In this document: one piece after another, positions 1 to 64,000 of the stretch
Numbering within the stretch: position 1 is the first letter of the stretch
Layout of the letters: the number at the start of each line of letters is the position of its first letter
Assembly (NCBI RefSeq): GCF_014203355.1
Contig: NZ_JACHIR010000001.1
Span: 3,660,038 to 3,724,037 of the forward strand
Direction: 5' to 3'
Origin: Kutzneria kofuensis
Lineage (GTDB): Bacteria; Actinomycetota; Actinomycetes; Mycobacteriales; Pseudonocardiaceae
DNA length: 64,000 nucleotides
Program-made: the position numbers and the translations under genes
The notes under the pieces: model-generated
Database searches by the model: none
What the model was told of the DNA's origin: nothing
Seen by the model: only the letters and a program-made list of their open reading frames with translations

Positions 1-1492
1 GCGTCGGCGGTCCCTCCACACCGCAGTGCAGGCAATCCCCCGGATGCGGGGAATCCTCGACAACCGCGGGCGTCGGCGGCTCACCCAGAACCCGGTTGTC
101 CACCCAGAAAGCGATCAAACCCCCGAGCACCGCCGCGATCGCGCAGATCAGCAGCGCCATCTGCCAGCCGGCGGTCAGCGCCGCCGGATCGGCGTACTTC
201 TCGCCGGTGATGCCGGCCGCCGCGGGCAGCACGGCCACCGCGAGCAGCGACCCCGTCCGCGCCACCGCGTTGTTCACGCCGGAGGCCACGCCCGCGTGCC
301 GGTCGGGGGCGGCGGCCAGCACCGTCGCCGTCACCGGTGCGACGGCGATCACCAGGCCGAGGCCGAACACCACGACACCCGGCAGCACGCCGGTCAGATA
401 CGAGGAGCCGGGCACGGCCCAGCGCAACATCAGCATGCCGACGCCGACCAGGATCGGGCCGACGATCAGCTGCAGCCGCGGGCCGATGCGCTGGGCCAGC
501 TTCCCGGACTGCGCGGAGCCGAGCAGCATGATCACCGTGATCGGCAGCCCGGCCAGGCCGGCCAGCACCGGCGGGTAGTTCATGGACACCTGCAGCTGCA
601 TCACCATCAGCATCATCACGCCGCCGAGGGCCGCGTAGAGCAGGAACGTCAGCAGGTTGGACACGGTGAACGTGCGGTTGGCGAACAGGTCCGGCGGCAC
701 GAGCGGGTCCCGCTGCCGCAGCTGGAGCACGCAGAACCCGGCCAGCGACAGCACGCCGACCACCGTCGCGACCAGCACGATCGGGTCGGTCACGCCGCGT
801 GACGGCCCCTCCACCAGCGCACCGGTGACGCCGGCCAGGCCCAGCGCGCACAGGACCGTGCCGAGCACCTCCGGGTGGCCCTTCATCTCCGGATCCCGCG
901 ATTCCGGCACGTAACGCCGGCACAGGTAGATGCACAGCACCGCCACGGGCACGTTGACCAGGAACGCCAGCCGCCACGACCAGGCCTGGATGAGCAGGCC
1001 GCCCACCAGCGGCCCGACCGCCGTGGCCACGCCGCCCAGGCCCGACCACGCGCCGATGGCCCGGGCCCGGTCGTCGTGCGCGAAGGCCGACTGCAGGATC
1101 GCCAGCGAGCCCGGGGTCAGCAGCGCCCCGCCGATGCCCTGGAGCACCCGTGCGGCCACCAGCACCCCGGTGGTGGGCGCGACACCGCAGAGGACCGACG
1201 CCAGGCCGAACCAGACCACTCCGATCTCGAACACGCGGCGCCGGCCGTAGCGGTCACCGAGCGAGCCGGCGACGAGGATCAGCGACGCCAGCGACAGCAG
1301 GTAGCCGTCCAGCACCCACTGCAACCCCGTCACCGACGCGGTGAAGTCGGCGCCGATCTTGGGCAGGGCGATGTTGACGATCGTGCCGTCCAGCATCGCC
1401 ATGCCGGAACCGCAGACGGTGGCGGCGAGCACGCCGCGGGCCTGCGGACTGCCCCAGTGCACGCCGCTCGACACATTGCCCGTGGTGGTCAT
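1..1492 (-). CDS. MFS drug efflux transporter, DHA2 (14-TM) family, partial
   Basis: This is a proton-driven multidrug exporter of the inner membrane by family. The minus-strand frame is open from the ATG at 1492 to the window edge without a stop, giving about 497 residues, so only the last few residues are missing compared with the usual 480-520. Residues 34-44 read LDGTIVNIALP, the DHA2 TM1 signature, and residues 79-86 read GDRYGRRR, the MFS motif A of loop 2-3. Many hydrophobic segments follow, and the tail near the edge carries a Cys-x-x-Cys. It is divergent from the dehydratase at 1635, with 142 bp between them. The substrate is unknown; efflux is inferred from the family only. Confidence 0.85.
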   Translation of the reverse strand, partial: MTTTGNVSSGVHWGSPQARGVLAATVCGSGMAMLDGTIVNIALPKIGADFTASVTGLQWVLDGYLLSLASLILVAGSLGDRYGRRRVFEIGVVWFGLASVLCGVAPTTGVLVAARVLQGIGGALLTPGSLAILQSAFAHDDRARAIGAWSGLGGVATAVGPLVGGLLIQAWSWRLAFLVNVPVAVLCIYLCRRYVPESRDPEMKGHPEVLGTVLCALGLAGVTGALVEGPSRGVTDPIVLVATVVGVLSLAGFCVLQLRQRDPLVPPDLFANRTFTVSNLLTFLLYAALGGVMMLMVMQLQVSMNYPPVLAGLAGLPITVIMLLGSAQSGKLAQRIGPRLQLIVGPILVGVGMLMLRWAVPGSSYLTGVLPGVVVFGLGLVIAVAPVTATVLAAAPDRHAGVASGVNNAVARTGSLLAVAVLPAAAGITGEKYADPAALTAGWQMALLICAIAAVLGGLIAFWVDNRVLGEPPTPAVVEDSPHPGDCLHCGVEGPPT

Positions 1493-1634
1493 GGCAGCAC
1501 GGTGCTCCCGCCGCCCCGGGCGACGCAAGCCGAGGTGGAACGAGGCACGACTTCGTGTCACTTCTGCCGGGAAATCCACGCCTTCGCTCGGATCGAGCTT
1601 CCCAGCCGGCCCCGGGTGTGGCTAGGTTCCGCCA

Positions 1635-3353
1635 ATGGCCGAAACGCGCTCACTCCGCAGTCACGGCTGGTTCGCCGACCAGGGTGTGCTGGGCTTCACC
1701 CACCGGTCCTGGCTGCGCAACCAGGGCCATCCCGACCACGCCTTCGACGGGCGGCCGGTGATCGGCATCTGCCAGACCGCCAGCGATCTCACGCCGTGCA
1801 ACGCGCACCTGCGGGAGATCGCCGAGCACGTGAAGCGGGGCGTGTACGAGGCCGGCGGGCTGCCGATGGAGTTCCCGGTCACCTCGCTCGGCGAGGTCCT
1901 GATGCGGCCGACCACGATGCTCTTCCGCAACCTGGTCTCGATGGACGTCGAGGAGACGCTGCGGGCCAACCCGCTGGACGGCGTGGTGCTGCTGACCGGC
2001 TGCGACAAGACCACGCCCGCGCTGCTGATGGGCGCGGCCAGCGTGGACCTGCCGACGATGGTGGTCGGCGGCGGCCCGATGCTCAACGGCCGGTTCCGCG
2101 GCAAGCAGCTGGGCTCCGGCACCGATGTCTGGCGGTTCGCGGACGCCCGTCGCACCGGCGCGATGTCGCAGGCCGACATGAACGCCGCCGAGGCGTGCAT
2201 GTCCCGGTCGGCCGGGCACTGCAACACCATGGGCACGGCGTCCACGATGGGCTGCTGGGCGGAGTCGATGGGGCTGTCGCTGCCCGGCATGGCCGCGCTG
2301 CCGGCGGTGGACTCGCGCCGTCGGGCGATGGCGCACGTGAGCGGCATCCGGGCCGTGCAGCTGGTGCGTGAGGACGTGCGGATGTCCTCGATCGTCACCC
2401 GACAGGCGCTGGAGAACGCGGTCGTGGTGAACGCGGCGATCGGCGGCTCCAGCAACTTCGCGGTGCATCTTCTGGCCCTGGCCGGGCGGCTCGGCATTTC
2501 TTTCGGCCTGGACGACCTGGACCGGCTGGGCCGATCGGTGCCGCTGCTGGTGGACCTGATGCCGGCGGGCCGGTTCCTGATGGAGGACTTCTGCTACGCC
2601 GGCGGCCTGCCCGCGGTGCTGCGCGAGCTCGGCGACCTGCTGCTGCATCCGGACGCGGTCACCGTGACCGGCGCCACGATCGCGGAGAACGTGGCCGACG
2701 CCGAGGTGTTCGACCGCGAGGTGATCCGGACCGCGGTCGATCCACTGCGGACGGACGCCGGACTGGCCGTGCTGCGCGGCAATCTCGCGCCGGACGGAGC
2801 GGTCATCAAGCCCGCCGCCGCGTCACCGTCGCTGCTGCGGCACGTCGGCCGCGCGGTGGTGTTCCACGGCGTCGAGGATCTGCACGCCCGCATCGATACT
2901 GTCGAATGCGACCGGGACAGCGTGTTCGTGCTGACCGGCGTCGGCCCCCGCGGCTTCCCCGGCATGCCGGAGGTGGGCAACTTCGGGCTGCCGCGCCGGC
3001 TGCTCGAGTCCGGTGTGGACGACGCCGTGCGCATCTCCGACGGCCGGATGAGCGGCACCGCGTTCGGCACGGTGGTGCTGCACGTGGCGCCGGAGTCCGC
3101 CGTCGGCGGCCCGCTGGCGCTGGTCCGCGACGGCGACGTGATCGAGCTGGACGTCGAGGCCCGGCGGTTGCACCTGGCCGTGGACGACGCCGAGCTCGCG
3201 GCCCGCAGGGCCGCGTGGACGCCGCCGCCCCGCGCCGCCGAGCGCGGGTGGGTGCGGCTCTACGTCGACCACGTCGGCCAGGCCGACCGCGGCGCCGACC
3301 TGGACTTCCTCGTCGGCGGCTCGGGCGCTCCGGTGCCGCCCGGCAACCACTGA
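1635..3353 (+). CDS. IlvD/EDD family sugar-acid dehydratase (arabinonate dehydratase-like)
   Basis: It encodes 572 aa of the dihydroxy-acid/phosphogluconate dehydratase family. The three cysteines that bind the 2Fe-2S cluster are Cys55 (TPCNAH), Cys123 (TGCDKTTPAL) and Cys196 (AGHCNTMGT). Lys125 is the likely carbamylated, metal-binding lysine. The N-terminus (LRSHGWF, FTHRSW, then PVIGICQTASDLTPCNAH) resembles the L-arabinonate and other aldonate dehydratases more than the biosynthetic IlvD. The expected reaction is dehydration of an aldonic acid to a 2-keto-3-deoxy acid. No aldolase or dehydrogenase partner lies next to it, so the substrate is open. No clear Shine-Dalgarno precedes the ATG at 1635, but the homologous N-terminus begins there. 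Confidence 0.82.
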   Translation: MAETRSLRSHGWFADQGVLGFTHRSWLRNQGHPDHAFDGRPVIGICQTASDLTPCNAHLREIAEHVKRGVYEAGGLPMEFPVTSLGEVLMRPTTMLFRNLVSMDVEETLRANPLDGVVLLTGCDKTTPALLMGAASVDLPTMVVGGGPMLNGRFRGKQLGSGTDVWRFADARRTGAMSQADMNAAEACMSRSAGHCNTMGTASTMGCWAESMGLSLPGMAALPAVDSRRRAMAHVSGIRAVQLVREDVRMSSIVTRQALENAVVVNAAIGGSSNFAVHLLALAGRLGISFGLDDLDRLGRSVPLLVDLMPAGRFLMEDFCYAGGLPAVLRELGDLLLHPDAVTVTGATIAENVADAEVFDREVIRTAVDPLRTDAGLAVLRGNLAPDGAVIKPAAASPSLLRHVGRAVVFHGVEDLHARIDTVECDRDSVFVLTGVGPRGFPGMPEVGNFGLPRRLLESGVDDAVRISDGRMSGTAFGTVVLHVAPESAVGGPLALVRDGDVIELDVEARRLHLAVDDAELAARRAAWTPPPRAAERGWVRLYVDHVGQADRGADLDFLVGGSGAPVPPGNH

Positions 3354-3362
3354 TGAACCCGG

Positions 3363-4127
3363 TCAGTCGTGCGGCCGGTTCAGCGTGGCCACGAACTTGT
3401 ACCGGTCGCCGCGGTAGACCGAGCGCACCCACTCCACCGGGTTGCCCTCGGTGTCGAACGAGTGCCGGGACAGCAGCAGCATCGGCAGGCCGATGTCGGC
3501 GCCGAGCAGCTCCGCCTCCTCGGGCGTGGCCAGCGCGGTCTCGATGGTCTCCTCGGCGTGGCCCATCTCCACCCCGAACCGCTCGCGCAGCACCTGGTAG
3601 AGCGAGCCGCCGGAGCTGACGTACCGCCGCAGGCCGCGGAAGCGGCCCAGCGCCAGGTGCGTGGTCTCCAGCGCCATCGGCTCGCCGTCGGCCAGCCGCA
3701 GCCGGTGCAGCCGCAGCACCTTCGCACCGGCGCGCACGCCGAGGTAGCGGGCCAGCTCCGCGTCGGCCGCGTCCTCGGAGGCCTCCAGCAGCCGGGACGA
3801 GGGCTGCCGGCCCTGCGCCCGCATGTCCTCTGTGTACGAGCTGAGCTGCAACCGCTGCGCCACCTTGGGTTCGGCGGCGAACGTTCCCTTGCCCTGCACG
3901 CGCAGCAGCCGGCCCTCGACGGTCAGCTCGGCAAGCGCTTGCCGAACGGTGGTGCGTGAGACGTCGAAGTCCGCCGCGAGCGAGCGTTCCGTCGGTATCG
4001 GCGACCCCGGCGGCATGGACCGCAGGAGGTCGAGCAGATGCCGCTTGAGCCCCCAGTACTTGGGCTCACGCTGCGCACGCGATCGCAACCCGGCGTCGTT
4101 GCCGCCGGCCGGCGAGGTTTCGAGCAT
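3363..4127 (-). CDS. dasR: DasR-like GntR/HutC transcriptional regulator
   Basis: It encodes 254 aa. An N-terminal winged helix (about residues 22-90, with [18 protein letters not shown] as recognition helix) is followed by a UTRA effector domain. The sequence matches Streptomyces DasR through most of its length, including [43 protein letters not shown] and the tail [18 protein letters not shown]. DasR represses GlcNAc and chitin genes and is released by glucosamine-6-phosphate. The neighbours support this: a das-type importer starts just beyond with two dre operators between them, and nagA carries a third. A strong AGGAGGAGG precedes the ATG at 4127. It is convergent with the dehydratase, whose stop is 9 bp away. 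Confidence 0.9.
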
Positions 4128-4244
4128 GGCCTCCTCCTAAGCTCCGCCCACTCCCCAGCGAACAGGATGCCTTGTCAACCGCTGGCTGCGCGATCACACC
4201 CCCGGTCATTCGTCGGATGACTTTGCAACGGTCTCGCAACGACC

Positions 4245-4273
4245 TTGACATCGAGTGTGGCACGGCACACCCT
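4245..4273 (+). promoter_or_regulatory. Putative promoter of the das operon
   Basis: A perfect TTGACA -35 lies at 4245-4250. A 17-bp spacer then leads to a weak -10 (CACCCT, 4268-4273). The tandem dre sites begin 9 bp further, which would place bound DasR on the transcription start. Confidence rests mostly on the -35 and the dre position. Confidence 0.4.
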
Positions 4274-4281
4274 TTTTCCTC

Positions 4282-4312
4282 ATTGGTCTACACCAAATTG
4301 GTCTGCACCAGA
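4282..4312. promoter_or_regulatory. Two tandem, overlapping dre (DasR) operators
   Basis: Two 16-bp sites share one base: ATTGGTCTACACCAAA at 4282-4297 and ATTGGTCTGCACCAGA at 4297-4312. The known Streptomyces consensus is ACTGGTCTAGACCACT, so both keep the TGGTCT and ACCA core halves. Centre-to-centre distance is 15 bp. They lie between divergent dasR and the das importer, 54 bp before the chosen start of the binding-protein gene. Confidence 0.85.
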
Positions 4313-4365
4313 TAGGACCAGACAAGCTCGTCCGGCAGGTGAGCCGGGGTGGAAGGGCGGAGACT

Positions 4366-5652
4366 GTGCTCCCTCAGAGTGGGCTGCGTAGAAAGATGAT
4401 CGTGGCGGCGGTGGGCGTCGCGGCGGTGTCGATGGTCGCAGCCGGTTGCGGCGGCGGTGGTTCCAGCAGTGGCAGTGGCGGCGACAAGACCCTGACGGTC
4501 TGGCTGATGAGCGGCTCCGCTCCGGACGCCACCGTCGCGGCGATCAACAAGGACTTCGAGGCCGCGCATCCGGGCGTCAAGGTCAAGTACGAGGTCCAGC
4601 AGTGGAACGGCATCGGGCAGAAGCTGACCACGGCGCTGACCAGCGGCGGCCCGGACGTCATCGAGCTGGGCAACACCCAGGTCGCGCAGTACAGCTCGCA
4701 GGGCACCCTGCTCGACGTCAGCGACGCCACCAACGACCTGAACGGCAGCCAGTGGCTGTCGGCGCTCAAGGACGAGGGCGCGTGGGGCGGCAAGCAGTAC
4801 GGCATTCCGTTCTACGCCGCCAACCGCGTCGTCATCTACCGCACCGACCTGTTCCAGCAGGCCGGCATCACCGCGCCGCCCACCTCGAACGACGAGTGGC
4901 TGGCCGACCTGACCAAGCTCAAGGGTGTGCAGGGCGTCGACCCGCTCTACCTGCCGGGCCAGGACTGGTACGTGTGGCTGTCCTTCCTCTGGGACCAGGG
5001 CGGTGAGCTGGCCACCAGCAGCGGCGACACCTGGAAGTCGGCGATCAACTCCGCCGCCGGCAAGGCGGCCTTCGACTTCTACAAGAAGCTCGTGGACACC
5101 TCCGGCACGTCCGCGCCCAAGGACGCCGACGAGGCCACCCCGCAGCAGTCCGACGTGGTCGCCAAGGGCAACACCGCCAGCTTCATCGGCTTCGGCTACG
5201 AGCTGGCCGCGGTGGAGAAGGCCAACCCGGCCCTGAAGGGCAAGTTCGGCGCCTTCCCGATCCCGTCCAAGACCGCGGGCCAGACCGCGCCGGTCTTCCT
5301 GGGCGGCTCCGACCTGGCCATCCCGGGCAACACCAAGAACGCCGACCTGGCCAAGGACTGGCTGAAGCTGGAGACCAGCGCCAAGTACCAGTCGCAGCTG
5401 GCCGCCAACGGCGTCGTGCCGGGCACCTCGACCGACACCAGCGCGCTGGACAGCACCACCACCGGCAAGGCGATGGCGGCGGGCGCCAAGAACGGCAAGG
5501 GCACCCCGGTCACCCCGAAGTGGGCCGCGGTCGAGGCCGACAACCCGATCAAGGCCGCGCTGACCGCGTACCTGACCGGTCAGAAGAGCCTGGACCAGGC
5601 GGTCTCCGACGCCGACGCCGCGATCACCAAGACGCTCGGCAGCGCGAGCTGA
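4366..5652 (+). CDS. dasA: DasA-like solute-binding lipoprotein (chitobiose/GlcNAc oligosaccharide ABC importer)
   Basis: It encodes 428 aa from a GTG at 4366, preceded by GGAAGGGCGGAG. An earlier in-frame start would translate through the dre operators and is rejected. Residues 1-28 form a lipoprotein signal with lipobox VAAG|C (Cys28) and a Gly/Ser linker. The mature part has DasA hallmarks: VWLMSGSAPDA, WNGIGQKLTTAL, DVIELGNTQVAQY, YGIPFYAANRVVIYR, GQDWYVWL and WAAVEADNPIK. The family captures N,N'-diacetylchitobiose or GlcNAc outside the membrane. It is the first gene of a dasABC-SIS operon under tandem dre sites. The exact ligand is inferred from the DasA match and the regulator. Confidence 0.87.
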   Translation: MLPQSGLRRKMIVAAVGVAAVSMVAAGCGGGGSSSGSGGDKTLTVWLMSGSAPDATVAAINKDFEAAHPGVKVKYEVQQWNGIGQKLTTALTSGGPDVIELGNTQVAQYSSQGTLLDVSDATNDLNGSQWLSALKDEGAWGGKQYGIPFYAANRVVIYRTDLFQQAGITAPPTSNDEWLADLTKLKGVQGVDPLYLPGQDWYVWLSFLWDQGGELATSSGDTWKSAINSAAGKAAFDFYKKLVDTSGTSAPKDADEATPQQSDVVAKGNTASFIGFGYELAAVEKANPALKGKFGAFPIPSKTAGQTAPVFLGGSDLAIPGNTKNADLAKDWLKLETSAKYQSQLAANGVVPGTSTDTSALDSTTTGKAMAAGAKNGKGTPVTPKWAAVEADNPIKAALTAYLTGQKSLDQAVSDADAAITKTLGSAS

Positions 5653-5656
5653 TCTG

Positions 5657-6652
5657 GTGTCGGTGACGACGAAGGCCGCGGTGCCGGCGGGGACCACCCC
5701 GCCGGCACCGCGTTCCACTGTCTCGGACGGTGAGTCGGGCATCGGCACGTTCGTGCGCCGGCTGTTCAGCCAGCGCGCGCTGCCGTACCTGCTCCTGCTG
5801 CCGGCGACCGCGACCATCCTGGTGATGCTCGGCTGGCCGGTGGTGTCCGTGGTCCTGACCAGCTTCCGCAAGCTCGACCTGGGCGAGCTGTTTCAGGGCA
5901 AGATCGTCTGGAACGGCCTGGACAACTACCGGGTCATCCTGACCGACCCGCAGTTCTGGCAGATCACCCTGCGCACCGTGCTGTTCACCGCGGCCTGCGT
6001 GATCTGCACCGTCGGCGGCGGCCTGCTCGTGGCGCTGCTGATGAAGCACGTGCACGGCTGGGTGCGGGTGGTGCTGCAGCTGGCCCTGGTGCTGGCGTGG
6101 GCGATGCCGATCCTGGCCGCGACCACCGTGTTCCAGTGGATGTTCGACCAGAACTACGGGATCCTGAACAAGACGCTGGTCGAGCTGGGTTTCACCGGCT
6201 TCCACCACTACTCGTGGTTCCAGACCGGACTGAGCACGATGACGGTGATCGTCATCCTGATCACCTGGCAGGGCATCCCGTTCGTGGCCTTCACCCTGTA
6301 CGCCGGCGTGCTGGGAGTGCCGGCGGACCTGTACGAGGCAGCGGGCCTGGACGGCGCGTCCAACTGGCAGACCTTCCGCTCGGTCACCTGGACCGCGCTG
6401 CGGCCGCTGGTCAACGTGGTGACGTTCCTGTCCCTGCTGTGGGACTTCAAGGTGTTCACCCAGGTGTGGGCCATCCGCCAGGGCGGCCCCGACGGCGGCA
6501 GCCAGACGCTGCCCACGCTGCAGTACCTCAAGGGCATCGCCACCAGTCACTTCGGCGCGGCCGCCGCGGTGAGCGTGATCATGATCCTGGCGCTCGTCGT
6601 GCTCACCGCCCAGAACCTGCGGCTGATGCTGCGCACCGAGGAGGTGGACTGA
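5657..6652 (+). CDS. dasB: Sugar ABC transporter permease (DasB-like)
   Basis: It encodes 331 aa from a GTG 4 bp after the binding-protein stop. It is a MalF-type inner-membrane permease with about six membrane helices after a short N-terminal tail. The cytoplasmic EAA loop reads EAAGLDGASNWQTFRSVTW and contacts the ATPase. No ATPase gene lies in this operon. In Streptomyces the das system uses the shared MsiK ATPase encoded elsewhere, and the same is inferred here. Confidence 0.87.
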   Translation: MSVTTKAAVPAGTTPPAPRSTVSDGESGIGTFVRRLFSQRALPYLLLLPATATILVMLGWPVVSVVLTSFRKLDLGELFQGKIVWNGLDNYRVILTDPQFWQITLRTVLFTAACVICTVGGGLLVALLMKHVHGWVRVVLQLALVLAWAMPILAATTVFQWMFDQNYGILNKTLVELGFTGFHHYSWFQTGLSTMTVIVILITWQGIPFVAFTLYAGVLGVPADLYEAAGLDGASNWQTFRSVTWTALRPLVNVVTFLSLLWDFKVFTQVWAIRQGGPDGGSQTLPTLQYLKGIATSHFGAAAAVSVIMILALVVLTAQNLRLMLRTEEVD

Positions 6653-6653
6653 C

Positions 6654-7478
6654 ATGGGGCGGACCAAGAAGCGACTGGCGTCGGTGGTCGGCCTGCTGGT
6701 CGCGGCCGTCTTCGCGTTCCCGATCTACTGGATGGTCACCACCGCGCTCAAGCCCGCCAACCAGCTGCTGTCCGACGACTACGACCTGGTCCCGCTCGGG
6801 GTCACGTTCCAGCACTTCATCGACGGCGTCAGCAAGAAGGGCTTCCTGAACTCGCTGGAGAACAGCCTGATCGTCGCGCTGGTCGCGGTGGCCTTCGCGC
6901 TCGTGGCCGGCCTGCTCGCGGCGGTGCCGCTGGCCCGGTTGAAGTTCCGTGGACGCAAGGGCTTCCTGCTGCTGGTGCTGGTGGCGCAGATGGCGCCGTT
7001 CGAGGCGCTGCTCATCCCGATGTTCCTGATGATCCGCTCGTTCGACCTGCTCAACGTCCTGCCCGGCCTGATCCTGGTCTACTTCGCGGCCGCCCTGCCG
7101 TTCACCGCGTGGACGCTGCGCGGCTTCGTCAAGGGCATCCCGGTGGACCTGGAAGAGGCCGCCATGGTCGACGGCTGCGGCCGGTGGGCGGCGTTCCGCC
7201 GGGTCACGCTGCCGTTGCTGGGCCCCGGCCTGGTCGCCACCTCGGTGTTCAGCTTCGTCACCGCGTGGAACGAGTTCCTGTACGCGCTGACGTTCCTGCA
7301 GGACACCAGCAACGTCACGCTGCCGGTGTGGCTGTCCAGCTTCGTCTCGGTGTTCGGCGTGGACTGGGGCGGCGCGATGGCAGCGTCGACGGTGTTCACC
7401 GTGCCGGTGCTGATCTTCTTCCTGGTCGTGCAGCGCAACCTCGTGTCGGGGGTGACGGCCGGCGCGGTCAAGGGCTGA
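6654..7478 (+). CDS. dasC: Sugar ABC transporter permease (DasC-like)
   Basis: It encodes 274 aa starting 1 bp after the previous stop, so translation is probably coupled. It is a MalG-type permease with about six helices. Its EAA loop is EEAAMVDGCGRWAAFRRVTL, and it ends with the typical LVSGVTAGAVKG tail that follows the last helix. It forms a heterodimer with the preceding permease. There is no terminator before the SIS gene 83 bp downstream. Confidence 0.87.
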   Translation: MGRTKKRLASVVGLLVAAVFAFPIYWMVTTALKPANQLLSDDYDLVPLGVTFQHFIDGVSKKGFLNSLENSLIVALVAVAFALVAGLLAAVPLARLKFRGRKGFLLLVLVAQMAPFEALLIPMFLMIRSFDLLNVLPGLILVYFAAALPFTAWTLRGFVKGIPVDLEEAAMVDGCGRWAAFRRVTLPLLGPGLVATSVFSFVTAWNEFLYALTFLQDTSNVTLPVWLSSFVSVFGVDWGGAMAASTVFTVPVLIFFLVVQRNLVSGVTAGAVKG

Positions 7479-7560
7479 GCCCAGGACCGTCGATGGACTA
7501 CCGTCAGGAGCACGTCGGACCTGGGACCGCCGCCACAGGACCCAGAGATTGAGGAGCACG

Positions 7561-8613
7561 ATGACCCGCCAGACCGAGCCTTCGGCCGGGCAGCACATGA
7601 GTGCCGAGGTCGCCTCGCAACCCAAGATCTTCGCGGACCTCGTCGCGCGGCGCGGCGAGATCGCGGAGATCGCGGCGCAGGTGTCCGCGCGGCGACCCCG
7701 GTTCGCCCTGCTGGCCGCGCGCGGTTCCAGCGACCACGCCGCGCTGTACGCCAAGTACCTCATCGAGGTGCTGCTGCAGCTGCCCGCCGGGCTGGTGTCG
7801 CCGTCCACGACCACCTTGTACGGCGCCCAGCCCGACCTCACCGACGTGCTGCTGATCTCCGTCAGCCAGAGCGGTGGCTCCCCCGACCTGCTGGAGGTCA
7901 CCGAGTCGGCCCGGGCCCGCGGCGCCCTCACCGTCGCCGTCACGAACACGCCCGACTCGCCGCTCAACAACGCCGCCGAGCTGTCCGTCGACGTCGGCGC
8001 CGGTCCCGAGCTGGCCGTCGCCGCCACCAAGACGTACTCGGCCACCCTGTTGGCCCTCTACCTGCTCATCGACGCCGTCCGCGGCGGCTCCGGCGAACAC
8101 GCCGCGGCGCTGGGCGAGCTGGCCCAGCAGACCCTGGACGAGTCCGCCGCCGCCGTGCAGGAGGCCGTGCAGCGGTTCCGGTTCGTCGACCGGGTGCTCA
8201 CCACCGGTCGGGGCTACTCGTCGGCCACCGCCGCCGAGGCCGCCCTCAAGCTGGCCGAGACCAGCTACCTGTCGGCTCGTTCCTACAGCGGCGCCGACCT
8301 GCTGCACGGTCCCGTCGCCGCCGTCGACGCCGAGACCGGCGTGCTGGCCGTCACCAGCGCCGGCAAGGGCGGCGCGGCCATGAGCGAGGTTCTCGACGTC
8401 ATCCACTCGCGTGGCGCCGACGTCTTCGCCGTGGGCTCCGCCGCCTCCCGTGTGTCGGCGGCACTGCGGATCCCCGTCGCCGAGACCGCCGAGGAGGTCG
8501 CCCCCGTGCTGGAGGTCCTCCCCATCCAGCGCCTCGCCCTGGGCCTGTCGCTGGCTCGCGGCGGCGACCCCGACAGCCCCCGCGGCCTCAACAAGGTGAC
8601 CAAGACCCGCTGA
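7561..8613 (+). CDS. SIS-domain sugar-phosphate isomerase/deaminase (NagB-II type glucosamine-6-phosphate deaminase)
   Basis: It encodes 350 aa from the ATG at 7561, set by GAGGAG 5 bases upstream; an in-frame TTG at 7549 is less likely. It carries two tandem SIS domains like the isomerase half of GlmS, without the glutaminase half. Phosphosugar motifs are SVSQSGGSPD (about residues 100-110) and TGRGYSSATAAEAALKLAE (about 219-237). SIS proteins of this size in nag loci convert glucosamine-6-phosphate to fructose-6-phosphate and ammonia. The das importer upstream and nagA convergent downstream fit that step, and no classical nagB is nearby. An AgaS-like role is the main alternative. Confidence 0.78.
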   Translation: MTRQTEPSAGQHMSAEVASQPKIFADLVARRGEIAEIAAQVSARRPRFALLAARGSSDHAALYAKYLIEVLLQLPAGLVSPSTTTLYGAQPDLTDVLLISVSQSGGSPDLLEVTESARARGALTVAVTNTPDSPLNNAAELSVDVGAGPELAVAATKTYSATLLALYLLIDAVRGGSGEHAAALGELAQQTLDESAAAVQEAVQRFRFVDRVLTTGRGYSSATAAEAALKLAETSYLSARSYSGADLLHGPVAAVDAETGVLAVTSAGKGGAAMSEVLDVIHSRGADVFAVGSAASRVSAALRIPVAETAEEVAPVLEVLPIQRLALGLSLARGGDPDSPRGLNKVTKTR

Positions 8614-8620
8614 GCACAAG

Positions 8621-8708
8621 GCGAGTCACGCTCTCAGGCACCCCGAATGTAGGTCTCAGGCAGCTCTGCCTGAGACCTACATTCGGTGGGTCCCAGAGCG
8701 TGACTCGC
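8621..8708. terminator. 88-bp double-arm inverted repeat between convergent genes (bidirectional terminator)
   Basis: Outer arms of 14 bp (GCGAGTCACGCTCT at 8621-8634 and its complement at 8695-8708) enclose inner arms of 21 bp (8643-8663 and 8666-8686), all perfectly complementary. The unpaired stretches are 8635-8642 and 8687-8694. The structure lies between the SIS stop (8613) and the nagA stop (8715), as expected of a two-way terminator. It is much longer than a usual terminator, and half of it recurs at 44676-44727. Confidence 0.75.
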
Positions 8709-8717
8709 GGGGGTTCA
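8666..8717. repeat. Dispersed 52-bp repeat, copy 1 (ends on the nagA stop codon)
   Basis: This stretch matches 44676-44727 at 47 of 52 positions. It starts in the right inner arm of the 88-bp inverted repeat and ends on the three bases of the nagA stop. The other copy ends on the apbE stop in the same way. A family of intergenic terminator-like elements is inferred. Confidence 0.7.
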
Positions 8718-9902
8718 GGTGCCGGCGGTGGCTAGTTCGGCGTAGTCGTCGATCTCGGCGTCGAAGACGACCTCGCCGTCGACCCAGACCTTGCGGGGGC
8801 GGAGGTCGTCGTCCCACCACACCAGGTCGGCCACGGCGCCGGGGGCGATGCGACCGAGCCACTTCTCGCCGATGACGTCGGCGGGAGTGCGGGTGGCGGC
8901 GATGAGAGCGTCCCGTTCGGACACTCCAAGGGAGACGATGTTGCGGACGGCGCGATCCAGAGTCAGCGCGCTGCCGGCGATGGTGCCGTCGGGCGAACGC
9001 GGCACGCCGGCCTCGGTGAGCAGGACGTCGGCGCCGCCGAGACGGTACCGGCCGGGCGGCATGCCGGCGGCGGCGACGGCGTCGGTGACGAGGGCGACGC
9101 GGGGGCCGGCGGCGGCGAACACGAGCTTGCAGATGGGGCCGACGACGTGCGCGAGGTCGGCGATGAGACCGAGGGTGAAGCGCTGGTCGGTCAGGGCGAT
9201 GCCGGGGACGCCGGGTTCCCGGTGCGTCAACGGGCTCTGCGCGTTGAACAGGTGCGTCACCATCGAGGCGCCGGCGTCGGCGGCCTCGACGGTCTGCTCG
9301 GCGGTGGCGTTGCTGTGGCCGACCGACACCACCACGCCGGCGGCGACGAGCCGGCGCACGGCGTCCATGCCGCCGGGCAGCTCGGGCGCCATGGTGACGA
9401 CACGCAGCGCGGCGGCGACGGTCTCGTCGGCGAGCAACTGGTCGAGGTTCGCGGGCTCGGGCGTCACCATCAGCCCGGCGTCGTGCACACCGTGCCGCAC
9501 CGGGGACAGGAACGGCCCCTCCAGGTGCAGGCCGAGCGGCCGGGCCACGCCGGCGGACGGCAGCGCGGTCGAGGCGGCGACGACCGCGTGGGCCTGGCGC
9601 AGCACGGTCGCCACCGGCGCCGTGATCAGCGTGGGCAGGAACCGGGTGACGCCGGTGGACGGCAGCGACTCCGCGACGGTGCGCATCGCGGCGGCGTCCA
9701 CGTCGGCGAAGTCGACGCCGAAGGCACCGTTGATCTGGACGTCCACCAGGCCGGCGGTGAGCAGCCCGGTGGTCAGCACCTCGGTCGCGTCGGCGTGTCC
9801 CTCGGTGACGTCGACAAAACGGCCGCCCCGGATCCGCACCGCGACCGGGCCGGTCATGGCCCCGCCGACGAGTGCTCGTGGCGCTGCGACTACGGCGTCC
9901 AA
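8715..9902 (-). CDS. nagA: N-acetylglucosamine-6-phosphate deacetylase
   Basis: A metal-dependent amidohydrolase that converts GlcNAc-6-phosphate to glucosamine-6-phosphate and acetate. Seen are GLVDVQINGAFGVDF (the NagA version of the first metal motif), HLEGPFLSP with the metal-binding Glu, VVSVGHSNATAEQ, VTHLFNAQSPL, and the catalytic-Asp segment LVTDAVAAAG. Three in-frame starts exist. The ATG at 9914 lies inside the dre operator, while GGAGGG (9907-9912) stands 4 bases before the TTG at 9902, which is chosen here. The ATG at 9857 would match the shortest homologues. The product is about 395 aa. It is convergent with the SIS gene and controlled by its own dre. Confidence 0.88.
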   Translation of the reverse strand: MDAVVAAPRALVGGAMTGPVAVRIRGGRFVDVTEGHADATEVLTTGLLTAGLVDVQINGAFGVDFADVDAAAMRTVAESLPSTGVTRFLPTLITAPVATVLRQAHAVVAASTALPSAGVARPLGLHLEGPFLSPVRHGVHDAGLMVTPEPANLDQLLADETVAAALRVVTMAPELPGGMDAVRRLVAAGVVVSVGHSNATAEQTVEAADAGASMVTHLFNAQSPLTHREPGVPGIALTDQRFTLGLIADLAHVVGPICKLVFAAAGPRVALVTDAVAAAGMPPGRYRLGGADVLLTEAGVPRSPDGTIAGSALTLDRAVRNIVSLGVSERDALIAATRTPADVIGEKWLGRIAPGAVADLVWWDDDLRPRKVWVDGEVVFDAEIDDYAELATAGT

Positions 9903-9912
9903 ATTGCCCTCC

Positions 9913-9928
9913 ATTGGTCCAGACCATT
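9913..9928. promoter_or_regulatory. dre (DasR) operator of nagA
   Basis: ATTGGTCCAGACCATT is a near-perfect palindrome with both dre core halves (TGGTC, GACCA). It sits immediately upstream of the GGAGGG that serves nagA, so bound DasR would block the start of transcription. Confidence 0.85.
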
Positions 9929-9970
9929 AGACGGTACGGGCAGTGGCGACCAACGTCCAGTCAATTGTCC

Positions 9971-10003
9971 ACCAGATGATATTAATTCTGGTCAGTTTCT
10001 GAC
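9971..10003. promoter_or_regulatory. Palindromes in the nagA / FCD-regulator intergenic region, candidate operator
   Basis: ACCAGA (9971-9976) and TCTGGT (9987-9992) form an inverted repeat around an AT-rich 10-bp spacer. GTCAG-TTT-CTGAC follows at 9991-10003. These are the only strong palindromes in the 198 bp between the nagA dre and the GntR gene. They could be autoregulatory sites of the FCD regulator. No function is proven by the sequence. Confidence 0.35.
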
Positions 10004-10125
10004 ACGATACTCCGATCGGCGGATGGCCGCAGCCCGGCGCGATCCCGACGATCACGATTCGACCCGGCATGACGCATACTGTGGTCCGAAACATCCGAGG
10101 TCTGGCGAGACGATTCGAGGCGGTC

Positions 10126-10800
10126 GTGGCAGTCACCGACGACGCGATCCTGCGCGTGAAGGAGATGATCGTCTCCGGGGAGCTCAAGCCGGGCGACCGG
10201 CTGCCCCGGGAGGCGGACCTGGCCGAGCGCCTCGGCCTGTCGCGGAACTCGCTACGCGAGGCCGTGAAGGCGTTGTCGCTGGTCAGGGTGTTGGACGTGC
10301 GTCAGGGCGACGGCACGTACGTGTCCAGCCTGCGGGCCGACGACCTGCTCGGCGCGCTGTCGTTCGTGCTGGACCTGCACCGCGGCGAGGACTCCGTGCT
10401 GGAGGTGCTGGAGGTCCGCCGCATCCTGGAGCCGGCCGCCGCCGCGATGGCCGCGCAGCGCATCGACGACCAGGAGGTCTCGGCGCTGCGTGAGCTGTGC
10501 GACGCCGCGGCCGCCGCCGAATCGGTCGAGGAACTGGTCGAGCACGACCTGGAGTTCCACCGCCGCGTGGTGCAGGCCTCCGGCAACGCCTACCTGGCGC
10601 AGCTGCTGGACACGCTGGCCGGGCCGACCGTGCGGGTGCGCATCTGGCGGGGCATCACGCAGGCCAGCGCCGTCGACCGCACCGTCGCCGAGCACCGGGC
10701 GATCGTCGACGCGCTGGCCGCGCGCCAGCCCGACCTGGCCCGGTCGTGGTCGACCGTGCACGTGGCCGGGGTCGAGCAGTGGCTCAAAGACCTGGCGTGA
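10126..10800 (+). CDS. FadR-type GntR transcriptional regulator with FCD domain
   Basis: It encodes 224 aa from the GTG at 10126, chosen because GAGG (10117-10120) lies 5 bases upstream; the earlier ATG at 10069 has no ribosome site. A winged helix spans about residues 5-70 (GDRLPREADLAERLGLSRNSLREAVKAL). The C-terminal FCD domain carries the metal-binding residues of the family: EHDLEFHRRV, EHRAI and a final VHVAG. FCD regulators commonly sense sugar acids or other carboxylates. It converges on the L-fucose operon, overlapping its last gene by 17 bp, and is divergent from nagA. Control of the fucose genes by fuconate or a later acid is inferred. Confidence 0.82.
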   Translation: MAVTDDAILRVKEMIVSGELKPGDRLPREADLAERLGLSRNSLREAVKALSLVRVLDVRQGDGTYVSSLRADDLLGALSFVLDLHRGEDSVLEVLEVRRILEPAAAAMAAQRIDDQEVSALRELCDAAAAAESVEELVEHDLEFHRRVVQASGNAYLAQLLDTLAGPTVRVRIWRGITQASAVDRTVAEHRAIVDALAARQPDLARSWSTVHVAGVEQWLKDLA

Positions 10801-11635
10801 TCCCGTAGACGCGGGCCGCGGTGCCGCCGAACACGGCGGCCCGCTCGGCCTCGGACAGCCCCTCGACCAGCTCCTCCGCGGCCTCGACGACCTCGGCGTA
10901 GGTGGCGCGCAGCAGGCAGACCGGCCAGTCCGAGCCGAACATCAGCCGGTCCGGGCCGAAGGCGTCCAGCACGACCTCGACGTACGGCCGCAGGTCGGCC
11001 ACCGTCCAGTCCTTGCTCGCCTCCGTGACCAGGCCCGACAGCTTGCACGTCACGTTGGGCAGCGCCGCCAGCGCGCGCAGCCTGGTCTCCCACGGCTCAA
11101 GCTCACCGGTAGTGATCGGAGGCTTCGAGCAGTGATCAAGCACGAAACTCGTGCCGGGTAGCTCCGCCGCCGCCCGGATCGCCGCCGGCAGCTGGTGCGG
11201 ATACGTCAGCAGCTCGTACAGCAGGCCCGCCTCGCCGACCGCCTTCAGGCCGCGCAGCACGTCGTCGCGGATCAGCCACTCGGGGTCGGACTCCCCTTGC
11301 ACGAGATGGCGGATGCCCTTCAGCCAGCGACCGCCGTGCCCCTCCTTCAGCGCCGCCAGCGTGTCCGCCACGTCCGGCGCGGTCAGGTCGGTCCAGCCGG
11401 TCACCGCCTGCACCAGGCGCGACTCCTCGGCCAGGGCGAGGAACTCCGGCGTCTCCTCCGGGATGGTGATCGTCTGGACCAGCACGCTGGCGTCGACGCC
11501 GGCCGCGCCGGCCAGCGGCGCGAGGTCGTCGAGGGTGAACGTCCGGTTCAGCGTGTCGGCGACGTCCGGGGTCGCCAGCCACTCCATCTCGCGGACGGCC
11601 AGGTCCCACATGTGGTGATGCGCGTCAACCCTCAC
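10784..11635 (-). CDS. L-fuconolactonase-type amidohydrolase
   Basis: It encodes 283 aa of the amidohydrolase-2 / COG3618 lactonase family. Metal and active-site motifs are VDAHHHMWDL at the N-terminus, SFVLDHCSKP mid-protein, CKLSGL, and MFGSDWPVC near the C-terminus. It is expected to open L-fucono-lactone to L-fuconate, the second step of the oxidative fucose pathway. It is the last gene of the operon, overlaps the aldo/keto reductase by 4 bp, and overlaps the convergent GntR gene by 17 bp. Confidence 0.82.
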   Translation of the reverse strand: MRVDAHHHMWDLAVREMEWLATPDVADTLNRTFTLDDLAPLAGAAGVDASVLVQTITIPEETPEFLALAEESRLVQAVTGWTDLTAPDVADTLAALKEGHGGRWLKGIRHLVQGESDPEWLIRDDVLRGLKAVGEAGLLYELLTYPHQLPAAIRAAAELPGTSFVLDHCSKPPITTGELEPWETRLRALAALPNVTCKLSGLVTEASKDWTVADLRPYVEVVLDAFGPDRLMFGSDWPVCLLRATYAEVVEAAEELVEGLSEAERAAVFGGTAARVYGITPGL

Positions 11636-12591
11636 GAAGCCACTCCCGGCGTCGGTACGTCAGGACCCAGCAGGCCCTCGGCCTTGAGATCCGCCCACAG
11701 CTCCGCCGGCACCGTGTCGGCCAGCAGCGAGGCGTTCTCGGTGATCTCCACCGGCGTCCGGGCGCCGACGGCAATGGCCTTCACGGCGGGGTGGCCGAAG
11801 GGGAACTGCAGAGCCGCCTGGGGCAGGACGGCGCCGTGGCGCTTGCAGACGTCGGCGATGCGGCGGGCGCGGTCGATGACCTCGGGCGGGGCCGCGGCGT
11901 AGTTGTAGGTGGCGTCGGTGGGGACCTCGGGGCGGGCGAGCAGTCCGGAGTTGAACACCGCTACGGCGACGACGGAGACGCCCCGTTCCTGGCAGAGGGG
12001 CAGGAAGGACGCCAGGGATTCCTGTTCCAGCAGGGTGTAGCGGCCGGCGAGCATGACGTAGTCCAGCGACGCCTCGCGGATGAAGCGTTCGGGCATCTGC
12101 CACTGGTTCATGCCGACGCCGACGGCCCGGATGACGCCCTGCTCCTTCAACGACTGCAGGGCCGGGAGGCCCTCCCGAACCGCCTGGTCCCAGTGGTTGT
12201 CGGGGTCGTGCAGGTAGACGATGTCGACCCGGTCGAGGCCGAGGCGTTCCAACGACGAGTCCAGGGACCGTCGAACGCCGTCGGCGCTGAAGTCCCAGAC
12301 GCGGCGGTGGGTGGCGGGGACGAGGAAACCGGCGTCGTCGAGACCGCCGCCGTCGTGGGGCTCGAGGACGCGACCGACCTTGGTGGAGACGACGAACTCG
12401 TCACGGGGACGAGAAACCAGAGCCGCGCCGAGGCGGCGCTCGGAGAGACCGAGGCCGTAGTGCGGAGCGGTGTCGAAGTACCGCACGCCGGCGTCCCAGG
12501 CGGCGTCGACGGTCGCGCGGGCGTCCTCGTCGGACACCTCGGCATAGAGGTTCGCGATCGGCGCGCCGCCGAAGCCGAGGCCGGAGATCAC
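11632..12591 (-). CDS. Aldo/keto reductase, L-fucose (D-threo-aldose) 1-dehydrogenase
   Basis: It encodes 319 aa from a GTG at 12591 that overlaps the mutarotase stop (GTGA), so translation is coupled. The AKR tetrad is present: Asp40 (YFDTAPHYG), Tyr45, Lys71 (STKVGR) and His128 (YLHDPD). The SGLGFGGAPIANLY start and the whole-length pattern fit D-threo-aldose 1-dehydrogenases, which oxidise L-fucose to L-fucono-1,5-lactone with NAD(P). The operon (mutarotase before, lactonase after) makes fucose the best substrate. A longer in-frame extension upstream overlaps the mutarotase and is not used. Confidence 0.84.
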   Translation of the reverse strand: MISGLGFGGAPIANLYAEVSDEDARATVDAAWDAGVRYFDTAPHYGLGLSERRLGAALVSRPRDEFVVSTKVGRVLEPHDGGGLDDAGFLVPATHRRVWDFSADGVRRSLDSSLERLGLDRVDIVYLHDPDNHWDQAVREGLPALQSLKEQGVIRAVGVGMNQWQMPERFIREASLDYVMLAGRYTLLEQESLASFLPLCQERGVSVVAVAVFNSGLLARPEVPTDATYNYAAAPPEVIDRARRIADVCKRHGAVLPQAALQFPFGHPAVKAIAVGARTPVEITENASLLADTVPAELWADLKAEGLLGPDVPTPGVAS

Positions 12592-12899
12592 GGCAGCGCC
12601 CAGACGAGCTTCACGTCGGGCTCGGAGCCGGAGTAGTCGTCCTGGACCTCCAGCAACTCCGCCATCCGGGCCTGCCACGGCACGTTGGCGGGATGCTCGG
12701 CCAGGAACGCCCGCATGGCGGCGTAGTCCTCGACCTCGACGAGGTGGAACAGGTCCCGGCCGCTGCGCCAGATCCGCCACGAATGGACGCCGGCCTCCCG
12801 CAGCGCGGAGTCCAGCTCGTCGGGGATCACGGCGTGCACGGCCTCGTAATCGGCCTCCCGCCCCGGCTTGAGCCGGGTGTGCAGAGCGACGGTCTCCAC
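12588..12899 (-). CDS. L-rhamnose/L-fucose mutarotase family protein
   Basis: It encodes 103 aa, the size of the RhaM/DUF718 mutarotases (about 104 aa). The GTG at 12899 overlaps the permease stop by one base (TAGTG). Family features are ALHTRLKPGREADYEAVH, the HSWRIWRSGRDLFHLVEVED segment with its His and Trp residues, and the W-x-x-x-M pattern PWQARMAELL. It interconverts alpha and beta anomers of the imported 6-deoxysugar so that the dehydrogenase gets its anomer. It has no signal peptide and is cytoplasmic. Confidence 0.8.
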   Translation of the reverse strand: METVALHTRLKPGREADYEAVHAVIPDELDSALREAGVHSWRIWRSGRDLFHLVEVEDYAAMRAFLAEHPANVPWQARMAELLEVQDDYSGSEPDVKLVWALP

Positions 12900-13906
12900 T
12901 AGTCCTGGGCCTTTCCGGTCGTCAGCCGCGCCAGCACCAGCGCACCGATGATGATGGCCCCGTTGATCGCGCCGAGCCAGTACGGATTCACGTGCGCCAG
13001 CGTGAGGATGTTCTGCACCAGGCCGAGCATCAGCACGCCGCACATGGCGCCGAACAGGGTGCCCTTGCCGCCGTTGAGGCTGACCCCGCCGAGGACGGCC
13101 GCGGCGAAGGCGTTGAAGATCCAGCCGGAGCCCTGGTTGGCGGTGATCGAGCCGTAGTGGCCGACCATCATGGCGCCGGCCAGCGCGGCCAGCACGCTCG
13201 CGACGATCAGCACGATGGCGGCGACGCGGGTGGTGCGGATGCCGGCGGCCTTGGCCGCGGCCTCGTTGCCGCCGATGGCGTACAGCGAGCGGCCGTGCCG
13301 GAAGTAGCCGACGAACACGATGGCCACCACGAACAGGGCCAGGAAGATCCAGATCGACGCGTGCACGCCGAACCAGTCGGCGCTGCCCAGGTAGTACAGC
13401 GACGGCATGTTCGGGCTGGACAGCGACTGGCCGACGGTGAGGCCCTGCTGCACGCCGCGAATGGTGATCAGCATGCCCAGCGTGATGATGAAGCCGGACA
13501 GCTGCAGGCGCAGCACCAGGAAGGCGTTGATGGCGCCGATGATCACGCCGGCCAGCAGGCACACCGGCAGCGCGGTCCACTCCGGCAGCCCGATGCCGAG
13601 ACCGTGCTCGGAGCTCGGCAGCACGAACACCATGGCCAGCGCGGGCGCGAAGCCCAGCGTCGACTCCAGCGACAGGTCCATCTTGCCGACGATCAGCACC
13701 AGCGCCTCGCCCAGCACGACCAGCCCCAGCTCGGACTGCTGCTGCACGACGTTGAGCAGGTTGCCGCCGGTCAGGAAGATCGGGCTGGCGATGAAGCCGA
13801 CCACCAGCAGCACCAGGATCGCCGGCAGCAGCGCCAGGTCGCGCAGCTTGGCCACTTGCAGCCGGGGCCGGGCGGCCACGGCCGGGGTGGACACGTCACT
13901 CACCAC
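12899..13906 (-). CDS. Ribose-type sugar ABC transporter permease
   Basis: It encodes 335 aa and is an RbsC/BPD_transp_2 membrane protein with about eight to ten helices. The cytoplasmic coupling loop is YAIGGNEAAAKAAGIRTTR, and a typical IFNAFAAAVLGGVSLNGGKGT segment lies in the second half. The start overlaps the ATPase stop by 11 bp; two adjacent GTG codons (13906, 13903) follow a GGGGAGAG site. It imports the sugar of the operon, inferred to be L-fucose. Confidence 0.87.
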   Translation of the reverse strand: MVSDVSTPAVAARPRLQVAKLRDLALLPAILVLLVVGFIASPIFLTGGNLLNVVQQQSELGLVVLGEALVLIVGKMDLSLESTLGFAPALAMVFVLPSSEHGLGIGLPEWTALPVCLLAGVIIGAINAFLVLRLQLSGFIITLGMLITIRGVQQGLTVGQSLSSPNMPSLYYLGSADWFGVHASIWIFLALFVVAIVFVGYFRHGRSLYAIGGNEAAAKAAGIRTTRVAAIVLIVASVLAALAGAMMVGHYGSITANQGSGWIFNAFAAAVLGGVSLNGGKGTLFGAMCGVLMLGLVQNILTLAHVNPYWLGAINGAIIIGALVLARLTTGKAQD

Positions 13907-15392
13907 TGCTCTCCCCGATCCCTTCGATCGCGCTCACCAGCTCGTTGTCGGTCCAGCCGGCGGGGAACTCGCCGGCGACCGAGCCGTGGAACATCACCAG
14001 CACCCGGTCGCACGGGCGCAGGTCGTCCAGCTCGTCGGAGATCACCAGCACCGCCGCGCCGGCGGCAGCGGCCCGGTCGACGGCATCCAGCAGGTTCTCC
14101 TTGGACTTCACGTCGACGCCCGCGGTCGGGTCCATCAGCACCAGCAGCTCAGGGTCGCTGGACAGCGCCCGGGCCATCACGACCTTCTGCTGGTTGCCGC
14201 CGGACAGGTCGGCCACGTCCTGCTCCGGCCCGGACGTCTTGATCGCCAGGTCGCCGATCATCTTCTCGGCCACCTCGGTCCGCCGCCGGCCGGAGATCGC
14301 CCCGAACCGGCCGAGCCGCGCGGCGATCGGGAACGTCGCGTTCTCCGCGATGCTCATGCCGGGCACGAAGCCCTCCTTGTGCCGGTCCTCCGGCACGAAC
14401 CCGACGCCGCCGGCCAGCGCGGCCGGCACGCTGCCCGGCTTCAACGGCTTCCCTTGCACGGCAACGGTTCCGGTGTCGGCGGCCCGCAGCCCGACGATGA
14501 CCTCGCCGAGCTCGACCTTGCCGCTGCTGGCCGAGCCGGCGATGCCGACCACCTCGCCCTTGCGGATCGACAGGTCGATGCCGCTGAAGTGCTTGCCGAG
14601 AGCCAGCCCTTTGACGTCCAAAATGGACTGTCCACCGACCGCCGGCCGGGCCGAACCGGAGCCGAGCCCGACCGCCTCGCCGGTCATCGCCTCCACCAGC
14701 TGGTCCTTGGACAGGTCGGCCACCGGACTGGTGACGATGTGCCGGGCGTCCCGGAACACCGTCACCGTCTGGCAGATCTCGAAGATCTCCTGGAGGTGGT
14801 GGGAGATGAACAGGAACGTCACGCCGGCGGCCCGCAGCGAGCGCATCCGCTCGAAGAGACGCTCGATCGCCGGGCCGTCCAGCTGCGCGGTCGGCTCGTC
14901 CAGGATGATGAACTTGGCCCCGAACGACAGCGCCCGGGCGATCTCGACCAGCTGCCGCTGCTCGACCGTGAGGTCGGCGGCGTCGGCGTTGGGATCGACG
15001 TCGACGCCGTACTCGGACAACAGGTCGCCCGCCGTGCGACGCAGTCGGGACCAGCTGATCACCGGTCCGCCGTCGAGATTCTGCCGGTTGATGAACAGGT
15101 TCTCGGCGACGGTCAGGGTCGGGATGATGGTGGACTTCTGGTAGACGCACGCCACCTTGGTCCGCCACGCCTGACGGTCGGACAGCGGCGGCGCCGGCTC
15201 ACCGCGGAACGTGATCTCCCCGCTGTCCGGTCGGCTCAGACCGGTCAGCATGGAGACCAGGGTGGACTTGCCGGCGCCGTTGCGTCCGACCAACGCGTGC
15301 GTCTCCCCGTCGGCGACGGTGATGTGCACATCGTCGAGCGCGACGGTCTGCCCGAACCGTTTGGTGATGTTGCTGGCCTCGACTGCGTTCAT
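13896..15392 (-). CDS. Ribose-type sugar ABC transporter ATPase (two-domain)
   Basis: It encodes 498 aa with two fused nucleotide-binding domains. The first has Walker A GRNGAGKST, signature LTVEQRQLVEIARAL and Walker B FIILDEPTAQLD. The second has a degenerate Walker A (GSASSGKVELG), a good signature LSGGNQQKVVMARAL, and a Walker B reading LLVLMDPTAGVD, in which the usual Asp-Glu pair is altered. The degenerate second P-loop is normal for RbsA; the altered Walker B is less so. The ATG at 15392 overlaps the preceding stop (TGATG). The shadow extension to 15575 is inside the binding-protein gene. Confidence 0.88.
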   Translation of the reverse strand: MNAVEASNITKRFGQTVALDDVHITVADGETHALVGRNGAGKSTLVSMLTGLSRPDSGEITFRGEPAPPLSDRQAWRTKVACVYQKSTIIPTLTVAENLFINRQNLDGGPVISWSRLRRTAGDLLSEYGVDVDPNADAADLTVEQRQLVEIARALSFGAKFIILDEPTAQLDGPAIERLFERMRSLRAAGVTFLFISHHLQEIFEICQTVTVFRDARHIVTSPVADLSKDQLVEAMTGEAVGLGSGSARPAVGGQSILDVKGLALGKHFSGIDLSIRKGEVVGIAGSASSGKVELGEVIVGLRAADTGTVAVQGKPLKPGSVPAALAGGVGFVPEDRHKEGFVPGMSIAENATFPIAARLGRFGAISGRRRTEVAEKMIGDLAIKTSGPEQDVADLSGGNQQKVVMARALSSDPELLVLMDPTAGVDVKSKENLLDAVDRAAAAGAAVLVISDELDDLRPCDRVLVMFHGSVAGEFPAGWTDNELVSAIEGIGESSGE

Positions 15393-16435
15393 CACTTGGC
15401 TACCTGGTTGCCCCAGAGGCTCTTGTCGTCCACGTTGTCCTTGGTCACCAGCGGGGCCGGCAGCTGGTCCTCCAGCTGGCCGCCGCCGACGTCCAGGATC
15501 GTGCTGTTGTGGTCGGTCGCGCCCGGCTTGAACGTCTTGCCCTCGACCGCGGCCTTGGCGTAGAACAGCGCCCACTTCGCGTACAGGTCGGCCGGCTGCG
15601 ACACGGTGGCGTCGATCTGGCCCTGCCGGATCGCGTCGAACTCCTGCGGGATGCCGTCGTTGGAGACGATCGTGATGTGGCCGGGCTGGCCGGCCGGGAT
15701 CAGGTGGTTGGTGGACTTCAGCAGCTGCAGCGTCGCGGCCAGGAACGCGCCGCCGGCCTGCATGTAGATGCCGTTGATGTCCGGGTTGGCGGTGAGGTCG
15801 GTCTGCAGCGCGGCCGACGCCTTGGCGCCCTCCCAGTTCGTCGGCTCGGCGAGCACGGTGATGCCCGGGTAGTTCTGCTTCATGCAGTCGCCGAACGCCT
15901 CAGAGCGGTCGCGGCCGTTGATCGAGGACAGGTCGCCCTCGAACTCCACGACCTTGCCCTTGCCCTGGAGCTTCTCGCCGAGGTACTTGCAGGCCTTCTC
16001 GCCGTACGCCTTGTTGTCCGCGCGGACGACCATGTAGGCGCCGCCCTTGTCCGGCCGGGTGTCCACCGTGACGACCGGGATCTTCTGCTGGTTGAGCTGG
16101 GTGATGGTGCTGGCGATGGCGCCGGTGTCCTGCGGGGCCATCACGATGGCCTTGGCCCCCTGCGCGGTCAGCGCCTGCACGTTGGACACCAGCTTGGTGA
16201 TGTCGTTCTGCGAGTTGGTCGGGGTCATCAGGTTGATGCCAAGGTCCTTGGCCATCGTCGGCACGTACTTGTTGTACGAGTTCCAGAAGTCCGTGTCGGC
16301 GCGGGGGAAGTCCACGCCGATCGGCCCGACGCTGCCGCTGTCGCCGCCACCGGCGGCGTCGCCTCTGTTGCAGGCGGCCAGCGTGCCGGCGAGCGCTACG
16401 CACACCGCGACGGTGAGGATGCTGCGCTTGTCCAT
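15392..16435 (-). CDS. Ribose-type sugar-binding lipoprotein
   Basis: It encodes 347 aa with a lipoprotein signal (MDKRSILTVAVCVALAGTLAAC, lipobox LAAC). The mature part is a Peripla_BP_4 fold: IGVDFPRADTDFWNSY at the N-terminus, VQALTAQGAKAIVMAPQD, and VVTVDTRPDK. The start follows GAGGAACG. It captures the sugar outside the cell for the permease and ATPase encoded downstream. The SDR gene ends 16 bp upstream in the same transcript. Confidence 0.88.
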   Translation of the reverse strand: MDKRSILTVAVCVALAGTLAACNRGDAAGGGDSGSVGPIGVDFPRADTDFWNSYNKYVPTMAKDLGINLMTPTNSQNDITKLVSNVQALTAQGAKAIVMAPQDTGAIASTITQLNQQKIPVVTVDTRPDKGGAYMVVRADNKAYGEKACKYLGEKLQGKGKVVEFEGDLSSINGRDRSEAFGDCMKQNYPGITVLAEPTNWEGAKASAALQTDLTANPDINGIYMQAGGAFLAATLQLLKSTNHLIPAGQPGHITIVSNDGIPQEFDAIRQGQIDATVSQPADLYAKWALFYAKAAVEGKTFKPGATDHNSTILDVGGGQLEDQLPAPLVTKDNVDDKSLWGNQVAK

Positions 16436-16451
16436 CGTTCCTCGTTTCGTT

Positions 16452-17204
16452 CTAGCTCGGCGGCCGAAGGCGCAGGCCGTACATGCCGCCGTCCACCGCG
16501 AGCACGGTGCCGGCGGTCGATCCCGACAGGGGGCTGGCGAGGTAGCAGATCGCATGTGCGACCTCGTCAGCGGAAACGAGCCGCCCGGACGGCTGGCGCG
16601 CCTGTAGCGCGGCCCGTTCGGCGGCGGGGTCGGGCGCCGCGTCGAGCAGCCGGCCGACCCAGGGTGTGTCCACGGTGCCGGGCGCGACGGCGTTGACCCG
16701 GATGCCCTCCCGCACGTGGTCAGCGGCCATCGCCAGCGTCAGCCCGTACACCGCGCCCTTGCTGGCGGAGTACAGGGCGCGCTGCGGCAGCCCGGCCCAC
16801 GCGGCGATGGAGCAGGTGTTGACGATCGCGGCCGACGGCGACTGCCGCAGCCACGGCAGCGCGGCCCGGCTCACCCGGGCCATGCCGATCACGTTGACGT
16901 CCAGCACCTGGTGCCACTGCGCGTCGTCGTTGGCGGCGACGTCACCCTGCGCGCCGATGCCGGCGTTGTTGATCACGATGTCGATCCGGCCGAAGCGCTC
17001 GGCGGCGTCCGCGACCGCGGCCCGCACCGAGGCGTCATCCGTTACGTCGCACCGGATTCCGACCAGCGGCTCGGTGACCTGGTCGGGATTGATGTCCAAC
17101 GCCGCGACACGGGCGCCGCGGGCGGCCAGCAGTTCCGCCGTCGCGCGGCCGATTCCGGACGCGCCGCCGGTGACGATCGCCGCCAGGCCGGCAAAATCCG
17201 TCAT
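16452..17204 (-). CDS. SDR oxidoreductase, 2-keto-3-deoxy-L-fuconate dehydrogenase
   Basis: It encodes 250 aa of the classical short-chain dehydrogenase family. The NAD motif is TGGASGIG (about residues 13-20), followed by NNAG, the catalytic Ser of the [11 protein letters not shown] segment, YSASK with Tyr and Lys, and an [11 protein letters not shown] tail. Asp after the second strand (ALDINP) indicates NAD(H). Between the fuconate dehydratase and the transporter it best fits oxidation of 2-keto-3-deoxy-L-fuconate to the 2,4-diketo acid. The ATG at 17204 overlaps the dehydratase stop (ATGA). Confidence 0.82.
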
Positions 17205-18502
17205 GCCACAACCTCCGTCCACACGGGACCGTCCGGATACACGTACCGGCTCAGCGTCTCCTCGTGCAACCGTGCGGAGAAGCCCGGCTGGGCCGGCGCG
17301 AGGTACCGGCCGCCGACGACCGATGCCGGATCCGTGAAGTGCTCGTGCAGGTGGTCCACCCACTCGATGACCCGGCCGTCCAGCGAAGCGGACACCGCGG
17401 CGTAGTCGAAGAAGGACAGGTGCCGCACCAGCTCGCACAGCCCGACGCCGCCCGCGTGCGGGCACACCGGCACACCGAACTTGGCCGCCAGCAACAGGAT
17501 CGCGATGTTCTCGTTGACGCCGCCGACCCGGCAGGCGTCGATCTGCACGACGTCGATCGCGCCGGCCTGCAGAAGTTGCTTGAACACGACGCGGTTCTGC
17601 ACGTGCTCGCCGGTGGCGATCTTGATCGGGGCCAGCGCGTCGGCGATCGCCCGGTGCGCCAGCACGTCGTCCGGCGAGGTCGGCTCCTCGATCCAGTACG
17701 GCGAGTACGGCGCCAGCTCGCGCATCCAGCGGATCGCCACGTCGGTGTCCCACCGCTGGTTGGCGTCCACCGCGACGCGCACGCCGGCCCCGACGACCTC
17801 GCGGGCCAGCTTCATCCGCCGCACGTCGTCGTCGAGGTCGCCGCCGACCTTGAGCTTGATCATGTTGAAGCCCTCGGCGATGGCCTGCTTGGCCAGCCGG
17901 GTCAGCTTCTCGTCCGAATAGCCCAGCCAGCCCGGTGACGTGGTGTACGCCGGGAAGCCCTGCTCGGTCAGCTGCGCGATGCGGCCGGCCCGGGTCGGCT
18001 CGGCCTTGCGCAGGATGGACAGCGCCTCGTCCGGGGTCAGCGCGTCGGACAGGTAGCGGAAGTCGACCAGCCCGACGATCTCCTCCGGCGTCATGCCGGC
18101 CAGGAAACGCCACAGCGGCAGGCCGGCGCGGCGCGAGGCGAGGTCCCACGCGGCGTTGACCACCGCGCCGATCGCCATGTGCACGACGCCCTTCTCCGGG
18201 CCGAGCCAGCGCAGCTGCGAGTCGCCGATCAGTTCGGCGGACAGCGCGGCCAGCGCCGCGGCGTCCTCCGGCACCGGCCGGCCGACCACGTGCGGGGCCA
18301 GCGCGCGGATGGCGGCGGCCTGCACGTCGTTGCCACGGCCGATGGTGAAGGCCAGGCCGTAGCCGTCGGGTCCCTCGTCGGTGCGCAGGGTTACGTAGGC
18401 GGCCGAGTAGTCCGGGTCCGGGTTCATCGCGTCGGACCCGTCCAGCTCCAGCGACGTGGGGAACCGGATGTCCAGCACGTCGAGTGCGACGACGCGGGCC
18501 AT
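17201..18502 (-). CDS. L-fuconate dehydratase (enolase superfamily)
   Basis: It encodes 433 aa. Active-site residues line up with the characterised Xanthomonas enzyme almost number for number: Lys216 and Lys218 (IKLKVGG), metal ligands Asp246 (VDANQRW), Glu272 ([10 protein letters not shown]) and Glu299 (ATGEH), and His349 ([11 protein letters not shown]). The N-terminus [20 protein letters not shown] is also typical of the family. It dehydrates L-fuconate to 2-keto-3-deoxy-L-fuconate in a Mg2+-dependent reaction. It starts 1 bp after the stop of the FAH-family gene. Confidence 0.92.
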
Positions 18503-18503
18503 C

Positions 18504-19358
18504 TCAGGCCGCCCCGAAGGTCTGCCGCTGCTTGCCGAGGCCGTCGATCTCGAGTTCGACGACATCGCCCGCGCGCAGGTACGGCTTGGGGTCCGGCTGG
18601 CCCAGCGCGACGCCGGCCGGAGTGCCGGTATTGATCAGGTCGCCGGGGCGCAGCACCATGAACTGGCTGAGGTAGCGGATCACCTCGGCGACGGGGAAGA
18701 TCATGTTCTTGGTGGAGGAGTCCTGCTTCAGCTCGCCGTTCACCCACAGCCGCAGCCCGAGGCGCTGCGGGTCGCCGACATCCTCGGCGGGCACCAGGTA
18801 CGGTCCGAGCGGGTTGAAAGTTTCACAGTTCTTGCCCTTGTCCCAGGTGCCGCCGCGCTCGGTCTGGAACTCCCGCTCGGAGACGTCGTGCGAGAGCACG
18901 TAGCCGGCGACGCAGGCCAGCGCCTCCTCGTCGGTGTCGAGGTAGCGGGCCGTCCGGCCGATGACGACGCCGAGCTCGACCTCCCAGTCCGTCTTCACGG
19001 ACCTGCGCGGCACGAGCACCTCGTCGTACGGGCCGACCACGGTGTCCGGCGTCTTGAGGAACACCACCGGCTCCGCGGGCGTGGCCGCGCCGGTCTCCTC
19101 GGCGTGGTCGGAGTAGTTCAGCCCGATGCAGACGATCTTGCCGATGCCGGTCAGCGGCGGGCCGACCCGCAGGCCAGTGTCGTCCATGACGGGCAGCTCA
19201 CCGGCGGTGAGGGCCGCTCGGACCCTGGCCACGCCGTCGCCGCCGAGGAAGGCTCCGTCGATGTCCGCCGTCACCGGGGTGAGGTCGTGGATGACGCCCT
19301 CCTCGGTGCGGACGGCGGGGCGCTCGCTACCGGGAGCGCCGAGGCGCAGCAGCTGCAC
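18504..19358 (-). CDS. FAH-family hydrolase, 2,4-diketo-3-deoxy-L-fuconate hydrolase
   Basis: It encodes 284 aa from a GTG at 19358 with GGAGG 8 bases upstream. The fumarylacetoacetase fold is shown by [12 protein letters not shown], the metal-binding [37 protein letters not shown] and [13 protein letters not shown]. As first gene of the fucose operon it is expected to cleave the 2,4-diketo acid to pyruvate and L-lactate, the last pathway step. Related FAH proteins act on other diketo acids, so the assignment rests on the operon. Confidence 0.85.
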
Positions 19359-19395
19359 GGAGGGTTCCTCCTCGCTCGTACCAAAAGACCTCCGA

Positions 19396-19424
19396 TGTAT
19401 ATCCGCTGAGTCCGGGGAAGTCCA
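19396..19424 (-). promoter_or_regulatory. Putative promoter of the L-fucose operon
   Basis: On the minus strand, TGGACT (19424-19419) and TATACA (19401-19396) are separated by exactly 17 bp. They resemble -35 TTGACA and -10 TATAAT with four matches or so each. The -10 ends 37 bp before the GTG of the first gene. No terminator or other promoter-like sequence interrupts the nine-gene operon. Confidence 0.45.
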
Positions 19425-19471
19425 GACTCGTGCCGGGAACATTGACCTAACTGATCCGATGACTCCATGGG

Positions 19472-20473
19472 GTGGCTGTGGCGAATACCGAGGGTTACCT
19501 GGTCGGCGTGGACGCCGGGGGGACCACGACGCGGGCCCTCGTGGCCGACCTGAGCGGGGGCCGGGTGGGCACCGGCCGAGCCGGCGGGGCGAACCCGAAC
19601 TCGCATCCGCCGGAGGTGGCCGCCGAGCAGGTGGCGGCATCCATCGCCGCCGCGCTGGCGTCCGCGGGCGTGCCGGCCGACCGGGTGCGTGCCGGCGTCC
19701 TGGGCTTGGCCGGCGCGAGCAAGCTGGCCGACGACCGGGTCGCCGCGCTGTTCGACGCCGCCTGGCACGGAGCCGGCCTCAAATGCGGCCTTCGTGTCGT
19801 CACCGACGCGGAGGCCGCCTTCGCGGCGGGCACGGCGTCGTCCGACGGCACGGTCCTGGTGGCCGGCACCGGCTCGGCGGCGGCCCGGATCGTGAACCGC
19901 CGTCAGGTGGCGATCGCCGGCGGCTTCGGCTGGCTGCTCGGCGACGAAGGTTCGGCGTTCTGGCTCGGCCGGCAGAGCGTGCGGGCAACACTGCGGACGC
20001 TGGCCACCGGCGCGGCGCTGGGCGTGTTGGCGCGGAGCGTGCTGTCCAGCGTGCTGGCGATCCAGGACGTGAGCGGCGATCCGGTGCTGCGGCGCTCGGT
20101 GGTGTCACGGCTGATCACCGCCGTGAACGCCGAGCCGCCGATCCACCTGGCCCGGCTGGCGCCGCTGGTCGCGGCGGCCGCCGAGGCGCACGACCCGCTG
20201 GCCGGCGAGATCGTCGACGAGGCGGTGGAGTGGCTGGTGCGGACCGCCCGTGACGCCCGCTCCGCCGGCGAGCGGACGCCGGTCGTGGTCATCGGCAGCG
20301 TCGCCGCGAGCGGCGGGGTCCTCGGGGAACGGCTCCGCACGGCGTTGGAGGAGGCCTGCGGCGGCGAGGTGTCGGTGGCCCAGGACGGAGCCGCCGGGGC
20401 GGCGTGGCTGGCGTCGCTGGAACTACTCGGCCCGGCGGCCCTGTCGCTACGGCCCCAACTACTAGACGAGTAA
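19472..20473 (+). CDS. N-acetylglucosamine kinase-like protein (BadF/BadG ATPase family)
   Basis: It encodes 333 aa of the ASKHA fold. VGVDAGGTTTRALVADL (residues about 10-26) is the phosphate-1 loop, VAGTGSAAARI and the GGFGWLLGDEGSAFWLG segment form the sugar-binding region typical of GlcNAc kinases. It would make GlcNAc-6-phosphate for NagA, completing the das-nag route. The start may be the GTG at 19472 or at 19478. The last codons (LLDE, stop) read into the left end of the IS element. Removing the insertion and one CTAG gives a tail of LLGA and stop. It is divergent from the fucose operon. Confidence 0.8.
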   Translation: MAVANTEGYLVGVDAGGTTTRALVADLSGGRVGTGRAGGANPNSHPPEVAAEQVAASIAAALASAGVPADRVRAGVLGLAGASKLADDRVAALFDAAWHGAGLKCGLRVVTDAEAAFAAGTASSDGTVLVAGTGSAAARIVNRRQVAIAGGFGWLLGDEGSAFWLGRQSVRATLRTLATGAALGVLARSVLSSVLAIQDVSGDPVLRRSVVSRLITAVNAEPPIHLARLAPLVAAAAEAHDPLAGEIVDEAVEWLVRTARDARSAGERTPVVVIGSVAASGGVLGERLRTALEEACGGEVSVAQDGAAGAAWLASLELLGPAALSLRPQLLDE

Positions 20474-21440
20474 GTCCTAAGTCCGGGCGGTGGCTGAAGA
20501 CGGACGAAGGGTGTTCAAGATCAGTTTGTGACGACCGACCTGAACACCCTTCTGACCGCACTCTACGTCAAGATCGACGACCACCTCGGCAGGCCCACCC
20601 GGACCGGACGCCCACCCCGACTCACCGACGCCGAACTGCTCACCCTCGCCGTCGCCCAAGCCCTGCTCGGCATCCGCTCCGAAGCCCGCTGGCTGCGGTT
20701 TCTCCCTCGCCACCTACCCGGCGCTTTCACTTACCTGCCCCAGCAATCCGGCTACAACAAACGCCTGCGCAACGCCGTCCCACTGCTCAAACACGTCATC
20801 CGCATGCTTGCCCTCGACACCGACCTGTGGACCGACGCCACCTGGATCGTCGACTCCACCCCGGTCGAGTGCGGCCGCTCCCGCGAAACTGCCAAACGCT
20901 CCGAACTCGCCGGCTGGGCCGGCTACGGCTACTGCTCATCGCACTCACGGTTCTTCTGGGGACTGCGTCTGCACCTGATCTGTACCCCGCCCGGGCTCCC
21001 GATCACCTGGGCGCTGGCGCACCCGAAACTCGACGAACGCCAGGTGTTGATGGCGATCCTGGACCACGACCCCACCGTGCTGGCCGACCGACCGGGCCTA
21101 CTGATCATCGCCGACAAGGGCTACGTCTCCCGCGAACTGGACGCCTACCTGACCGAACGCGGGGTGCGGCTGCTGCGCCCGTCCTACCGCAACCGCACCC
21201 CACACCCGGCCCAACACCTGCTCAAACCCGTACGACAACTCATCGAGTCGGTCAACGACACCCTCAAAGGCCAGCTCGACCTGGAGTTGCACGGCGGCCG
21301 CACCATCGACGGTGTGACCGCCCGCATCGCCCAACGCCTGCTCGCGCTGACCGCCGCGATCTGGCACAACCGGGCCACCGGCCAGCCCGTCACACGATTC
21401 CTGATCGCGTTCGACCACTGATCAGTTAGGACTTACTCGT
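20466..21440. mobile_element. IS982-family insertion sequence, complete
   Basis: The element is 975 bp with 15-bp perfect terminal inverted repeats: ACGAGTAAGTCCTAA at 20466-20480 and its complement at 21426-21440. It is flanked by a 4-bp direct repeat CTAG (20462-20465 and 21441-21444). CTAG is itself palindromic, so the repeats could also be read as 19 bp. A single transposase fills the element. It sits between convergent genes and supplies the last residues and stop of the kinase. Confidence 0.85.
20528..21421 (+). CDS. IS982-family transposase
   Basis: It encodes 297 aa, full length for the family, from a GTG at 20528. The putative DDE residues are Asp in WIVDSTPVECGRSRE, Asp in IIADKGYVSREL, and Glu in LIESVNDTLKGQL. 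The C-terminal segment GGRTIDGVTARIAQRLLALTAAIWHN is typical. The reading frame is intact and the terminal repeats are perfect, so the copy may be active. Confidence 0.87.
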   Translation: MTTDLNTLLTALYVKIDDHLGRPTRTGRPPRLTDAELLTLAVAQALLGIRSEARWLRFLPRHLPGAFTYLPQQSGYNKRLRNAVPLLKHVIRMLALDTDLWTDATWIVDSTPVECGRSRETAKRSELAGWAGYGYCSSHSRFFWGLRLHLICTPPGLPITWALAHPKLDERQVLMAILDHDPTVLADRPGLLIIADKGYVSRELDAYLTERGVRLLRPSYRNRTPHPAQHLLKPVRQLIESVNDTLKGQLDLELHGGRTIDGVTARIAQRLLALTAAIWHNRATGQPVTRFLIAFDH

Positions 21441-23660
21441 CTAGGCGCCTAACTTCTCCGGATCGGCCCTGGCCTGCAGGGCAGCCGCCCGGGCGGGGTC
21501 GCCGATGTCCTCGTACAGGGCCTTGGCGGCGGCCCAGGCCTGCCGGGCCTCGGGCAGGCGGTCGAGGTCGGCGAGGATGTCGCCGATGCGGCTGAGCGAC
21601 TCCGCCTCGGCCCAGCGGTCGCCGGCGCTGCGGCAGGCGGCCAGGGCGAGCCGGAGTTCCCGCAGCGCGGTGTCGCGGTGACCGCGGTCGGCGTGCACGG
21701 CGGCCATCTTCATCAGCACCCACGACTTCGCGCCGAGGGCGCCGAGGCTCTCCTGCACAGCGAGCGAGCCGGCCATCGCGCTCAAGGCGTCGTCGAAGCG
21801 GCCGCGGGAGCGGTGCACGTCGCCGATGGTGGCCAGGGCGACGCCGACGCCCTCCTGGTCGTCGAACTCCCGGAACAGCTCAAGAGCCTGGGCGGCGTAC
21901 TCGTCAGCGCGGGCCATGTCGCCGGTGTCGACGGCGAGGAACGCGGTGCAGGCCAGGGTCCACGCCTCGCCGAGCCGGTCGTCGCTCTGCCGCCGCAGCC
22001 GCAGCGCCCGCATGTACAGCTGGGTGGACTGGACGAAGTCGCCCATCCGCCGGTACGCCTCGGCCAGGTTGATCGACACGCAGCCCTCGGCGTGCGGGTC
22101 GCCGGTCTCCTCGGCGGCGGCCAGCGCGAGTTGCTGGCTGCGTACCCAGATGGTCCACGGCTTGCGGTGCAGCCAGTAGTTCCACAGCGCCACCGCGAGC
22201 TTCCACGACGGCGCGCAGGCCCGGTGTTCCAGCCCGAGCTGGATCACCGGCACGAAGTTGGGCAGCTCGGCGTCGCACCAGCTCAGCGCGGCGTCGTGGT
22301 CGGCGAACTCCAGCGCCTTCACGGGCGACGGCACGGGGTCGGGGGTCAGCGCGTCGACCCGGAACGGGGCCAGCGCGAGCCCGGCGGCGTACGCGGTCGC
22401 CTGGTACCAGGTGACCATGCGGGTGACGGCGGGCCCGCTCTCGTCGGCGGCCACCAGCTCGGCGGCGTACTCCCGGAGCAGGTCGTGCAACCGGTACCGA
22501 TCACGGCCGATGGTCTGCACGAGATGCACGGCGGCGAGCCGGTCCAGCGTCGTCCGCGCGGCGGCCAGCGGCAGCCCGGCCAGTGCGGCGGCCGCGCCGG
22601 CGCCGATGGTCGGCCCCCGGTGCAACCCGAGCAGCCGGAACATCCGCGCGCACTTGTCGTCCAGCCGCCGGTACGACCAGTCGAAGACGGTCCGCACGGC
22701 GATCGAGTCGAAGGTCGACAGCACGTCGAGCCGGCCGTCGGCGTCCAGCTCCTCGACCAGGTCCCGAACCAGGTAGTGCGGCTGCGCCAGCACACGTTCG
22801 GCGGCGATTCGCAGCGCCAGCGGCAGAAAGCCGCACCGGGCAGCCAGATCGGTGACGGCCTCCGGCTCGGCTTCGGCCCGCTCCTCGCCGATCACCCGAC
22901 GGATCAAGGCGATCGAGTCGGCCGGGGTCATCGGGCCGAGGGTCACGCGCAGCGCGTCGGTCTGCACGGCGATGCTCGACAGCCGCTCCCGGCTCGTCAC
23001 CACGACCACGCAGCCCGGGGCGGCCGGTAGCAGCGGCCGGACCTGGGTGGCGTCGGCGGCGTTGTCCAGCACCACCAACAACTTCCGGTCCGCGACCAGC
23101 GACCGGAACAGCGCCGAGCAGCGCTCCAGGCTGCTCGGGATGCCGTTGGCCGGCACGCCGAGCGCGGCGAGGAACTCCTCCAGCGCCACCCGCGGCTCCA
23201 CCGGCCGCTCGTGCGGCGAGTGCCCGCGCAGGTCGATGTACAGCTGACCGTCGGGGAAGCGGTCCACGGCGTGATGGGCCCAGCGCAGCGCCAGCATCGT
23301 CTTGCCGGTGCCGGGCGGACCGTCGATGATCACGGCCCGGGCGTCGGCGGTGTCCAGCAGGCTCAGCTGGTCGCCGCGACCGACGAAGCGGCGGATGCCG
23401 GCGGGCAGCTGGGCCGGTCGCACCGCGGCCTCGGCGTTGGCCAGCGCGACCAACGCGCCGTCGGCGCCGAGGGTGTCGTCGCAGGCCCGGGCCAGCTCCG
23501 GCGACGGCGGCCGGCCGTTCTCGACCTTGCTCAGGTAGCCCGGGGTGAAGCTGATGATCTTGGACAGGTCGCGCAGGGACAGGCCGCGCTGCTGGCGCAG
23601 CCGGCGCAACTCCGGCCCGAACAGCGCCGCCGCGCCCTCGGTTCTGCCGCCTCGCCCCAT
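21441..23660 (-). CDS. XRE-NB-ARC-TPR regulator (STAND ATPase)
   Basis: It encodes 739 aa. An N-terminal Cro/CI-type helix-turn-helix (about 16-66: LRRLRQQRGLSLRDLSKIISFTP and onward) is followed by an NB-ARC ATPase with P-loop IDGPPGTGKTMLAL (about 112-125) and Walker B LLVVLDNAAD. The C-terminal third contains tetratricopeptide repeats (AEAYRRMGDFVQST, TIGDVHRSRGRFDDA). Such STAND proteins are nucleotide-switched transcription regulators; the target is unknown. The stop TAG is formed by the CTAG next to the IS element. It begins 4 bp after the DUF3159 gene and is probably co-transcribed. Confidence 0.85.
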   Translation of the reverse strand: MGRGGRTEGAAALFGPELRRLRQQRGLSLRDLSKIISFTPGYLSKVENGRPPSPELARACDDTLGADGALVALANAEAAVRPAQLPAGIRRFVGRGDQLSLLDTADARAVIIDGPPGTGKTMLALRWAHHAVDRFPDGQLYIDLRGHSPHERPVEPRVALEEFLAALGVPANGIPSSLERCSALFRSLVADRKLLVVLDNAADATQVRPLLPAAPGCVVVVTSRERLSSIAVQTDALRVTLGPMTPADSIALIRRVIGEERAEAEPEAVTDLAARCGFLPLALRIAAERVLAQPHYLVRDLVEELDADGRLDVLSTFDSIAVRTVFDWSYRRLDDKCARMFRLLGLHRGPTIGAGAAAALAGLPLAAARTTLDRLAAVHLVQTIGRDRYRLHDLLREYAAELVAADESGPAVTRMVTWYQATAYAAGLALAPFRVDALTPDPVPSPVKALEFADHDAALSWCDAELPNFVPVIQLGLEHRACAPSWKLAVALWNYWLHRKPWTIWVRSQQLALAAAEETGDPHAEGCVSINLAEAYRRMGDFVQSTQLYMRALRLRRQSDDRLGEAWTLACTAFLAVDTGDMARADEYAAQALELFREFDDQEGVGVALATIGDVHRSRGRFDDALSAMAGSLAVQESLGALGAKSWVLMKMAAVHADRGHRDTALRELRLALAACRSAGDRWAEAESLSRIGDILADLDRLPEARQAWAAAKALYEDIGDPARAAALQARADPEKLGA

Positions 23661-23664
23661 GTCC

Positions 23665-24321
23665 CTACCCCGGGTCGGTACCGGACACGAGTCTACGTCG
23701 CGGATGCCGTAAACCGGGGTGGTCCGAGGGCAGGGTCGCGCGGAAGACCCACCAGGTCGGGGCGAGCATCAGCACGTAGAGCGGCCAGGACAGGGCCACT
23801 CGGGCGATGCCGGACGCGACGACGTCGCCCTGCCACCACAGGAACCCGAACACGAGCACCCGGATGCCGTACTGGACGGCGTAGACGAGGGTGGCGCGGC
23901 CGTAGGCGCGCAGCAGGTCGGGGTCCTGCCGCCAGCGGGTGCGCTGGCCGAGCAGCGCGCCGATGATCACGCCGAGCAGCGGCCACCGGATCGCCCAGCT
24001 CACCACGAACGCCAGCCCGCTGGCGGCGTTGCTGAGCAGCTGCACCAGGAAGAAGTCGATGGCCCGGCCGGTGTACAGGGCGACCAGCGCGGCGATGGAC
24101 ACCACGAAGGCGCCGACCAGCACCGCGCGGATCTTGCCGCCGCGGGCCAGCCGGATCGCGCCGACCACGACGGCGGCGGCCACGGCGATCAGTGCCGCCC
24201 ACCCGACCGAGTGATTGGTGAGCAGCCAGCCGGCCACGAACGCGATGGACGGCAGGGTGGCGTCCAGGGCCGCGCCGCGCCCGCCGAGCAGCTGCGCGAA
24301 GGTCTCTTCCCGCTCGATCAC
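23665..24321 (-). CDS. DUF3159 family membrane protein
   Basis: It encodes 218 aa with five or six hydrophobic segments and a basic C-terminal tail. The family pattern includes ETFAQLLGGRGAALDATLPSIAF at the N-terminus and a C-terminal LSWPLYVLMLAPTWWVFRATLP. DUF3159 proteins are uncharacterised actinobacterial membrane proteins. The GTG at 24321 directly follows GGGGGA. A probable iron box lies 13-31 bp upstream, and the XRE-NB-ARC gene follows 4 bp downstream. Confidence 0.75.
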   Translation of the reverse strand: MIEREETFAQLLGGRGAALDATLPSIAFVAGWLLTNHSVGWAALIAVAAAVVVGAIRLARGGKIRAVLVGAFVVSIAALVALYTGRAIDFFLVQLLSNAASGLAFVVSWAIRWPLLGVIIGALLGQRTRWRQDPDLLRAYGRATLVYAVQYGIRVLVFGFLWWQGDVVASGIARVALSWPLYVLMLAPTWWVFRATLPSDHPGLRHPRRRLVSGTDPG

Positions 24322-24333
24322 TCCCCCAGCCTG

Positions 24334-24352
24334 CCAGGTTAGGCATACCTAA
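24334..24352. promoter_or_regulatory. Probable iron box (IdeR/DmdR operator)
   Basis: CCAGGTTAGGCATACCTAA matches the actinobacterial iron-box consensus TTAGGTTAGGCTAACCTAA at 15 of 19 positions, including the palindromic TTAGG and CCTAA. It is placed to control the DUF3159 gene (start 24321) and perhaps, less likely, the divergent ROK gene 120 bp away. Confidence 0.6.
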
Positions 24353-24402
24353 TGGGTAACTAACACTCACGGTTACGACCTGAATACGGGGTGAACGACC
24401 CA

Positions 24403-24431
24403 TTGACCTGGGTGAGCGCGGTCACTACGGT
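24403..24431 (+). promoter_or_regulatory. Putative promoter of the ROK regulator gene
   Basis: TTGACC (24403-24408) and TACGGT (24426-24431) are 17 bp apart and resemble an actinobacterial SigA promoter (TTGACN ... TANNNT). The start codon lies 42 bp downstream. Confidence 0.5.
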
Positions 24432-24442
24432 GGCACGAAATC

Positions 24443-24461
24443 GTCTGGAAAGTTAACAGAC
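24443..24461. promoter_or_regulatory. Inverted repeat between promoter and ROK start, candidate operator
   Basis: GTCTGGAAAGTTAACAGAC has 5-bp arms (GTCTG, CAGAC) around an AT-rich centre containing GTTAAC. It lies just after the -10 and before the AGGAG of the ROK gene, where a repressor would act. A related half-motif, GTAACTAAC, lies at about 24356-24364. Autoregulation is inferred. Confidence 0.4.
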
Positions 24462-24473
24462 AGGAGTTTCCCA

Positions 24474-25670
24474 GTGCGTGCCGGAAGCCCGAGACTGCTG
24501 CGCGAGATCAACGATCGTGCCGCGATCGACGCGTTGCTGCGCAACGGGCCGCTCACCCGGTCCGAGCTGGAGGGCATCATCGGGCTGTCCAAGCCCGCGA
24601 CCGCCCAGCTGCTCACGCGCCTCGAAGCACAGGACATCGTCCGCCGCGACGGCCTGCGCGGCGGCGGCCGCGGCCCCCGCGCCCAATTGTGGGCCGTCAA
24701 CGGCGGCCTCGCGCACGTCGCCGCCGTCGACCTCACGCCCGACTCGGTCGACGTGGCCATCGCCGACATCTCCGGCGCCACGCTGACCGAGCACCACGCG
24801 CTGATGCCCAAGGGCAGCGACGTGCTGACGGTGTTCGCCGAGGCCATGGGCAAGGCCGCCAGCGACTGCAACCTTCAGGTCAGCGACCTGCACCACGTCG
24901 TGGTCGGCAGCCCCGGCGCCGTCGACCCGGCCACCGGGCAGCTCGGCTTCGCGCCGCACCTGCCCGGTTGGGAGGGCTTCGACGTGGTCGGCCGGCTCCA
25001 CGAGCTGCTGGGCACGTCGGTCAGCATGGAGAACGACGTCAACCTGGTCGCGCTGGAGGAGATGATCACCGGCCGCGCCGTGGACGTCCGCGACTTCGTG
25101 CTCGTCTGGCCGGTCGACGCCGTCGGTTCCGCGGTCGTGATCAACCGCGTGCTGCTGCGCGGCGCCACCGGCGGCGCCGGCGAGATCGACTGGATGCGCG
25201 TCCCCGACCTGTCCCGCCAGGACACCGGCATCGACCGCGCCGGCACCCGCTACGGCGACCTGCTGTCCAACTCGTCGGTGACGAAACTGGCGCGCTCCCA
25301 CGGGATCGCCGCCCGGCACGCGCTCGGCGCGGTCACCAAGGCGCTGTCCCACGGCGCCCCGGGTCGCGAGTTCCTCACCGACCTGGCCCGGCGCATCGCC
25401 GTCGGCATCGCCAACGTGGTCAGCGTCGTGGACCCGGAACTGGTGCTGCTGTCCGGCGAGGTCGCGCACGCCGGCGGCTCGGTGCTGTGCGAGCTGGTCG
25501 CCGCCGAGCTGCGCCGCCTGGTCATTCCCCGAACCCCGGTCGAACTCGCGTTGGTCGCCGGCCACGCGGTGCGCGCCGGGGCCATGCACTCCGCCCTGGC
25601 CGTGGTCAGGGAAGAGGTGTTCGGCCTACCGGCCAACGACATGCTGCCGCCGCTGCATTCCGCTCGATGA
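24474..25670 (+). CDS. ROK-family transcriptional regulator (NagC/XylR type)
   Basis: It encodes 398 aa from a GTG at 24474 with AGGAG 7 bases upstream. A winged helix fills about residues 8-70 (RAAIDALLRNGPLTRSELEGI, then LSKPATAQLLTRLE). The ROK body follows with a VVGSPGAVDPATGQL segment, MENDVNLVALEEM and GATGGAGEIDWM. The zinc-binding Cys cluster of ROK sugar kinases is not visible, which fits a regulator rather than a kinase. It heads an operon with an ABC importer, GH4 glycosidase and a kinase, and probably controls it in response to the imported sugar. Confidence 0.83.
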   Translation: MRAGSPRLLREINDRAAIDALLRNGPLTRSELEGIIGLSKPATAQLLTRLEAQDIVRRDGLRGGGRGPRAQLWAVNGGLAHVAAVDLTPDSVDVAIADISGATLTEHHALMPKGSDVLTVFAEAMGKAASDCNLQVSDLHHVVVGSPGAVDPATGQLGFAPHLPGWEGFDVVGRLHELLGTSVSMENDVNLVALEEMITGRAVDVRDFVLVWPVDAVGSAVVINRVLLRGATGGAGEIDWMRVPDLSRQDTGIDRAGTRYGDLLSNSSVTKLARSHGIAARHALGAVTKALSHGAPGREFLTDLARRIAVGIANVVSVVDPELVLLSGEVAHAGGSVLCELVAAELRRLVIPRTPVELALVAGHAVRAGAMHSALAVVREEVFGLPANDMLPPLHSAR

Positions 25671-25705
25671 ATCCGCCGATGAAACTCCCTGTCCTTGGAG
25701 GGCCC

Positions 25706-27052
25706 ATGCGCACCCCCAGACGCGCCGCCCTGTCCCGAGCAGCCACCTGCTCGGCCGGAGCATTAGTCCTGCTGCTCTCAGCGTGCACCGCCGGCGGCGG
25801 CGGTTCGAACGGCGCGCAGGACGCGCCCAGCGCCGACCAGAAGGTCACACTCACCGTCTACAGCAACTTCGCCGACCGTGAGCTGGGCATTCTGAACAAG
25901 GCGCTCGACGGCTTCCACGCGGCGCACCCGAACATCACCATCAACAGCCAGGGCAGCCAGGACGACGACAAGATCACCCAGTCGATCCGCGGCGGCAACC
26001 CGCCGGACGTGGCGATCTCGTTCTCCACCGACAACATCGGGCAGTTCTGCTCGTCGGGCGCCTGGCAGGACCTCAAGCCCTACATCGACCGGGACAAGGT
26101 GGATCTCACCCAGATCCCCAAGGCGGTGCAGGACTACACCCAGTACAACGGCGTCCGCTGCGCGATGCCGATGCTGGCCGACGTCTACGGGCTGTACTAC
26201 AACAAGGACCTGTTCGCCGCCAAGGGCATCACCGCGCCGCCCAAGACGATGAGCGAGCTGTTGGAGGACACCAAGAAGCTGACCGAGCTCAACCCGGACG
26301 GGTCGATCAAGGTCGCCGGCTTCATCCCGCAGTTCGGCTTCTACGCCAACCACCCGCAGATCTGGGCCCCGCAGTTCGGCGCCAAGTGGCTGGACAGCAA
26401 CGGCAAGTCCGACCTGGCCAGCGACCCGGCCTGGACGGCGATGTTCACCTTCCAGAAGCAGCTGGTCGACTTCTACGGCTGGGACAAGCTGCAGAAGTTC
26501 ACCGCCGGGCTGGGCCAGGAGTACTCGCCGGACCACGCCTTCAACAAGGGCCAGGTCGCGATGATGTTCGACGGTGAGTACCGCACCGCGTTCCTCAAGT
26601 CGGACGCGCCGAACCTGAACTACGACACCGCGCCGTCCCCGGTCGCCGACGACAAGTCCGACCTGTACGGCGGCGGCTACACCACCGGCACGATCATCGG
26701 CATCCCCAAGGGCGTCAAGAACGCCGGCGCCGCGTGGGAGCTGATCAAGTACCTGTCCACCGACACCAACGCGTTGGTGCAGCTGGCCAACGGCCTGGGC
26801 AACGTGCCGAGCACCAAGGCGGCGCTGCACAGCCCCGACCTGAAGCTGCCGGCCCAGTTCAACACCTTCCTGAAGGTGTTCGACAACCCGAACCTGGCCA
26901 ACAACCCGGCCAGCCCCAACGGCGGCGCCTACCTGAAGACGGCCGAGGACCTGGGCTCGTCCTGGCAGAGCGGCCAGGTCAAGGACCTGCACGCCGCGTT
27001 CGCCCAGGCGGACAAGACCATCGACGACGCCAAGGCGCTCGGCGGCAACTGA
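25706..27052 (+). CDS. Extracellular sugar-binding lipoprotein (ABC importer)
   Basis: It encodes 448 aa from the ATG at 25706, preceded by GGAGGG; another ATG at 25667 overlaps the ROK stop but would add 13 residues before the signal. The lipoprotein signal ends with lipobox LLSAC. The mature chain has the SBP_bac_1 features VTLTVYSNFADRELG, FHAAHPNITINSQ, MADVYGLYYNKDLFAAKGI-type hinge and MMFDGEYRTAFL. It supplies sugar to the two permeases downstream; the ligand is unknown but likely a beta-linked oligosaccharide given the GH4 enzyme. Confidence 0.85.
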   Translation: MRTPRRAALSRAATCSAGALVLLLSACTAGGGGSNGAQDAPSADQKVTLTVYSNFADRELGILNKALDGFHAAHPNITINSQGSQDDDKITQSIRGGNPPDVAISFSTDNIGQFCSSGAWQDLKPYIDRDKVDLTQIPKAVQDYTQYNGVRCAMPMLADVYGLYYNKDLFAAKGITAPPKTMSELLEDTKKLTELNPDGSIKVAGFIPQFGFYANHPQIWAPQFGAKWLDSNGKSDLASDPAWTAMFTFQKQLVDFYGWDKLQKFTAGLGQEYSPDHAFNKGQVAMMFDGEYRTAFLKSDAPNLNYDTAPSPVADDKSDLYGGGYTTGTIIGIPKGVKNAGAAWELIKYLSTDTNALVQLANGLGNVPSTKAALHSPDLKLPAQFNTFLKVFDNPNLANNPASPNGGAYLKTAEDLGSSWQSGQVKDLHAAFAQADKTIDDAKALGGN

Positions 27053-28038
27053 TGACAGCGACGCTGCTCGGCTCGGCCGACGCCGCCGCCGCGTCCGTCC
27101 CCTCCCAGGGGCGGGCGCGGCGGCGCAGCCGCCATCGGTTGTGGGTCCTGCTCTTCCTGGCCCCGTGGGCCGCCGGCATGGTGCTGTTCTTCGCGTACCC
27201 GCTGCTGGCGACGGTGTACTTCTCGTTCACCAACTACGACGGGTTGAACACCGCCGACTTCGTCGGCCTCCGCAACTACGTGTTCATGTTCACCAGCGAC
27301 CCGATCGTGCGCACCGCCGCGTGGAACACGCTCTGGCTGGTGGTCGTGCTGACCGCGTGCCGGGTGCTGTTCGCGCTCGGCGTCGCGCAGATCCTGACCA
27401 AGGTGCGCAACGGCTCCGGCTTCCTGCGGGCGCTGTGCTACCTGCCGTCGCTGGCGCCGCCGGTGGCCGCGACGCTGACGTTCGTGTTCCTGTTCAACCC
27501 GGGCACCGGCCCGGTGAACACGATCCTGCACTGGTTCGGCATCGAGGGGCCGTTGTGGTTCAACGACCCCAACCTGTCCAAGCCGTCGCTGGCGCTGCTC
27601 ACGCTGTGGGGCTCCGGCGAGCTGATGATCATCGTCCTGGCCGCGATGCTGGACGTGCCGGCCGATCTCTACGAGGCGGCGCAGCTGGACGGCGCCGGCC
27701 CGTGGACCCGGTTCCGCCGGATCACGCTGCCGTCCATCTCGCCGGTGCTGCTGTTCGGCATCGTCAACTCGATCATCTTCGCGCTGCAGTACTTCACGCA
27801 GGCCGTCGTCGCCGGCTCGGTGGCGTCCGGCTCGGCCGACGCCGTCGGCAACTCCAAGCTCATCGGCTACCCGAACAACAGCACGCTCACCTTCCCGGTG
27901 TGGATGTACAACGAGGGATTCCGCTCGTACCACATGGGTTACGCCTCGGCGATGGCCGTGCTGCTGTTCATCGTCTCGTTCGCGTTCACCGCGATCCTGA
28001 TCCGGCAGCTGCGCGCCGGCAAGGCGGAGGCATCCTGA
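27052..28038 (+). CDS. Sugar ABC transporter permease (MalF type)
   Basis: It encodes 328 aa with an N-terminal basic tail and six predicted helices. The EAA loop reads YEAAQLDGAGPWTRFRRITLP. Its ATG shares one base with the upstream stop (TGATG), so translation is coupled. It pairs with the next permease. No ATPase gene is in the operon, so a shared MsiK-like ATPase is inferred. Confidence 0.86.
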   Translation: MTATLLGSADAAAASVPSQGRARRRSRHRLWVLLFLAPWAAGMVLFFAYPLLATVYFSFTNYDGLNTADFVGLRNYVFMFTSDPIVRTAAWNTLWLVVVLTACRVLFALGVAQILTKVRNGSGFLRALCYLPSLAPPVAATLTFVFLFNPGTGPVNTILHWFGIEGPLWFNDPNLSKPSLALLTLWGSGELMIIVLAAMLDVPADLYEAAQLDGAGPWTRFRRITLPSISPVLLFGIVNSIIFALQYFTQAVVAGSVASGSADAVGNSKLIGYPNNSTLTFPVWMYNEGFRSYHMGYASAMAVLLFIVSFAFTAILIRQLRAGKAEAS

Positions 28039-28922
28039 TGGCGACCCTGACCGCGACCGCGGCGCCGGCCCGCCCGGCGCCGCGGCGAAAGAAGCGGCAC
28101 CCCAAGGACATCCTCAACTGGATCGCGGTGCACGCCGTCGCCCTGGCCCTGGGCATCGGCTTCGCGCTGCCGATCGTGTTCGTGGTGCTGACCGCGTTCA
28201 TGTCCGACCAGCAGGCGCTCACCTCCAACCTGTGGCCGACCTCCTGGCACCCCGAGAACTTCCTCACGGTGTTCCAGAAGGCGCCGATGCTGGAGTACTT
28301 CGCCAACAGCCTGCTGTACTCGGTGCTGGCCACCGTGGGCATGCTGCTGTCCAGCATCCCGGCCGCGTACGCGCTGGCCCGGCTGCGTTTCCGGGGCAGC
28401 AACCTCATCTTCATGCTGGTGATCGCCGCGATGATGCTGCCGCCGCAGGTGGTGGCCGTGCCGATCTACAGCATGTGGGCCAACCTGCACCTGACCGGCA
28501 CGCTGTGGCCGCTCGTGGTGCCGTACTTCCTCGGCGACGCCTTCAGCATCTTCCTGCTGCGCCAGTTCTTCGTGACGGTGCCGCAGGACTACTTCGACGC
28601 GGCCCGGATGGACGGCTGCAACGAGTTCCAGATGCTGTACCGGGTGCTCGTGCCGATGACTCGACCGGGTCTGGCCGCCGCCGGCCTGTTCACCTTTCTC
28701 TACACCTGGAACGACTACTTCGGACCGCTGCTGTACGTGGGCGAGAAGCAGGACAGCTGGACGCTCTCGGTGGCGCTGGCGTCCTTCCGGGGCATGCACC
28801 AGGTGCAGTGGAACCTGACGATGGCCGCGACCGTTCTCGTCCTGGTGCCGGTGATCGTGCTGTTCCTGTTCGCACAGAAGTCCTTCGTCAAGGGGATCAC
28901 TTTCACGGGAGTCAAAGGGTGA
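28038..28922 (+). CDS. Sugar ABC transporter permease (MalG type)
   Basis: It encodes 294 aa. The EAA loop is FDAARMDGCNEFQMLYRVLVP and the C-terminus ends SFVKGITFTGVKG, as usual for MalG homologues. The ATG overlaps the previous stop (TGATG) and the stop overlaps the GH4 start (GTGA), giving a fully coupled chain. Confidence 0.86.
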   Translation: MATLTATAAPARPAPRRKKRHPKDILNWIAVHAVALALGIGFALPIVFVVLTAFMSDQQALTSNLWPTSWHPENFLTVFQKAPMLEYFANSLLYSVLATVGMLLSSIPAAYALARLRFRGSNLIFMLVIAAMMLPPQVVAVPIYSMWANLHLTGTLWPLVVPYFLGDAFSIFLLRQFFVTVPQDYFDAARMDGCNEFQMLYRVLVPMTRPGLAAAGLFTFLYTWNDYFGPLLYVGEKQDSWTLSVALASFRGMHQVQWNLTMAATVLVLVPVIVLFLFAQKSFVKGITFTGVKG

Positions 28923-30184
28923 AACTCACTGTCGTAGGGGGCGGTTCCACCTACACCCCGGAGCTGATCGACGGCATCGCCGGCCGGCGCACGAGTCTGG
29001 ACGTGGACGAGATCGTGCTCGTCGACCCGGACGCCGATCGCCTGGCCGTCGTCGGCCCGTTCAGCCAGCGCCTGCTCGACCACGCCGGGCACCCGGCCAA
29101 GGTTCGCACCACCAGCGTTCTCGAGGAGGGTGTCGAAGGTGCGTCCGCCGTACTGTTGCAGCTGAGGGTCGGCGGCCAGTCGGCCCGCCGCTCCGACGAG
29201 ACGTTCCCGCTGGTCTGCGACTGCGTCGGCCAGGAGACCACCGGCGCCGGCGGCCTGGCCAAGGCGCTGCGCACCGTGCCGGTGGTGCTCGACATCGCCG
29301 ACCGGGTGCGGGAAATCGCCGGCGAGGACACGTGGATCGTCAACTTCACCAACCCGGTCGGCATCGTCACGCGGGCGCTGCTGCAGGCCGGCCACCGCGC
29401 CGTCGGGCTGTGCAACGTGGCGATCACGTTCCAGCGCTGGACGTCCGCGCTGCTCGGGCTGCAGCCCGATGACGTCAAGCTGGAGCACGTGGGGCTCAAC
29501 CACCTCACGTGGGAGCGGGGCCTGATCGTCAACGGCGAGAACGTGCTGCCCAAGCTGATCGCCGAGCACTCCGAGGAACTGGCCGAGCACATCGGCATTC
29601 CCGGCGCGCTGATCCGCCGGCTCGGCGTCGTGCCGTCGTACTACCTCAAGTACTTCTACGAGCACGACGAGGTCGTCGCCAAGCAGAAGCACGAGCGGCC
29701 GCGCGCCGACGTCGTCACCGAGGTCGAGAACGAACTGCTGAAGATCTACCAGGACCCCGCCGTCGTGACGAAGCCGGAGGCGCTGTCCCGGCGCGGCGGG
29801 GCGTACTACTCGGAGGCCGCGGTCCAGCTGGTGCACTCGCTGACCAGCGGCGCCGCCGGCGAGGAGCACGTGGTCAACGTGCGCAACAACGGCACGCTGC
29901 CGTTCCTGCCGGACGACGCCGTGATCGAGGTGCCGGCCATTGTGGACAGTCGCGGTGCGACACCGCTTCCGGTCAAGCCGGTCGAGCCCGGGTTCGCCGG
30001 GCTGATCTCGCACGTGACCGGGTACGAGTACCTGGCGCTGGAGGCGGCCGTCCACGGCGGCCGCGACCGGGTCGCCGACGCACTGCTCGCCCACCCGTTG
30101 ATCGGCCAGTACTCGATCGCCGAGAAGCTCGCCGACGAGCTGGTCGCGGAGAACAAGGACCTATTGCCATGGGCCAAGGCGTGA
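28919..30184 (+). CDS. GH4 family 6-phospho-beta-glucosidase
   Basis: It encodes 421 aa from a GTG that overlaps the permease stop. GH4 enzymes are NAD+ and Mn2+ dependent. Seen are the NAD motif VVGGGSTYTPELI at the N-terminus, GQETTGAGGL (about 104-113), NFTNPVGI, the metal ligand Cys165 in GLCNV, His195 in GLNHLTW, and the Tyr-rich YYLKYFYEHDE segment. Family members cleave phosphorylated beta-glucosides. No PTS is in the window, so the phosphate may come from the kinase encoded next. An enzyme acting on a phosphorylated amino-sugar disaccharide cannot be ruled out. Confidence 0.87.
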   Translation: MKLTVVGGGSTYTPELIDGIAGRRTSLDVDEIVLVDPDADRLAVVGPFSQRLLDHAGHPAKVRTTSVLEEGVEGASAVLLQLRVGGQSARRSDETFPLVCDCVGQETTGAGGLAKALRTVPVVLDIADRVREIAGEDTWIVNFTNPVGIVTRALLQAGHRAVGLCNVAITFQRWTSALLGLQPDDVKLEHVGLNHLTWERGLIVNGENVLPKLIAEHSEELAEHIGIPGALIRRLGVVPSYYLKYFYEHDEVVAKQKHERPRADVVTEVENELLKIYQDPAVVTKPEALSRRGGAYYSEAAVQLVHSLTSGAAGEEHVVNVRNNGTLPFLPDDAVIEVPAIVDSRGATPLPVKPVEPGFAGLISHVTGYEYLALEAAVHGGRDRVADALLAHPLIGQYSIAEKLADELVAENKDLLPWAKA

Positions 30185-31185
30185 AGGCCGCCGTGCTCGC
30201 CATCGACGGCGGGAACAGCAAGACCGACGTGATCCTGATCGACGACGGCGGGACCGTGCTCTCGCACGTGCGCGGGCCCGGCGCGTCGCCGCAGAACATC
30301 GGTCTGCACCCCAGCCTCGAATCGTTCAACCGGATGGTGCACGAGGCGGCGAGCAAGGCCGGGCTGGCGACGAACAAGCCGTTCGCCCGGCACACGGCGG
30401 CCTACCTCGCCGGCGCCGACCTGCCGCGGGAGGAGGAGATCCTCCAGCGCGAGTTCGGCAAGCTGGGTTGGTCGGACAGCACAACGGTGGGCAACGACAC
30501 CTTCGCGCTGCTGCGGTCGGGCACCTCCGACGGCGTCGGCGTGGCCGTGGTGTGCGGCGCCGGCATCAACTGCGTCGGCGTGGCGCGGGACGGCCGGGTG
30601 CACCGGTTTCCCGCGCTGGGCCGGATCTCCGGCGACTGGGGCGGCGGATCGCAGATCGGCGGCGACGCGCTGTGGCATGCCGTCCGCGCCGACGACGGCC
30701 GTGGGCCGCAGACCGCGCTGCTGCCGGCGCTGCTCGCGCACTTCGGCGTCACCAACATCAGCGAGGTCGTCGCCGGCCTGCACTTCGAGGAGATCAGCGG
30801 CGACGTCGTGCACGAGCTCTGCCCGCTGCTGTTCCGGGTCGCCGCCGAGGGCGACGAGGTCGCGGCGGCCGTGGTCGAGCGGCTGATCGAGGAGGTCGTC
30901 GTGCTGGCGACCGTGTCGCTGCGCCGGCTCGACCTGCTCGGCGAGCAGGTCGACATCGTGCTCGGCGGCGGCGTGCTCACCAACGCCGGCCCCGCCATGA
31001 TCGGCGAGATCACCCGGCGCTGCCACGAGGTGGCGCCGCTGGCCGACGTGCACCTGGTCGAGCTGCCCCCGGTCGCCGGCGCGGCATTACTCGGGCTGGA
31101 CGCCATCGGCGCCAGCGCCGAGGTCGAGAGCCGGCTGCGTTCCCACTACGCCCCCGAGGCCGAGGAACGGCTGGTGGCGGGCTGA
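30169..31185 (+). CDS. Sugar kinase, BadF/BadG ATPase family (GlcNAc kinase-like)
   Basis: It encodes 338 aa. VLAIDGGNSKTDVILID forms the phosphate-1 loop, VCGAGINCVGV the phosphate-2 region and VDIVLGGGVLTN the adenosine region. It overlaps the GH4 gene by 16 bp; AAGGA 8 bases before the ATG supports this start, though a GTG at 30181 is also possible. It is a second paralogue of the family in the window, distinct from the one at 19472. It may phosphorylate the imported sugar or the monosaccharide released by GH4. Confidence 0.82.
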   Translation: MGQGVKAAVLAIDGGNSKTDVILIDDGGTVLSHVRGPGASPQNIGLHPSLESFNRMVHEAASKAGLATNKPFARHTAAYLAGADLPREEEILQREFGKLGWSDSTTVGNDTFALLRSGTSDGVGVAVVCGAGINCVGVARDGRVHRFPALGRISGDWGGGSQIGGDALWHAVRADDGRGPQTALLPALLAHFGVTNISEVVAGLHFEEISGDVVHELCPLLFRVAAEGDEVAAAVVERLIEEVVVLATVSLRRLDLLGEQVDIVLGGGVLTNAGPAMIGEITRRCHEVAPLADVHLVELPPVAGAALLGLDAIGASAEVESRLRSHYAPEAEERLVAG

Positions 31186-31248
31186 TCCAGACCCCGTGGG
31201 TGGGGAGCTGACGGCGGCGGCGCTCTCCATCCGCGGTTCCAACGTTGT

Positions 31249-31286
31249 CACGACGCCCGAGCCGGGCATCCGGCTCGGGCGTCGTG
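31249..31286. terminator. Rho-independent-type hairpin after the ROK/ABC/GH4/kinase operon
   Basis: Two perfect 17-bp arms (31249-31265 and 31270-31286) enclose a GCAT tetraloop. It lies 63 bp after the kinase stop and 26 bp after the stop of the convergent minus-strand gene, so it can serve both. No T-run follows, as is common in actinomycetes. Confidence 0.8.
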
Positions 31287-31311
31287 CTGCCAGGTGGTCG
31301 GATGGGGGCGC

Positions 31312-31734
31312 TCAGCGGCCCGTCGGCGTCCCGGTGTCGGTCGTCGTGGTCGTGGTGGCCGCCGGCGTCGTGGTCGTGGTCGGCGACGGCGTGGTGGTCG
31401 TCGTGGGGGCGACCGTCGTGGTCACCGTCGCGCCGACGACCTCGGCCTGGGTGCTGGGCGCGGGCGCCTTGCTCACCGTCACGGTCTTCACGGTCGGGGT
31501 GCCGTTGACCGTCACCGTGGAGGCGATCACGGTGACCGGGAAGCCGTCGCCGTCCATGGGCTCGCCGTCGATGCCGTCCTGCCCGCTGGTCGACAGGGGC
31601 TGGCCGCCCCGGTCGATGGTGCGGGCCGGAGCCTGACCGTCCGAAGTGGACGCAAGCTGCACGCCGACAACGATCCCGATCACGGCGGCAATGGCCGCGC
31701 TCGCGGACACCGCCGATCGCAACGACAAACGCAC
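31312..31734 (-). CDS. Small membrane-anchored or exported protein with Thr-rich tail
   Basis: It encodes 140 aa from a GTG at 31734, set by AGGAG 7 bases upstream; a longer frame to 31788 has no site. One hydrophobic segment (about residues 8-27, SASAAIAAVIGIVVGVQL) follows a short basic start. The middle is acidic and Gly/Asp-rich (GQDGIDGEPMDGDG). The last third is Val/Thr then Thr/Pro low complexity (TTTTTPSPTTTTTP). The tail looks like a flexible, possibly glycosylated wall-spanning stalk. No family is recognised. Confidence 0.6.
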   Translation of the reverse strand: MRLSLRSAVSASAAIAAVIGIVVGVQLASTSDGQAPARTIDRGGQPLSTSGQDGIDGEPMDGDGFPVTVIASTVTVNGTPTVKTVTVSKAPAPSTQAEVVGATVTTTVAPTTTTTPSPTTTTTPAATTTTTTDTGTPTGR

Positions 31735-31857
31735 GGGCTGACTCCTGCTCCATCGACCAGTCGGTCGGACCATCGGGGAGCACACCATGTGCGCTACCAG
31801 ATGGAGCAGTTACTCACCCGTTCGTGTCAGATATCTCCGCCTTTCGGGGGGTAACCG

Positions 31858-32589
31858 TCAGCGGCGACCGGCCATCCTGATCATGTCGCCGAGCCGGTGG
31901 ATCAGGCCGCTGGTGTCGGCGGGCGACAGGGTGGCCCAGTCCTCGCCGTCCCGGCCGCGACCGGACACCCCGAGATACCGCCCGGCCTCGGTGTCGAACC
32001 AGCTCAGGCCGGGCATCCGCCGAGCGGTGCCGTGCTCGTCGAACATCGCGCCGGCGAACTGGCCGAGCCGCAGCACCGGATCGCCGAACATGGTGGTCAG
32101 CGTCTGCGCCTCGGGGCTGTGCCGGTTGGGCTGCGCCAACTCCTTGGCCGGCACCGACACCTGCTGCCCGGGGCCGGGCTGGTGCGGCGGCAGCAGCGCC
32201 ACCAGCGACGCCGCCAGCGCGGTGTCGCGGATGTACTCCAGCCGCATGGTGCCGCCCTGCTGCACGGCGAGCAGCGCCCGCTGCCCGACGGCGACGGACG
32301 CGGCGTACACCATCAGCCCGCGCTGCCGGTCCAGCGTGGAAATCGTGTCCAGCTGGATGTGCGGGCGGGCCAGCAGCCGCAGCGCGTCGTGCAGGTTGGG
32401 GTCGGGCTGGCGGCCGCGCGCCAGCCCGTTCCGCTCCAGGTCCTCGTACACGGCCGTGCGGATCCGCGCGCGCTCGTCCAGGGTCGCCCCGTGGCTGGGC
32501 ACGTCGAACGGATAGGGCACGGACCCGAGTCGCAGGTCCTCCCACACGATGTCGAACGCGGCGAGCGGGAGGATCGCGATCGGCGGCAT
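31858..32589 (-). CDS. ESX secretion-associated EspG-family protein
   Basis: It encodes 243 aa of the EspG fold, a cytoplasmic chaperone that binds PPE-type substrates of type VII secretion. Family features are the N-terminal LPLAAFDIVWEDLRLGSVPYPF, the ALLAVQQGGTMRLEYI strand pair, and the C-terminal WFDTEAGRYLGVSGRGRDGEDWATLSP followed by LIHRLGDMI. Its ATG overlaps the stop of the PPE-like gene (TGATG), which fits the chaperone-substrate pairing seen in ESX loci. Confidence 0.8.
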   Translation of the reverse strand: MPPIAILPLAAFDIVWEDLRLGSVPYPFDVPSHGATLDERARIRTAVYEDLERNGLARGRQPDPNLHDALRLLARPHIQLDTISTLDRQRGLMVYAASVAVGQRALLAVQQGGTMRLEYIRDTALAASLVALLPPHQPGPGQQVSVPAKELAQPNRHSPEAQTLTTMFGDPVLRLGQFAGAMFDEHGTARRMPGLSWFDTEAGRYLGVSGRGRDGEDWATLSPADTSGLIHRLGDMIRMAGRR

Positions 32590-33833
32590 CAGTACCCGCC
32601 GGCCGGATTCTCACCGATGACGGTCGGCGCGACCATCTGGCCGTCGCCGAACACGTCGTCGGTCTCGACCAGGAAGGTCGGCCGCTTGTGCTCCTTGTCC
32701 TCTTCCTTCTTGCCGCCGCGGCCGGCCGCACCCGGGCTCATGCCGGACTGGCCGGCGCCGCCCGTGGCGCCCATGCCGCCACGCGCGCCCGCGCCTTCCG
32801 CCGCGCTGCCGGCGCCGGTCGCCGGACCCGCGCCCGGCTTCGCCGCCGAGGACGTGGCCGAGGAGCCCATGCCGCCCGCACCGCCGCGGTAACCGGTGCC
32901 GCCGCCACCACCGCCGCCGCCCGGGCCGAAGCCGCCGGCGAGACCGGGGTTGCCCCCGCCGCCGGGGCCGTACGGGCTGTTGCCGCCGGGGGTGTTGGTG
33001 TAGTTCGGGGCGTTGTAGCCGGGGTTGCCCAGGCCCGGGTCGTAGCCGGAGATCCGGGTCGGGCCGCCGCCACCGCCGCCGACCGGGCCGGGCGTGTACG
33101 TGCCGCCGCCGCCGGGAACCGAGGCCGCCGGGTGGTAGCTGCCGCCGCCGCTCGGGGTGTACGAGCTGCCGCCGCCGTAGCTGCCGCCGCCCGAGGTGCC
33201 GTGGTACGCCGCGACGCCGCTGCCCGAGCCGACCGGGCCGGCGCTGGCGACCGTGGTGCTGGCCGTGCTGCCGTCGCTGATGTCCGGCGGCGGCGTGAAG
33301 GCCGGGATGGACGCCGACGCCGCCTGCATCGAGGCGTCGCGCGTCTGCACCACCTTGACGGCCTTGTCCTTGGCCTCGTTGGACGCCTGGTAGGTCGTGT
33401 ACATCTCGACCGGCAGCGTGATCATCGCGATCGGGTTGCCGGCCGCCTGCTCGATCATCTTCGCCGGGTCGAAATCCACCGGGTCCGGCATGTCGGTCTT
33501 GGCCTTGGCGGCCGCGTCGACCTGGTCGTGCATGGCGGTGCCGGTCGCGTTGAAGAACTCCGCGGTGTCGGCACTCCAGTCCCGGACCTTGGCCAGGTGC
33601 GCGCGAGCGAGGTCGGCGGCCGCACCCTCCCAGTGCGACTGCGACCCGTTGATCGCGGCGTCGAGCGTGATGGCCGCCTCGCGCAACTGCCCGGCCAGCT
33701 GCTTCCACTCGTCGCCGGCGGCGTACGCAGCACCCGGGTTGACGTTGACCGTCACGAGCTTCTTCAGCTCCTCGTGCGGCAAGCCCGGGTAGTTCGCGTT
33801 CGGATGGGGAACCGCGGGGTGCTGTCCCGTCAT
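32589..33833 (-). CDS. PPE/WxG domain protein with long Gly-rich tail (putative type VII substrate)
   Basis: It encodes 414 aa. The N-terminal 170 residues are helical with a WxG turn (SHWEGAAADLARAHL), as in PPE and WXG100 substrates. From about residue 195 the chain is Gly/Ser/Tyr/Pro-rich low complexity (GGGSYGGGSSYTP and many poly-Gly runs up to eight), ending in a charged KKEEDKEHKRPTF and a conserved-looking FGDGQMVAPTVIGE. The gene is followed directly by espG. Export through an ESX system encoded elsewhere is inferred. Confidence 0.75.
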   Translation of the reverse strand: MTGQHPAVPHPNANYPGLPHEELKKLVTVNVNPGAAYAAGDEWKQLAGQLREAAITLDAAINGSQSHWEGAAADLARAHLAKVRDWSADTAEFFNATGTAMHDQVDAAAKAKTDMPDPVDFDPAKMIEQAAGNPIAMITLPVEMYTTYQASNEAKDKAVKVVQTRDASMQAASASIPAFTPPPDISDGSTASTTVASAGPVGSGSGVAAYHGTSGGGSYGGGSSYTPSGGGSYHPAASVPGGGGTYTPGPVGGGGGGPTRISGYDPGLGNPGYNAPNYTNTPGGNSPYGPGGGGNPGLAGGFGPGGGGGGGGTGYRGGAGGMGSSATSSAAKPGAGPATGAGSAAEGAGARGGMGATGGAGQSGMSPGAAGRGGKKEEDKEHKRPTFLVETDDVFGDGQMVAPTVIGENPAGGY

Positions 33834-33861
33834 CGCTCCATACCCCCTGTTTCGAGAAAAC

Positions 33862-34386
33862 TCATGATGTCGGCAGCTTGGGTTCGGCGGCGGTGGCCAG
33901 GTCCTGGACGGACGAACACGCAGTGTCCATCGACTTGGAGTCGGCCGCGACCACCGTGATGTCGAAGCTCTGCGCCGCCCCCAGCGCGACCTCCACGCTG
34001 CACCAGCCCGCGGTGTTCGACCGCCACAACTCCGCCTTGTGGCTGCCGACGGTGAGCTGCGTGATGGTCGGGTTGTCCTTCTTCGGCCGCTGCCCCAGCG
34101 GATAAGGCAGGACATGCGTGCTGACATCGAAGGTTCCGAGCCATTGGCAGGCACCGGAGTCTGGGTCGATCTTCGCCTGGCCGCTGATGCCCAACTTCGC
34201 CAGGCCGTCAGCCGGCAGCACCGCGCACGGATCGAAGCTCGGCGCGGTCGACGCGGCCGCACTCGTCGTCGTGGCCGAGCCGGTGTCGGTCGCCGGCGCT
34301 GCGGTGCCGCCCGCAGCCCCGCCACAGCCGGCAGCCGCCAACGCGACACCGGCCGCGACCAGGGTCAGTAGCAAGGAACGACGCAC
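33862..34386 (-). CDS. DUF3558 family lipoprotein
   Basis: It encodes 174 aa from a GTG overlapping the preceding stop (TAGTG). The signal ends with lipobox AAG|C (Cys21). The DUF3558 pattern follows a Ser/Thr-rich linker: FDPCAVLPADGLAKLG, then GACQW. The family is a set of actinomycete surface lipoproteins of unknown role, frequent beside PPE/EspG genes. Confidence 0.75.
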   Translation of the reverse strand: MRRSLLLTLVAAGVALAAAGCGGAAGGTAAPATDTGSATTTSAAASTAPSFDPCAVLPADGLAKLGISGQAKIDPDSGACQWLGTFDVSTHVLPYPLGQRPKKDNPTITQLTVGSHKAELWRSNTAGWCSVEVALGAAQSFDITVVAADSKSMDTACSSVQDLATAAEPKLPTS

Positions 34387-34853
34387 TAGTAGTTACCCGC
34401 CCGCTTCACGCCGCCGTGCGCATCCTGGTCGGAGCTCTGGTAGCCGGCGACACTGGAATTGATCACGGCAATGAGCTTGTCCAGATTGTCGGCGAACGCC
34501 AGCATCTGGCCGCTGGCCGAATCGGGACCGCCGGACTGGATCAACACATTTCGCTGCGAGATCTGCTGCGCGTAGCCCCCGCCGATCGGCATCTGATCGA
34601 CGTCCCTGAGCTTGAGCCGGGCCTGCTGCGCGATGCTCTTGATCTCCGCCAACTTGTCGTTGATGACCTTGGCGGTGTCGCCGTCGACGGCGAACTGGCC
34701 GGCCTGGGCCGCGCCGGACAGGCCTTCCACCATCGAGAAGAGACCACCGAACAGCCCGCCCCCACCGCCGGACTGCTGGTTTACCCGCTGCGCATACTCG
34801 TACGTCGCTTGCGCCGCCGGGTCCATCGACGGCTGGTCCCCTGGTGTCGACAT
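34386..34853 (-). CDS. Small helical ESX-associated protein with YxxxD motif
   Basis: It encodes 155 aa from the ATG at 34853 (GGGGAG upstream). A Gly-rich stretch (SGGGGGLFGGLF) is followed by two predicted helices (AKVINDKLAEIKSIAQQARLK and ASGQMLAFADNLDKLIAVIN). The C-terminus has YQSSD, which fits the type VII secretion signal YxxxD/E. No WxG turn is visible. The start of the gene pair and its coupling to the DUF3558 gene suggest a co-exported or accessory protein. No named family is recognised. Confidence 0.6.
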   Translation of the reverse strand: MSTPGDQPSMDPAAQATYEYAQRVNQQSGGGGGLFGGLFSMVEGLSGAAQAGQFAVDGDTAKVINDKLAEIKSIAQQARLKLRDVDQMPIGGGYAQQISQRNVLIQSGGPDSASGQMLAFADNLDKLIAVINSSVAGYQSSDQDAHGGVKRAGNY

Positions 34854-34950
34854 GCCTCTCCCCACCCTGAGTGCTGACGGCTCCTGATGCTAGCGAATCG
34901 TCCACTCGGACGCGGAAACCTTCGCCAAGGTTCCCCCGTTGAGAAGAATT

Positions 34951-36117
34951 TCAGCGCAGTCGGGCGACCACCGTCCGTGCGACCGGGGTGAGCAGGCGTT
35001 TCACCGTCTCGCGGTCACCGGCGACCACCCCGCCGGTGGAAATCGTGATCACCGATCGGCCGGCGCGGAAGGACAGATTCCAGGTCGACGGCCCTGAATC
35101 GGTCAGGCACGCCGCGCCGTCACCAAGAGTCACGCCAAGAGTCACGGCCGACCCGCCGCAGTCGGTCCGATCATGTTGGACAGTCCACTGTGGTTTGTCC
35201 CACACGGTCATGTCCAGCCGGATCTCCCGGTACCGCGGCCCGAGCGAACCGTCGGGCACGACGTTGGACCGCACGCAGCTGGTGCTGGTGCGCAGCCCGG
35301 TCTCCCCGTTCCCCTGCGGCACGGTGGCGAAGCCGGCGTCGGCGTACTCCAGCACCAGCGCGGACGGCCCGCCGGGATACGCCTGCTGAAAGGCGTCCGA
35401 GGACAGCAGCAGGCACGGGCTCTTCACGCCGGTGAACGGCCCGGTGTGCCGGTACACCGCCGGACCGGCCGGCCCGGCGACCACGGCGTCCACCACGGCC
35501 CTGGTCACGTCGAGCACGAACTGGTGCTGGTCCCGTTCGCCGTACACCGGCCGGCGCAGGTCGAAGTTGATCGCGACGGCCAGCTTGGGCCGGCCGATCA
35601 CCGTGGTCCAGCCGGCGCCGTCCCGATAGGACGACACCTCCAGCCCGCGGTCGTGCCGGACGACGGCGTTGTTCTGCAGCGGCCACGCCCGGGTCTGGTC
35701 GACCTTGTCCGCGGTGGTGAACGGGGTCTGCTGCACGGTGACGTTGAGCTCGTCGCCGCCGATCAGCGTGTACCGGCAGTTGCTGATCGAGTCCAAGCCG
35801 CCCTGCGGCACCGCGGCGTCGGCCGGCACGTCGCCGTCGAGGTGGCTGTCGATGAACGAGGACCCGGGGTCGATACGCACGCCCTGGTCGCCGAGGGTGC
35901 GGGTGGACAGCAGCGCGCACGCGTCGTACGCGGCGGTCTCGCCGTAGTTGAGCGGCTCCCCACCGCCGGGCTCCTGCACCACGACCGGCTGCCCGAGCGG
36001 CGGCAGGTCGCCGGGCTGCGCGTGCGACTCGGCGTCGCTGCCGCCGGCGACGACCGCGACGAGGACCATCACCACGCCGGTGGCCGCGGCGGCGACCAGC
36101 CACCCGTTGCGCTGCAT
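34951..36117 (-). CDS. Membrane-anchored protein with two DUF3558-like halves
   Basis: It encodes 388 aa with one N-terminal membrane helix (LVAAAATGVVMVLVAVVAGG) and no lipobox. Two halves each resemble the Cys-Leu-Leu ... Cys layout of DUF3558: YDACALLSTRTLGD with SNCRYTL, and SPCLLLSSDAFQQ with TSCVRSN. A duplication of that domain is inferred. The start is the ATG at 36117. It lies between a DUF3558 lipoprotein gene and the ESX-associated genes on the same strand. Confidence 0.6.
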   Translation of the reverse strand: MQRNGWLVAAAATGVVMVLVAVVAGGSDAESHAQPGDLPPLGQPVVVQEPGGGEPLNYGETAAYDACALLSTRTLGDQGVRIDPGSSFIDSHLDGDVPADAAVPQGGLDSISNCRYTLIGGDELNVTVQQTPFTTADKVDQTRAWPLQNNAVVRHDRGLEVSSYRDGAGWTTVIGRPKLAVAINFDLRRPVYGERDQHQFVLDVTRAVVDAVVAGPAGPAVYRHTGPFTGVKSPCLLLSSDAFQQAYPGGPSALVLEYADAGFATVPQGNGETGLRTSTSCVRSNVVPDGSLGPRYREIRLDMTVWDKPQWTVQHDRTDCGGSAVTLGVTLGDGAACLTDSGPSTWNLSFRAGRSVITISTGGVVAGDRETVKRLLTPVARTVVARLR

Positions 36118-36175
36118 CACCAACTCCAGGGGCACCGAGAGCGACAGGTTCGACGCAGACAGTAGCCCTTGACGA

Positions 36176-36697
36176 TCACGGCGTGGCCGGCAGCCGCCCG
36201 TCGGCCAGGAAGGCGACCTTGAGTGCGTCGTAGCACGCGATCTCGGCGTCTTTGCCCTGGTCGACGTCGATCTGGACGGCGGAGTGGGCGGTCGCGGCGA
36301 GGTAGAGCGAGCAGCCGGGATCGGCGGTCTTGATGATCTTCTTTCCGGCCCGGCCGCCCACCGAGGTGGCCGTCGTGCCGGCGGGTAGGGCCAGGTCATC
36401 CAGGCCGACCTGGGTGAACAGGCTGACGGTGGCGTAGTAGTCGTCGCCGAGCAACCAGCCGCACGAGCGGGTGGCCGACACATTCACCCCATTGTGTGGC
36501 GCGGTGGTGATGCCGAGCGCCGCGCGCCCGCGGTCGTCGATGAGCGTGCACGGATCGACCCCGTCCAGCGACGCCGGGCGCTCCGGTGAGATCCCGGACA
36601 CGCCGGGGGTGCCGTCGGCGGCGGACGTGGTGCCTCCCGAGGAGCAGGCCGTGAGCAGGAACAGGCCGGCGACCAGCAGGACGACGCGTGGCGACAT
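36176..36697 (-). CDS. DUF3558 family lipoprotein
   Basis: It encodes 173 aa with a short signal and lipobox LLTAC (Cys18). The mature part has VDPCTLIDDRGRAALGI and a TRSCGWLLGDDYY segment, the spaced cysteines of DUF3558. It is the first gene of a six-gene minus-strand group ending with espG. A surface role is inferred. Confidence 0.7.
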   Translation of the reverse strand: MSPRVVLLVAGLFLLTACSSGGTTSAADGTPGVSGISPERPASLDGVDPCTLIDDRGRAALGITTAPHNGVNVSATRSCGWLLGDDYYATVSLFTQVGLDDLALPAGTTATSVGGRAGKKIIKTADPGCSLYLAATAHSAVQIDVDQGKDAEIACYDALKVAFLADGRLPATP

Positions 36698-36827
36698 GGC
36701 GCCGACCCTAGTGGGTGCCGATCACCTACGGCGCCGTAACCGACGGTGGCGTAGGTCGAGGTCAACGCGGCATCCTGACTGGTTGGTTGGCCTGTCCAAC
36801 CATCTGGGGCCAGAGGGAGGAAAGGCA

Positions 36828-37589
36828 GTGCCGCACCGTTTCAGCACGTTCGTGGCCGTGGGCGACAGCTTCACCGAGGGGCTGGAGGATCTCGGCCCGG
36901 ACGGCCTGGTCTACCGGGGCTGGGCCGACCGGCTCGCCGAGCTGCTCGCCGCGGACGCGCCCGAGTTCCGCTACGCCAACCTGGCCGTGCGCAGCCGCAA
37001 GATGCTGGAGATCCTGACCGACCAGGTGCCGGTGGCGGCCGCCATGAAGGCGGACCTGGTCTCGTTATGCGCCGGCACGAACGACATCATTCGCCCCGGC
37101 AGTGACCCGGACCGCATCGCCGGGCTGTTCGACGAGGCCGTCACGCAGCTGGCCGCGGCCGGCAGCCACATCGTGATCTTCACGGGGATGGACACCAAGG
37201 GCACGCCGGTGCTGGGCCGGCTGCGCGGCAAGATCGCCACGTACAACGGACATCTGCGCGCGATCGCCGACAAGCACGGCGCGACGGTCGTCGACCTGTG
37301 GCCGCTGGAGATGCTGCGCGACTCGCGGGCGTGGGCGGCGGACCGGCTGCACCCCTCGCCGGAGGGCCACCGGCGGCTGGCGCTGCTGGTCGCGGACCGG
37401 CTGGGCATCGAGGCCGAGCCGTGGAACGAGCCGTGGCCGCAGATCCCGCCGCTGGCGCGCTTCGCCAAGCGGCAGGAGGACCTGCGCTGGGCCAAGGACT
37501 TCTTCGTGCCGTGGATCGGCCGGCGGCTGCGCCGCGTGACCTCCGGCGACGGCCTGACGGCGAAGCGTCCGGAACTGAGCCCGCTGTAG
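36828..37589 (+). CDS. SGNH/GDSL hydrolase
   Basis: It encodes 253 aa from a GTG at 36828 after GGGAGGAAAGG. The four SGNH blocks are present: GDSFTEG with the catalytic Ser, the Gly block around YANLAVRS, GTNDI with Asn, and DRLHPSPEGH with the Asp-His pair. No signal peptide is seen, so it is probably a cytoplasmic esterase. The substrate is unknown. It is followed by two strong hairpins. Confidence 0.85.
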   Translation: MPHRFSTFVAVGDSFTEGLEDLGPDGLVYRGWADRLAELLAADAPEFRYANLAVRSRKMLEILTDQVPVAAAMKADLVSLCAGTNDIIRPGSDPDRIAGLFDEAVTQLAAAGSHIVIFTGMDTKGTPVLGRLRGKIATYNGHLRAIADKHGATVVDLWPLEMLRDSRAWAADRLHPSPEGHRRLALLVADRLGIEAEPWNEPWPQIPPLARFAKRQEDLRWAKDFFVPWIGRRLRRVTSGDGLTAKRPELSPL

Positions 37590-37595
37590 CGGACC

Positions 37596-37646
37596 CGTTG
37601 TGTGGTTCCTACCTGACCCCCAGGTGCAAGTAGGAACCACACAACG
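37596..37646. terminator. Terminator hairpin 1 of a twin pair
   Basis: Arms of 17 bp (37596-37612 and 37630-37646) are perfectly complementary, with a small inner CCTG/CAGG stem in the loop. It lies 7 bp after the stop of the GDSL gene, and together with the next hairpin separates it from the convergent BTAD gene. Confidence 0.75.
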
Positions 37647-37686
37647 CGGTTCAGCCGGCGCTCTCCCCCGAGCGCCGGCTGAACCG
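37647..37686. terminator. Terminator hairpin 2 of a twin pair
   Basis: Arms of 17 bp (37647-37663 and 37670-37686) with loop TCCCCC, directly abutting hairpin 1. The downstream 110 bp to the BTAD stop at 37799 hold no further gene. Confidence 0.75.
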
Positions 37687-37798
37687 ACCGGGTGACAGAC
37701 CCCCCTCTGGGTCCCCCAGCATCACCCGCACACAGCCCGCCCGTAGACAGCGTCGGTGGTGTCCGCCTTCAACGTTTTCACATCGCGCGACGCGCGGA

Positions 37799-40627
37799 CT
37801 AAACGTCGGCTAAACCAGCCAGCAGGGCCTCGACGGCGTCCGCGTACGGGGATCGCATCCGCCGGTAGACGGCCAGCGCGAGGTTGAGTTCGAGGCGCGC
37901 GGCCTGCGTGCGCCCCTGCTCCAGATGCAGCTCGCCGATCTGGTGGTGCAGCATCGCCTCGACGTAGGCCATGCCGTAGGTCTGGGCCAGTCGCAGGCCG
38001 TCCCGGGCGTAGCCCTCGGCCTCGGAGTAGCGGCCCAGCTGCCGGCTCACCCAGCACAGATTGGCCAGTGAGCGGGCGCCGTCCTCGTGGTTGCCGCCGG
38101 ACCGGTGCAGCTCCAGCGCCCGCCGGTAGTAGTCGTACGCCTGCTCGTTCTCGCCCCGGTCCTGGGCCAGCACGCCGAGGTTGTTCAGCGCGATCCCCTC
38201 GCCCTGGCAGTCGCCGTTGCGGCGGTACAACTCCAGCGAGGTGTGCAGGTACGTCTCGGCCTCGTCGAACCGGCGCTGCTCGGCCAGGATGCCGCCGAGG
38301 TTGTCGCCGGCCAGCGCGATCAGCGCCGGGTCGTCCAGGTGCACGGCGATCTGGTGGGCCTCGCGGTAGCGCTCCAGCGCGAGGTCGTACTCGCCGACGA
38401 GTTCGGCGGCGTTGCCGAGGCCGCGCAGCATCCGGGACTCGCCGTCGCGGTCGCCGGCCGCCCGCGCGCCGCGCAGGCCCAGGTCGAACACCGCGGCCCA
38501 GTCCGATGTCAGACCCCTCAGGTACACATAGGTCCGCAGGCACAGCGCGAGTTGCCAGGTGTGCCTGTGCAGTCCGGACGTCGCGCCCAGCCGCACGGCG
38601 GCCACCAGGTTCGGCCACTCCGTGTCGAACCAGCGCAGCGCCTGCTCGGCCGAGGCGAGCATCGGGATCTCGACGATGTCGCCGGACACCGTCGGCACGT
38701 GGGCGTCCCTGGGCGGCCGGACCAGCCGGTGCGCCCGGTCGGCGACGAGGAGGTAGTAGTCCACCAACTTCTCGGCGGCCCGCGCCCGCTGCTCGGCGGT
38801 CAGCTCGGCGGCGGCGACCTCGCGGGCGTGCAGCCGGATCAGGTCGTGCAGCGTGTAGCGGTCGGCCCTGGTCTCGGTGAGCAGGTGCGCGCTGGCCAGC
38901 TCGCGCAGCCGGCGCCGCGCGGTCACCAGGTCGACGCCGGTCAGGGCGGCGACCACGTGCGGCGACACCGACGTGCCCTCGTGCACGCCGATGGCGCGGA
39001 ACGTCTCGGCCAGATCAGGGTGCAATGTCCGGTATGACACGTCGAATGCGCCGCGCACGCTGGTGTCGGCGTCTTCGAGATCCAACGCGCGTAACCGGTG
39101 CTGCTCGTCGGCCAGCTCAGCCACCAGGTCATCGACAGTCCACTGTGGACTGGCGGCGAGCCGGGCGGCGGCGATGCGCAACGCGAGCGGCAGATGTCCG
39201 CACAGCGCGGCCAGCCGTCGCAGCGAGTCGATCTCGGCGCTGCGGCGCTGATGTCCGGTCGAGACGTCCAGCAGCCGCACGGACGCTTCGCTGGACAGCG
39301 TGGTCAGCGCCAGCAGCCGGGCGCCGCCGCGGGCGACGAGGCCGTCCAGGCGGCGACGGCTGGTGACCACCACCAGCGAGCCGGAGCCGGCCGGCAGCAG
39401 CGGCCGCACCTGCTCGGAGTCACGGGCGTCGTCCAGCAGCACGAGCACGCGGCGCTCGGCCAGCAACGACCGATACAGCCCGGCGCGCTCGTTGAGGTCC
39501 AACGGGATCGCTTCGGACGGAACGCCCAGCGCCAGCAGGAACTGGGTGAGCACCTCGGCCGGCGACGTCGGTTCGTGGCCGGGGTCGAAGCCGCGCAGGG
39601 CCGCGAACAGCTGGCCGTCCGGGAACGCGTCGGCGTTGCGGTGCGCCCAGGTCAGCGCCAGCGCGGTCTTGCCGATGCCGGCCGGGCCGACCACGCCGGC
39701 GACGGTGATCGCGCCCTCGACGCCACCGCCGTGCTGGAGGCCGTCCAGCCAGGCCAACTCCACGTCCCGGCCGGCGAACGCGCTGGTCGCGGCGGGCAGC
39801 TGGGCCGGGATGACCGGGCCGTAGGCCTGCCGGCCGGCCCGCGCCGGCGTCGGCAGCCGCAGCGCCGGGTCGTCGCGCAGCACCTGCTCGTGCAGCTGGC
39901 GCAGCTCGGGGCCGGGGTCGATGCCCAGCTCCTCGGTGGCGTAGCGGTGAAAGCGCCGGTACGAGACCAGGGCGTCGATGCGCCGCGCGGACCGGTACTG
40001 GGCGAGCATCAGCAGGCTGAGCAGCCGCTCCCGGAACGGGTGGTCGTCGACGAGCCGGCGCAGCTCGCCGATGACCTCGGCGTGCCGGCCCAGCTCCAGG
40101 TCGGCGGCGATGCGCTCCTCGACGGCGACCAGCCGCAGCTCGTCGATGTCGGGCTGGCCGGTCTTCTGCAGCTGCGCGCCGGCCAACACGGGGCCACGCC
40201 ACAGTTCCAGTGCACGGCCGAGCAGCTCGGCGCGCTCGGCGGCGGGCCGGCCGCTGGCGTCGCCGATGAGTCGCTTGGCGCGATGCAGGTCGACGAGTTC
40301 GGGCTGCACCTGCAGGACGTAACCGGGCGGCTGGGTGCGGATGGAGGCGGCGCCGCCGGCCTTGGCCAGGATGCGCCGGAGCTTGGACACGTAGCCGTGC
40401 ACGATGGTGCGCGCGGTCTCCGGCGGTTCGTCTCCCCAGAGCGCGTCGACGATACGGTCGAACGAGACGACCTGGTTGGCGTCGAGCACCAGCAGCGCGA
40501 GCAGGCTGCGCACGCCGGACCCGCCGAGCGCCGCCGGGCGCCCGTCGACCAGCAGCTGTACCGGACCGAGCACGCCGAACTCGAGCGTGGCACCTGCTCG
40601 CTCGACGGTCGTGGACGGCAGCATCAT
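37799..40627 (-). CDS. BTAD-NB-ARC-TPR regulator (AfsR/SARP-like), complete
   Basis: It encodes 942 aa. An OmpR-type winged helix (about 15-100: LEFGVLGPVQL, LLALLVLDANQVVSFDRIVDALWGDEPP) and the bacterial transcriptional activation domain (to about 250, ending LGIDPGPELRQLHEQVLRDDPAL) are followed by an NB-ARC ATPase with P-loop VGPAGIGKTALALTW and Walker B VLLDDARDSEQVRPLLPAG. Tetratricopeptide repeats fill the C-terminal third (LGVLAQDRGENEQAYDYY). AfsR-like proteins activate specialised-metabolite genes in response to signals sensed by the TPRs. No biosynthetic cluster is adjacent. Confidence 0.87.
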   Translation of the reverse strand: MMLPSTTVERAGATLEFGVLGPVQLLVDGRPAALGGSGVRSLLALLVLDANQVVSFDRIVDALWGDEPPETARTIVHGYVSKLRRILAKAGGAASIRTQPPGYVLQVQPELVDLHRAKRLIGDASGRPAAERAELLGRALELWRGPVLAGAQLQKTGQPDIDELRLVAVEERIAADLELGRHAEVIGELRRLVDDHPFRERLLSLLMLAQYRSARRIDALVSYRRFHRYATEELGIDPGPELRQLHEQVLRDDPALRLPTPARAGRQAYGPVIPAQLPAATSAFAGRDVELAWLDGLQHGGGVEGAITVAGVVGPAGIGKTALALTWAHRNADAFPDGQLFAALRGFDPGHEPTSPAEVLTQFLLALGVPSEAIPLDLNERAGLYRSLLAERRVLVLLDDARDSEQVRPLLPAGSGSLVVVTSRRRLDGLVARGGARLLALTTLSSEASVRLLDVSTGHQRRSAEIDSLRRLAALCGHLPLALRIAAARLAASPQWTVDDLVAELADEQHRLRALDLEDADTSVRGAFDVSYRTLHPDLAETFRAIGVHEGTSVSPHVVAALTGVDLVTARRRLRELASAHLLTETRADRYTLHDLIRLHAREVAAAELTAEQRARAAEKLVDYYLLVADRAHRLVRPPRDAHVPTVSGDIVEIPMLASAEQALRWFDTEWPNLVAAVRLGATSGLHRHTWQLALCLRTYVYLRGLTSDWAAVFDLGLRGARAAGDRDGESRMLRGLGNAAELVGEYDLALERYREAHQIAVHLDDPALIALAGDNLGGILAEQRRFDEAETYLHTSLELYRRNGDCQGEGIALNNLGVLAQDRGENEQAYDYYRRALELHRSGGNHEDGARSLANLCWVSRQLGRYSEAEGYARDGLRLAQTYGMAYVEAMLHHQIGELHLEQGRTQAARLELNLALAVYRRMRSPYADAVEALLAGLADV

Positions 40628-40699
40628 GCGGGGCAGCTCCCTGAGGCGAGCGATGCGTCCAACTTACGGGAACCTGTTAACCGTTCGTGAGGCGTCTCC

Positions 40700-40740
40700 C
40701 CGGAACGGTCTAACAAAACACTACTTAACGTAGTCGTCAA
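40700..40740 (-). promoter_or_regulatory. Possible promoter region of the BTAD gene
   Basis: On the minus strand TTGACG (40740-40735) is followed by ACTAC-GTTAA-GTAGT, a 5-bp inverted repeat exactly in the spacer, and a T-rich stretch. No good -10 is visible, so the call is weak. Confidence 0.3.
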
Positions 40741-40813
40741 TCACGCTGCTAGGCCGATCGTGTCACCCGTCTGGCATGCAGCTTGTGACGCGTGACCGGG
40801 ACCCCGCGTTCCC

Positions 40814-43387
40814 TCAGCCGAGCAATTTCGCCAGCCGCGCCCGCACGCTGGCCACCCACGGCGCGCCGATGTGGCCGAACGAGCGCAGCGCCTCCTCCCA
40901 CACCGCGCGGGCGGCCGGCTTGTCGCCCCGGTCCAGGTACACGTCGCCGAGACCGCGCACCGCATAGCCCTCACGCAGCGCGGTGCCGCTGACCCGGGAC
41001 AGCCGGACCGCCTCGGTGAAACACGCCTCCGCGTGGTCCAGCCAACCGGCGGCGCGGTTGGTCTCGCCCAGGTGCACCCGCACCCACGCCTGCCGCTCCT
41101 GGTCGTCGAACTGCTGGTAGATGTGCAGCGCCTGCTGGTTGTAGGCCAGCGACGCCTCGTAGTCCCCGCTGAGCCGGGCCAGCTCGCCGAGCGTGCTCAG
41201 CGGCTGCGCCTGCCGGTAGCGGTCGCCGAGCAGCCGGTACAGCGCGAGCGCCTGGCGGGACAGCGCCATCGCCTCGTCGTGCCGGCTCAGGTGGAACAGC
41301 GCCGACGCCGCGTGGGCCGAACCCAGCGCCACCACCGGCAGGTCGCCGTCGCCCTCGGCCAGCCGGCGGCACGCCTCGTGCTCGGCGAGCGCCCGCTCGT
41401 GCTCGCCGAGACGGCCGTAGAGCAGGCCCAGGCCGTGGTGCATGAGGGCCTCGCCGTTGCGGTCGCCGGCCGCCTTGGCCGCGGCCAGCCCCAGCTCGTG
41501 GCTGGTCCGCCAGTCCTCCCACGGGCAGTGCGTGGCCAGGAAGTCCAACTGCAGCCGGGCCAGCTGCCACACGCGTGTGTTGAAGGCGGCCTGGTGCGCG
41601 CCGCGCAGCACGGAGAGAAGGTTGCTGCGCTCGCGTTCGAACCAGGCCAGCGCGTGCGCGCGAGTCTCCAGCCGGGGCGTAGCCACCGACGAGCACAGCG
41701 ACGGCGCGAGCGAGTCGGCCGGCGGACGGATCAGCCGGCGCGCGCGGTCGGAGACCACGCAGTAGTACTCCAGCACTCGGGTTCCGACGGCGAAGGCCTC
41801 GGCCTGCGTGAGCTCGCTGAAGGCGACCTCACGGGCGTGCAGCCGGACGAGGTCGTGCATCGTGAACCAGTCCTGGCTGGTCTCGGTGATCAGGTGCGCC
41901 GCGCTCAGCGCCCGCAGCGCCGTGCGGGCGGCGCTGACCGAGCCGTCGCTCAGCGCGGCGACCAGGTGCGGCCCGAAGTTGGCGCCGGGGAAGAAACCCA
42001 GCAGCCGGAACACCGACGCGTACTCCGGCGGCAGCGTGCGGTACGAGACGTCGAACGCCCGCCGCACGCTGACCTGCATGTCGTCGTCATCGTCCTCGAT
42101 GTCGAGCACCTGCAGGCGGTGCCGCTCGTCGGCCAACTCGTCGGCCAGCCGGGCCAGCGTGCCGTTCGGGGCCATCGCCAGCCGCGCGCCCACGATGCGC
42201 AGCGCCAGCGGAAGATGACCACAAAGGTTTGCAATTCGTGACGCATTCACCGGATCGCGCTGCGACCAGCTGATGTCCGACACCTCGTCGAGCAACCGCA
42301 CCGCCTGCGGGCCGGGCAGCGTGCCCACCGGCACGTACGCGGCGCCGTCCCGCGCCACCAGTCCGTCCAGGCGCCGACGGCTCGTCACGATCGTCAGCGG
42401 ACCGCGGCCGCCGGGTAGCAGCGGCCGCACCTGTTCCGAGTCGCGGGCGTCGTCGAGCAGCACCAGCACCCGGCGGCCGGCCAACAAGGACCGGTACAGC
42501 GCGGCCCGTTCGGCCAGATCCACCGGCACCGCCTGAGGTGCGACCCCGAGCGCGATCAGGAACCGCCGCAGCACGTCCGCCGGCTCGGCGGGCGGGCGGT
42601 TCTGGTCGTAGCCACGCAGGCAGACGAACAGCTGGCCGTCCGGGAACTCCCGGGCCACCTGGCCGGCCCACGTCACCGCGAGCGCCGTCTTGCCGGTGCC
42701 GGCAGCGCCGACGACCACGCCCAGCGTGGACGTGTCCTCCTGCAGCAACCGGTCCAAGCTGGACAGTTCCTCGTGCCGGCCGGTGAAGCCGGTCGGGGCG
42801 GGCGGCAGCTGCGCCGGCGCGACCACGCCGGCGATCTCCACACTGGACGGCTCCGGCGGCAGCAGCGACGGGTCGTCGTAGAGGATGCGGTCGTAGAGGG
42901 CGCGCAGCACCGGGTCCAGCGGCTGGTCGCGGCGGCCGGCCTGGATGCGCTCGTACACGGCGAGCGCCTCGGCCCGGCGGCCCTGCCGGTGCAGCTCGGT
43001 CATCTGCCGGCCGACCAGGTCGCGGCGCAGCGCGTCCGGCAGCAGCGCGAGATCGGCGGCGGAGATGGCCGTCGGATCGTGCACGTCGATGCGCTCGGGG
43101 TCGATGCGCAGCCGGTAGCCGAACCGCTCGGTGATCAGCTCGGTGCCGCCGCCGGGGTCGGCCTTGTCCAGCAGCACCCGCAGCTCGTCGGCGGCCTCGG
43201 TGTGCTCGGTCAGCACGATCTCGTTGGGGTGCAAGGCGATTCTGGTCAGCAGCGTGCACGCTTCGGCGGAGTCGACGGGTAGTGGACCGTCGACCCCGAA
43301 GATCTCGGGCCGGCCGAGCAGGCGGATCAGGACACCGCCGCGACGGACTGCCGGATGCGCGCTGGTCACGAGCTTCCCCCGCCCCAT
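40814..43387 (-). CDS. BTAD-NB-ARC-TPR regulator with degenerate DNA-binding domain
   Basis: It encodes 857 aa, a tandem paralogue of the BTAD protein just downstream. The ATPase (VGAAGTGKTALAVTWA; LLDDARDSEQVRPLLPGG; CGHLPLALRI) and TPRs are well conserved. The N-terminal part, however, is about 175 aa instead of about 250. It lacks the LLALLL...LW...P winged-helix core and keeps only a DP.RIDVHD-type segment and a shortened BTAD. Direct DNA binding is therefore doubtful. The start is the ATG at 43387, with a GTG at 43369 (after GGGGGAAG) as alternative. It could heteromerise with its neighbour. Confidence 0.8.
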   Translation of the reverse strand: MGRGKLVTSAHPAVRRGGVLIRLLGRPEIFGVDGPLPVDSAEACTLLTRIALHPNEIVLTEHTEAADELRVLLDKADPGGGTELITERFGYRLRIDPERIDVHDPTAISAADLALLPDALRRDLVGRQMTELHRQGRRAEALAVYERIQAGRRDQPLDPVLRALYDRILYDDPSLLPPEPSSVEIAGVVAPAQLPPAPTGFTGRHEELSSLDRLLQEDTSTLGVVVGAAGTGKTALAVTWAGQVAREFPDGQLFVCLRGYDQNRPPAEPADVLRRFLIALGVAPQAVPVDLAERAALYRSLLAGRRVLVLLDDARDSEQVRPLLPGGRGPLTIVTSRRRLDGLVARDGAAYVPVGTLPGPQAVRLLDEVSDISWSQRDPVNASRIANLCGHLPLALRIVGARLAMAPNGTLARLADELADERHRLQVLDIEDDDDDMQVSVRRAFDVSYRTLPPEYASVFRLLGFFPGANFGPHLVAALSDGSVSAARTALRALSAAHLITETSQDWFTMHDLVRLHAREVAFSELTQAEAFAVGTRVLEYYCVVSDRARRLIRPPADSLAPSLCSSVATPRLETRAHALAWFERERSNLLSVLRGAHQAAFNTRVWQLARLQLDFLATHCPWEDWRTSHELGLAAAKAAGDRNGEALMHHGLGLLYGRLGEHERALAEHEACRRLAEGDGDLPVVALGSAHAASALFHLSRHDEAMALSRQALALYRLLGDRYRQAQPLSTLGELARLSGDYEASLAYNQQALHIYQQFDDQERQAWVRVHLGETNRAAGWLDHAEACFTEAVRLSRVSGTALREGYAVRGLGDVYLDRGDKPAARAVWEEALRSFGHIGAPWVASVRARLAKLLG

Positions 43388-43514
43388 CAGGTGGTTCTGA
43401 CGGGCAAGCTACCGCCACCCCGGGTGCACGGTCGCGGGCAGGTCGGGCCACAGGTCGAAAAACCCGGACATCTTTGCCCGATTCGTGGCCGGACGGCCGG
43501 CGGTCGCATGCGAA

Positions 43515-43556
43515 GCGGTCCCGCCGTCCGCTCCCGATTGCGGACGGCGGGACCGC
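43515..43556. terminator. Hairpin with 17-bp arms
   Basis: GCGGTCCCGCCGTCCGC (43515-43531) pairs perfectly with 43540-43556 across an 8-base loop. It is about 195 bp beyond the stop of the truncated monooxygenase and may end its transcript, or be left from the deleted gene's surroundings. Confidence 0.6.
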
Positions 43557-43714
43557 GCTGCGCCAGGTTGACCGCCAACAGCTCGGAACCCACCCCGAGC
43601 GGGGGTCCCGACCTGCCGGTGATCAAGGTCTGGCGAAGCGGAAGTGGCCTTGCGCCAACGGAATTGGCAAACCCGGCCGCTCCCCGGTTTGCGCGGCAAC
43701 CGTAACAGAGCGCG

Positions 43715-43728
43715 TGTGACCGGTCACA
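43715..43728. promoter_or_regulatory. CRP-like palindrome
   Basis: TGTGACCGGTCACA is a perfect 14-bp palindrome with the TGTGA/TCACA halves of CRP sites, but with 4 bp between them rather than the usual 6. It is about 330 bp upstream of the second BTAD gene and just beyond the monooxygenase stub. Confidence 0.35.
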
Positions 43729-43750
43729 GCCACCCCACCCTATCGGAGCA

Positions 43751-44062
43751 TCACCCGTGATCAGGGCCGCCGAAGCAGGTCCGCAGCGCACCGACGGCAC
43801 CGGCGGCCTCCTCTCCGACCCACACCGCGTGCCCATCGGGCCGCGGCAGCAAACCCGGTTCCCGTACTTGATCGGTTCGGGCGATGGCGACGTCCACCCG
43901 GTCGGCCCACGGCCCAGCGGCTGCCACAAGCTTCCCGCCGGCCAGATCGAGCAGGATGCCGCGTCCGTTACGGGAAAGCACGCAGAGCGTGGTGTCGCCG
44001 GTCGCGGTCTTGAGTGACAGCTGTCCAACAGGCCGTCCGAATCCCTTAACGTCGTTAAGCAT
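43751..44062 (-). pseudogene. C-terminal stub of a FAD-dependent aromatic monooxygenase
   Basis: About 103 codons remain from the ATG at 44062. The residues after the first nine (GRPVGQLSLKTATGDTTLC, GRGILLDLAGG, WADRVDVAIART, LLPRPDGHAVWVGE, ALRTCFGG) match the thioredoxin-like C-terminal domain of RifMO/PgaE-type flavin monooxygenases. The FAD-binding and catalytic domains, roughly 370 residues, are absent. The frame begins inside the operator of the divergent TetR gene. An internal deletion fused promoter and start to the tail of the enzyme; the product cannot be a hydroxylase. A short stand-alone protein remains possible. Confidence 0.7.
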
Positions 44063-44080
44063 CAGTAGAACGACGTTAAG
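44045..44080. promoter_or_regulatory. Tandem TetR operators
   Basis: CTTAACGTCGTTAAG (44045-44059) is a perfect 7-1-7 palindrome. A second, imperfect one (44066-44080, ending CGTTAAG) has its centre 21 bp away, two helical turns on the same DNA face. They lie between the divergent TetR gene and the monooxygenase stub and overlap the start of the stub. Confidence 0.75.
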
Positions 44081-44089
44081 CTGTCAGTC

Positions 44090-44683
44090 GTGAAACTCAG
44101 CCGGGACGCCGTCGTCCGCACCGCACTGGAGCTGCTCGACGCGGTCGGACTGGACGATCTGACGCTGCGCGGCGTGGCCGAACGGCTGCACGTTCAGGCA
44201 CCCGCCCTCTACTGGCACGTCCGCAACCGCCAGGACCTCGTCGACCAGATGGCCGCCGCGATGGTCCGCGACGGGCTCGGCGACCTGGTCACCGCCGGCG
44301 CGTGGATGGACCAGCTCGCCGACATCGCCCACGCCTACCGCCGGACCCTGCTGTCGCACCGCGACGGCGCCCGCGTGGTGGCCGAGGCCCGGGTCACCGA
44401 CCCGGCGATGAGCCGCCTGGTCGAGCTCGCCCTGCGCACGCTCACCTCCGCCGGCTTCACCACACCGGACGCGATGCGGGCTCTCGTTTCCGTGCTCACC
44501 TACGTCGCCGGCTTCGTCGCCGAGGAGCAGTCCCCTCGACCCCCGTCGGACGCCCCCGATCCAGCGTTGTTTCCGCTGCTCACCGCGGCTGGGGACCCGT
44601 CGCGGTACTGCACCGTCGAGACCTTCGAGTACGGCCTGGAGCTCCTGCTCAGCGGCCTGCGGCTGGCCCGGCTGTCTGCCTGA
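44090..44683 (+). CDS. TetR-family regulator (tetracycline-repressor C-terminal type)
   Basis: It encodes 197 aa from a GTG at 44090. The N-terminal helix-turn-helix (LTLRGVAERLHVQAPALYWHVRNRQDLVDQM) is of the TetR_C_1 subfamily, common beside FAD monooxygenases and exporters. The divergent gene is the remains of exactly such an enzyme. It likely represses itself and the former target through the tandem palindromes. Its stop codon falls inside the dispersed 52-bp repeat. Confidence 0.83.
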   Translation: MKLSRDAVVRTALELLDAVGLDDLTLRGVAERLHVQAPALYWHVRNRQDLVDQMAAAMVRDGLGDLVTAGAWMDQLADIAHAYRRTLLSHRDGARVVAEARVTDPAMSRLVELALRTLTSAGFTTPDAMRALVSVLTYVAGFVAEEQSPRPPSDAPDPALFPLLTAAGDPSRYCTVETFEYGLELLLSGLRLARLSA

Positions 44684-44727
44684 AACCTACATTCGGTGTG
44701 CCGCTGAGCGTGACTCGCGGGGGTTCA
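44676..44727. repeat. Dispersed 52-bp repeat, copy 2 (ends on the apbE stop codon)
   Basis: It matches 8666-8717 at 47 of 52 positions. The left end overlaps the last codons of the TetR gene, and the right end is the apbE stop. The matching left arm of the 88-bp inverted repeat is missing here, so this copy is not a full hairpin. Confidence 0.7.
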
Positions 44728-45459
44728 CGACACGTCGGCGACGAGGTAGGCGTCGAGGGCGGCCGAGCGGTGGACGACGAGGTCGGCGTCGACGACGAAG
44801 ACCAGGCAGCCGGGTTGGGCGTCGGCCCAGGCGATGCCGTCCCGTCCCATGGCGAACGCGGTGGTGGCGACGCAGTCCGCCGTGGTGAGGTCGGCCGCCA
44901 CGACCGTCACGCTGAGCAGGCCGCGGGCCGGCAGGCCGGTGCGGCCGTCGAGGATGTGCTCGCCCCGCTCGTACGTCGCCGAGGTCGCCACGGCAAGGTC
45001 GCGAACGCCCAGCACAGCGCACATGCGGTCGGCCTGCTGCGGGTGTCTGATGCCGACCAGCCAGGGACGACCCGGCTCAGGCTCGCCGGCCGCCACGACG
45101 TCGCCGCCGGCGTTCACGCAAAACCGTGTCGCTCCGCTGTTCCGCAGCTGGTCGGCGGCGCGCTGCACGGCCCAGCCCTTCACCACGCCGCACGGGTCGA
45201 AGGACCGCCCGGGCGGCGTCGCCGTGAACGCGCCGTCGCTGATCCGCTCGTAGTGCCGGCAGATGCCGAGCACCTCGGCCAGCTCCGCCGACACGTCGGC
45301 AACCTCGCCGCGGCCGTAGCGGCTGACCTCGCTGTCCGGCCGGAACGGGCTGAACCGGGCGTCCACCCGCCGCAGGCCGGCATACAGCGGCGCGATGTCG
45401 ACCGGATCCCGGACGTCCACCGAGACCGGCATCCCCATCACCTGCTCGACGTGCCGCAT
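44725..45459 (-). CDS. apbE: FAD:protein FMN transferase (ApbE family)
   Basis: It encodes 244 aa. ApbE features are FSPFRPDSEVSRYGRG, FDPCGVVKGWAVQRAAD, VNAGGDVVA, and the metal/FAD segment SATYERGEHILDGRTG. The enzyme attaches FMN covalently to a Thr of target flavoproteins. No signal peptide or lipobox is seen, unlike many bacterial ApbE proteins, so it is probably cytoplasmic. It is convergent with the TetR gene. No flavoprotein target is adjacent. Confidence 0.87.
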   Translation of the reverse strand: MRHVEQVMGMPVSVDVRDPVDIAPLYAGLRRVDARFSPFRPDSEVSRYGRGEVADVSAELAEVLGICRHYERISDGAFTATPPGRSFDPCGVVKGWAVQRAADQLRNSGATRFCVNAGGDVVAAGEPEPGRPWLVGIRHPQQADRMCAVLGVRDLAVATSATYERGEHILDGRTGLPARGLLSVTVVAADLTTADCVATTAFAMGRDGIAWADAQPGCLVFVVDADLVVHRSAALDAYLVADVS

Positions 45460-45571
45460 GAACCCCAGAATGGGCCGCGAGCCTGTGCCTCACCTGTGGG
45501 AGTTCTGTCGGCGAGCTGTCGACCGGGGCGTCGAGTCGTCACATGTCGCCGCGCTGACGCACCATGGTCAC

Positions 45572-46276
45572 GTGCGAGCTGACAAGGCCGAAGCCCCGGT
45601 CCGACTGCTGGTGGTCGACGACGAGCCCCACATCGCCGACCTGGTGGCCACGGTGGCGAAGTACGAGGGCTGGCAGGCCCGCGTCGCCAACAACGGCTCG
45701 GCGGCGCTGACCGAGGCGGCCGCGTTCAACCCGGACATCGTCGTGCTCGACCTGATGCTGCCCGACCTGGACGGCTTCACCGTGCTGGACCGGCTGCGGT
45801 CCAGCGGCGCGATGGTGCCGGTGGTGTTCCTGACCGCCAAGGACGCCACCGCCGACCGGGTCGCCGGCCTGACCCGCGGCGGCGACGACTACCTGGTCAA
45901 GCCGTTCGCGGTGGAGGAGCTGATGGCCCGGCTGCGGGCCGTGCTGCGCCGCACCACCGGCCCCGGCTGGAAGCGCTCCGTGCTCGCGGTGGAGGACCTC
46001 GAGCTGGACGAGGACACCCGTGAGGTGCGGCGGGGCGACCAGAACGTGTCGCTCACGCCCACGGAGTTCGAGCTGCTGCGCTACCTGATGCGGCGCTCGC
46101 CCGCCGTGCTGACCAAGGCCCAGATCCTCGACCACGTGTGGGACTACGACTTCGGCGGTCGGTCCAATGTGGTCGAACTGGTCATCTCACACCTGCGCCG
46201 CAAGCTCGACACCGGCAACGAGCCGCTGATCCACACGATCCGCGGCGTCGGCTACGTGGTCCGCCGGGCCACCTGA
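45572..46276 (+). CDS. OmpR/PhoB-family response regulator
   Basis: It encodes 234 aa from a GTG at 45572. The receiver domain has the acidic pair VVDDEP, phosphorylated Asp60 (VVLDLMLPD), Thr in FLTAKD and Lys in LVKPF. A winged-helix DNA-binding domain follows (TPTEFELLRYLM, HVWDYDFGGRSNVVELVISHLRRKL, IRGVGYVVR). The stop overlaps the kinase start (TGATG). The signal sensed is unknown. Confidence 0.9.
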   Translation: MRADKAEAPVRLLVVDDEPHIADLVATVAKYEGWQARVANNGSAALTEAAAFNPDIVVLDLMLPDLDGFTVLDRLRSSGAMVPVVFLTAKDATADRVAGLTRGGDDYLVKPFAVEELMARLRAVLRRTTGPGWKRSVLAVEDLELDEDTREVRRGDQNVSLTPTEFELLRYLMRRSPAVLTKAQILDHVWDYDFGGRSNVVELVISHLRRKLDTGNEPLIHTIRGVGYVVRRAT

Positions 46277-47742
46277 TGACCAGACTGACCGCCGCCTGGC
46301 GGCGGCTGCGTCTCGGCACCCAACTCGCACTGGCCCTGGGCGCACTGGCGCTGGTGGTGTTCGGGCTGGTCGGCGTCGTCACGACATCGCTGCTGCACCA
46401 GTACCTGGACAACCGGCTGGGCGAGCAGCTGTCCACGACGTTGGGCCAGTTCAAGTCGACCAACTACATCAACCTGCAGCCGGGCAAGTTCGGGCACGGC
46501 AGCGCGTCCGACCACGACCCGCCGATCGGCGTGATGGTCGAGTTCAGTCCCGGCAACAACGTCAAACTGACCGACAGCACCGTCCATCCGCCGGTGGACG
46601 GTCAACTGGTGGTCGCGCTGGCCGCGCGGGCGCTGGTCAGCGGTCCCGTGCATCCCGAGCAGGACATCGTGGCCGGCGGAATCCGGTACCGGTTCATGGC
46701 GGCGACGGTCACGAACAGCCCCGTGCTGAAGAAGGTCGCCGTCGTCGGGCTGTCCGAGAGCGACACCGAGGCCACCATCCGCCGGATGATCATGGTCAAC
46801 CTGGTGACCTTCGGCATCGCGCTGGTGGTGCTGGTCGGCGTCGGGCAGCAGGTGCTGCGGCGCGGGCTGCGGCCGCTGGCCGACATGTCCTCCACCGCGC
46901 ACACCGTCGCCTCCACCGACCTGACCGCCAACTCCGTCGATTTGTCCGTGCGGGCCAAGGGCGAGGGCGGTGGCATCGAGGTCGAGGAACTGCGGTCCGC
47001 GTTCAACGTGATGATCGATCACATCGACCACTCGCTGGCCGCGCGGTCCGCCGCCGAGCAGCGCCTGCGGCAGTTCGTCGCCGACGCCTCGCACGAGCTC
47101 CGCACCCCGCTGACCTCGATCCGCGGCTACGCCGACCTCTTCGCGTACGCCGCGGCCAACGAGCCGGCGGAGCGGGAGCGGCACCTGGCACGGATGCGGG
47201 AGGAAGCCGGCCGGATGAGCCTGCTGCTCGACGACCTGCTGCTGTTGGCCCGGCTGGACGCCGCCGAGGCGCCGCTGCGCCCCGAGCCCGTCGACCTCGT
47301 CGAGATCGCCGTGGCCGCCGCCGACGGCTTCCAGGCCGGGCACCCCGACCACCCGTTCACGCTGGAGGTCGAGCCGTCGGCGCTGCCCCTGGTCGGCGAC
47401 CCCATGCGGCTGCGGCAGGTGCTGGACAACCTGCTCACCAACGCCGCCGTGCACACCGATGCCGGCACGCCCGTGTGGCTGCGGCTGCGGTCCGAGCCGG
47501 GATGGGCTGTCGCCGAGGTCGCCGACGGCGGGCCCGGCATCAGCCCGGAGAACCAGGCCCGGGTGTTCGACCGGTTCTACCGGGTCGACGACTCCCGCAC
47601 GCGGCGCAGCGGCGGCACCGGACTCGGGCTGTCCGTCGTGCACTCGCTCGTCACCGCGCACGGTGGCGCCGTCACCCTGCAGAGCCGGCCCGGCGCCACC
47701 GTGTTCACGGTGCGGTTGCCGCTGTCAGCCGGCCAGGTGTGA
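46276..47742 (+). CDS. Sensor histidine kinase
   Basis: It encodes 488 aa. Two membrane helices (about 15-38 and 172-192) enclose a ~130-residue extracellular sensor domain. A HAMP domain is followed by the phosphoacceptor His273 (DASHELRTPLTSI), N box QVLDNLLTNAAVH, and G boxes DGGPGI and GGTGLGLSVV. It is co-translated with the response regulator. Its 3' end overlaps the convergent aldo/keto reductase by 18 bp. Confidence 0.9.
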   Translation: MTRLTAAWRRLRLGTQLALALGALALVVFGLVGVVTTSLLHQYLDNRLGEQLSTTLGQFKSTNYINLQPGKFGHGSASDHDPPIGVMVEFSPGNNVKLTDSTVHPPVDGQLVVALAARALVSGPVHPEQDIVAGGIRYRFMAATVTNSPVLKKVAVVGLSESDTEATIRRMIMVNLVTFGIALVVLVGVGQQVLRRGLRPLADMSSTAHTVASTDLTANSVDLSVRAKGEGGGIEVEELRSAFNVMIDHIDHSLAARSAAEQRLRQFVADASHELRTPLTSIRGYADLFAYAAANEPAERERHLARMREEAGRMSLLLDDLLLLARLDAAEAPLRPEPVDLVEIAVAAADGFQAGHPDHPFTLEVEPSALPLVGDPMRLRQVLDNLLTNAAVHTDAGTPVWLRLRSEPGWAVAEVADGGPGISPENQARVFDRFYRVDDSRTRRSGGTGLGLSVVHSLVTAHGGAVTLQSRPGATVFTVRLPLSAGQV

Positions 47743-48753
47743 CTGCGCCCAGAGGTCGATGCCCGACTCCACCGCGTGCTTGTCGATCGCCGCCAGCTCG
47801 TCGTCCGTCAGCGGCGGGGCCGACAGCGCCGCCACGTTGTCCTCCAACTGCTGCACCGAGCTCGCCCCGATCAGCGCCGACGTCACCCTCGGGTCGCGCA
47901 GCGCCCAGGTCAGCGCCAGCTGCGCCAGCGACTGGCCGCGCTGCCGGGCGATCTCGTTCAACGCCCGCACCCGGGCCAGGTTCTCGTCCGACAACAGGCC
48001 CGTCGACAGCGACTTGTCCTGCGACGCCCGGGAGCCCTCCGGCACCCCGTTCAGGTACTTGTCCGTCAGCATGCCCTGGCCCAGCGGCGAGAAGGCGATG
48101 CAGCCCGCGCCCACCTCGTCCAACGCGTCCAGCAGCTCCGACTCGATCCACCGGTTCAACATCGAGTAGGACGGCTGGTGGATCAGCAGCGGCACCCCCG
48201 CCGTGCGCAGGATCTCCGCCGCCTCGCGGGTCTTCGTCGCCGAGTAGGAGGAGATGCCCACGTACAGCGCCTTGCCCTGCTGGTAGGCGCTCACCAGCGC
48301 GCCCATCGTCTCTTCCAGCGGCGTGTCCGGGTCGAAGCGGTGCGAGTAGAAGATGTCCACGTAGTCCAGGCCCATGCGCTTGAGCGACTGGTCCAGCGAC
48401 GCCGTCAGGTACTTCCGGCTGCCCCATTCCCCGTACGGGCCCGGCCACATGTCGTAGCCCGCCTTCGTCGAGATCACCAGCTCGTCCCGGTACGGCGCCA
48501 GGTCGTCGGCGAGCATCCGCCCGAAGTTCCGCTCCGCGCTGCCGTACGGCGGTCCGTAGTTGTTGGCCAGGTCGAAGTGTGTGATGCCCAGGTCGAACGC
48601 CCGGCGCACGATCTCCCGGCCCGTCTCGTACGGCCGGTCGTCGCCGAAGTTGTGCCACAACCCCAGCGAGATCCCCGGCAGCCGCAGCCCGCTGCGCCCG
48701 CACCGCCGGTAGGTCATGTCCTCGTAACGCGCTCCCGCCGCCTCGTACGGCAC
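47725..48753 (-). CDS. Aldo/keto reductase, YghZ (L-glyceraldehyde-3-phosphate reductase) type
   Basis: It encodes 342 aa. The start YRRCGRSGLRLPGISLGLWHNFG and the ANNYGPPYGSAERNFG segment are diagnostic of the YghZ/Kv-beta-like subgroup. The tetrad Asp (HFDLANNYG), Tyr, Lys (STKAGYDMWPGPYG) and His (YSHRFDP) is present. Relatives reduce methylglyoxal and L-glyceraldehyde-3-phosphate with NADPH. The GTG at 48753 gives the same N-terminal length as E. coli YghZ. Confidence 0.86.
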   Translation of the reverse strand: MPYEAAGARYEDMTYRRCGRSGLRLPGISLGLWHNFGDDRPYETGREIVRRAFDLGITHFDLANNYGPPYGSAERNFGRMLADDLAPYRDELVISTKAGYDMWPGPYGEWGSRKYLTASLDQSLKRMGLDYVDIFYSHRFDPDTPLEETMGALVSAYQQGKALYVGISSYSATKTREAAEILRTAGVPLLIHQPSYSMLNRWIESELLDALDEVGAGCIAFSPLGQGMLTDKYLNGVPEGSRASQDKSLSTGLLSDENLARVRALNEIARQRGQSLAQLALTWALRDPRVTSALIGASSVQQLEDNVAALSAPPLTDDELAAIDKHAVESGIDLWAQSHLAG

Positions 48754-48956
48754 GGTCTCGCCTCCCCGCTCTGCCAGCCCACCCGAACGGACGCGAGTCT
48801 AGGTCCGTTCGAGGTCACGGGCTGAGCACAGCGCGGCGCCCCGGCCCGACACAGGAGGCGCGGACCGGCCCGGGGCGGGACAATCGAGCTGAGGGCCGTG
48901 CGGGAAGGATTCCCAATGACGTTGTCAAGCGGTAGCGGTGATAGGCGGTGAGCCTG

Positions 48957-50162
48957 TCAGGCTGCTGCGCTGCCTGGTCGTGGCACGTGGGGCTGGAACG
49001 TTCGTTCGTCGCGGACGAGCGCCCACACGACGTTGAGGCGTCGACGCGCCAGGGCCAGTACGGCCTGCTTGTGGACCTTGCCCTCGTGCCGTTTGCGTTC
49101 GTAGAAGGCCTTCGACTCCGGACACCGGACGATGGCGTACTGCGCGGACAGGTAGAACGCCCGCAGCAGCCGCCGGTTGTAGCGGCGCGGACGGCGCAGG
49201 TTGCCCTGAACCCGGCCGGAGTCACGCGGGACCGGCGCCAGGCCGGCGACACCGGCCAGCCGGTCAACGCTGCCGAACGCGGCCGGATCCCCGCCGGTCA
49301 GAGCGATGATCTCGGCCCCGAGCAACGGCCCGATGCCGGGCATGCTCAGGATCACGGCGGCGTGCCGGTGCTGGCGAAACCGGCCCTCGATCAGGGCGTC
49401 GGTCTCCGCGATCTCCTCATCCAGGGCCATCACCCCCTTGGCCAGCCGCGCCGTCATGGCCGCGGCAGTGGACTGTCCGGGAACGGCGGTGAGCTGGGCC
49501 CGGGCTGCGGCGATCGCGGTCGCGGCGATTGCGGCGCCGTTGCGGACCTTGCGGGCCCGCAGCCAGGTGGCCAGCTCGGCCTGGCCGCACTCCCGCAGCG
49601 CGGCGGGAGTCTGAAAGCCGGTCAACAGCACCAGCGCGGCTTTGGAGGAGCTGTAGTCAAAGGCTCGTTCCAGGGCGGGGAAGTACTCCAGGATCTGGGC
49701 GCGCAGCCGGTTGATCGCCCTCGTGCGGTCGGCGGTCAGGTCGTAGCGGCGGGCGGTCAGGATCCGCAGGTCCACGGCGATCTCGTCGCCGGCGGTCATC
49801 GGGTGCAGGTCGCGGCGCATGCGGGCCTGGTCGGCGATGATGAACGCGTCCTTGGCGTCACTTTTGCCCGATCCTCGGTAGCCGGCCGAGGCGTGGTGGA
49901 CGGTGCGGCCGGGGATGTAGAGCAGGGCCTGGTCGTGGTTGACCAACAGGGCGATCAGCAGCGCGCCGCCGCCGGCGTTGAGATCGATCGCCCACAGCAC
50001 GTCGGGCGACAGCGCTCGGACATCGGCGATCAGCTCCAGCAGTTCGGCCTCGTTGTTGGGCACTCGCCGGGACAGGATCTTGTCGCCCTCGGCGTTGATC
50101 ACCACGCAGTGGTGGTGGGCTTTGCCCGCGTCCACACCGGCCCACAGTTGCGGCACGGCCAC
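48957..50162 (-). CDS. IS110-family transposase (DEDD recombinase)
   Basis: It encodes 401 aa, full length. The RuvC-like N-terminus has Asp in WAGVDAGKAHHHC, Asp in WAIDLNAGGG, and KSDAKDAFIIADQAR. The C-terminal Tnp_20 part has SMPGIGPLLGAEIIALTGGDPAAFGSVDRLAGVAGLAP and a Ser-containing RDSGRVQGN. These proteins recombine DNA guided by an RNA from the element's non-coding end. The start is at 50162 (GTG/ATG region after GGGAGG). Confidence 0.87.
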   Translation of the reverse strand: MAVPQLWAGVDAGKAHHHCVVINAEGDKILSRRVPNNEAELLELIADVRALSPDVLWAIDLNAGGGALLIALLVNHDQALLYIPGRTVHHASAGYRGSGKSDAKDAFIIADQARMRRDLHPMTAGDEIAVDLRILTARRYDLTADRTRAINRLRAQILEYFPALERAFDYSSSKAALVLLTGFQTPAALRECGQAELATWLRARKVRNGAAIAATAIAAARAQLTAVPGQSTAAAMTARLAKGVMALDEEIAETDALIEGRFRQHRHAAVILSMPGIGPLLGAEIIALTGGDPAAFGSVDRLAGVAGLAPVPRDSGRVQGNLRRPRRYNRRLLRAFYLSAQYAIVRCPESKAFYERKRHEGKVHKQAVLALARRRLNVVWALVRDERTFQPHVPRPGSAAA

Positions 50163-50345
50163 CTCCCGTCGTCGTTCGTGCCAGACACCCAGCAGACGAC
50201 CTCGCCGTCACGTCCTTATGCAGCGATTGTTTCGCTCATCCCAATCAGCGGCCGAGTCGTCGCAGGACCCCGGGCGGCCAATCCTTCCCAGCCACACCAA
50301 CGGCTCCGTCATGACAGCCACACCCGAGGTCCCCGGGCCTTCCTG
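50163..50345 (-). ncRNA. Candidate bridge-RNA region of the IS110 element
   Basis: In IS110-group elements the RNA that pairs with donor and target DNA comes from the non-coding end just upstream of the transposase gene. This 183-bp stretch is in that place, carries no coding frame, and contains GC-rich complementary segments (for example CCGGGC / GCCCGG-type pairs around 50270 and 50335). Boundaries and fold are not determined. Confidence 0.4.
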
Positions 50346-50394
50346 ATCTTACGACTGACCAGAACCGACCCGACTCAGAAGATAAGGACGCGTG

Positions 50395-50895
50395 ATGACC
50401 GACAACGACACCCAGATCCGGGTCGACGCGGGCAGGTTGTGGGCGGGGGCGGTGGCAACGGCGCTGGTGGCGGGGCTGATCGCGGTGGTGGGCATCCTGA
50501 TCGCCCGGGGCATCGTGCACGTGGACGTGCTGGCCCCGAAGGGCGAGGGGGTGTGGGGCAACGCCAACACGGTGACGTACGCGCTGGTGTCGGCGGCGGT
50601 CGCCCTGGCGGCGACGGGGCTGCTGCATCTCCTGCTGCTGACGACGCCGAGGGCGACGACGTTCTTCACCTGGATCATGGTCCTGCTGACGCTGATCGCG
50701 GTGGTGCTGCCGCTGAGCCTGCCGGTGGACCTGGCCAGCCGGGTGACGACGGGCCTGATCAACCTGGCCATCGGGCTGGCGGTGACGAGCATCCTGACGA
50801 GCTTCGCGCCGGGCACGGTCCGGATCGAGCCGCCGCAGCACCAGCAGCGGCACATCGGCCCGTACGACGAGACGGTGGAGTGGCGCGAGCAGTGA
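50395..50895 (+). CDS. Four-helix membrane protein, DUF6069-like
   Basis: It encodes 166 aa from the ATG at 50395, with AAGGA 6 bases upstream. Four hydrophobic segments (about 18-40, 62-84, 90-107, 112-135) and a charged C-terminal tail (RIEPPQHQQRHIGPYDETVEW) are visible. The layout resembles the uncharacterised actinobacterial DUF6069 family. It converges on the DUF4190 gene with no gap. No role can be stated. Confidence 0.6.
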   Translation: MTDNDTQIRVDAGRLWAGAVATALVAGLIAVVGILIARGIVHVDVLAPKGEGVWGNANTVTYALVSAAVALAATGLLHLLLLTTPRATTFFTWIMVLLTLIAVVLPLSLPVDLASRVTTGLINLAIGLAVTSILTSFAPGTVRIEPPQHQQRHIGPYDETVEWREQ

Positions 50896-51939
50896 TCAAC
50901 GCGGGGGCAGGTGCAGCGACACCCGGATGACCCGGGCCTGGTCGGTGCCGTCATGGCTGTCGGCGTCGTCCAGGGCGTCGTCGAAGCTGTCCTCGTCGGT
51001 GGCCGCGGCGGCCCGCTGCCGGGCGGCGAGTTCGAGCTGCTTCTCGGCGACGAGCTTGTCGAACACCGGCTGGATGTCGGCCGGCCACGGCCCGGCCTTC
51101 AACACGTCGATCTCCTTCTGCACAACGGGAACCGACCGCGCGACAACGTCCCGCTCGGCGGTCCACGTGTCGGTGTCGGCCTCCTCGTCGACGATCTGGT
51201 TGTACGGCGCGACGGCGGCCAGGTACCGCTTCTGGTCCTCGGTGTAGGGGCTGCCGGAATCCTTGGCGTGGCCGGTCATCTTGGCCCCTTTGACGTCGGC
51301 GTAGTAGCACTTCACCGACCGGTCGCCGCGGGCCCAGGAAGCCTGCTGCGGGTACAGGTAGTGCACGTCGATGTCGGGGTAGTTCAGCCCGGGCGTCAGG
51401 AACCGGTCGGAGTCGGCGGTGCACTTGGACCGGCCGACGGCCTGGACGGCGGTCACGCCGGGGTAGGACGTTCCCGACAGCGGCTCGACGGCGAACACCT
51501 CGGCGTCGTGCGGTTGGACGCAGTCCCGGACGGTCACGGCCTTGCTGGTGTTGTCCCGGTCGAAGCACTGCCCGGGCTGGAAGTTGTAGCTGACGTTCGC
51601 CCCGGACGACGCGGCCTGCTGGGAGGCGGCCTGCTGGAACCCGTACACGAAGGCGAAGCTGATGAATGCCACCCAGGCCAGCGCCCACACGCCGGACAGC
51701 ACGATGCCGGAGACGGCGAGGCCCTTGCCGCGCTGCCGGGTGCGCCGGATGTCGGCCAGCGCGACGATGCCGAAGATGACGCCGAGCACCGCGCCGACGA
51801 AGCCGACAATGCCGAGCACGAAGGACGTGATGGCGAAGCCGTTGACGCCGGGCTTCACGCCGACCAGCGGGCCGGGCTGGGCCGGCGGCATGGCCGGATA
51901 GTTCTGGTACGCGGGCTGCTGCTCGTGCTCGGTGGACAT
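50896..51939 (-). CDS. DUF4190 / septum-formation domain membrane protein
   Basis: It encodes 347 aa. A Pro-rich cytoplasmic N-terminus (PAMPPAQPGPLVGVKPG) is followed by two membrane helices with the DUF4190 motif (ITSFVLGIVGFVGAVLGVIFGIVALADIRRTRQRGKGLAVSGIVLSGVWAL split by short loops). The extracytoplasmic part has the Septum_form pattern: GQCFD, VRDCVQPHDAEVFA, SKCTADS and CYYAD with paired cysteines. It ends in an acidic tail. Proteins of this type sit in the cell envelope; the function is unknown. Confidence 0.75.
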   Translation of the reverse strand: MSTEHEQQPAYQNYPAMPPAQPGPLVGVKPGVNGFAITSFVLGIVGFVGAVLGVIFGIVALADIRRTRQRGKGLAVSGIVLSGVWALAWVAFISFAFVYGFQQAASQQAASSGANVSYNFQPGQCFDRDNTSKAVTVRDCVQPHDAEVFAVEPLSGTSYPGVTAVQAVGRSKCTADSDRFLTPGLNYPDIDVHYLYPQQASWARGDRSVKCYYADVKGAKMTGHAKDSGSPYTEDQKRYLAAVAPYNQIVDEEADTDTWTAERDVVARSVPVVQKEIDVLKAGPWPADIQPVFDKLVAEKQLELAARQRAAAATDEDSFDDALDDADSHDGTDQARVIRVSLHLPPR

Positions 51940-52081
51940 GTCCGAATTACCGCCGTTCTCCCCTTAACGGACAGGCAGAGGTTACCGCCCGCGCCGCCCG
52001 CCTCTGCTGTGAAATACCACTAACAAGCGAATTCAGAAAGTCGCGATGGACTGCACAGCGGCAGGGGTTCAGACTTCGGCC

Positions 52082-53112
52082 ATGAAGGCACTGGTCAAGG
52101 CCGACGCGGCGCCGGGTCTCGAGCTCACCGACGTGCCGGACCCGCAGGTGGGGCCCGGTGACGTGGCGGTGCGGGTGCTCCGCACCGGCATCTGCGGCAC
52201 CGACCTGCACATCGATTCCTGGGACGACTGGGCGGCCCGCAACGTCACGCCGCCGCTGGTCCTCGGGCACGAGTTCGTCGGCGAGGTGGTGGAGACCGGC
52301 CGGGACGTCACCGGCGTCAAGGTCGGCGACCTGATCAGTGGCGAGGGCCACCTGGTCTGCGGCACGTGCCGCAACTGCAAGGCCGGCCGCCGCCACCTGT
52401 GCGCCAACACCCGCGGCCTGGGCGTGCACAGCAACGGGGCGTTCGCCCAGTTCGCGGTGCTGCCGGAGCAGAACGCGTGGGTGCACCGCACCGAGGTGGA
52501 CCTGGACGTCGCGGCGATCTTCGACCCGCTGGGCAACGCGGTGCACACGGCGCTGTCCTTCCCGGTCATCGGCGAGGACGTGCTGATCACCGGCGCCGGC
52601 CCGATCGGCATCATGGCCGCGGCCATCGCCCGGCACGCGGGCGCCCGCCACGTCGTGATCACCGACGTCAGCGAGCACCGGTTGGAGCTGGCCCGCAAGG
52701 TGGGCGTGGACCTGGCGCTCAACGTCTCGGAGGCGACGCTGGCCGACGCCTACGACCGGCTGAACATGTCCGAGGGCTTCGACGTGGGCATGGAGATGTC
52801 CGGGCAGCCGAGCGCGCTGCAGGAGATGATCGCCAACATGTCGCACGGCGGCCGGATCGCCATGCTGGGGCTGCCGGCCCGCGAGTTCCCGGTGGACTGG
52901 GGCTCGGTGGTGCTGAAGATGCTGCACCTGAAGGGCATCTACGGCCGGGAGATGTTCGAGACCTGGTACTCGATGTCGGTGCTGCTGCAGGCCGGCCTGG
53001 ACGTCGCCCCGGTGATCACGCACAAGTTCCACTACACCGAGCACCGCGCGGCCTTCGACACGACACGGGCGGGCCGCTGCGGCAAGGTGCTCCTCGACTG
53101 GACGGAGAAGTG

Positions 53113-53113
<1 letters not shown>
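52082..53113 (+). CDS. tdh: L-threonine 3-dehydrogenase
   Basis: It encodes 343 aa from the ATG at 52082 (E. coli Tdh has 341). Catalytic zinc residues are in GICGTDLHI (Cys38) and GHEFVGEV; the structural zinc site is [15 protein letters not shown]. The NAD fold has [18 protein letters not shown]. The segment [13 protein letters not shown] is typical. It oxidises L-threonine to 2-amino-3-ketobutyrate for the ligase encoded next. The kbl ATG overlaps its stop (TGATG). Confidence 0.92.
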
Positions 53114-54290
<1,177 letters not shown>

Positions 54291-54294
<4 letters not shown>

Positions 54295-55187
54295 TCGATC
54301 CTCGACGGCTGCGGGTGCTGCGGGCGCTGGCCGACCACGGCACGGTGACCGCGGCGGGGCGGGCGCTGCACCTGACGGCGTCCGCCGTGTCGCAGCAGTT
54401 GGCGGCGCTGGAGGCGGAGACCGGGCAGCAGTTGCTGCGGCGCAAGGGCCGGCGGGTGTGGCTGACGCCCGCCGGCGAGTTGCTGGTCGTGCACGCCAAC
54501 GCCGTCGCGGCCGAGCTGGAACGGGCCGAGGCCACGCTGGCGTCGTTCGCCGCCGGCGTGCGCGGCCCGGTCCGGCTGGCCAGCTTCGCCTCGGCGATCA
54601 CGCAGGTGGTGGCCCCGGCCGTGGCCGAGCTGCGGGCGAACGCGCCGGACGTGACGCTGCTCGTGCAGGACGCCGAGGGGCACGCCAGCGTTCCGCTGCT
54701 GCTGGACGGTGAGATCGACGTCGCCATCACCGAGGAGTACCGGCCCGCGCCGCAAACCGACGACCGCCGGCTGAAGCGTTTTCCCCTGTACGCCGAGCCT
54801 TTCGACGTTGTGCTGCCGGAGGACCACCGCCTGGCGGATGAGTCCGAAGTGGACGTTAGTGCGCTCGGCGGCGAGGACTGGATCGCTCCGCTGCCCGGAA
54901 ACCCTTGCCGCGACGTGCTTTTGCTCGCCTGTTCCGACGCACGGATCCGCCACACGTCCGACGACTTCAGCGCCGTCGTCGCGCTGGTCGCCGCCGGCGC
55001 GGGCGTGGCTTTGGTGCCGCGCAACGCCTTCACGCGGACACCCGGCGCGGTTGCCGTCCCCGTCAAGGGGAACCAGTCGTTGCGCCGGGTGTTCGCCGCC
55101 GTTCGCAAGGGAAGCGAGGACCACCCGCTGATCCGGCTGGTCCTCGCCGCCCTGGTGCGCGGTCAGGGAGTCGCGACCACCCCGTAG
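54291..55187 (+). CDS. LysR-family regulator of the tdh-kbl operon
   Basis: It encodes 298 aa. The N-terminal helix-turn-helix ([37 protein letters not shown]) is followed by a LysR substrate domain. It is the third gene of the tdh-kbl transcript with a 4-bp overlap, an unusual place for a LysR regulator, which is usually divergent. Control of its own operon is inferred. Its 3' end overlaps the convergent RCC1 gene by 25 bp. Confidence 0.85.
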
Positions 55188-57469
55188 CCGCCGTCGCCGA
55201 TGGTGGTGACACCGGTGATGATCCCGCTACCCGGGAAGTCGATGTCGTACACCGTGCTGTTGGTGCTCAGCACCCGGTCGGGGTGGCCGGCGGCGATCTC
55301 CCTGATCGGGCCGATCTTGGGGATCTCCGCGCCGGCCATGCTGTTGGTGTACATCTGACCGTCGTTCCACTGCCAGGGCGTGCCGTCGGCCAGGATGCCC
55401 CGGGCGCCGTCCACGTCGGTGACATCGCGCTGCACGTGAGCCACCGTGCCGGTCGCGGCCGGCAGCGAGACCGGCCCGTCCTTCTCGTCGTTCAGGCCCA
55501 ACGCGCCCCAGCGCCACACGCTGCCGTCGCTCTTGCAGAGCACGACCCGGGAGCCGAGTTCGTCACACCCGAACAGGCCGAAGACCTGCACCGGCGCCGC
55601 GGAGGCGCAGGACGGGTCGGCCCCCGGGGTGGGCCCAGCCGTCCCGAAGCACTTGCCCAGGTCGGCGTGGGTCCCGATGCCCAGTGCGCCTCGGGAGTTG
55701 TCACCCCAGCTCCACACCTTGCCGTCACCAGTCATCGCGTACCGCGCGACGCCGGCGCTGTTGCTGGTCGACCGGGACACGGCGATCGCCTTCACGTTGT
55801 CCAGGTTCGGCACCTGCACCGGCGAGCCGGCGATCAGGTTGCCGTCCGTGGACCCGGTGCCGAGCTGCCAGGTGGAGTTCACGCCCCACGTGTAGACGTG
55901 GCCATCGGCGCTGAGCGCCATCTCGTCGGCGATGGCGACGATGTTGCTCAGCCCCGGAATCCGCACCGGCAACGCCGAGTAGAACGCGGGCGGCGGATAG
56001 GCGTACGGGTAGCCGGTCGGCCCCTCGGCGTGGCCGAACTTGCCGATGCCCAGCTGTCCCTCGCCGTTCTCGCCCCACGACCACACGGTGCCGTCGGACT
56101 TGAGGGCGTAGACGACCTTCCCGTCCGAGCCGCCGACGATCGACTTCACGTCGCTGAGCCCGTACGTGAACGCCGGCCCGGACTTGTAGTTGGCGTCGGT
56201 CGTCCCGTTGCCGAACTGGCCCGAGTCGTTCTGCTCGATGCCGAACGCGCAGTTCGCGGTGCACGCGTGAAGCGACGGCGCGAAGTAGCCGGCCAGGTCG
56301 ACGATCATGTCCAGCTGCCCGGACAGGTTGTTGAGGTCGATCGCCCGATCGCCGCTGACCGGCACGATGGCCAGGTTCGCCGACGTCTGCCAGGGCACCA
56401 GGTTCAGGTTGCTGACGCCGGGCTGCGGCGCGCTGTCGGCCCAGGCCGTGACCACAGTGGACTGGCTGACGTTGGTGCCGGTCAGGTTGGTCACCGCGGC
56501 CGTCGCTCCGGCCGGCAGCCAGCCACTCAGGTCGAGCTTGCGGGTCTGCCCCGACAGGATCGGGTGGTTGGGACCGCCGTACATGTCCCGGGTTTCCAGC
56601 ACCCGCGCCGGGTACAGCGAGTAGAAGGCCTGGGTGGACGTCGGCGAGTAGTAGCCGGCCAGGTCCGCGATCAGGTCGACCGACCAGTAGGAGTTGGTCA
56701 GCTTGACCTTCCGGTCCGGGCTCAGCTGCACGGTGACGAGATTGGGCGTGTTCTTGCCGGCCACCAGGTTCAGGTTGGACGCGTCCGGCCGGCTCTGGTC
56801 GGCCGGATAGGCCGTCACGAAGGTCGGGCCGGTCACGTTGGTGGCGGTCAGGTTGAACACCGCGGCCGTCGCACCCGCGGGCACCTTCGAGGACAGGTCG
56901 AGGGTGACGGTGCCGCCCGCGCCGAGCGGCGAGGAGTTGCGGGTGTCCACCATGCGCTGCGGGGTCAGCGGCGTGTACTTCGAACCGGTGCCCGGTGCGT
57001 AGTAGCCGGCCAGGTCGACGATCGCGTCGACGGCGAAGGGGCCGGCGCCGACCCAGATGCCCTTGTGGTCGCCGTGTCCCATCGCGACGGTCACCAGGTT
57101 GGCCCGGGTCTCGCCGCTGTCGAGGTTGAGGCTGGACGTGCTCGGATCGCCTTGGTCGCCCGGTCCGGTGGCCAGGAAGGTCGCGTCGTCCGGGTTGGTG
57201 CCGGTCAGGTTGAACACCACCGCGGTGGCGCTGTCCGGCACGAGACCCGCCGGGATGTCGACGTGCCGGCTGGAGTACTTCGGGATCTTGCTGCTGTTCC
57301 GGCTGTCGAAGATCCGGGTCGGCGGCAACGGCGTGAAGACCGCGCCCGAGTCGGGCAGCGCACCGGTGTCCTGAGTGGACAACGGCGTCGCCGCCTGTGC
57401 CGGCGCGACCACGGACAGTGCCACGGCGGCGGCCGTGGTGAACAGGATGGTGATTCTGCGAAGTGACAC
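55163..57469 (-). CDS. Exported DTR-repeat / RCC1-propeller protein A
   Basis: It encodes 768 aa from the GTG at 57469, set by GAGG 5 bases upstream. A Sec signal peptide (ITILFTTAAAVALSVVAPAQA) is followed by three tandem repeats of about 110 aa, each running from a PxRxxDTR-type start to DLAGYY/F. A Cys-x3-Cys hinge (ACTANC) leads to an RCC1-like region with repeated ALKSDGTVWSWGENGEGQLG-type blades. Such proteins are surface or secreted; no catalytic domain is seen. It is the last of four paralogues on this strand and appears intact. Confidence 0.8.
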   Translation of the reverse strand: MSLRRITILFTTAAAVALSVVAPAQAATPLSTQDTGALPDSGAVFTPLPPTRIFDSRNSSKIPKYSSRHVDIPAGLVPDSATAVVFNLTGTNPDDATFLATGPGDQGDPSTSSLNLDSGETRANLVTVAMGHGDHKGIWVGAGPFAVDAIVDLAGYYAPGTGSKYTPLTPQRMVDTRNSSPLGAGGTVTLDLSSKVPAGATAAVFNLTATNVTGPTFVTAYPADQSRPDASNLNLVAGKNTPNLVTVQLSPDRKVKLTNSYWSVDLIADLAGYYSPTSTQAFYSLYPARVLETRDMYGGPNHPILSGQTRKLDLSGWLPAGATAAVTNLTGTNVSQSTVVTAWADSAPQPGVSNLNLVPWQTSANLAIVPVSGDRAIDLNNLSGQLDMIVDLAGYFAPSLHACTANCAFGIEQNDSGQFGNGTTDANYKSGPAFTYGLSDVKSIVGGSDGKVVYALKSDGTVWSWGENGEGQLGIGKFGHAEGPTGYPYAYPPPAFYSALPVRIPGLSNIVAIADEMALSADGHVYTWGVNSTWQLGTGSTDGNLIAGSPVQVPNLDNVKAIAVSRSTSNSAGVARYAMTGDGKVWSWGDNSRGALGIGTHADLGKCFGTAGPTPGADPSCASAAPVQVFGLFGCDELGSRVVLCKSDGSVWRWGALGLNDEKDGPVSLPAATGTVAHVQRDVTDVDGARGILADGTPWQWNDGQMYTNSMAGAEIPKIGPIREIAAGHPDRVLSTNSTVYDIDFPGSGIITGVTTIGDGGYGVVATP

Positions 57470-57562
57470 ACGTACCTCATTCGCCGTGCGGGTGGTGGCG
57501 GGACCACCGTCGGCCCCGCCACTACCCGCCTCATCGCCAGCCGATACCGGCATCGTTACTGG

Positions 57563-59834
57563 TCAGCCGCGCACCGCGGCACCGGAGTCGCCGATGGACA
57601 CGATGCCCGCCAACGACTCGATCTTCCTGGGCGTCGGGACGGTCTCGAACCGGTTGCCGTCGCCGAACTCGCCGGTGGAGGAGTGGCCCCACGCCCGGAC
57701 CGTGCCGTCCGAGCGCAGCGCAAAGCCGGACGTCACACCGCCGGCCAGCTGCGTCACGGAGTCCAGGCCCTGAATCTGTTCAGGATTCGCGCGCTCGCAG
57801 TCGGTCTGGCTGCACCCCGAGCCGTCGCCGAGCATGCTGTCGGCCTCGTAGCCCCACGCCCACACGGTGCCGTCGGACTTGAGGCATAGTTGGCGTAGAC
57901 CGGGAAGGCGGTCGTCCGTGCCACCGCGGCCACCCCGGTCAGACCCGGCACCGCCGCCGGGCGATGTTCTGGTCGGAGGAGTCCTGACGATGGCCCCACT
58001 GCCAGACCGCGCCGTCGGCCGTGAGCACGAGCCCGCCGGCGATCGCCTTGACCGTCGGCAATCCGGGCACCTTGACCGGAACGGACGATCCGCGACCGCT
58101 CGTGCCGGTGCCCAACTGGCCGATGGTGTTGTCGCCCCAGACCCAGACGCTGCCGTCGGATTTGAGGGCGTAGCCGTTGCGCTCGTCGCCGACGATCGCG
58201 GTCACGTGGCTCAGAGCGTCGATGCGCTCCGGTGTCTTGGCGATGTAGCTCTCGTCCGACTTGCCAGAGCCGAGCCGGCCGTTGGTGTTGCGACCCCAGG
58301 CGTACACGTTGCCGAAGTTGTCGAGCGCCAAGCCGTGCGAGATGGCCACGATCTTCACACTGGACAGGATCTGCACCCGCTCCGGGATCGGGTTGTAGTA
58401 CCCCTGCGCCGTAGCCTCGGAGCCGACGCTGTCCGGCGTGTCGGCCCGGCCGGCCAGGCCGTTGCCGAGCTGACCGGTGGTGTTGTCGCCCCATGCGTAG
58501 ACCCGGCCATCCGAGGTCAGCGCGTAGGTCACGCCCTCATACGCGGTCACCTGCGTGACATCGCTGAGGCCGTAGACCGTAGTGGAGCCGTGCGCGATCC
58601 ACCGGTCGGTCGTGCCGTCGCCGAGCGAGCCGGTGTTGTTGTAGCCGGCGGTGACCGCGCACTTCGCCGTGCAGGTGGGGAAACTCGGCGCGAAGTAACC
58701 GGAGATGTCGACGATCGCGTCAACCTGGCCGGCCAGGTTGCCGATCTCGAGGCCGTGGCTCGGGCTGAGCGCCACTACCGCGGCGTTGGCCGAGATCTGT
58801 CCCTCTTCCAGGTTGAGCACGCTGGTGTCGGGTTCCTGGGTGAGCGACGACCACACCTTCAGGAAGGTCGACTCGGTCACGTTCGTGCCCGTCAGGTTGA
58901 GCACAATGCTGGTCGACCGATCGGGCAGCCAGCCCCGCAAAGTCATGTCGTGCACGCCGCCTTCGGTGATCGGCTCACGCGGATTCCCGTTGGCGTCCCT
59001 GGTGTCCAGCGCGCGGAACGGGATCAGCGGGTAGAACCGGCTGCTGGCGTCCGGCGCGTAGTAGCCGGCGAGGTCGGCGATCAGGTCGACCCGGCCGAAG
59101 GCGTTGGTGAGATCGACCTTGCGGTCCGCGCCGAGCTTCACCGTGACCAGGTTCGGCGTGTTCTTGCCGGCGGCCAGGTTCAGCGTCGAGGCATCCGGTT
59201 TCGCCTGTCCCGTCGGATATGCCGTGACGAAGGTGTCCCGGATGACGTTGGTGCCGGTCAGGTTGAACACCGCGGCCGTCGCGCCGGCCGGCACCGACGA
59301 CGACAGATCGAGAGTGACAGTCCCTTGTGGACCGACGGGACCGCTGTTCCTGGTGTCCAGCACGCGTTTTCCGGACACCGGCTGGTAGTTCGAGCCGTGC
59401 GCCGAGTAGTAGCCCTCGACGTCGACGACCAGGTTCAGGCCGGCCGGGCCGGTGCGCAGTTCGAGCCGGCCCTTGGCGCTGGTCGCGGTGACCAGATTGG
59501 CCCTGGTCTCGCCGCCGGCCAGGTTGAGACTGGAGGTCGAGTTGAAGACGTCGCCGACGGAGACCCAGGTCGAGCCGTCCGTGTCGGTACCGGTCAGGTT
59601 GAACACCACCGCGGTGGCGTCAGCCGGCACCAGATCGGTCGGCGCCGGCACGAAGACGTCGCCGTGGGCAGCGATCTTGTGGCCGGTGGTGCGGCTGTCG
59701 AAGATCCGGGTCGGGTTGACCGACGTGTAGCCCAGGCCGGCCGGCGGCTGGGCCTCGGCGGCCTGCGCGGCCGGCGTGGTCAGACACAGTGTGGCAACGG
59801 CTGCCGCCGTCAACGTCACGAGCAAGCGTGACAT
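57563..59834 (-). pseudogene. DTR-repeat / RCC1 protein B, broken by two single-base deletions
   Basis: The ATG at 59834 follows AGGGGG and opens a frame with signal peptide (LLVTLTAAAVATLCLTTPAAQA), three DTR repeats, hinge PTCTAKC and RCC1 blades. It stops at 57939 after SSDQNIARRRCRV. The homologous protein continues in a second frame (VPGLTGVAAVARTTAFPVYANY) and then, from about 57887, in a third (LKSDGTVWAWGYEADSM and on to the stop at 57563). Each shift needs one missing base, near 57960 and near 57887. The intact protein would be about 756 aa. Real decay and sequencing error in GC-rich tracts are both possible. Confidence 0.8.
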
Positions 59835-59945
59835 GCAAATCCCCCTTGCACTACACGGAAAGTAGGCCATGGAGGTAACGCCGCCGCGCCCCGCCGCGGT
59901 TGCCTGCCGAAGGGGCAACTTCGGTGCGGGACGCGGCGGTCGTGA

Positions 59946-62177
59946 TCAGGAGTTGGCCACGTAGGCGCCACCGGTGCCGAGATAGGTGGCCCCGGAGACG
60001 CCGGCAATCAGTGCGGGCGTTTCACGGTCGCCCTCCGACAGCCGGCCGTCGCCCAGCGCGCCACCATTGCCATTGCCCCAGGCATAGACGGCGCCGTCGA
60101 ACATCAGCGCGTAACCGGTGGAGAAGTTGCGGTTGGAGATGGCGCGCACGCCGGAGAGGTTGCCCACCCGGCTCGACGCCACCCGGCCGTATTCGTCGAA
60201 CTGCCAGACGGTGCTGTCCTTCTTCAGCACGTACGGACCCGAGACGGTCGACGCGTCGGTCAGACCCGCGACCTGAACGGGCACGAACGTGTTGTCGTCG
60301 AAGCCCCAGTGCCACACCGAGCCGTCCGACTTCACCGCACTGTGGACGGAGATCGACACCACGTCGGTCATCCCCGACACCTGGACCGCCGTCGGGTCCG
60401 CGCACCCGGGCCGGGACGCGTTCCAATCGGTGCCGTCGAAGCAGTTGTCGAAGCCGCCGTGCTCGCCGTCGCCGAGCTCGTTGTGGAAGTTGGAACCCCA
60501 GCTCCACACCGAGTGGTCGGCCTTGAGCGCGACGTGGCCCGCGATGGCGACGATGTCTTTGAGCCCCTTGACCTGCACCGCAGACCGGCTGAACAGGGAC
60601 GTGTCGAGGTCGCCGGTGCCGAGCGCGTACCCCCGGTTCGAACCCCACGACCAGACCGTGCCGTCGGACTTCAGCGCCACGTGGTCGCCGATGACCTTGA
60701 CGTCGGTCAGACCCGGTACCTGGGTCGGCATGGCGGTGACGTATCTCGGCACATCAGGGGTGTCGCGGTCGAGGATGACCGGCGTCTCCCCCACCACGTC
60801 AGCGCCCCAGGTCCACACCGTGCCATCCTCGGCCAGCGCGGTGTAGCCGTCGTCGTACCGGTTGCCCTCGATCGCCTTAACGGCAGGCAGACCGTAGACG
60901 CCGGCCGGCTTGCGCGGCTGCGACGAGGTGGTGCCGTCACCGGCCTGGCCGAACGTGTTGTCGCCGAACACATGCGCGCAGTACTGCTGGCACGACGGGA
61001 CCGACGGCGCGAAGTAGCCGGCCAGGTCGATCACCACGTCCTGACTGCCGGCCAGGTTGAACACGAGCATCTTGGTCTCGGGGCTGAGCGCGACCACCGC
61101 CGCGTTCGACGAGGTCTGGCCGGGAACCAGGTTCAGGATGCTCGACGCCGGCCGGGTCTCGTTCTCCGGATAGGCGGTCAGGAACGTGTTCTCCGTGCCG
61201 AACGTGCCGGTCAGGTTGAACACCGCCGACTTCGCCGTCGGCGGCAGCCACTTGCCCAGGTCGAACAGCAGGTTCTCGTTGGCGCCGAACGGGATGCGCG
61301 ACTCCCAGCCGTTGCGGGTGCGGGTGTCCATCACCCGGATCGACGCCATCGGGTAGAAGGACTGGGCCGAGTCCGGCGAGTAGTAGCCGGCCAGGTCCGC
61401 GATCAGGTCCACCGAGTAGTAGGCGTTGGCCAGCGTCACCCGTCGGTCCGGGCCGACCGGCACGGTGACCAGGTTCGGCGTGTTCCGGCCGGGCGCCAGG
61501 TTGAGGTTGGACGCGCCCGGCTTCGGCTGCCCCGCCTGGTAGGCGGTGACGAACGTCGACCCGGTCACGTTGGTGCCGGTCAGGTTGAAGGTCGCGGCCG
61601 TCGCCCCCGCCGGCACCTGTGAGGACAGGTCGAGCGTGACCGTGCCGCCGGGCCCGACCGGCGCGGAGTCGCGCGTGTCCAGCATCCGGTGCGGCGACAC
61701 CGGCGTGAACTTCGAGCCGTGGCCGGGCGCGTAGTAGCCCTCGACGTCGACCACGACGTCCACGGCCCACGGGCCGGCCCAGATGCGCACTCCCGGGTAC
61801 TGGCCGGGAGTGATCGCCGCGGTGACCAGGTTGGCCCGGACCTCGCCCTGGGCCAGGTTCACGTTGGACGTGCTCGGCTCGTAGTCCTGCTCAGCCGGCC
61901 CCACGGACAGGTACGTCGCGTTGTCGGGGGCGATGCCGGTCAGGTTGAACACCACCGCGGTGGCGTCCGACGGGACCACGCCGTTGAGGGTGATGGGCAC
62001 GAAGCCCCGCGCCGGAATCCGCCCGTGGCCTCGGCTGTCGTACACCCGGGTGGGCGCGATGGCCGTGTACTGACTGCCCGAGGGCGGCTGGGCGGTGGCA
62101 GCCTGCGCCACGACCGGCACGGCCAGCGCCGCGGTGGTGGTCAGCGCGGCTAGCACCGCAATCCGTTTCAGTGCCAC
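59946..62177 (-). CDS. Exported DTR-repeat / RCC1-propeller protein C
   Basis: It encodes 743 aa from a GTG at 62177. The Shine-Dalgarno GGAG lies inside the last codons of remnant D, so translation may once have been coupled. The signal peptide (IAVLAALTTTAALAVPVVAQA) precedes three DTR repeats (TRVYDSRG, HRMLDTRDS, IRVMDTRTR), the hinge PSCQQYC, and RCC1 blades (LKSDGTVWSWGSNRGYALG, FDGAVYAWGNGNGGALGDG). It is intact and paralogous to A. The role is unknown; a binding surface on the cell exterior is inferred. Confidence 0.8.
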   Translation of the reverse strand: MALKRIAVLAALTTTAALAVPVVAQAATAQPPSGSQYTAIAPTRVYDSRGHGRIPARGFVPITLNGVVPSDATAVVFNLTGIAPDNATYLSVGPAEQDYEPSTSNVNLAQGEVRANLVTAAITPGQYPGVRIWAGPWAVDVVVDVEGYYAPGHGSKFTPVSPHRMLDTRDSAPVGPGGTVTLDLSSQVPAGATAATFNLTGTNVTGSTFVTAYQAGQPKPGASNLNLAPGRNTPNLVTVPVGPDRRVTLANAYYSVDLIADLAGYYSPDSAQSFYPMASIRVMDTRTRNGWESRIPFGANENLLFDLGKWLPPTAKSAVFNLTGTFGTENTFLTAYPENETRPASSILNLVPGQTSSNAAVVALSPETKMLVFNLAGSQDVVIDLAGYFAPSVPSCQQYCAHVFGDNTFGQAGDGTTSSQPRKPAGVYGLPAVKAIEGNRYDDGYTALAEDGTVWTWGADVVGETPVILDRDTPDVPRYVTAMPTQVPGLTDVKVIGDHVALKSDGTVWSWGSNRGYALGTGDLDTSLFSRSAVQVKGLKDIVAIAGHVALKADHSVWSWGSNFHNELGDGEHGGFDNCFDGTDWNASRPGCADPTAVQVSGMTDVVSISVHSAVKSDGSVWHWGFDDNTFVPVQVAGLTDASTVSGPYVLKKDSTVWQFDEYGRVASSRVGNLSGVRAISNRNFSTGYALMFDGAVYAWGNGNGGALGDGRLSEGDRETPALIAGVSGATYLGTGGAYVANS

Positions 62178-62181
62178 GGTT

Positions 62182-62900
62182 TCAGTCTCCAATGATCGCA
62201 AAGCCGTTGGTACCCAGGGCAGCCACACCGCTCACGCCCGGAATCCGCACCGGCGTAGGCTCTTGCTGAAGTACTCGCCGTCGCCGAGCTGGCCGTCCTG
62301 GCGCCAGCGGCGATCATCCGCACGTCGGCCAGGTCCTTGCCCCGAACCGGATTGTCCACATGGGACGACGGTGTCGAGCTGTCACCCAGTTCGCCGTAGG
62401 AGCCATGGCCCCAAGCTCACACGTGTGGTCCGACCGCAGCACGTGGTTGGCGCCGTTCGCGGCCACCGTCACCGCGTCGTTCACGCCCGGCACCCGCACC
62501 GGGGCGTTGTCCTGGTTCGGGTATTCGCGCCGGCCCCATCGCCACACGGAGCCGTCGGATGGCTCGGGGTCTCCCCGGCGCGCAGGTTCACGGTGGGCGT
62601 CGCCGTGAAGACGCCGCCGGACTGCTGCACGCTGCGGAACGTCGGGCCGTCCGGGTTCGTCCCGGCCACGTTGACCAGCACCGCGACCGCGTCGTCGGAC
62701 ACCGGCGGCACCGTGAAGCTGACGTTGCCGCGCGCCGCGATCCGGTCTCCCGGGACCCGCGTGTCGTGCAGCCGAGTCGGGCTCACTGCCGTGAACGACA
62801 GCCCCGACGACACCTGCGGCGCTGCCTGCGCCACCGGTGCAAGTACTGAAGATGCCGCGGCGACCGCGACCACGAGCACGCCGATCCCGGCGAGCGACAT
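62182..62900 (-). pseudogene. DTR-repeat / RCC1 protein D, remnant with large internal deletion
   Basis: The ATG at 62900 follows GGGGGAG. A signal peptide (IGVLVVAVAAASSVLAPVAQA) and most of one DTR repeat (TRLHDTRVPGDR ... VNLRAGETP) are present. The frame then breaks near 62565, and the sequence continues in another frame with an RCC1 blade (SDGSVWRWGRREYPNQDNAPV, PGVNDAVTVAANGANHVLRSD). Further shifts lead to the family-typical end VRIPGVSGVAALGTNGFAI with stop at 62182. Repeats two and three and most of the propeller, about 500 residues, are missing. Confidence 0.75.
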
Positions 62901-63029
62901 GACTCCCCCTGCGATGGACCCTCCCCGACCCGCCGCGAAGTGTCGCACGGGGACGATGCCCCCACCAGCGTTTCCGCAGGGCAACCGAACAGAACCGAAC
63001 GCGATGCTGAGGATGTGGGGGGCGTGGGA

Positions 63030-63068
63030 GCGAAGCCCCCACCTCGGGGGTCTGGGGTCGTCCCCCAG
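63030..63068. terminator. Pair of small GC hairpins downstream of tRNA-Thr
   Basis: CCCCC-ACCT-CGGGGG (about 63036-63050) and CTGGGG (63052-63057) pairing with CCCCAG (63063-63068) lie 54 to 90 bp beyond the 3' end of the minus-strand tRNA. They may end the tRNA transcript. The rest of 62901-63121 shows no gene. Confidence 0.45.
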
Positions 63069-63121
63069 AACGAAAGGCCGGCGACCCGGCCCGCGCTCTC
63101 CGCGGGCACACCTGGCCCGGA

Positions 63122-63193
63122 GCCGGCGGCGGGACTTGAACCCGCAACCCCTCGCTTACAAGGCGAGTGCTCTGCCAATTGAGCTACGCCGGC
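63122..63193 (-). tRNA. tRNA-Thr (TGT anticodon)
   Basis: The 72-nt minus-strand sequence folds fully: 7-bp acceptor stem (GCCGGCG / CGCCGGC), a 4-bp D stem (GCTC/GAGC), a 5-bp anticodon stem (CTCGC/GCGAG) with loop CTTGTAA, and a 5-bp T stem (GCGGG/CCCGC) with TTCAAGT. The anticodon TGT reads the threonine codon ACA. CCA is not encoded. Confidence 0.95.
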
Positions 63194-63482
63194 ATGGCCG
63201 CCTCGACAGCCGCGGCTAATCGTAAAGGCCTCACGCTGGCATCACCTGCGTCTTCTGGTCTGCTCAGGGTAGAACCGGATTCCTCCTTCCGGAGGTCGAC
63301 TCAGCCTCCCGGGTGGCGCTCACCGGCGCTGACCAGGGCAGAAGCGGCGGGCACGGCCGGTGGTCGGCGTCCGCCGATCGGGGTAACCCGGCGGAGCGTG
63401 TCGGAGACCACGTCGCCGCCCTTGCAACGGTTGGGTGAATGGGGCCGATCCTGCGTACGGACGATCGAGGAGGGAACGGGTA

Positions 63483-64000
63483 GTGCGGCACACCCCGGGA
63501 GTGCGGGCGAGCTTCTGGCGACGGCGGCGGGTGCCGGTCCCGGCGCCCCAGCGGCAGCCCGCGGAAGTGGGCCCCGAGCTGCCGTCGGACGCCACCGTGA
63601 ACATGGTGCTTGATCTCGCGCTGCGGATCGGCGAGGTGCAGTTGGCCAGTGGCGCGGCGGCCGCTGACGTGGCGTCGACGCTGCTGGCGGTGACCGCGGC
63701 GTACGGACTGCCCCGCTGCGAGGTGGATGTGACGTTCATCTCGATCTCCGTTTGCTGCCACCGCGGCACGGCCGCGTCGCCGGTCATGTCGATGCGCGTG
63801 GTCCGCTCCCGTGGTCTCGACTACACGCGGCTGGCGGGCCTGGAGGCGTTGGTCCGGCGGGTCATCGCCGGCCGGACGACGGCCGAGGAGGCGTCGGCCG
63901 AGCTGGACGCGATCAGCAGCGCCAAGCACCCGTATCCGCGCTGGCTGGCCACATTGGCGTGGGCGGCGATGGCGGCGTCGGTGGCGCTGCTGCTCGGCGG
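63483..64000 (+). CDS. ThrE-family threonine/serine exporter, partial
   Basis: The frame is open from the GTG at 63483 (GAGGAGGG 8 bases upstream) to the window edge, 172 codons. After a basic, Pro-rich tail the ThrE (DUF1212) domain begins: VLDLALRIGEVQLASGAAAADVASTLLAV, YGLPRCEVDVTFISISV, and a first membrane helix (LATLAWAAMAASVALLLGG) at the edge. The family exports threonine and serine or related solutes. The remaining helices lie outside the window. Confidence 0.82.
   Translation, partial: MRHTPGVRASFWRRRRVPVPAPQRQPAEVGPELPSDATVNMVLDLALRIGEVQLASGAAAADVASTLLAVTAAYGLPRCEVDVTFISISVCCHRGTAASPVMSMRVVRSRGLDYTRLAGLEALVRRVIAGRTTAEEASAELDAISSAKHPYPRWLATLAWAAMAASVALLLG

Follow-up and report, generated by a model that had tools for sequence, protein, structure and literature searches.

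The tip of the Bdellovibrio bacteriovorus fiber protein Bd2133 (MAT superfamily; PDB 8ok3 and 8ond) is a beta-sandwich that forms a homotrimer whose interface contains a pocket, according to the accessible portion of its description (PMC10769870), and its three chains stand on a beta-helix stalk. C1q/TNF-like heads, including the collagen-stalked heads of BclA-like proteins, are eight-stranded sandwiches that are carried on collagen or a similar stalk. For C1q and adiponectin, a single-chain trimer required engineering; in the C1q construct, three unlike protomers were joined by 3-aa linkers and the trimer structure was kept (PMC4774423, in the sections available). RCC1-repeat proteins are also found at bacterial surfaces. 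In bee-gut Bifidobacterium, exported RCC1-repeat surface proteins occur in tandem clusters whose number varies between strains, and diversifying selection was stated for them; they carry Flg_new repeats, two to four RCC1 domains, and an LPxTG anchor (PMC4449606, as far as its available text extends). The available text of PMC3482391 contains RCC1 only within a virus name.

Here we describe an array of exported proteins in Kutzneria kofuensis that combine three copies of an unlisted repeat with an RCC1 propeller. Modeling and comparison with relatives suggest that the three repeats probably pack as a natural single-chain trimer; the proteins most likely act in recognition or adhesion.

Organization of the array

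The window is the 64,000-nucleotide stretch of K. kofuensis DNA that was analyzed, and all positions refer to it. Four co-oriented genes, two open and two broken, lie at 55163-62984 on the minus strand. Their shared plan is a leader, three repeats of ~113 aa (the DTR repeats), and an RCC1 propeller, and DNA repeats of the same period were detected directly in the array. The first-pass annotation had placed four tandem paralogues of this architecture, two intact and two decayed, at 55163..62900. Reading frames, HMM counts, and Pfam matches agreed with the paralogues and their condition, and the start of the interval held, but the array reaches 62984.

All four genes are on the minus strand, as are the features within them. 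Gene A (55163..57553, 796 aa) is open and encodes a leader, a DTR triple (56282..57337; repeats at 56999-57337, 56648-56980, and 56282-56626), and an RCC1 propeller. Gene B (57939..59918, 659 aa) encodes a triple (58692..59729; repeats at 59406-59729, 59058-59390, and 58692-59039) and the first part of a propeller, within which the frame is lost; the remainder, assigned by its RCC1 match, lies in another frame at 57566..57865. Gene C (59946..62228, 760 aa) is open and has the same parts as gene A, with its triple at 61011..62072 (repeats at 61731-62072, 61380-61712, and 61011-61361). Gene D is a remnant (62481..62984) that retains a leader and part of one repeat (62565-62798). Propeller-like scraps of D were recognized by eye in more than one frame at 62229..62480, and a Pfam scan of one piece from this region gave no match.

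The repeats were counted with an HMM built from nine repeats, which found three each in A, B, and C and one in D. Pfam identified RCC1 in A, B, and C as well as in the remainder of B; PF00415 and PF25390 both matched A, B, and C, the former above its cut-off in all three and the latter reaching its own only in B. Signal peptides were called by eye from a hydrophobic stretch ending in AQA, and the start codons of the array genes are uncertain. In A, B, and C the leader leads straight into the triple without a fiber stalk. The linkers between the fused repeats are short, as in the engineered C1q head, and a Cys-containing hinge separates the triple from the propeller. Tandem arrays of RCC1 surface proteins have a precedent in bee-gut bifidobacteria, with other modules, whereas the window proteins have a DTR triple and a single propeller, and no LPxTG was seen on reading A and C.

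A LysR-type regulator (54291..55187, plus strand), which adjoins Kbl-like and Tdh-like genes, forms the downstream border of the array. The upstream border is a tRNA-Thr (tgt; 63119..63193, minus strand), and a tRNA-Thr adjoins the locus in three of the five other Kutzneria genomes examined. The start of a gene for a ThrE family exporter (63435..63998, plus strand) is the upstream neighbor.

The DTR repeat and its predicted fold

Apart from two weak matches on D, which stayed below cut-off, and an antibody chain at E 0.13, searches of Pfam, NCBIfam, PHROGs, and the PDB sequences gave no match to the repeat, and a PDB sequence search with a 96-row repeat profile returned nothing at E up to 10. 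Pfam found only RCC1-type models in A, B, and C, and neither C1q, TNF, or BclA_C nor any CBM family in A-D. The DTR-repeat/RCC1 protein had earlier been called undescribed, with the caveat that the repeat might be a known carbohydrate-binding module; in the libraries searched the repeat corresponds to no known module, and a literature search that covered few subscription papers found no description of it. One triple, used as a query for a phage origin, had no match in 50,697 phage records and matched 16 plasmid records. The DTR repeat is a module that moves among exported proteins of bacteria, and its range extends well beyond those with RCC1. The genome that carries the array also encodes a triple protein that stands alone.

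Structure prediction had been suggested in the first pass, and we modeled the triple of C and its repeat 2. The single repeat was predicted as a beta-sandwich with pLDDT 98.2 and eight strands by DSSP. When the AF2 model was compared with the PDB by Foldseek, three matches had E below 0.001, all of them to the Bd2133 tip at 13-14% identity (8ok3: TM 0.74/0.68, rmsd 3.0), so the predicted fold is common to both, but there is no sequence match, and the window proteins have three repeats in one chain in place of three chains on a stalk. The likeness to C1q/TNF-like heads lies in strand number. For the triple of C, the prediction was a single fixed body, with pLDDT 91.9 and pTM 0.88. Against the PDB, the whole triple reached a TM of about 0.2 with assorted beta-sandwich proteins, and the engineered single-chain C1q was absent among the best 50 matches; a viral model annotated as BclA C-terminal reached TM 0.52.

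In covariation analysis, the pair of repeats that would close a trimer (3 and 1) was indistinguishable from controls. A directional comparison ran against closure, but it was confounded because the compared blocks share columns. Variability was 1.23 and 1.21 bits at the two ends of the sandwich versus 0.87 in the strands; since both ends vary alike, no binding face stands out.

Repeat number and stalks

One or three repeats is the rule of the wider family, which goes beyond the three per full-length copy reported earlier for this array. Among 213 complete frames, 176 have three repeats, 36 have one, one has two, and none has more; the count leaves out five scraps and a triple, L179, that a frame break has split into two halves. 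Two genomes carry at least 118 and at least 150 DTR repeats. Genome G132, for which all listed frames were fetched, one only in part, has 37 complete triples, 19 complete singles, and no other complete form among the frames listed.

The two forms differ in their stalks. A collagen-like stretch, an HxHDD stretch, or a BclA_C domain is present in 23 of the 36 single-repeat proteins, and 13 have no recognized trimerizer. The HxHDD stretch may be a trimeric stalk, although searches for it as a known trimerizer gave no confirmation. Collagen-like (12) or HxHDD (10) stretches occur in 22/36 singles versus 0/176 triples (Fisher 9e-21), and collagen-like stretches alone in 12/36 versus 0/176 (1e-10). 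BclA_C is in one further single-repeat protein, and the Pfam Collagen model matched 10/33 singles. Collagen adjoins the domain in 12 single-repeat relatives as it does in BclA-like proteins, whereas A, B, C, and all 176 complete triples have no such stalk. The association was strong in G132 (18/19 singles versus 0/37 triples) and weak in G051 (2/8 versus 0/23, p 0.06).

Five complete triples consist of repeats whose DNA is at least 94% identical across all three, which suggests that three has been reached repeatedly. Repeats are 52-58% alike within a protein and 36-40% alike at the same position between proteins, and thus a single ancient triplication for the whole family is not supported.

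Relatives of the locus and alternative explanations

At this locus, relatives have 0, 1, 3, 4, or 6 copies, not the single invariant one that had been named as refuting an expansion. Kutzneria sp. 744 has six open copies, and in one Kutzneria relative the site is empty. In the trees of both domains, A and B do not group together, each being paired with a gene of Kutzneria sp. 744; gene C falls in an unresolved fork. The A and B paralogues are therefore old, and the tandem expansion suggested earlier was not borne out as a recent one for them.

A tentative possibility, which we do not favor, is that the triple is a putative cell-wall or matrix targeting or anchoring module, possibly trimer-shaped, and that the work is done by the propeller. 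In 4/4 array orthologue pairs, the propeller changes faster than the triple does. In 48 proteins chosen from 159 with a triple, the partners were of unlike kinds (RCC1 11, PKD_4 6, pro-kumamolisin 3, subtilase 2, amidase 2, and M23 1), and the triple is C-terminal in 97/159, all of which would suit an anchor.

It is somewhat doubtful that the proteins are diversifying under selection from phage, host, or kin, as stated for the RCC1 proteins in strain-variable clusters of bifidobacteria (PMC4449606, available text). The dN/dS of the array orthologue pairs (n=4) is 0.28-0.63 versus 0.09-0.25 for flanking genes, so these genes evolve faster than their neighbors, and the variable copy number points the same way. 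However, all four ratios are below 1, and relaxed constraint in redundant copies fits equally. A propeller outside the array also reaches 0.42, and thus part of the speed is not specific to the array.

The repeats might instead be independent CBM-like beta-sandwiches set in a row for avidity or length, with three being inherited and not structural. The weaker fold matches of one repeat include CBM22 and a porphyran-binding CBM, tandem CBM and jelly-roll proteins are among the low-TM matches of the triple, and covariation gave no closure signal. We consider this improbable, since beads would not explain the one-or-three count, triples of near-identical repeats that nevertheless end at three, or the stalks on single-repeat proteins; the pTM of the triple and the lack of a Pfam CBM match in A-D also argue against it. 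Least probable of all is a decaying, functionless leftover in this genome, for although two of four copies are broken and the site is empty in one relative, every array pair has a dN/dS below 1 and all six copies in Kutzneria sp. 744 are open.

A proposed single-chain trimer

We therefore return to the single-chain trimer. The DTR repeat would be an eight-stranded beta-sandwich of the kind found in homotrimeric fiber tips and C1q/TNF-like heads, and three copies fused in one chain would form a pseudo-threefold head behind the signal peptide, with the propeller placed after it through the hinge. One-repeat relatives may build the same head from three separate chains, with collagen or another stalk holding the homotrimer together. 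Fusion of the protomers would free the three to differ, and in the window triples it is repeats 1 and 3 that have diverged, with conservation of repeat 2. The operon-like array may then make several different heads, and its exported proteins are most likely recognition or adhesion proteins with a putative ligand.

For the family as a whole, we lean toward a large unnamed group of secreted domains with two interchangeable forms, a stalked single or exactly three in a chain. The switch from homotrimer to single chain would have been repeated (or the copies continually homogenized) and would stop at three, with symmetry setting the repeat number, and arrays would let the protomers diverge into asymmetric recognition heads. 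If so, a fusion that was engineered for C1q and adiponectin trimers appears to have been made by nature many times in one family, in which the stalked single-repeat relatives are built-in controls for the fused triples. The DTR family may thus allow a test of whether symmetry can dictate how many repeats a protein has, and it may provide a structural hypothesis for the many exported proteins with a repeat that is covered by no library searched.

The array in the window

The genes stand in the order D, C, B, A, all on the minus strand, between a tRNA-Thr gene (63119-63193) and a LysR-type regulator gene (54291-55187), which border the array. The first-pass annotation had described four tandem genes, two intact and two decayed, and this was borne out. 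Genes A (796 aa) and C (760 aa) are open, B encodes three DTR repeats and part of the propeller before its frame is lost, with the remaining propeller legible in another frame, and in D a leader and a single partial repeat survive. Between the open frames of B and C there are 27 bp, and the B remainder stops about 10 bp ahead of the A frame. Although true starts may lie further in, the array resembles an operon. An IS110-family transposase gene (48957-50162, minus strand) is located about 5 kb away.

Pfam matched RCC1 in A, B, C, and the B remainder. Apart from two weak, below-cut-off matches on D, no Pfam, NCBIfam, or PHROGs model was reached by the DTR repeats of A-D. A 96-row DTR profile found no PDB sequence at E up to 10, and the sole PDB match of an 11-row profile was an antibody chain (E 0.13).

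Distribution of the DTR triple

With C as the query, we identified eight further repeat proteins in the K. kofuensis genome, every one with exactly three repeats. L028, L029, and L030 combine the triple with an RCC1 part, which their alignment covers, and L031 is a triple alone and L032-L035 have the triple beside other sequence. Since the triple also occurs alone or with other sequence, it is the unit rather than the DTR/RCC1 pair.

At least 533 related stretches were confirmed, and the best 80 of them were mainly from Actinomycetota, with some from metagenome bins labelled Dormiibacterota, Chloroflexi, and Melainabacteria. Matches were found in 12 of 119 genomes sampled across the phylum (E 1e-12), in four of seven Kutzneria genomes including this one, and in none of six genomes from six other genera of the family. 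No phage record matched one triple. Sixteen plasmid records did, each at a single place that spans 80% or more of the triple. Plasmid matches H12-H14 (Paenarthrobacter, Curtobacterium) are proteins annotated as RHS repeat-associated whose DTR triple is distant (about 29% identity). DTR repeats are numerous in two genomes that belong to one family within the phylum: G132 (contig of 4,830,181 bp) has at least 150 and G051 (4,775,416 bp) at least 118, both counts being capped by how many candidates were scored.

Number of repeats per protein

Three repeats were found in 106 of 113 frames from 80 partly overlapping loci and the window genome, a set skewed to three because the query was itself a triple, and the count was therefore retested with a single-repeat profile. 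An apparent four-repeat frame in this set was rejected, its extra match scoring just 7 bits. The retest covered the frames listed for G132 and G051, which are part of each genome, and all eight listed for genome G036. A frame was complete when stop codons bounded it on both sides within the fetched stretch. After pooling, with identical frames removed and five scraps set aside by hand, 176 frames had three repeats, 36 had one, three had two, and none had four or more. Two of the two-repeat frames are halves of one triple, L179, split by a frame break. L248 (917 aa, genome G104) genuinely contains two repeats; they are nearly identical, and a third identical copy was possibly collapsed in assembly. 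Frame L141 has two weak repeats and is open at its 5' end. L139 and L140 are frames of 254-255 aa with one DTR repeat, no stalk, and a leader that is twin-arginine-like by eye.

Predicted fold

The triple of C was predicted with pLDDT 91.9 and pTM 0.88, and its repeat 2 with pLDDT 98.2 and eight strands. When one repeat was compared with the PDB, all three matches with E < 0.001 were the homotrimeric tip of the Bdellovibrio fibre Bd2133 (8ok3, TM 0.74/0.68; 8ond chains, TM 0.68/0.25 and 0.68/0.24), and rank 11 was a trimeric phage cement protein (7dou). The whole triple gave weak, unspecific PDB matches, and the fourth row among viral models was a protein annotated as BclA C-terminal domain (TM 0.52, rmsd 9.1). 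Measured from the profile ends, 308 of 318 linkers joining neighbouring repeats have a length of 5-15 residues. Across the family, repeat columns 66 and 99 both have cysteine as their consensus and covary strongly between repeats of a protein, which suggests a disulphide that is optional; cysteine is absent from the repeats of A, B, and C.

Stalks on single-repeat proteins

Starting at most about 10 residues behind the repeat, a Gly-X-Y stretch was present in 12 of 33 singles and an HxHDD stretch in 10 of 33; three singles added later (L139, L140, L157) had neither. With six or more Gly-X-Y triplets counted as collagen-like, none of the 176 complete triples had either stretch; two had five triplets, below that count. 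The association was strong (Fisher 9e-21; collagen alone 1e-10), with p values that overstate independence because proteins of one genome are kin. Among listed frames, stalks were found in 18 of 19 singles vs 0 of 37 triples in G132 alone, while the comparison in G051 was weak (2 of 8 vs 0 of 23, p 0.06). Gly-rich runs occur in two incomplete triples: 10 triplets in L238, about 900 residues off, and 6 in L254.

Pfam Collagen matched 10 of the 33 singles. The nineteenth G132 single (L181, 2967-5921, plus strand) is a 985-aa frame with the DTR repeat near its N-terminus and BclA_C at the far end. The HxHDD stretch may be a trimeriser, and our searches found no confirmation of this role. A candidate trimeriser (collagen-like, HxHDD, or BclA_C) is thus carried by 23 of 36 singles. 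One bacterial protein (L202:1750-4536, minus strand) has a single DTR repeat followed by about 175 Gly-X-Y triplets.

Probable repeated triplication

Repeats within a protein are more alike (52-58% mean) than repeats at the same position in different proteins (36-40%), and 71 of 171 repeats from 57 non-redundant triples had their best match within their own protein. At least one repeat pair is 85% or more identical in DNA in 21 of 183 triples (complete or not), and all three pairs reach 94% or more in five complete triples (L207, L235, L236, L237, L096). Gene conversion inside an old triple would produce equal within-protein similarity and may instead be its source. Unconstrained slippage would be expected to leave twos, fours, and fives, and one two was found.

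Evolution of the locus

Neighbours resembling Tdh, Kbl, and LysR occur together in five of six other Kutzneria genomes; in G003 the LysR match was missing at the threshold used. Copies adjoining the LysR gene number six in Kutzneria sp. 744 (whose tRNA/ThrE side was not found within 10 kb fetched further out), three in Kutzneria sp. CA-103260, and one in K. chonburiensis. G001 has zero copies, its LysR stop lying about 100 bp from tRNA-Thr. The LysR gene is present in G004, where the fetched 19 kb contain no tRNA and the whole genome has no repeat. The triple and propeller trees agree in pairing A with copy 6 of strain 744 and B with copy 5. Both support two additional 744/CA-103260 pairs, place C in an unresolved fork, and have no supported fork uniting two window copies alone.

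For the four array orthologue pairs, the triple gave dN/dS values of 0.28-0.54 and the propeller 0.42-0.63, vs 0.09-0.25 in flanking genes. Non-array orthologues gave 0.15 and 0.19 for the triple and 0.42 for the one usable propeller. Therefore, the propeller is fast inside and outside the array, and the triple mainly inside. Window paralogue pairs gave 0.62-0.82 (triple) and 0.89-0.98 (propeller). In a non-array DTR/RCC1 gene of strain 744 (L040:4923-7148, plus strand), the propeller is out of frame shortly past the triple, as in B, and the break is either a sequencing error or real. Conservation among the 13 array proteins is highest in repeat 2 (mean entropy 0.66 vs 1.17 and 1.25 in the other two), as expected if three fused protomers differ in task.

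Possible function

In 48 triple proteins picked for variety from 159, 11 of them from K. kofuensis, the Pfam partners (25 of 31 families listed) included RCC1 (11), PKD_4 (6), Beta_helix (5), TIG (4), pro-kumamolisin (3), subtilase (2), amidase (2), M23 (1), and C39 (1). Many of these proteins are enzymes that are exported, or are of surface type, consistent with a module for binding or placement. We found no precedent for the DTR triple in the literature searched. Bee-gut bifidobacteria are described as having RCC1-repeat surface proteins in tandem clusters with LPxTG anchors, explained by duplication and diversifying selection (PMC4449606), and the array idea therefore has a precedent. From the repeat counts, the link between stalks and single repeats, the predicted single-repeat fold, and the apparent repeated triplication, we infer that the triple would be a single-chain trimer, with three fused repeats forming one threefold head. 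More tentatively, the fold class, partners, and precedent suggest that the window proteins may act in adhesion or recognition.
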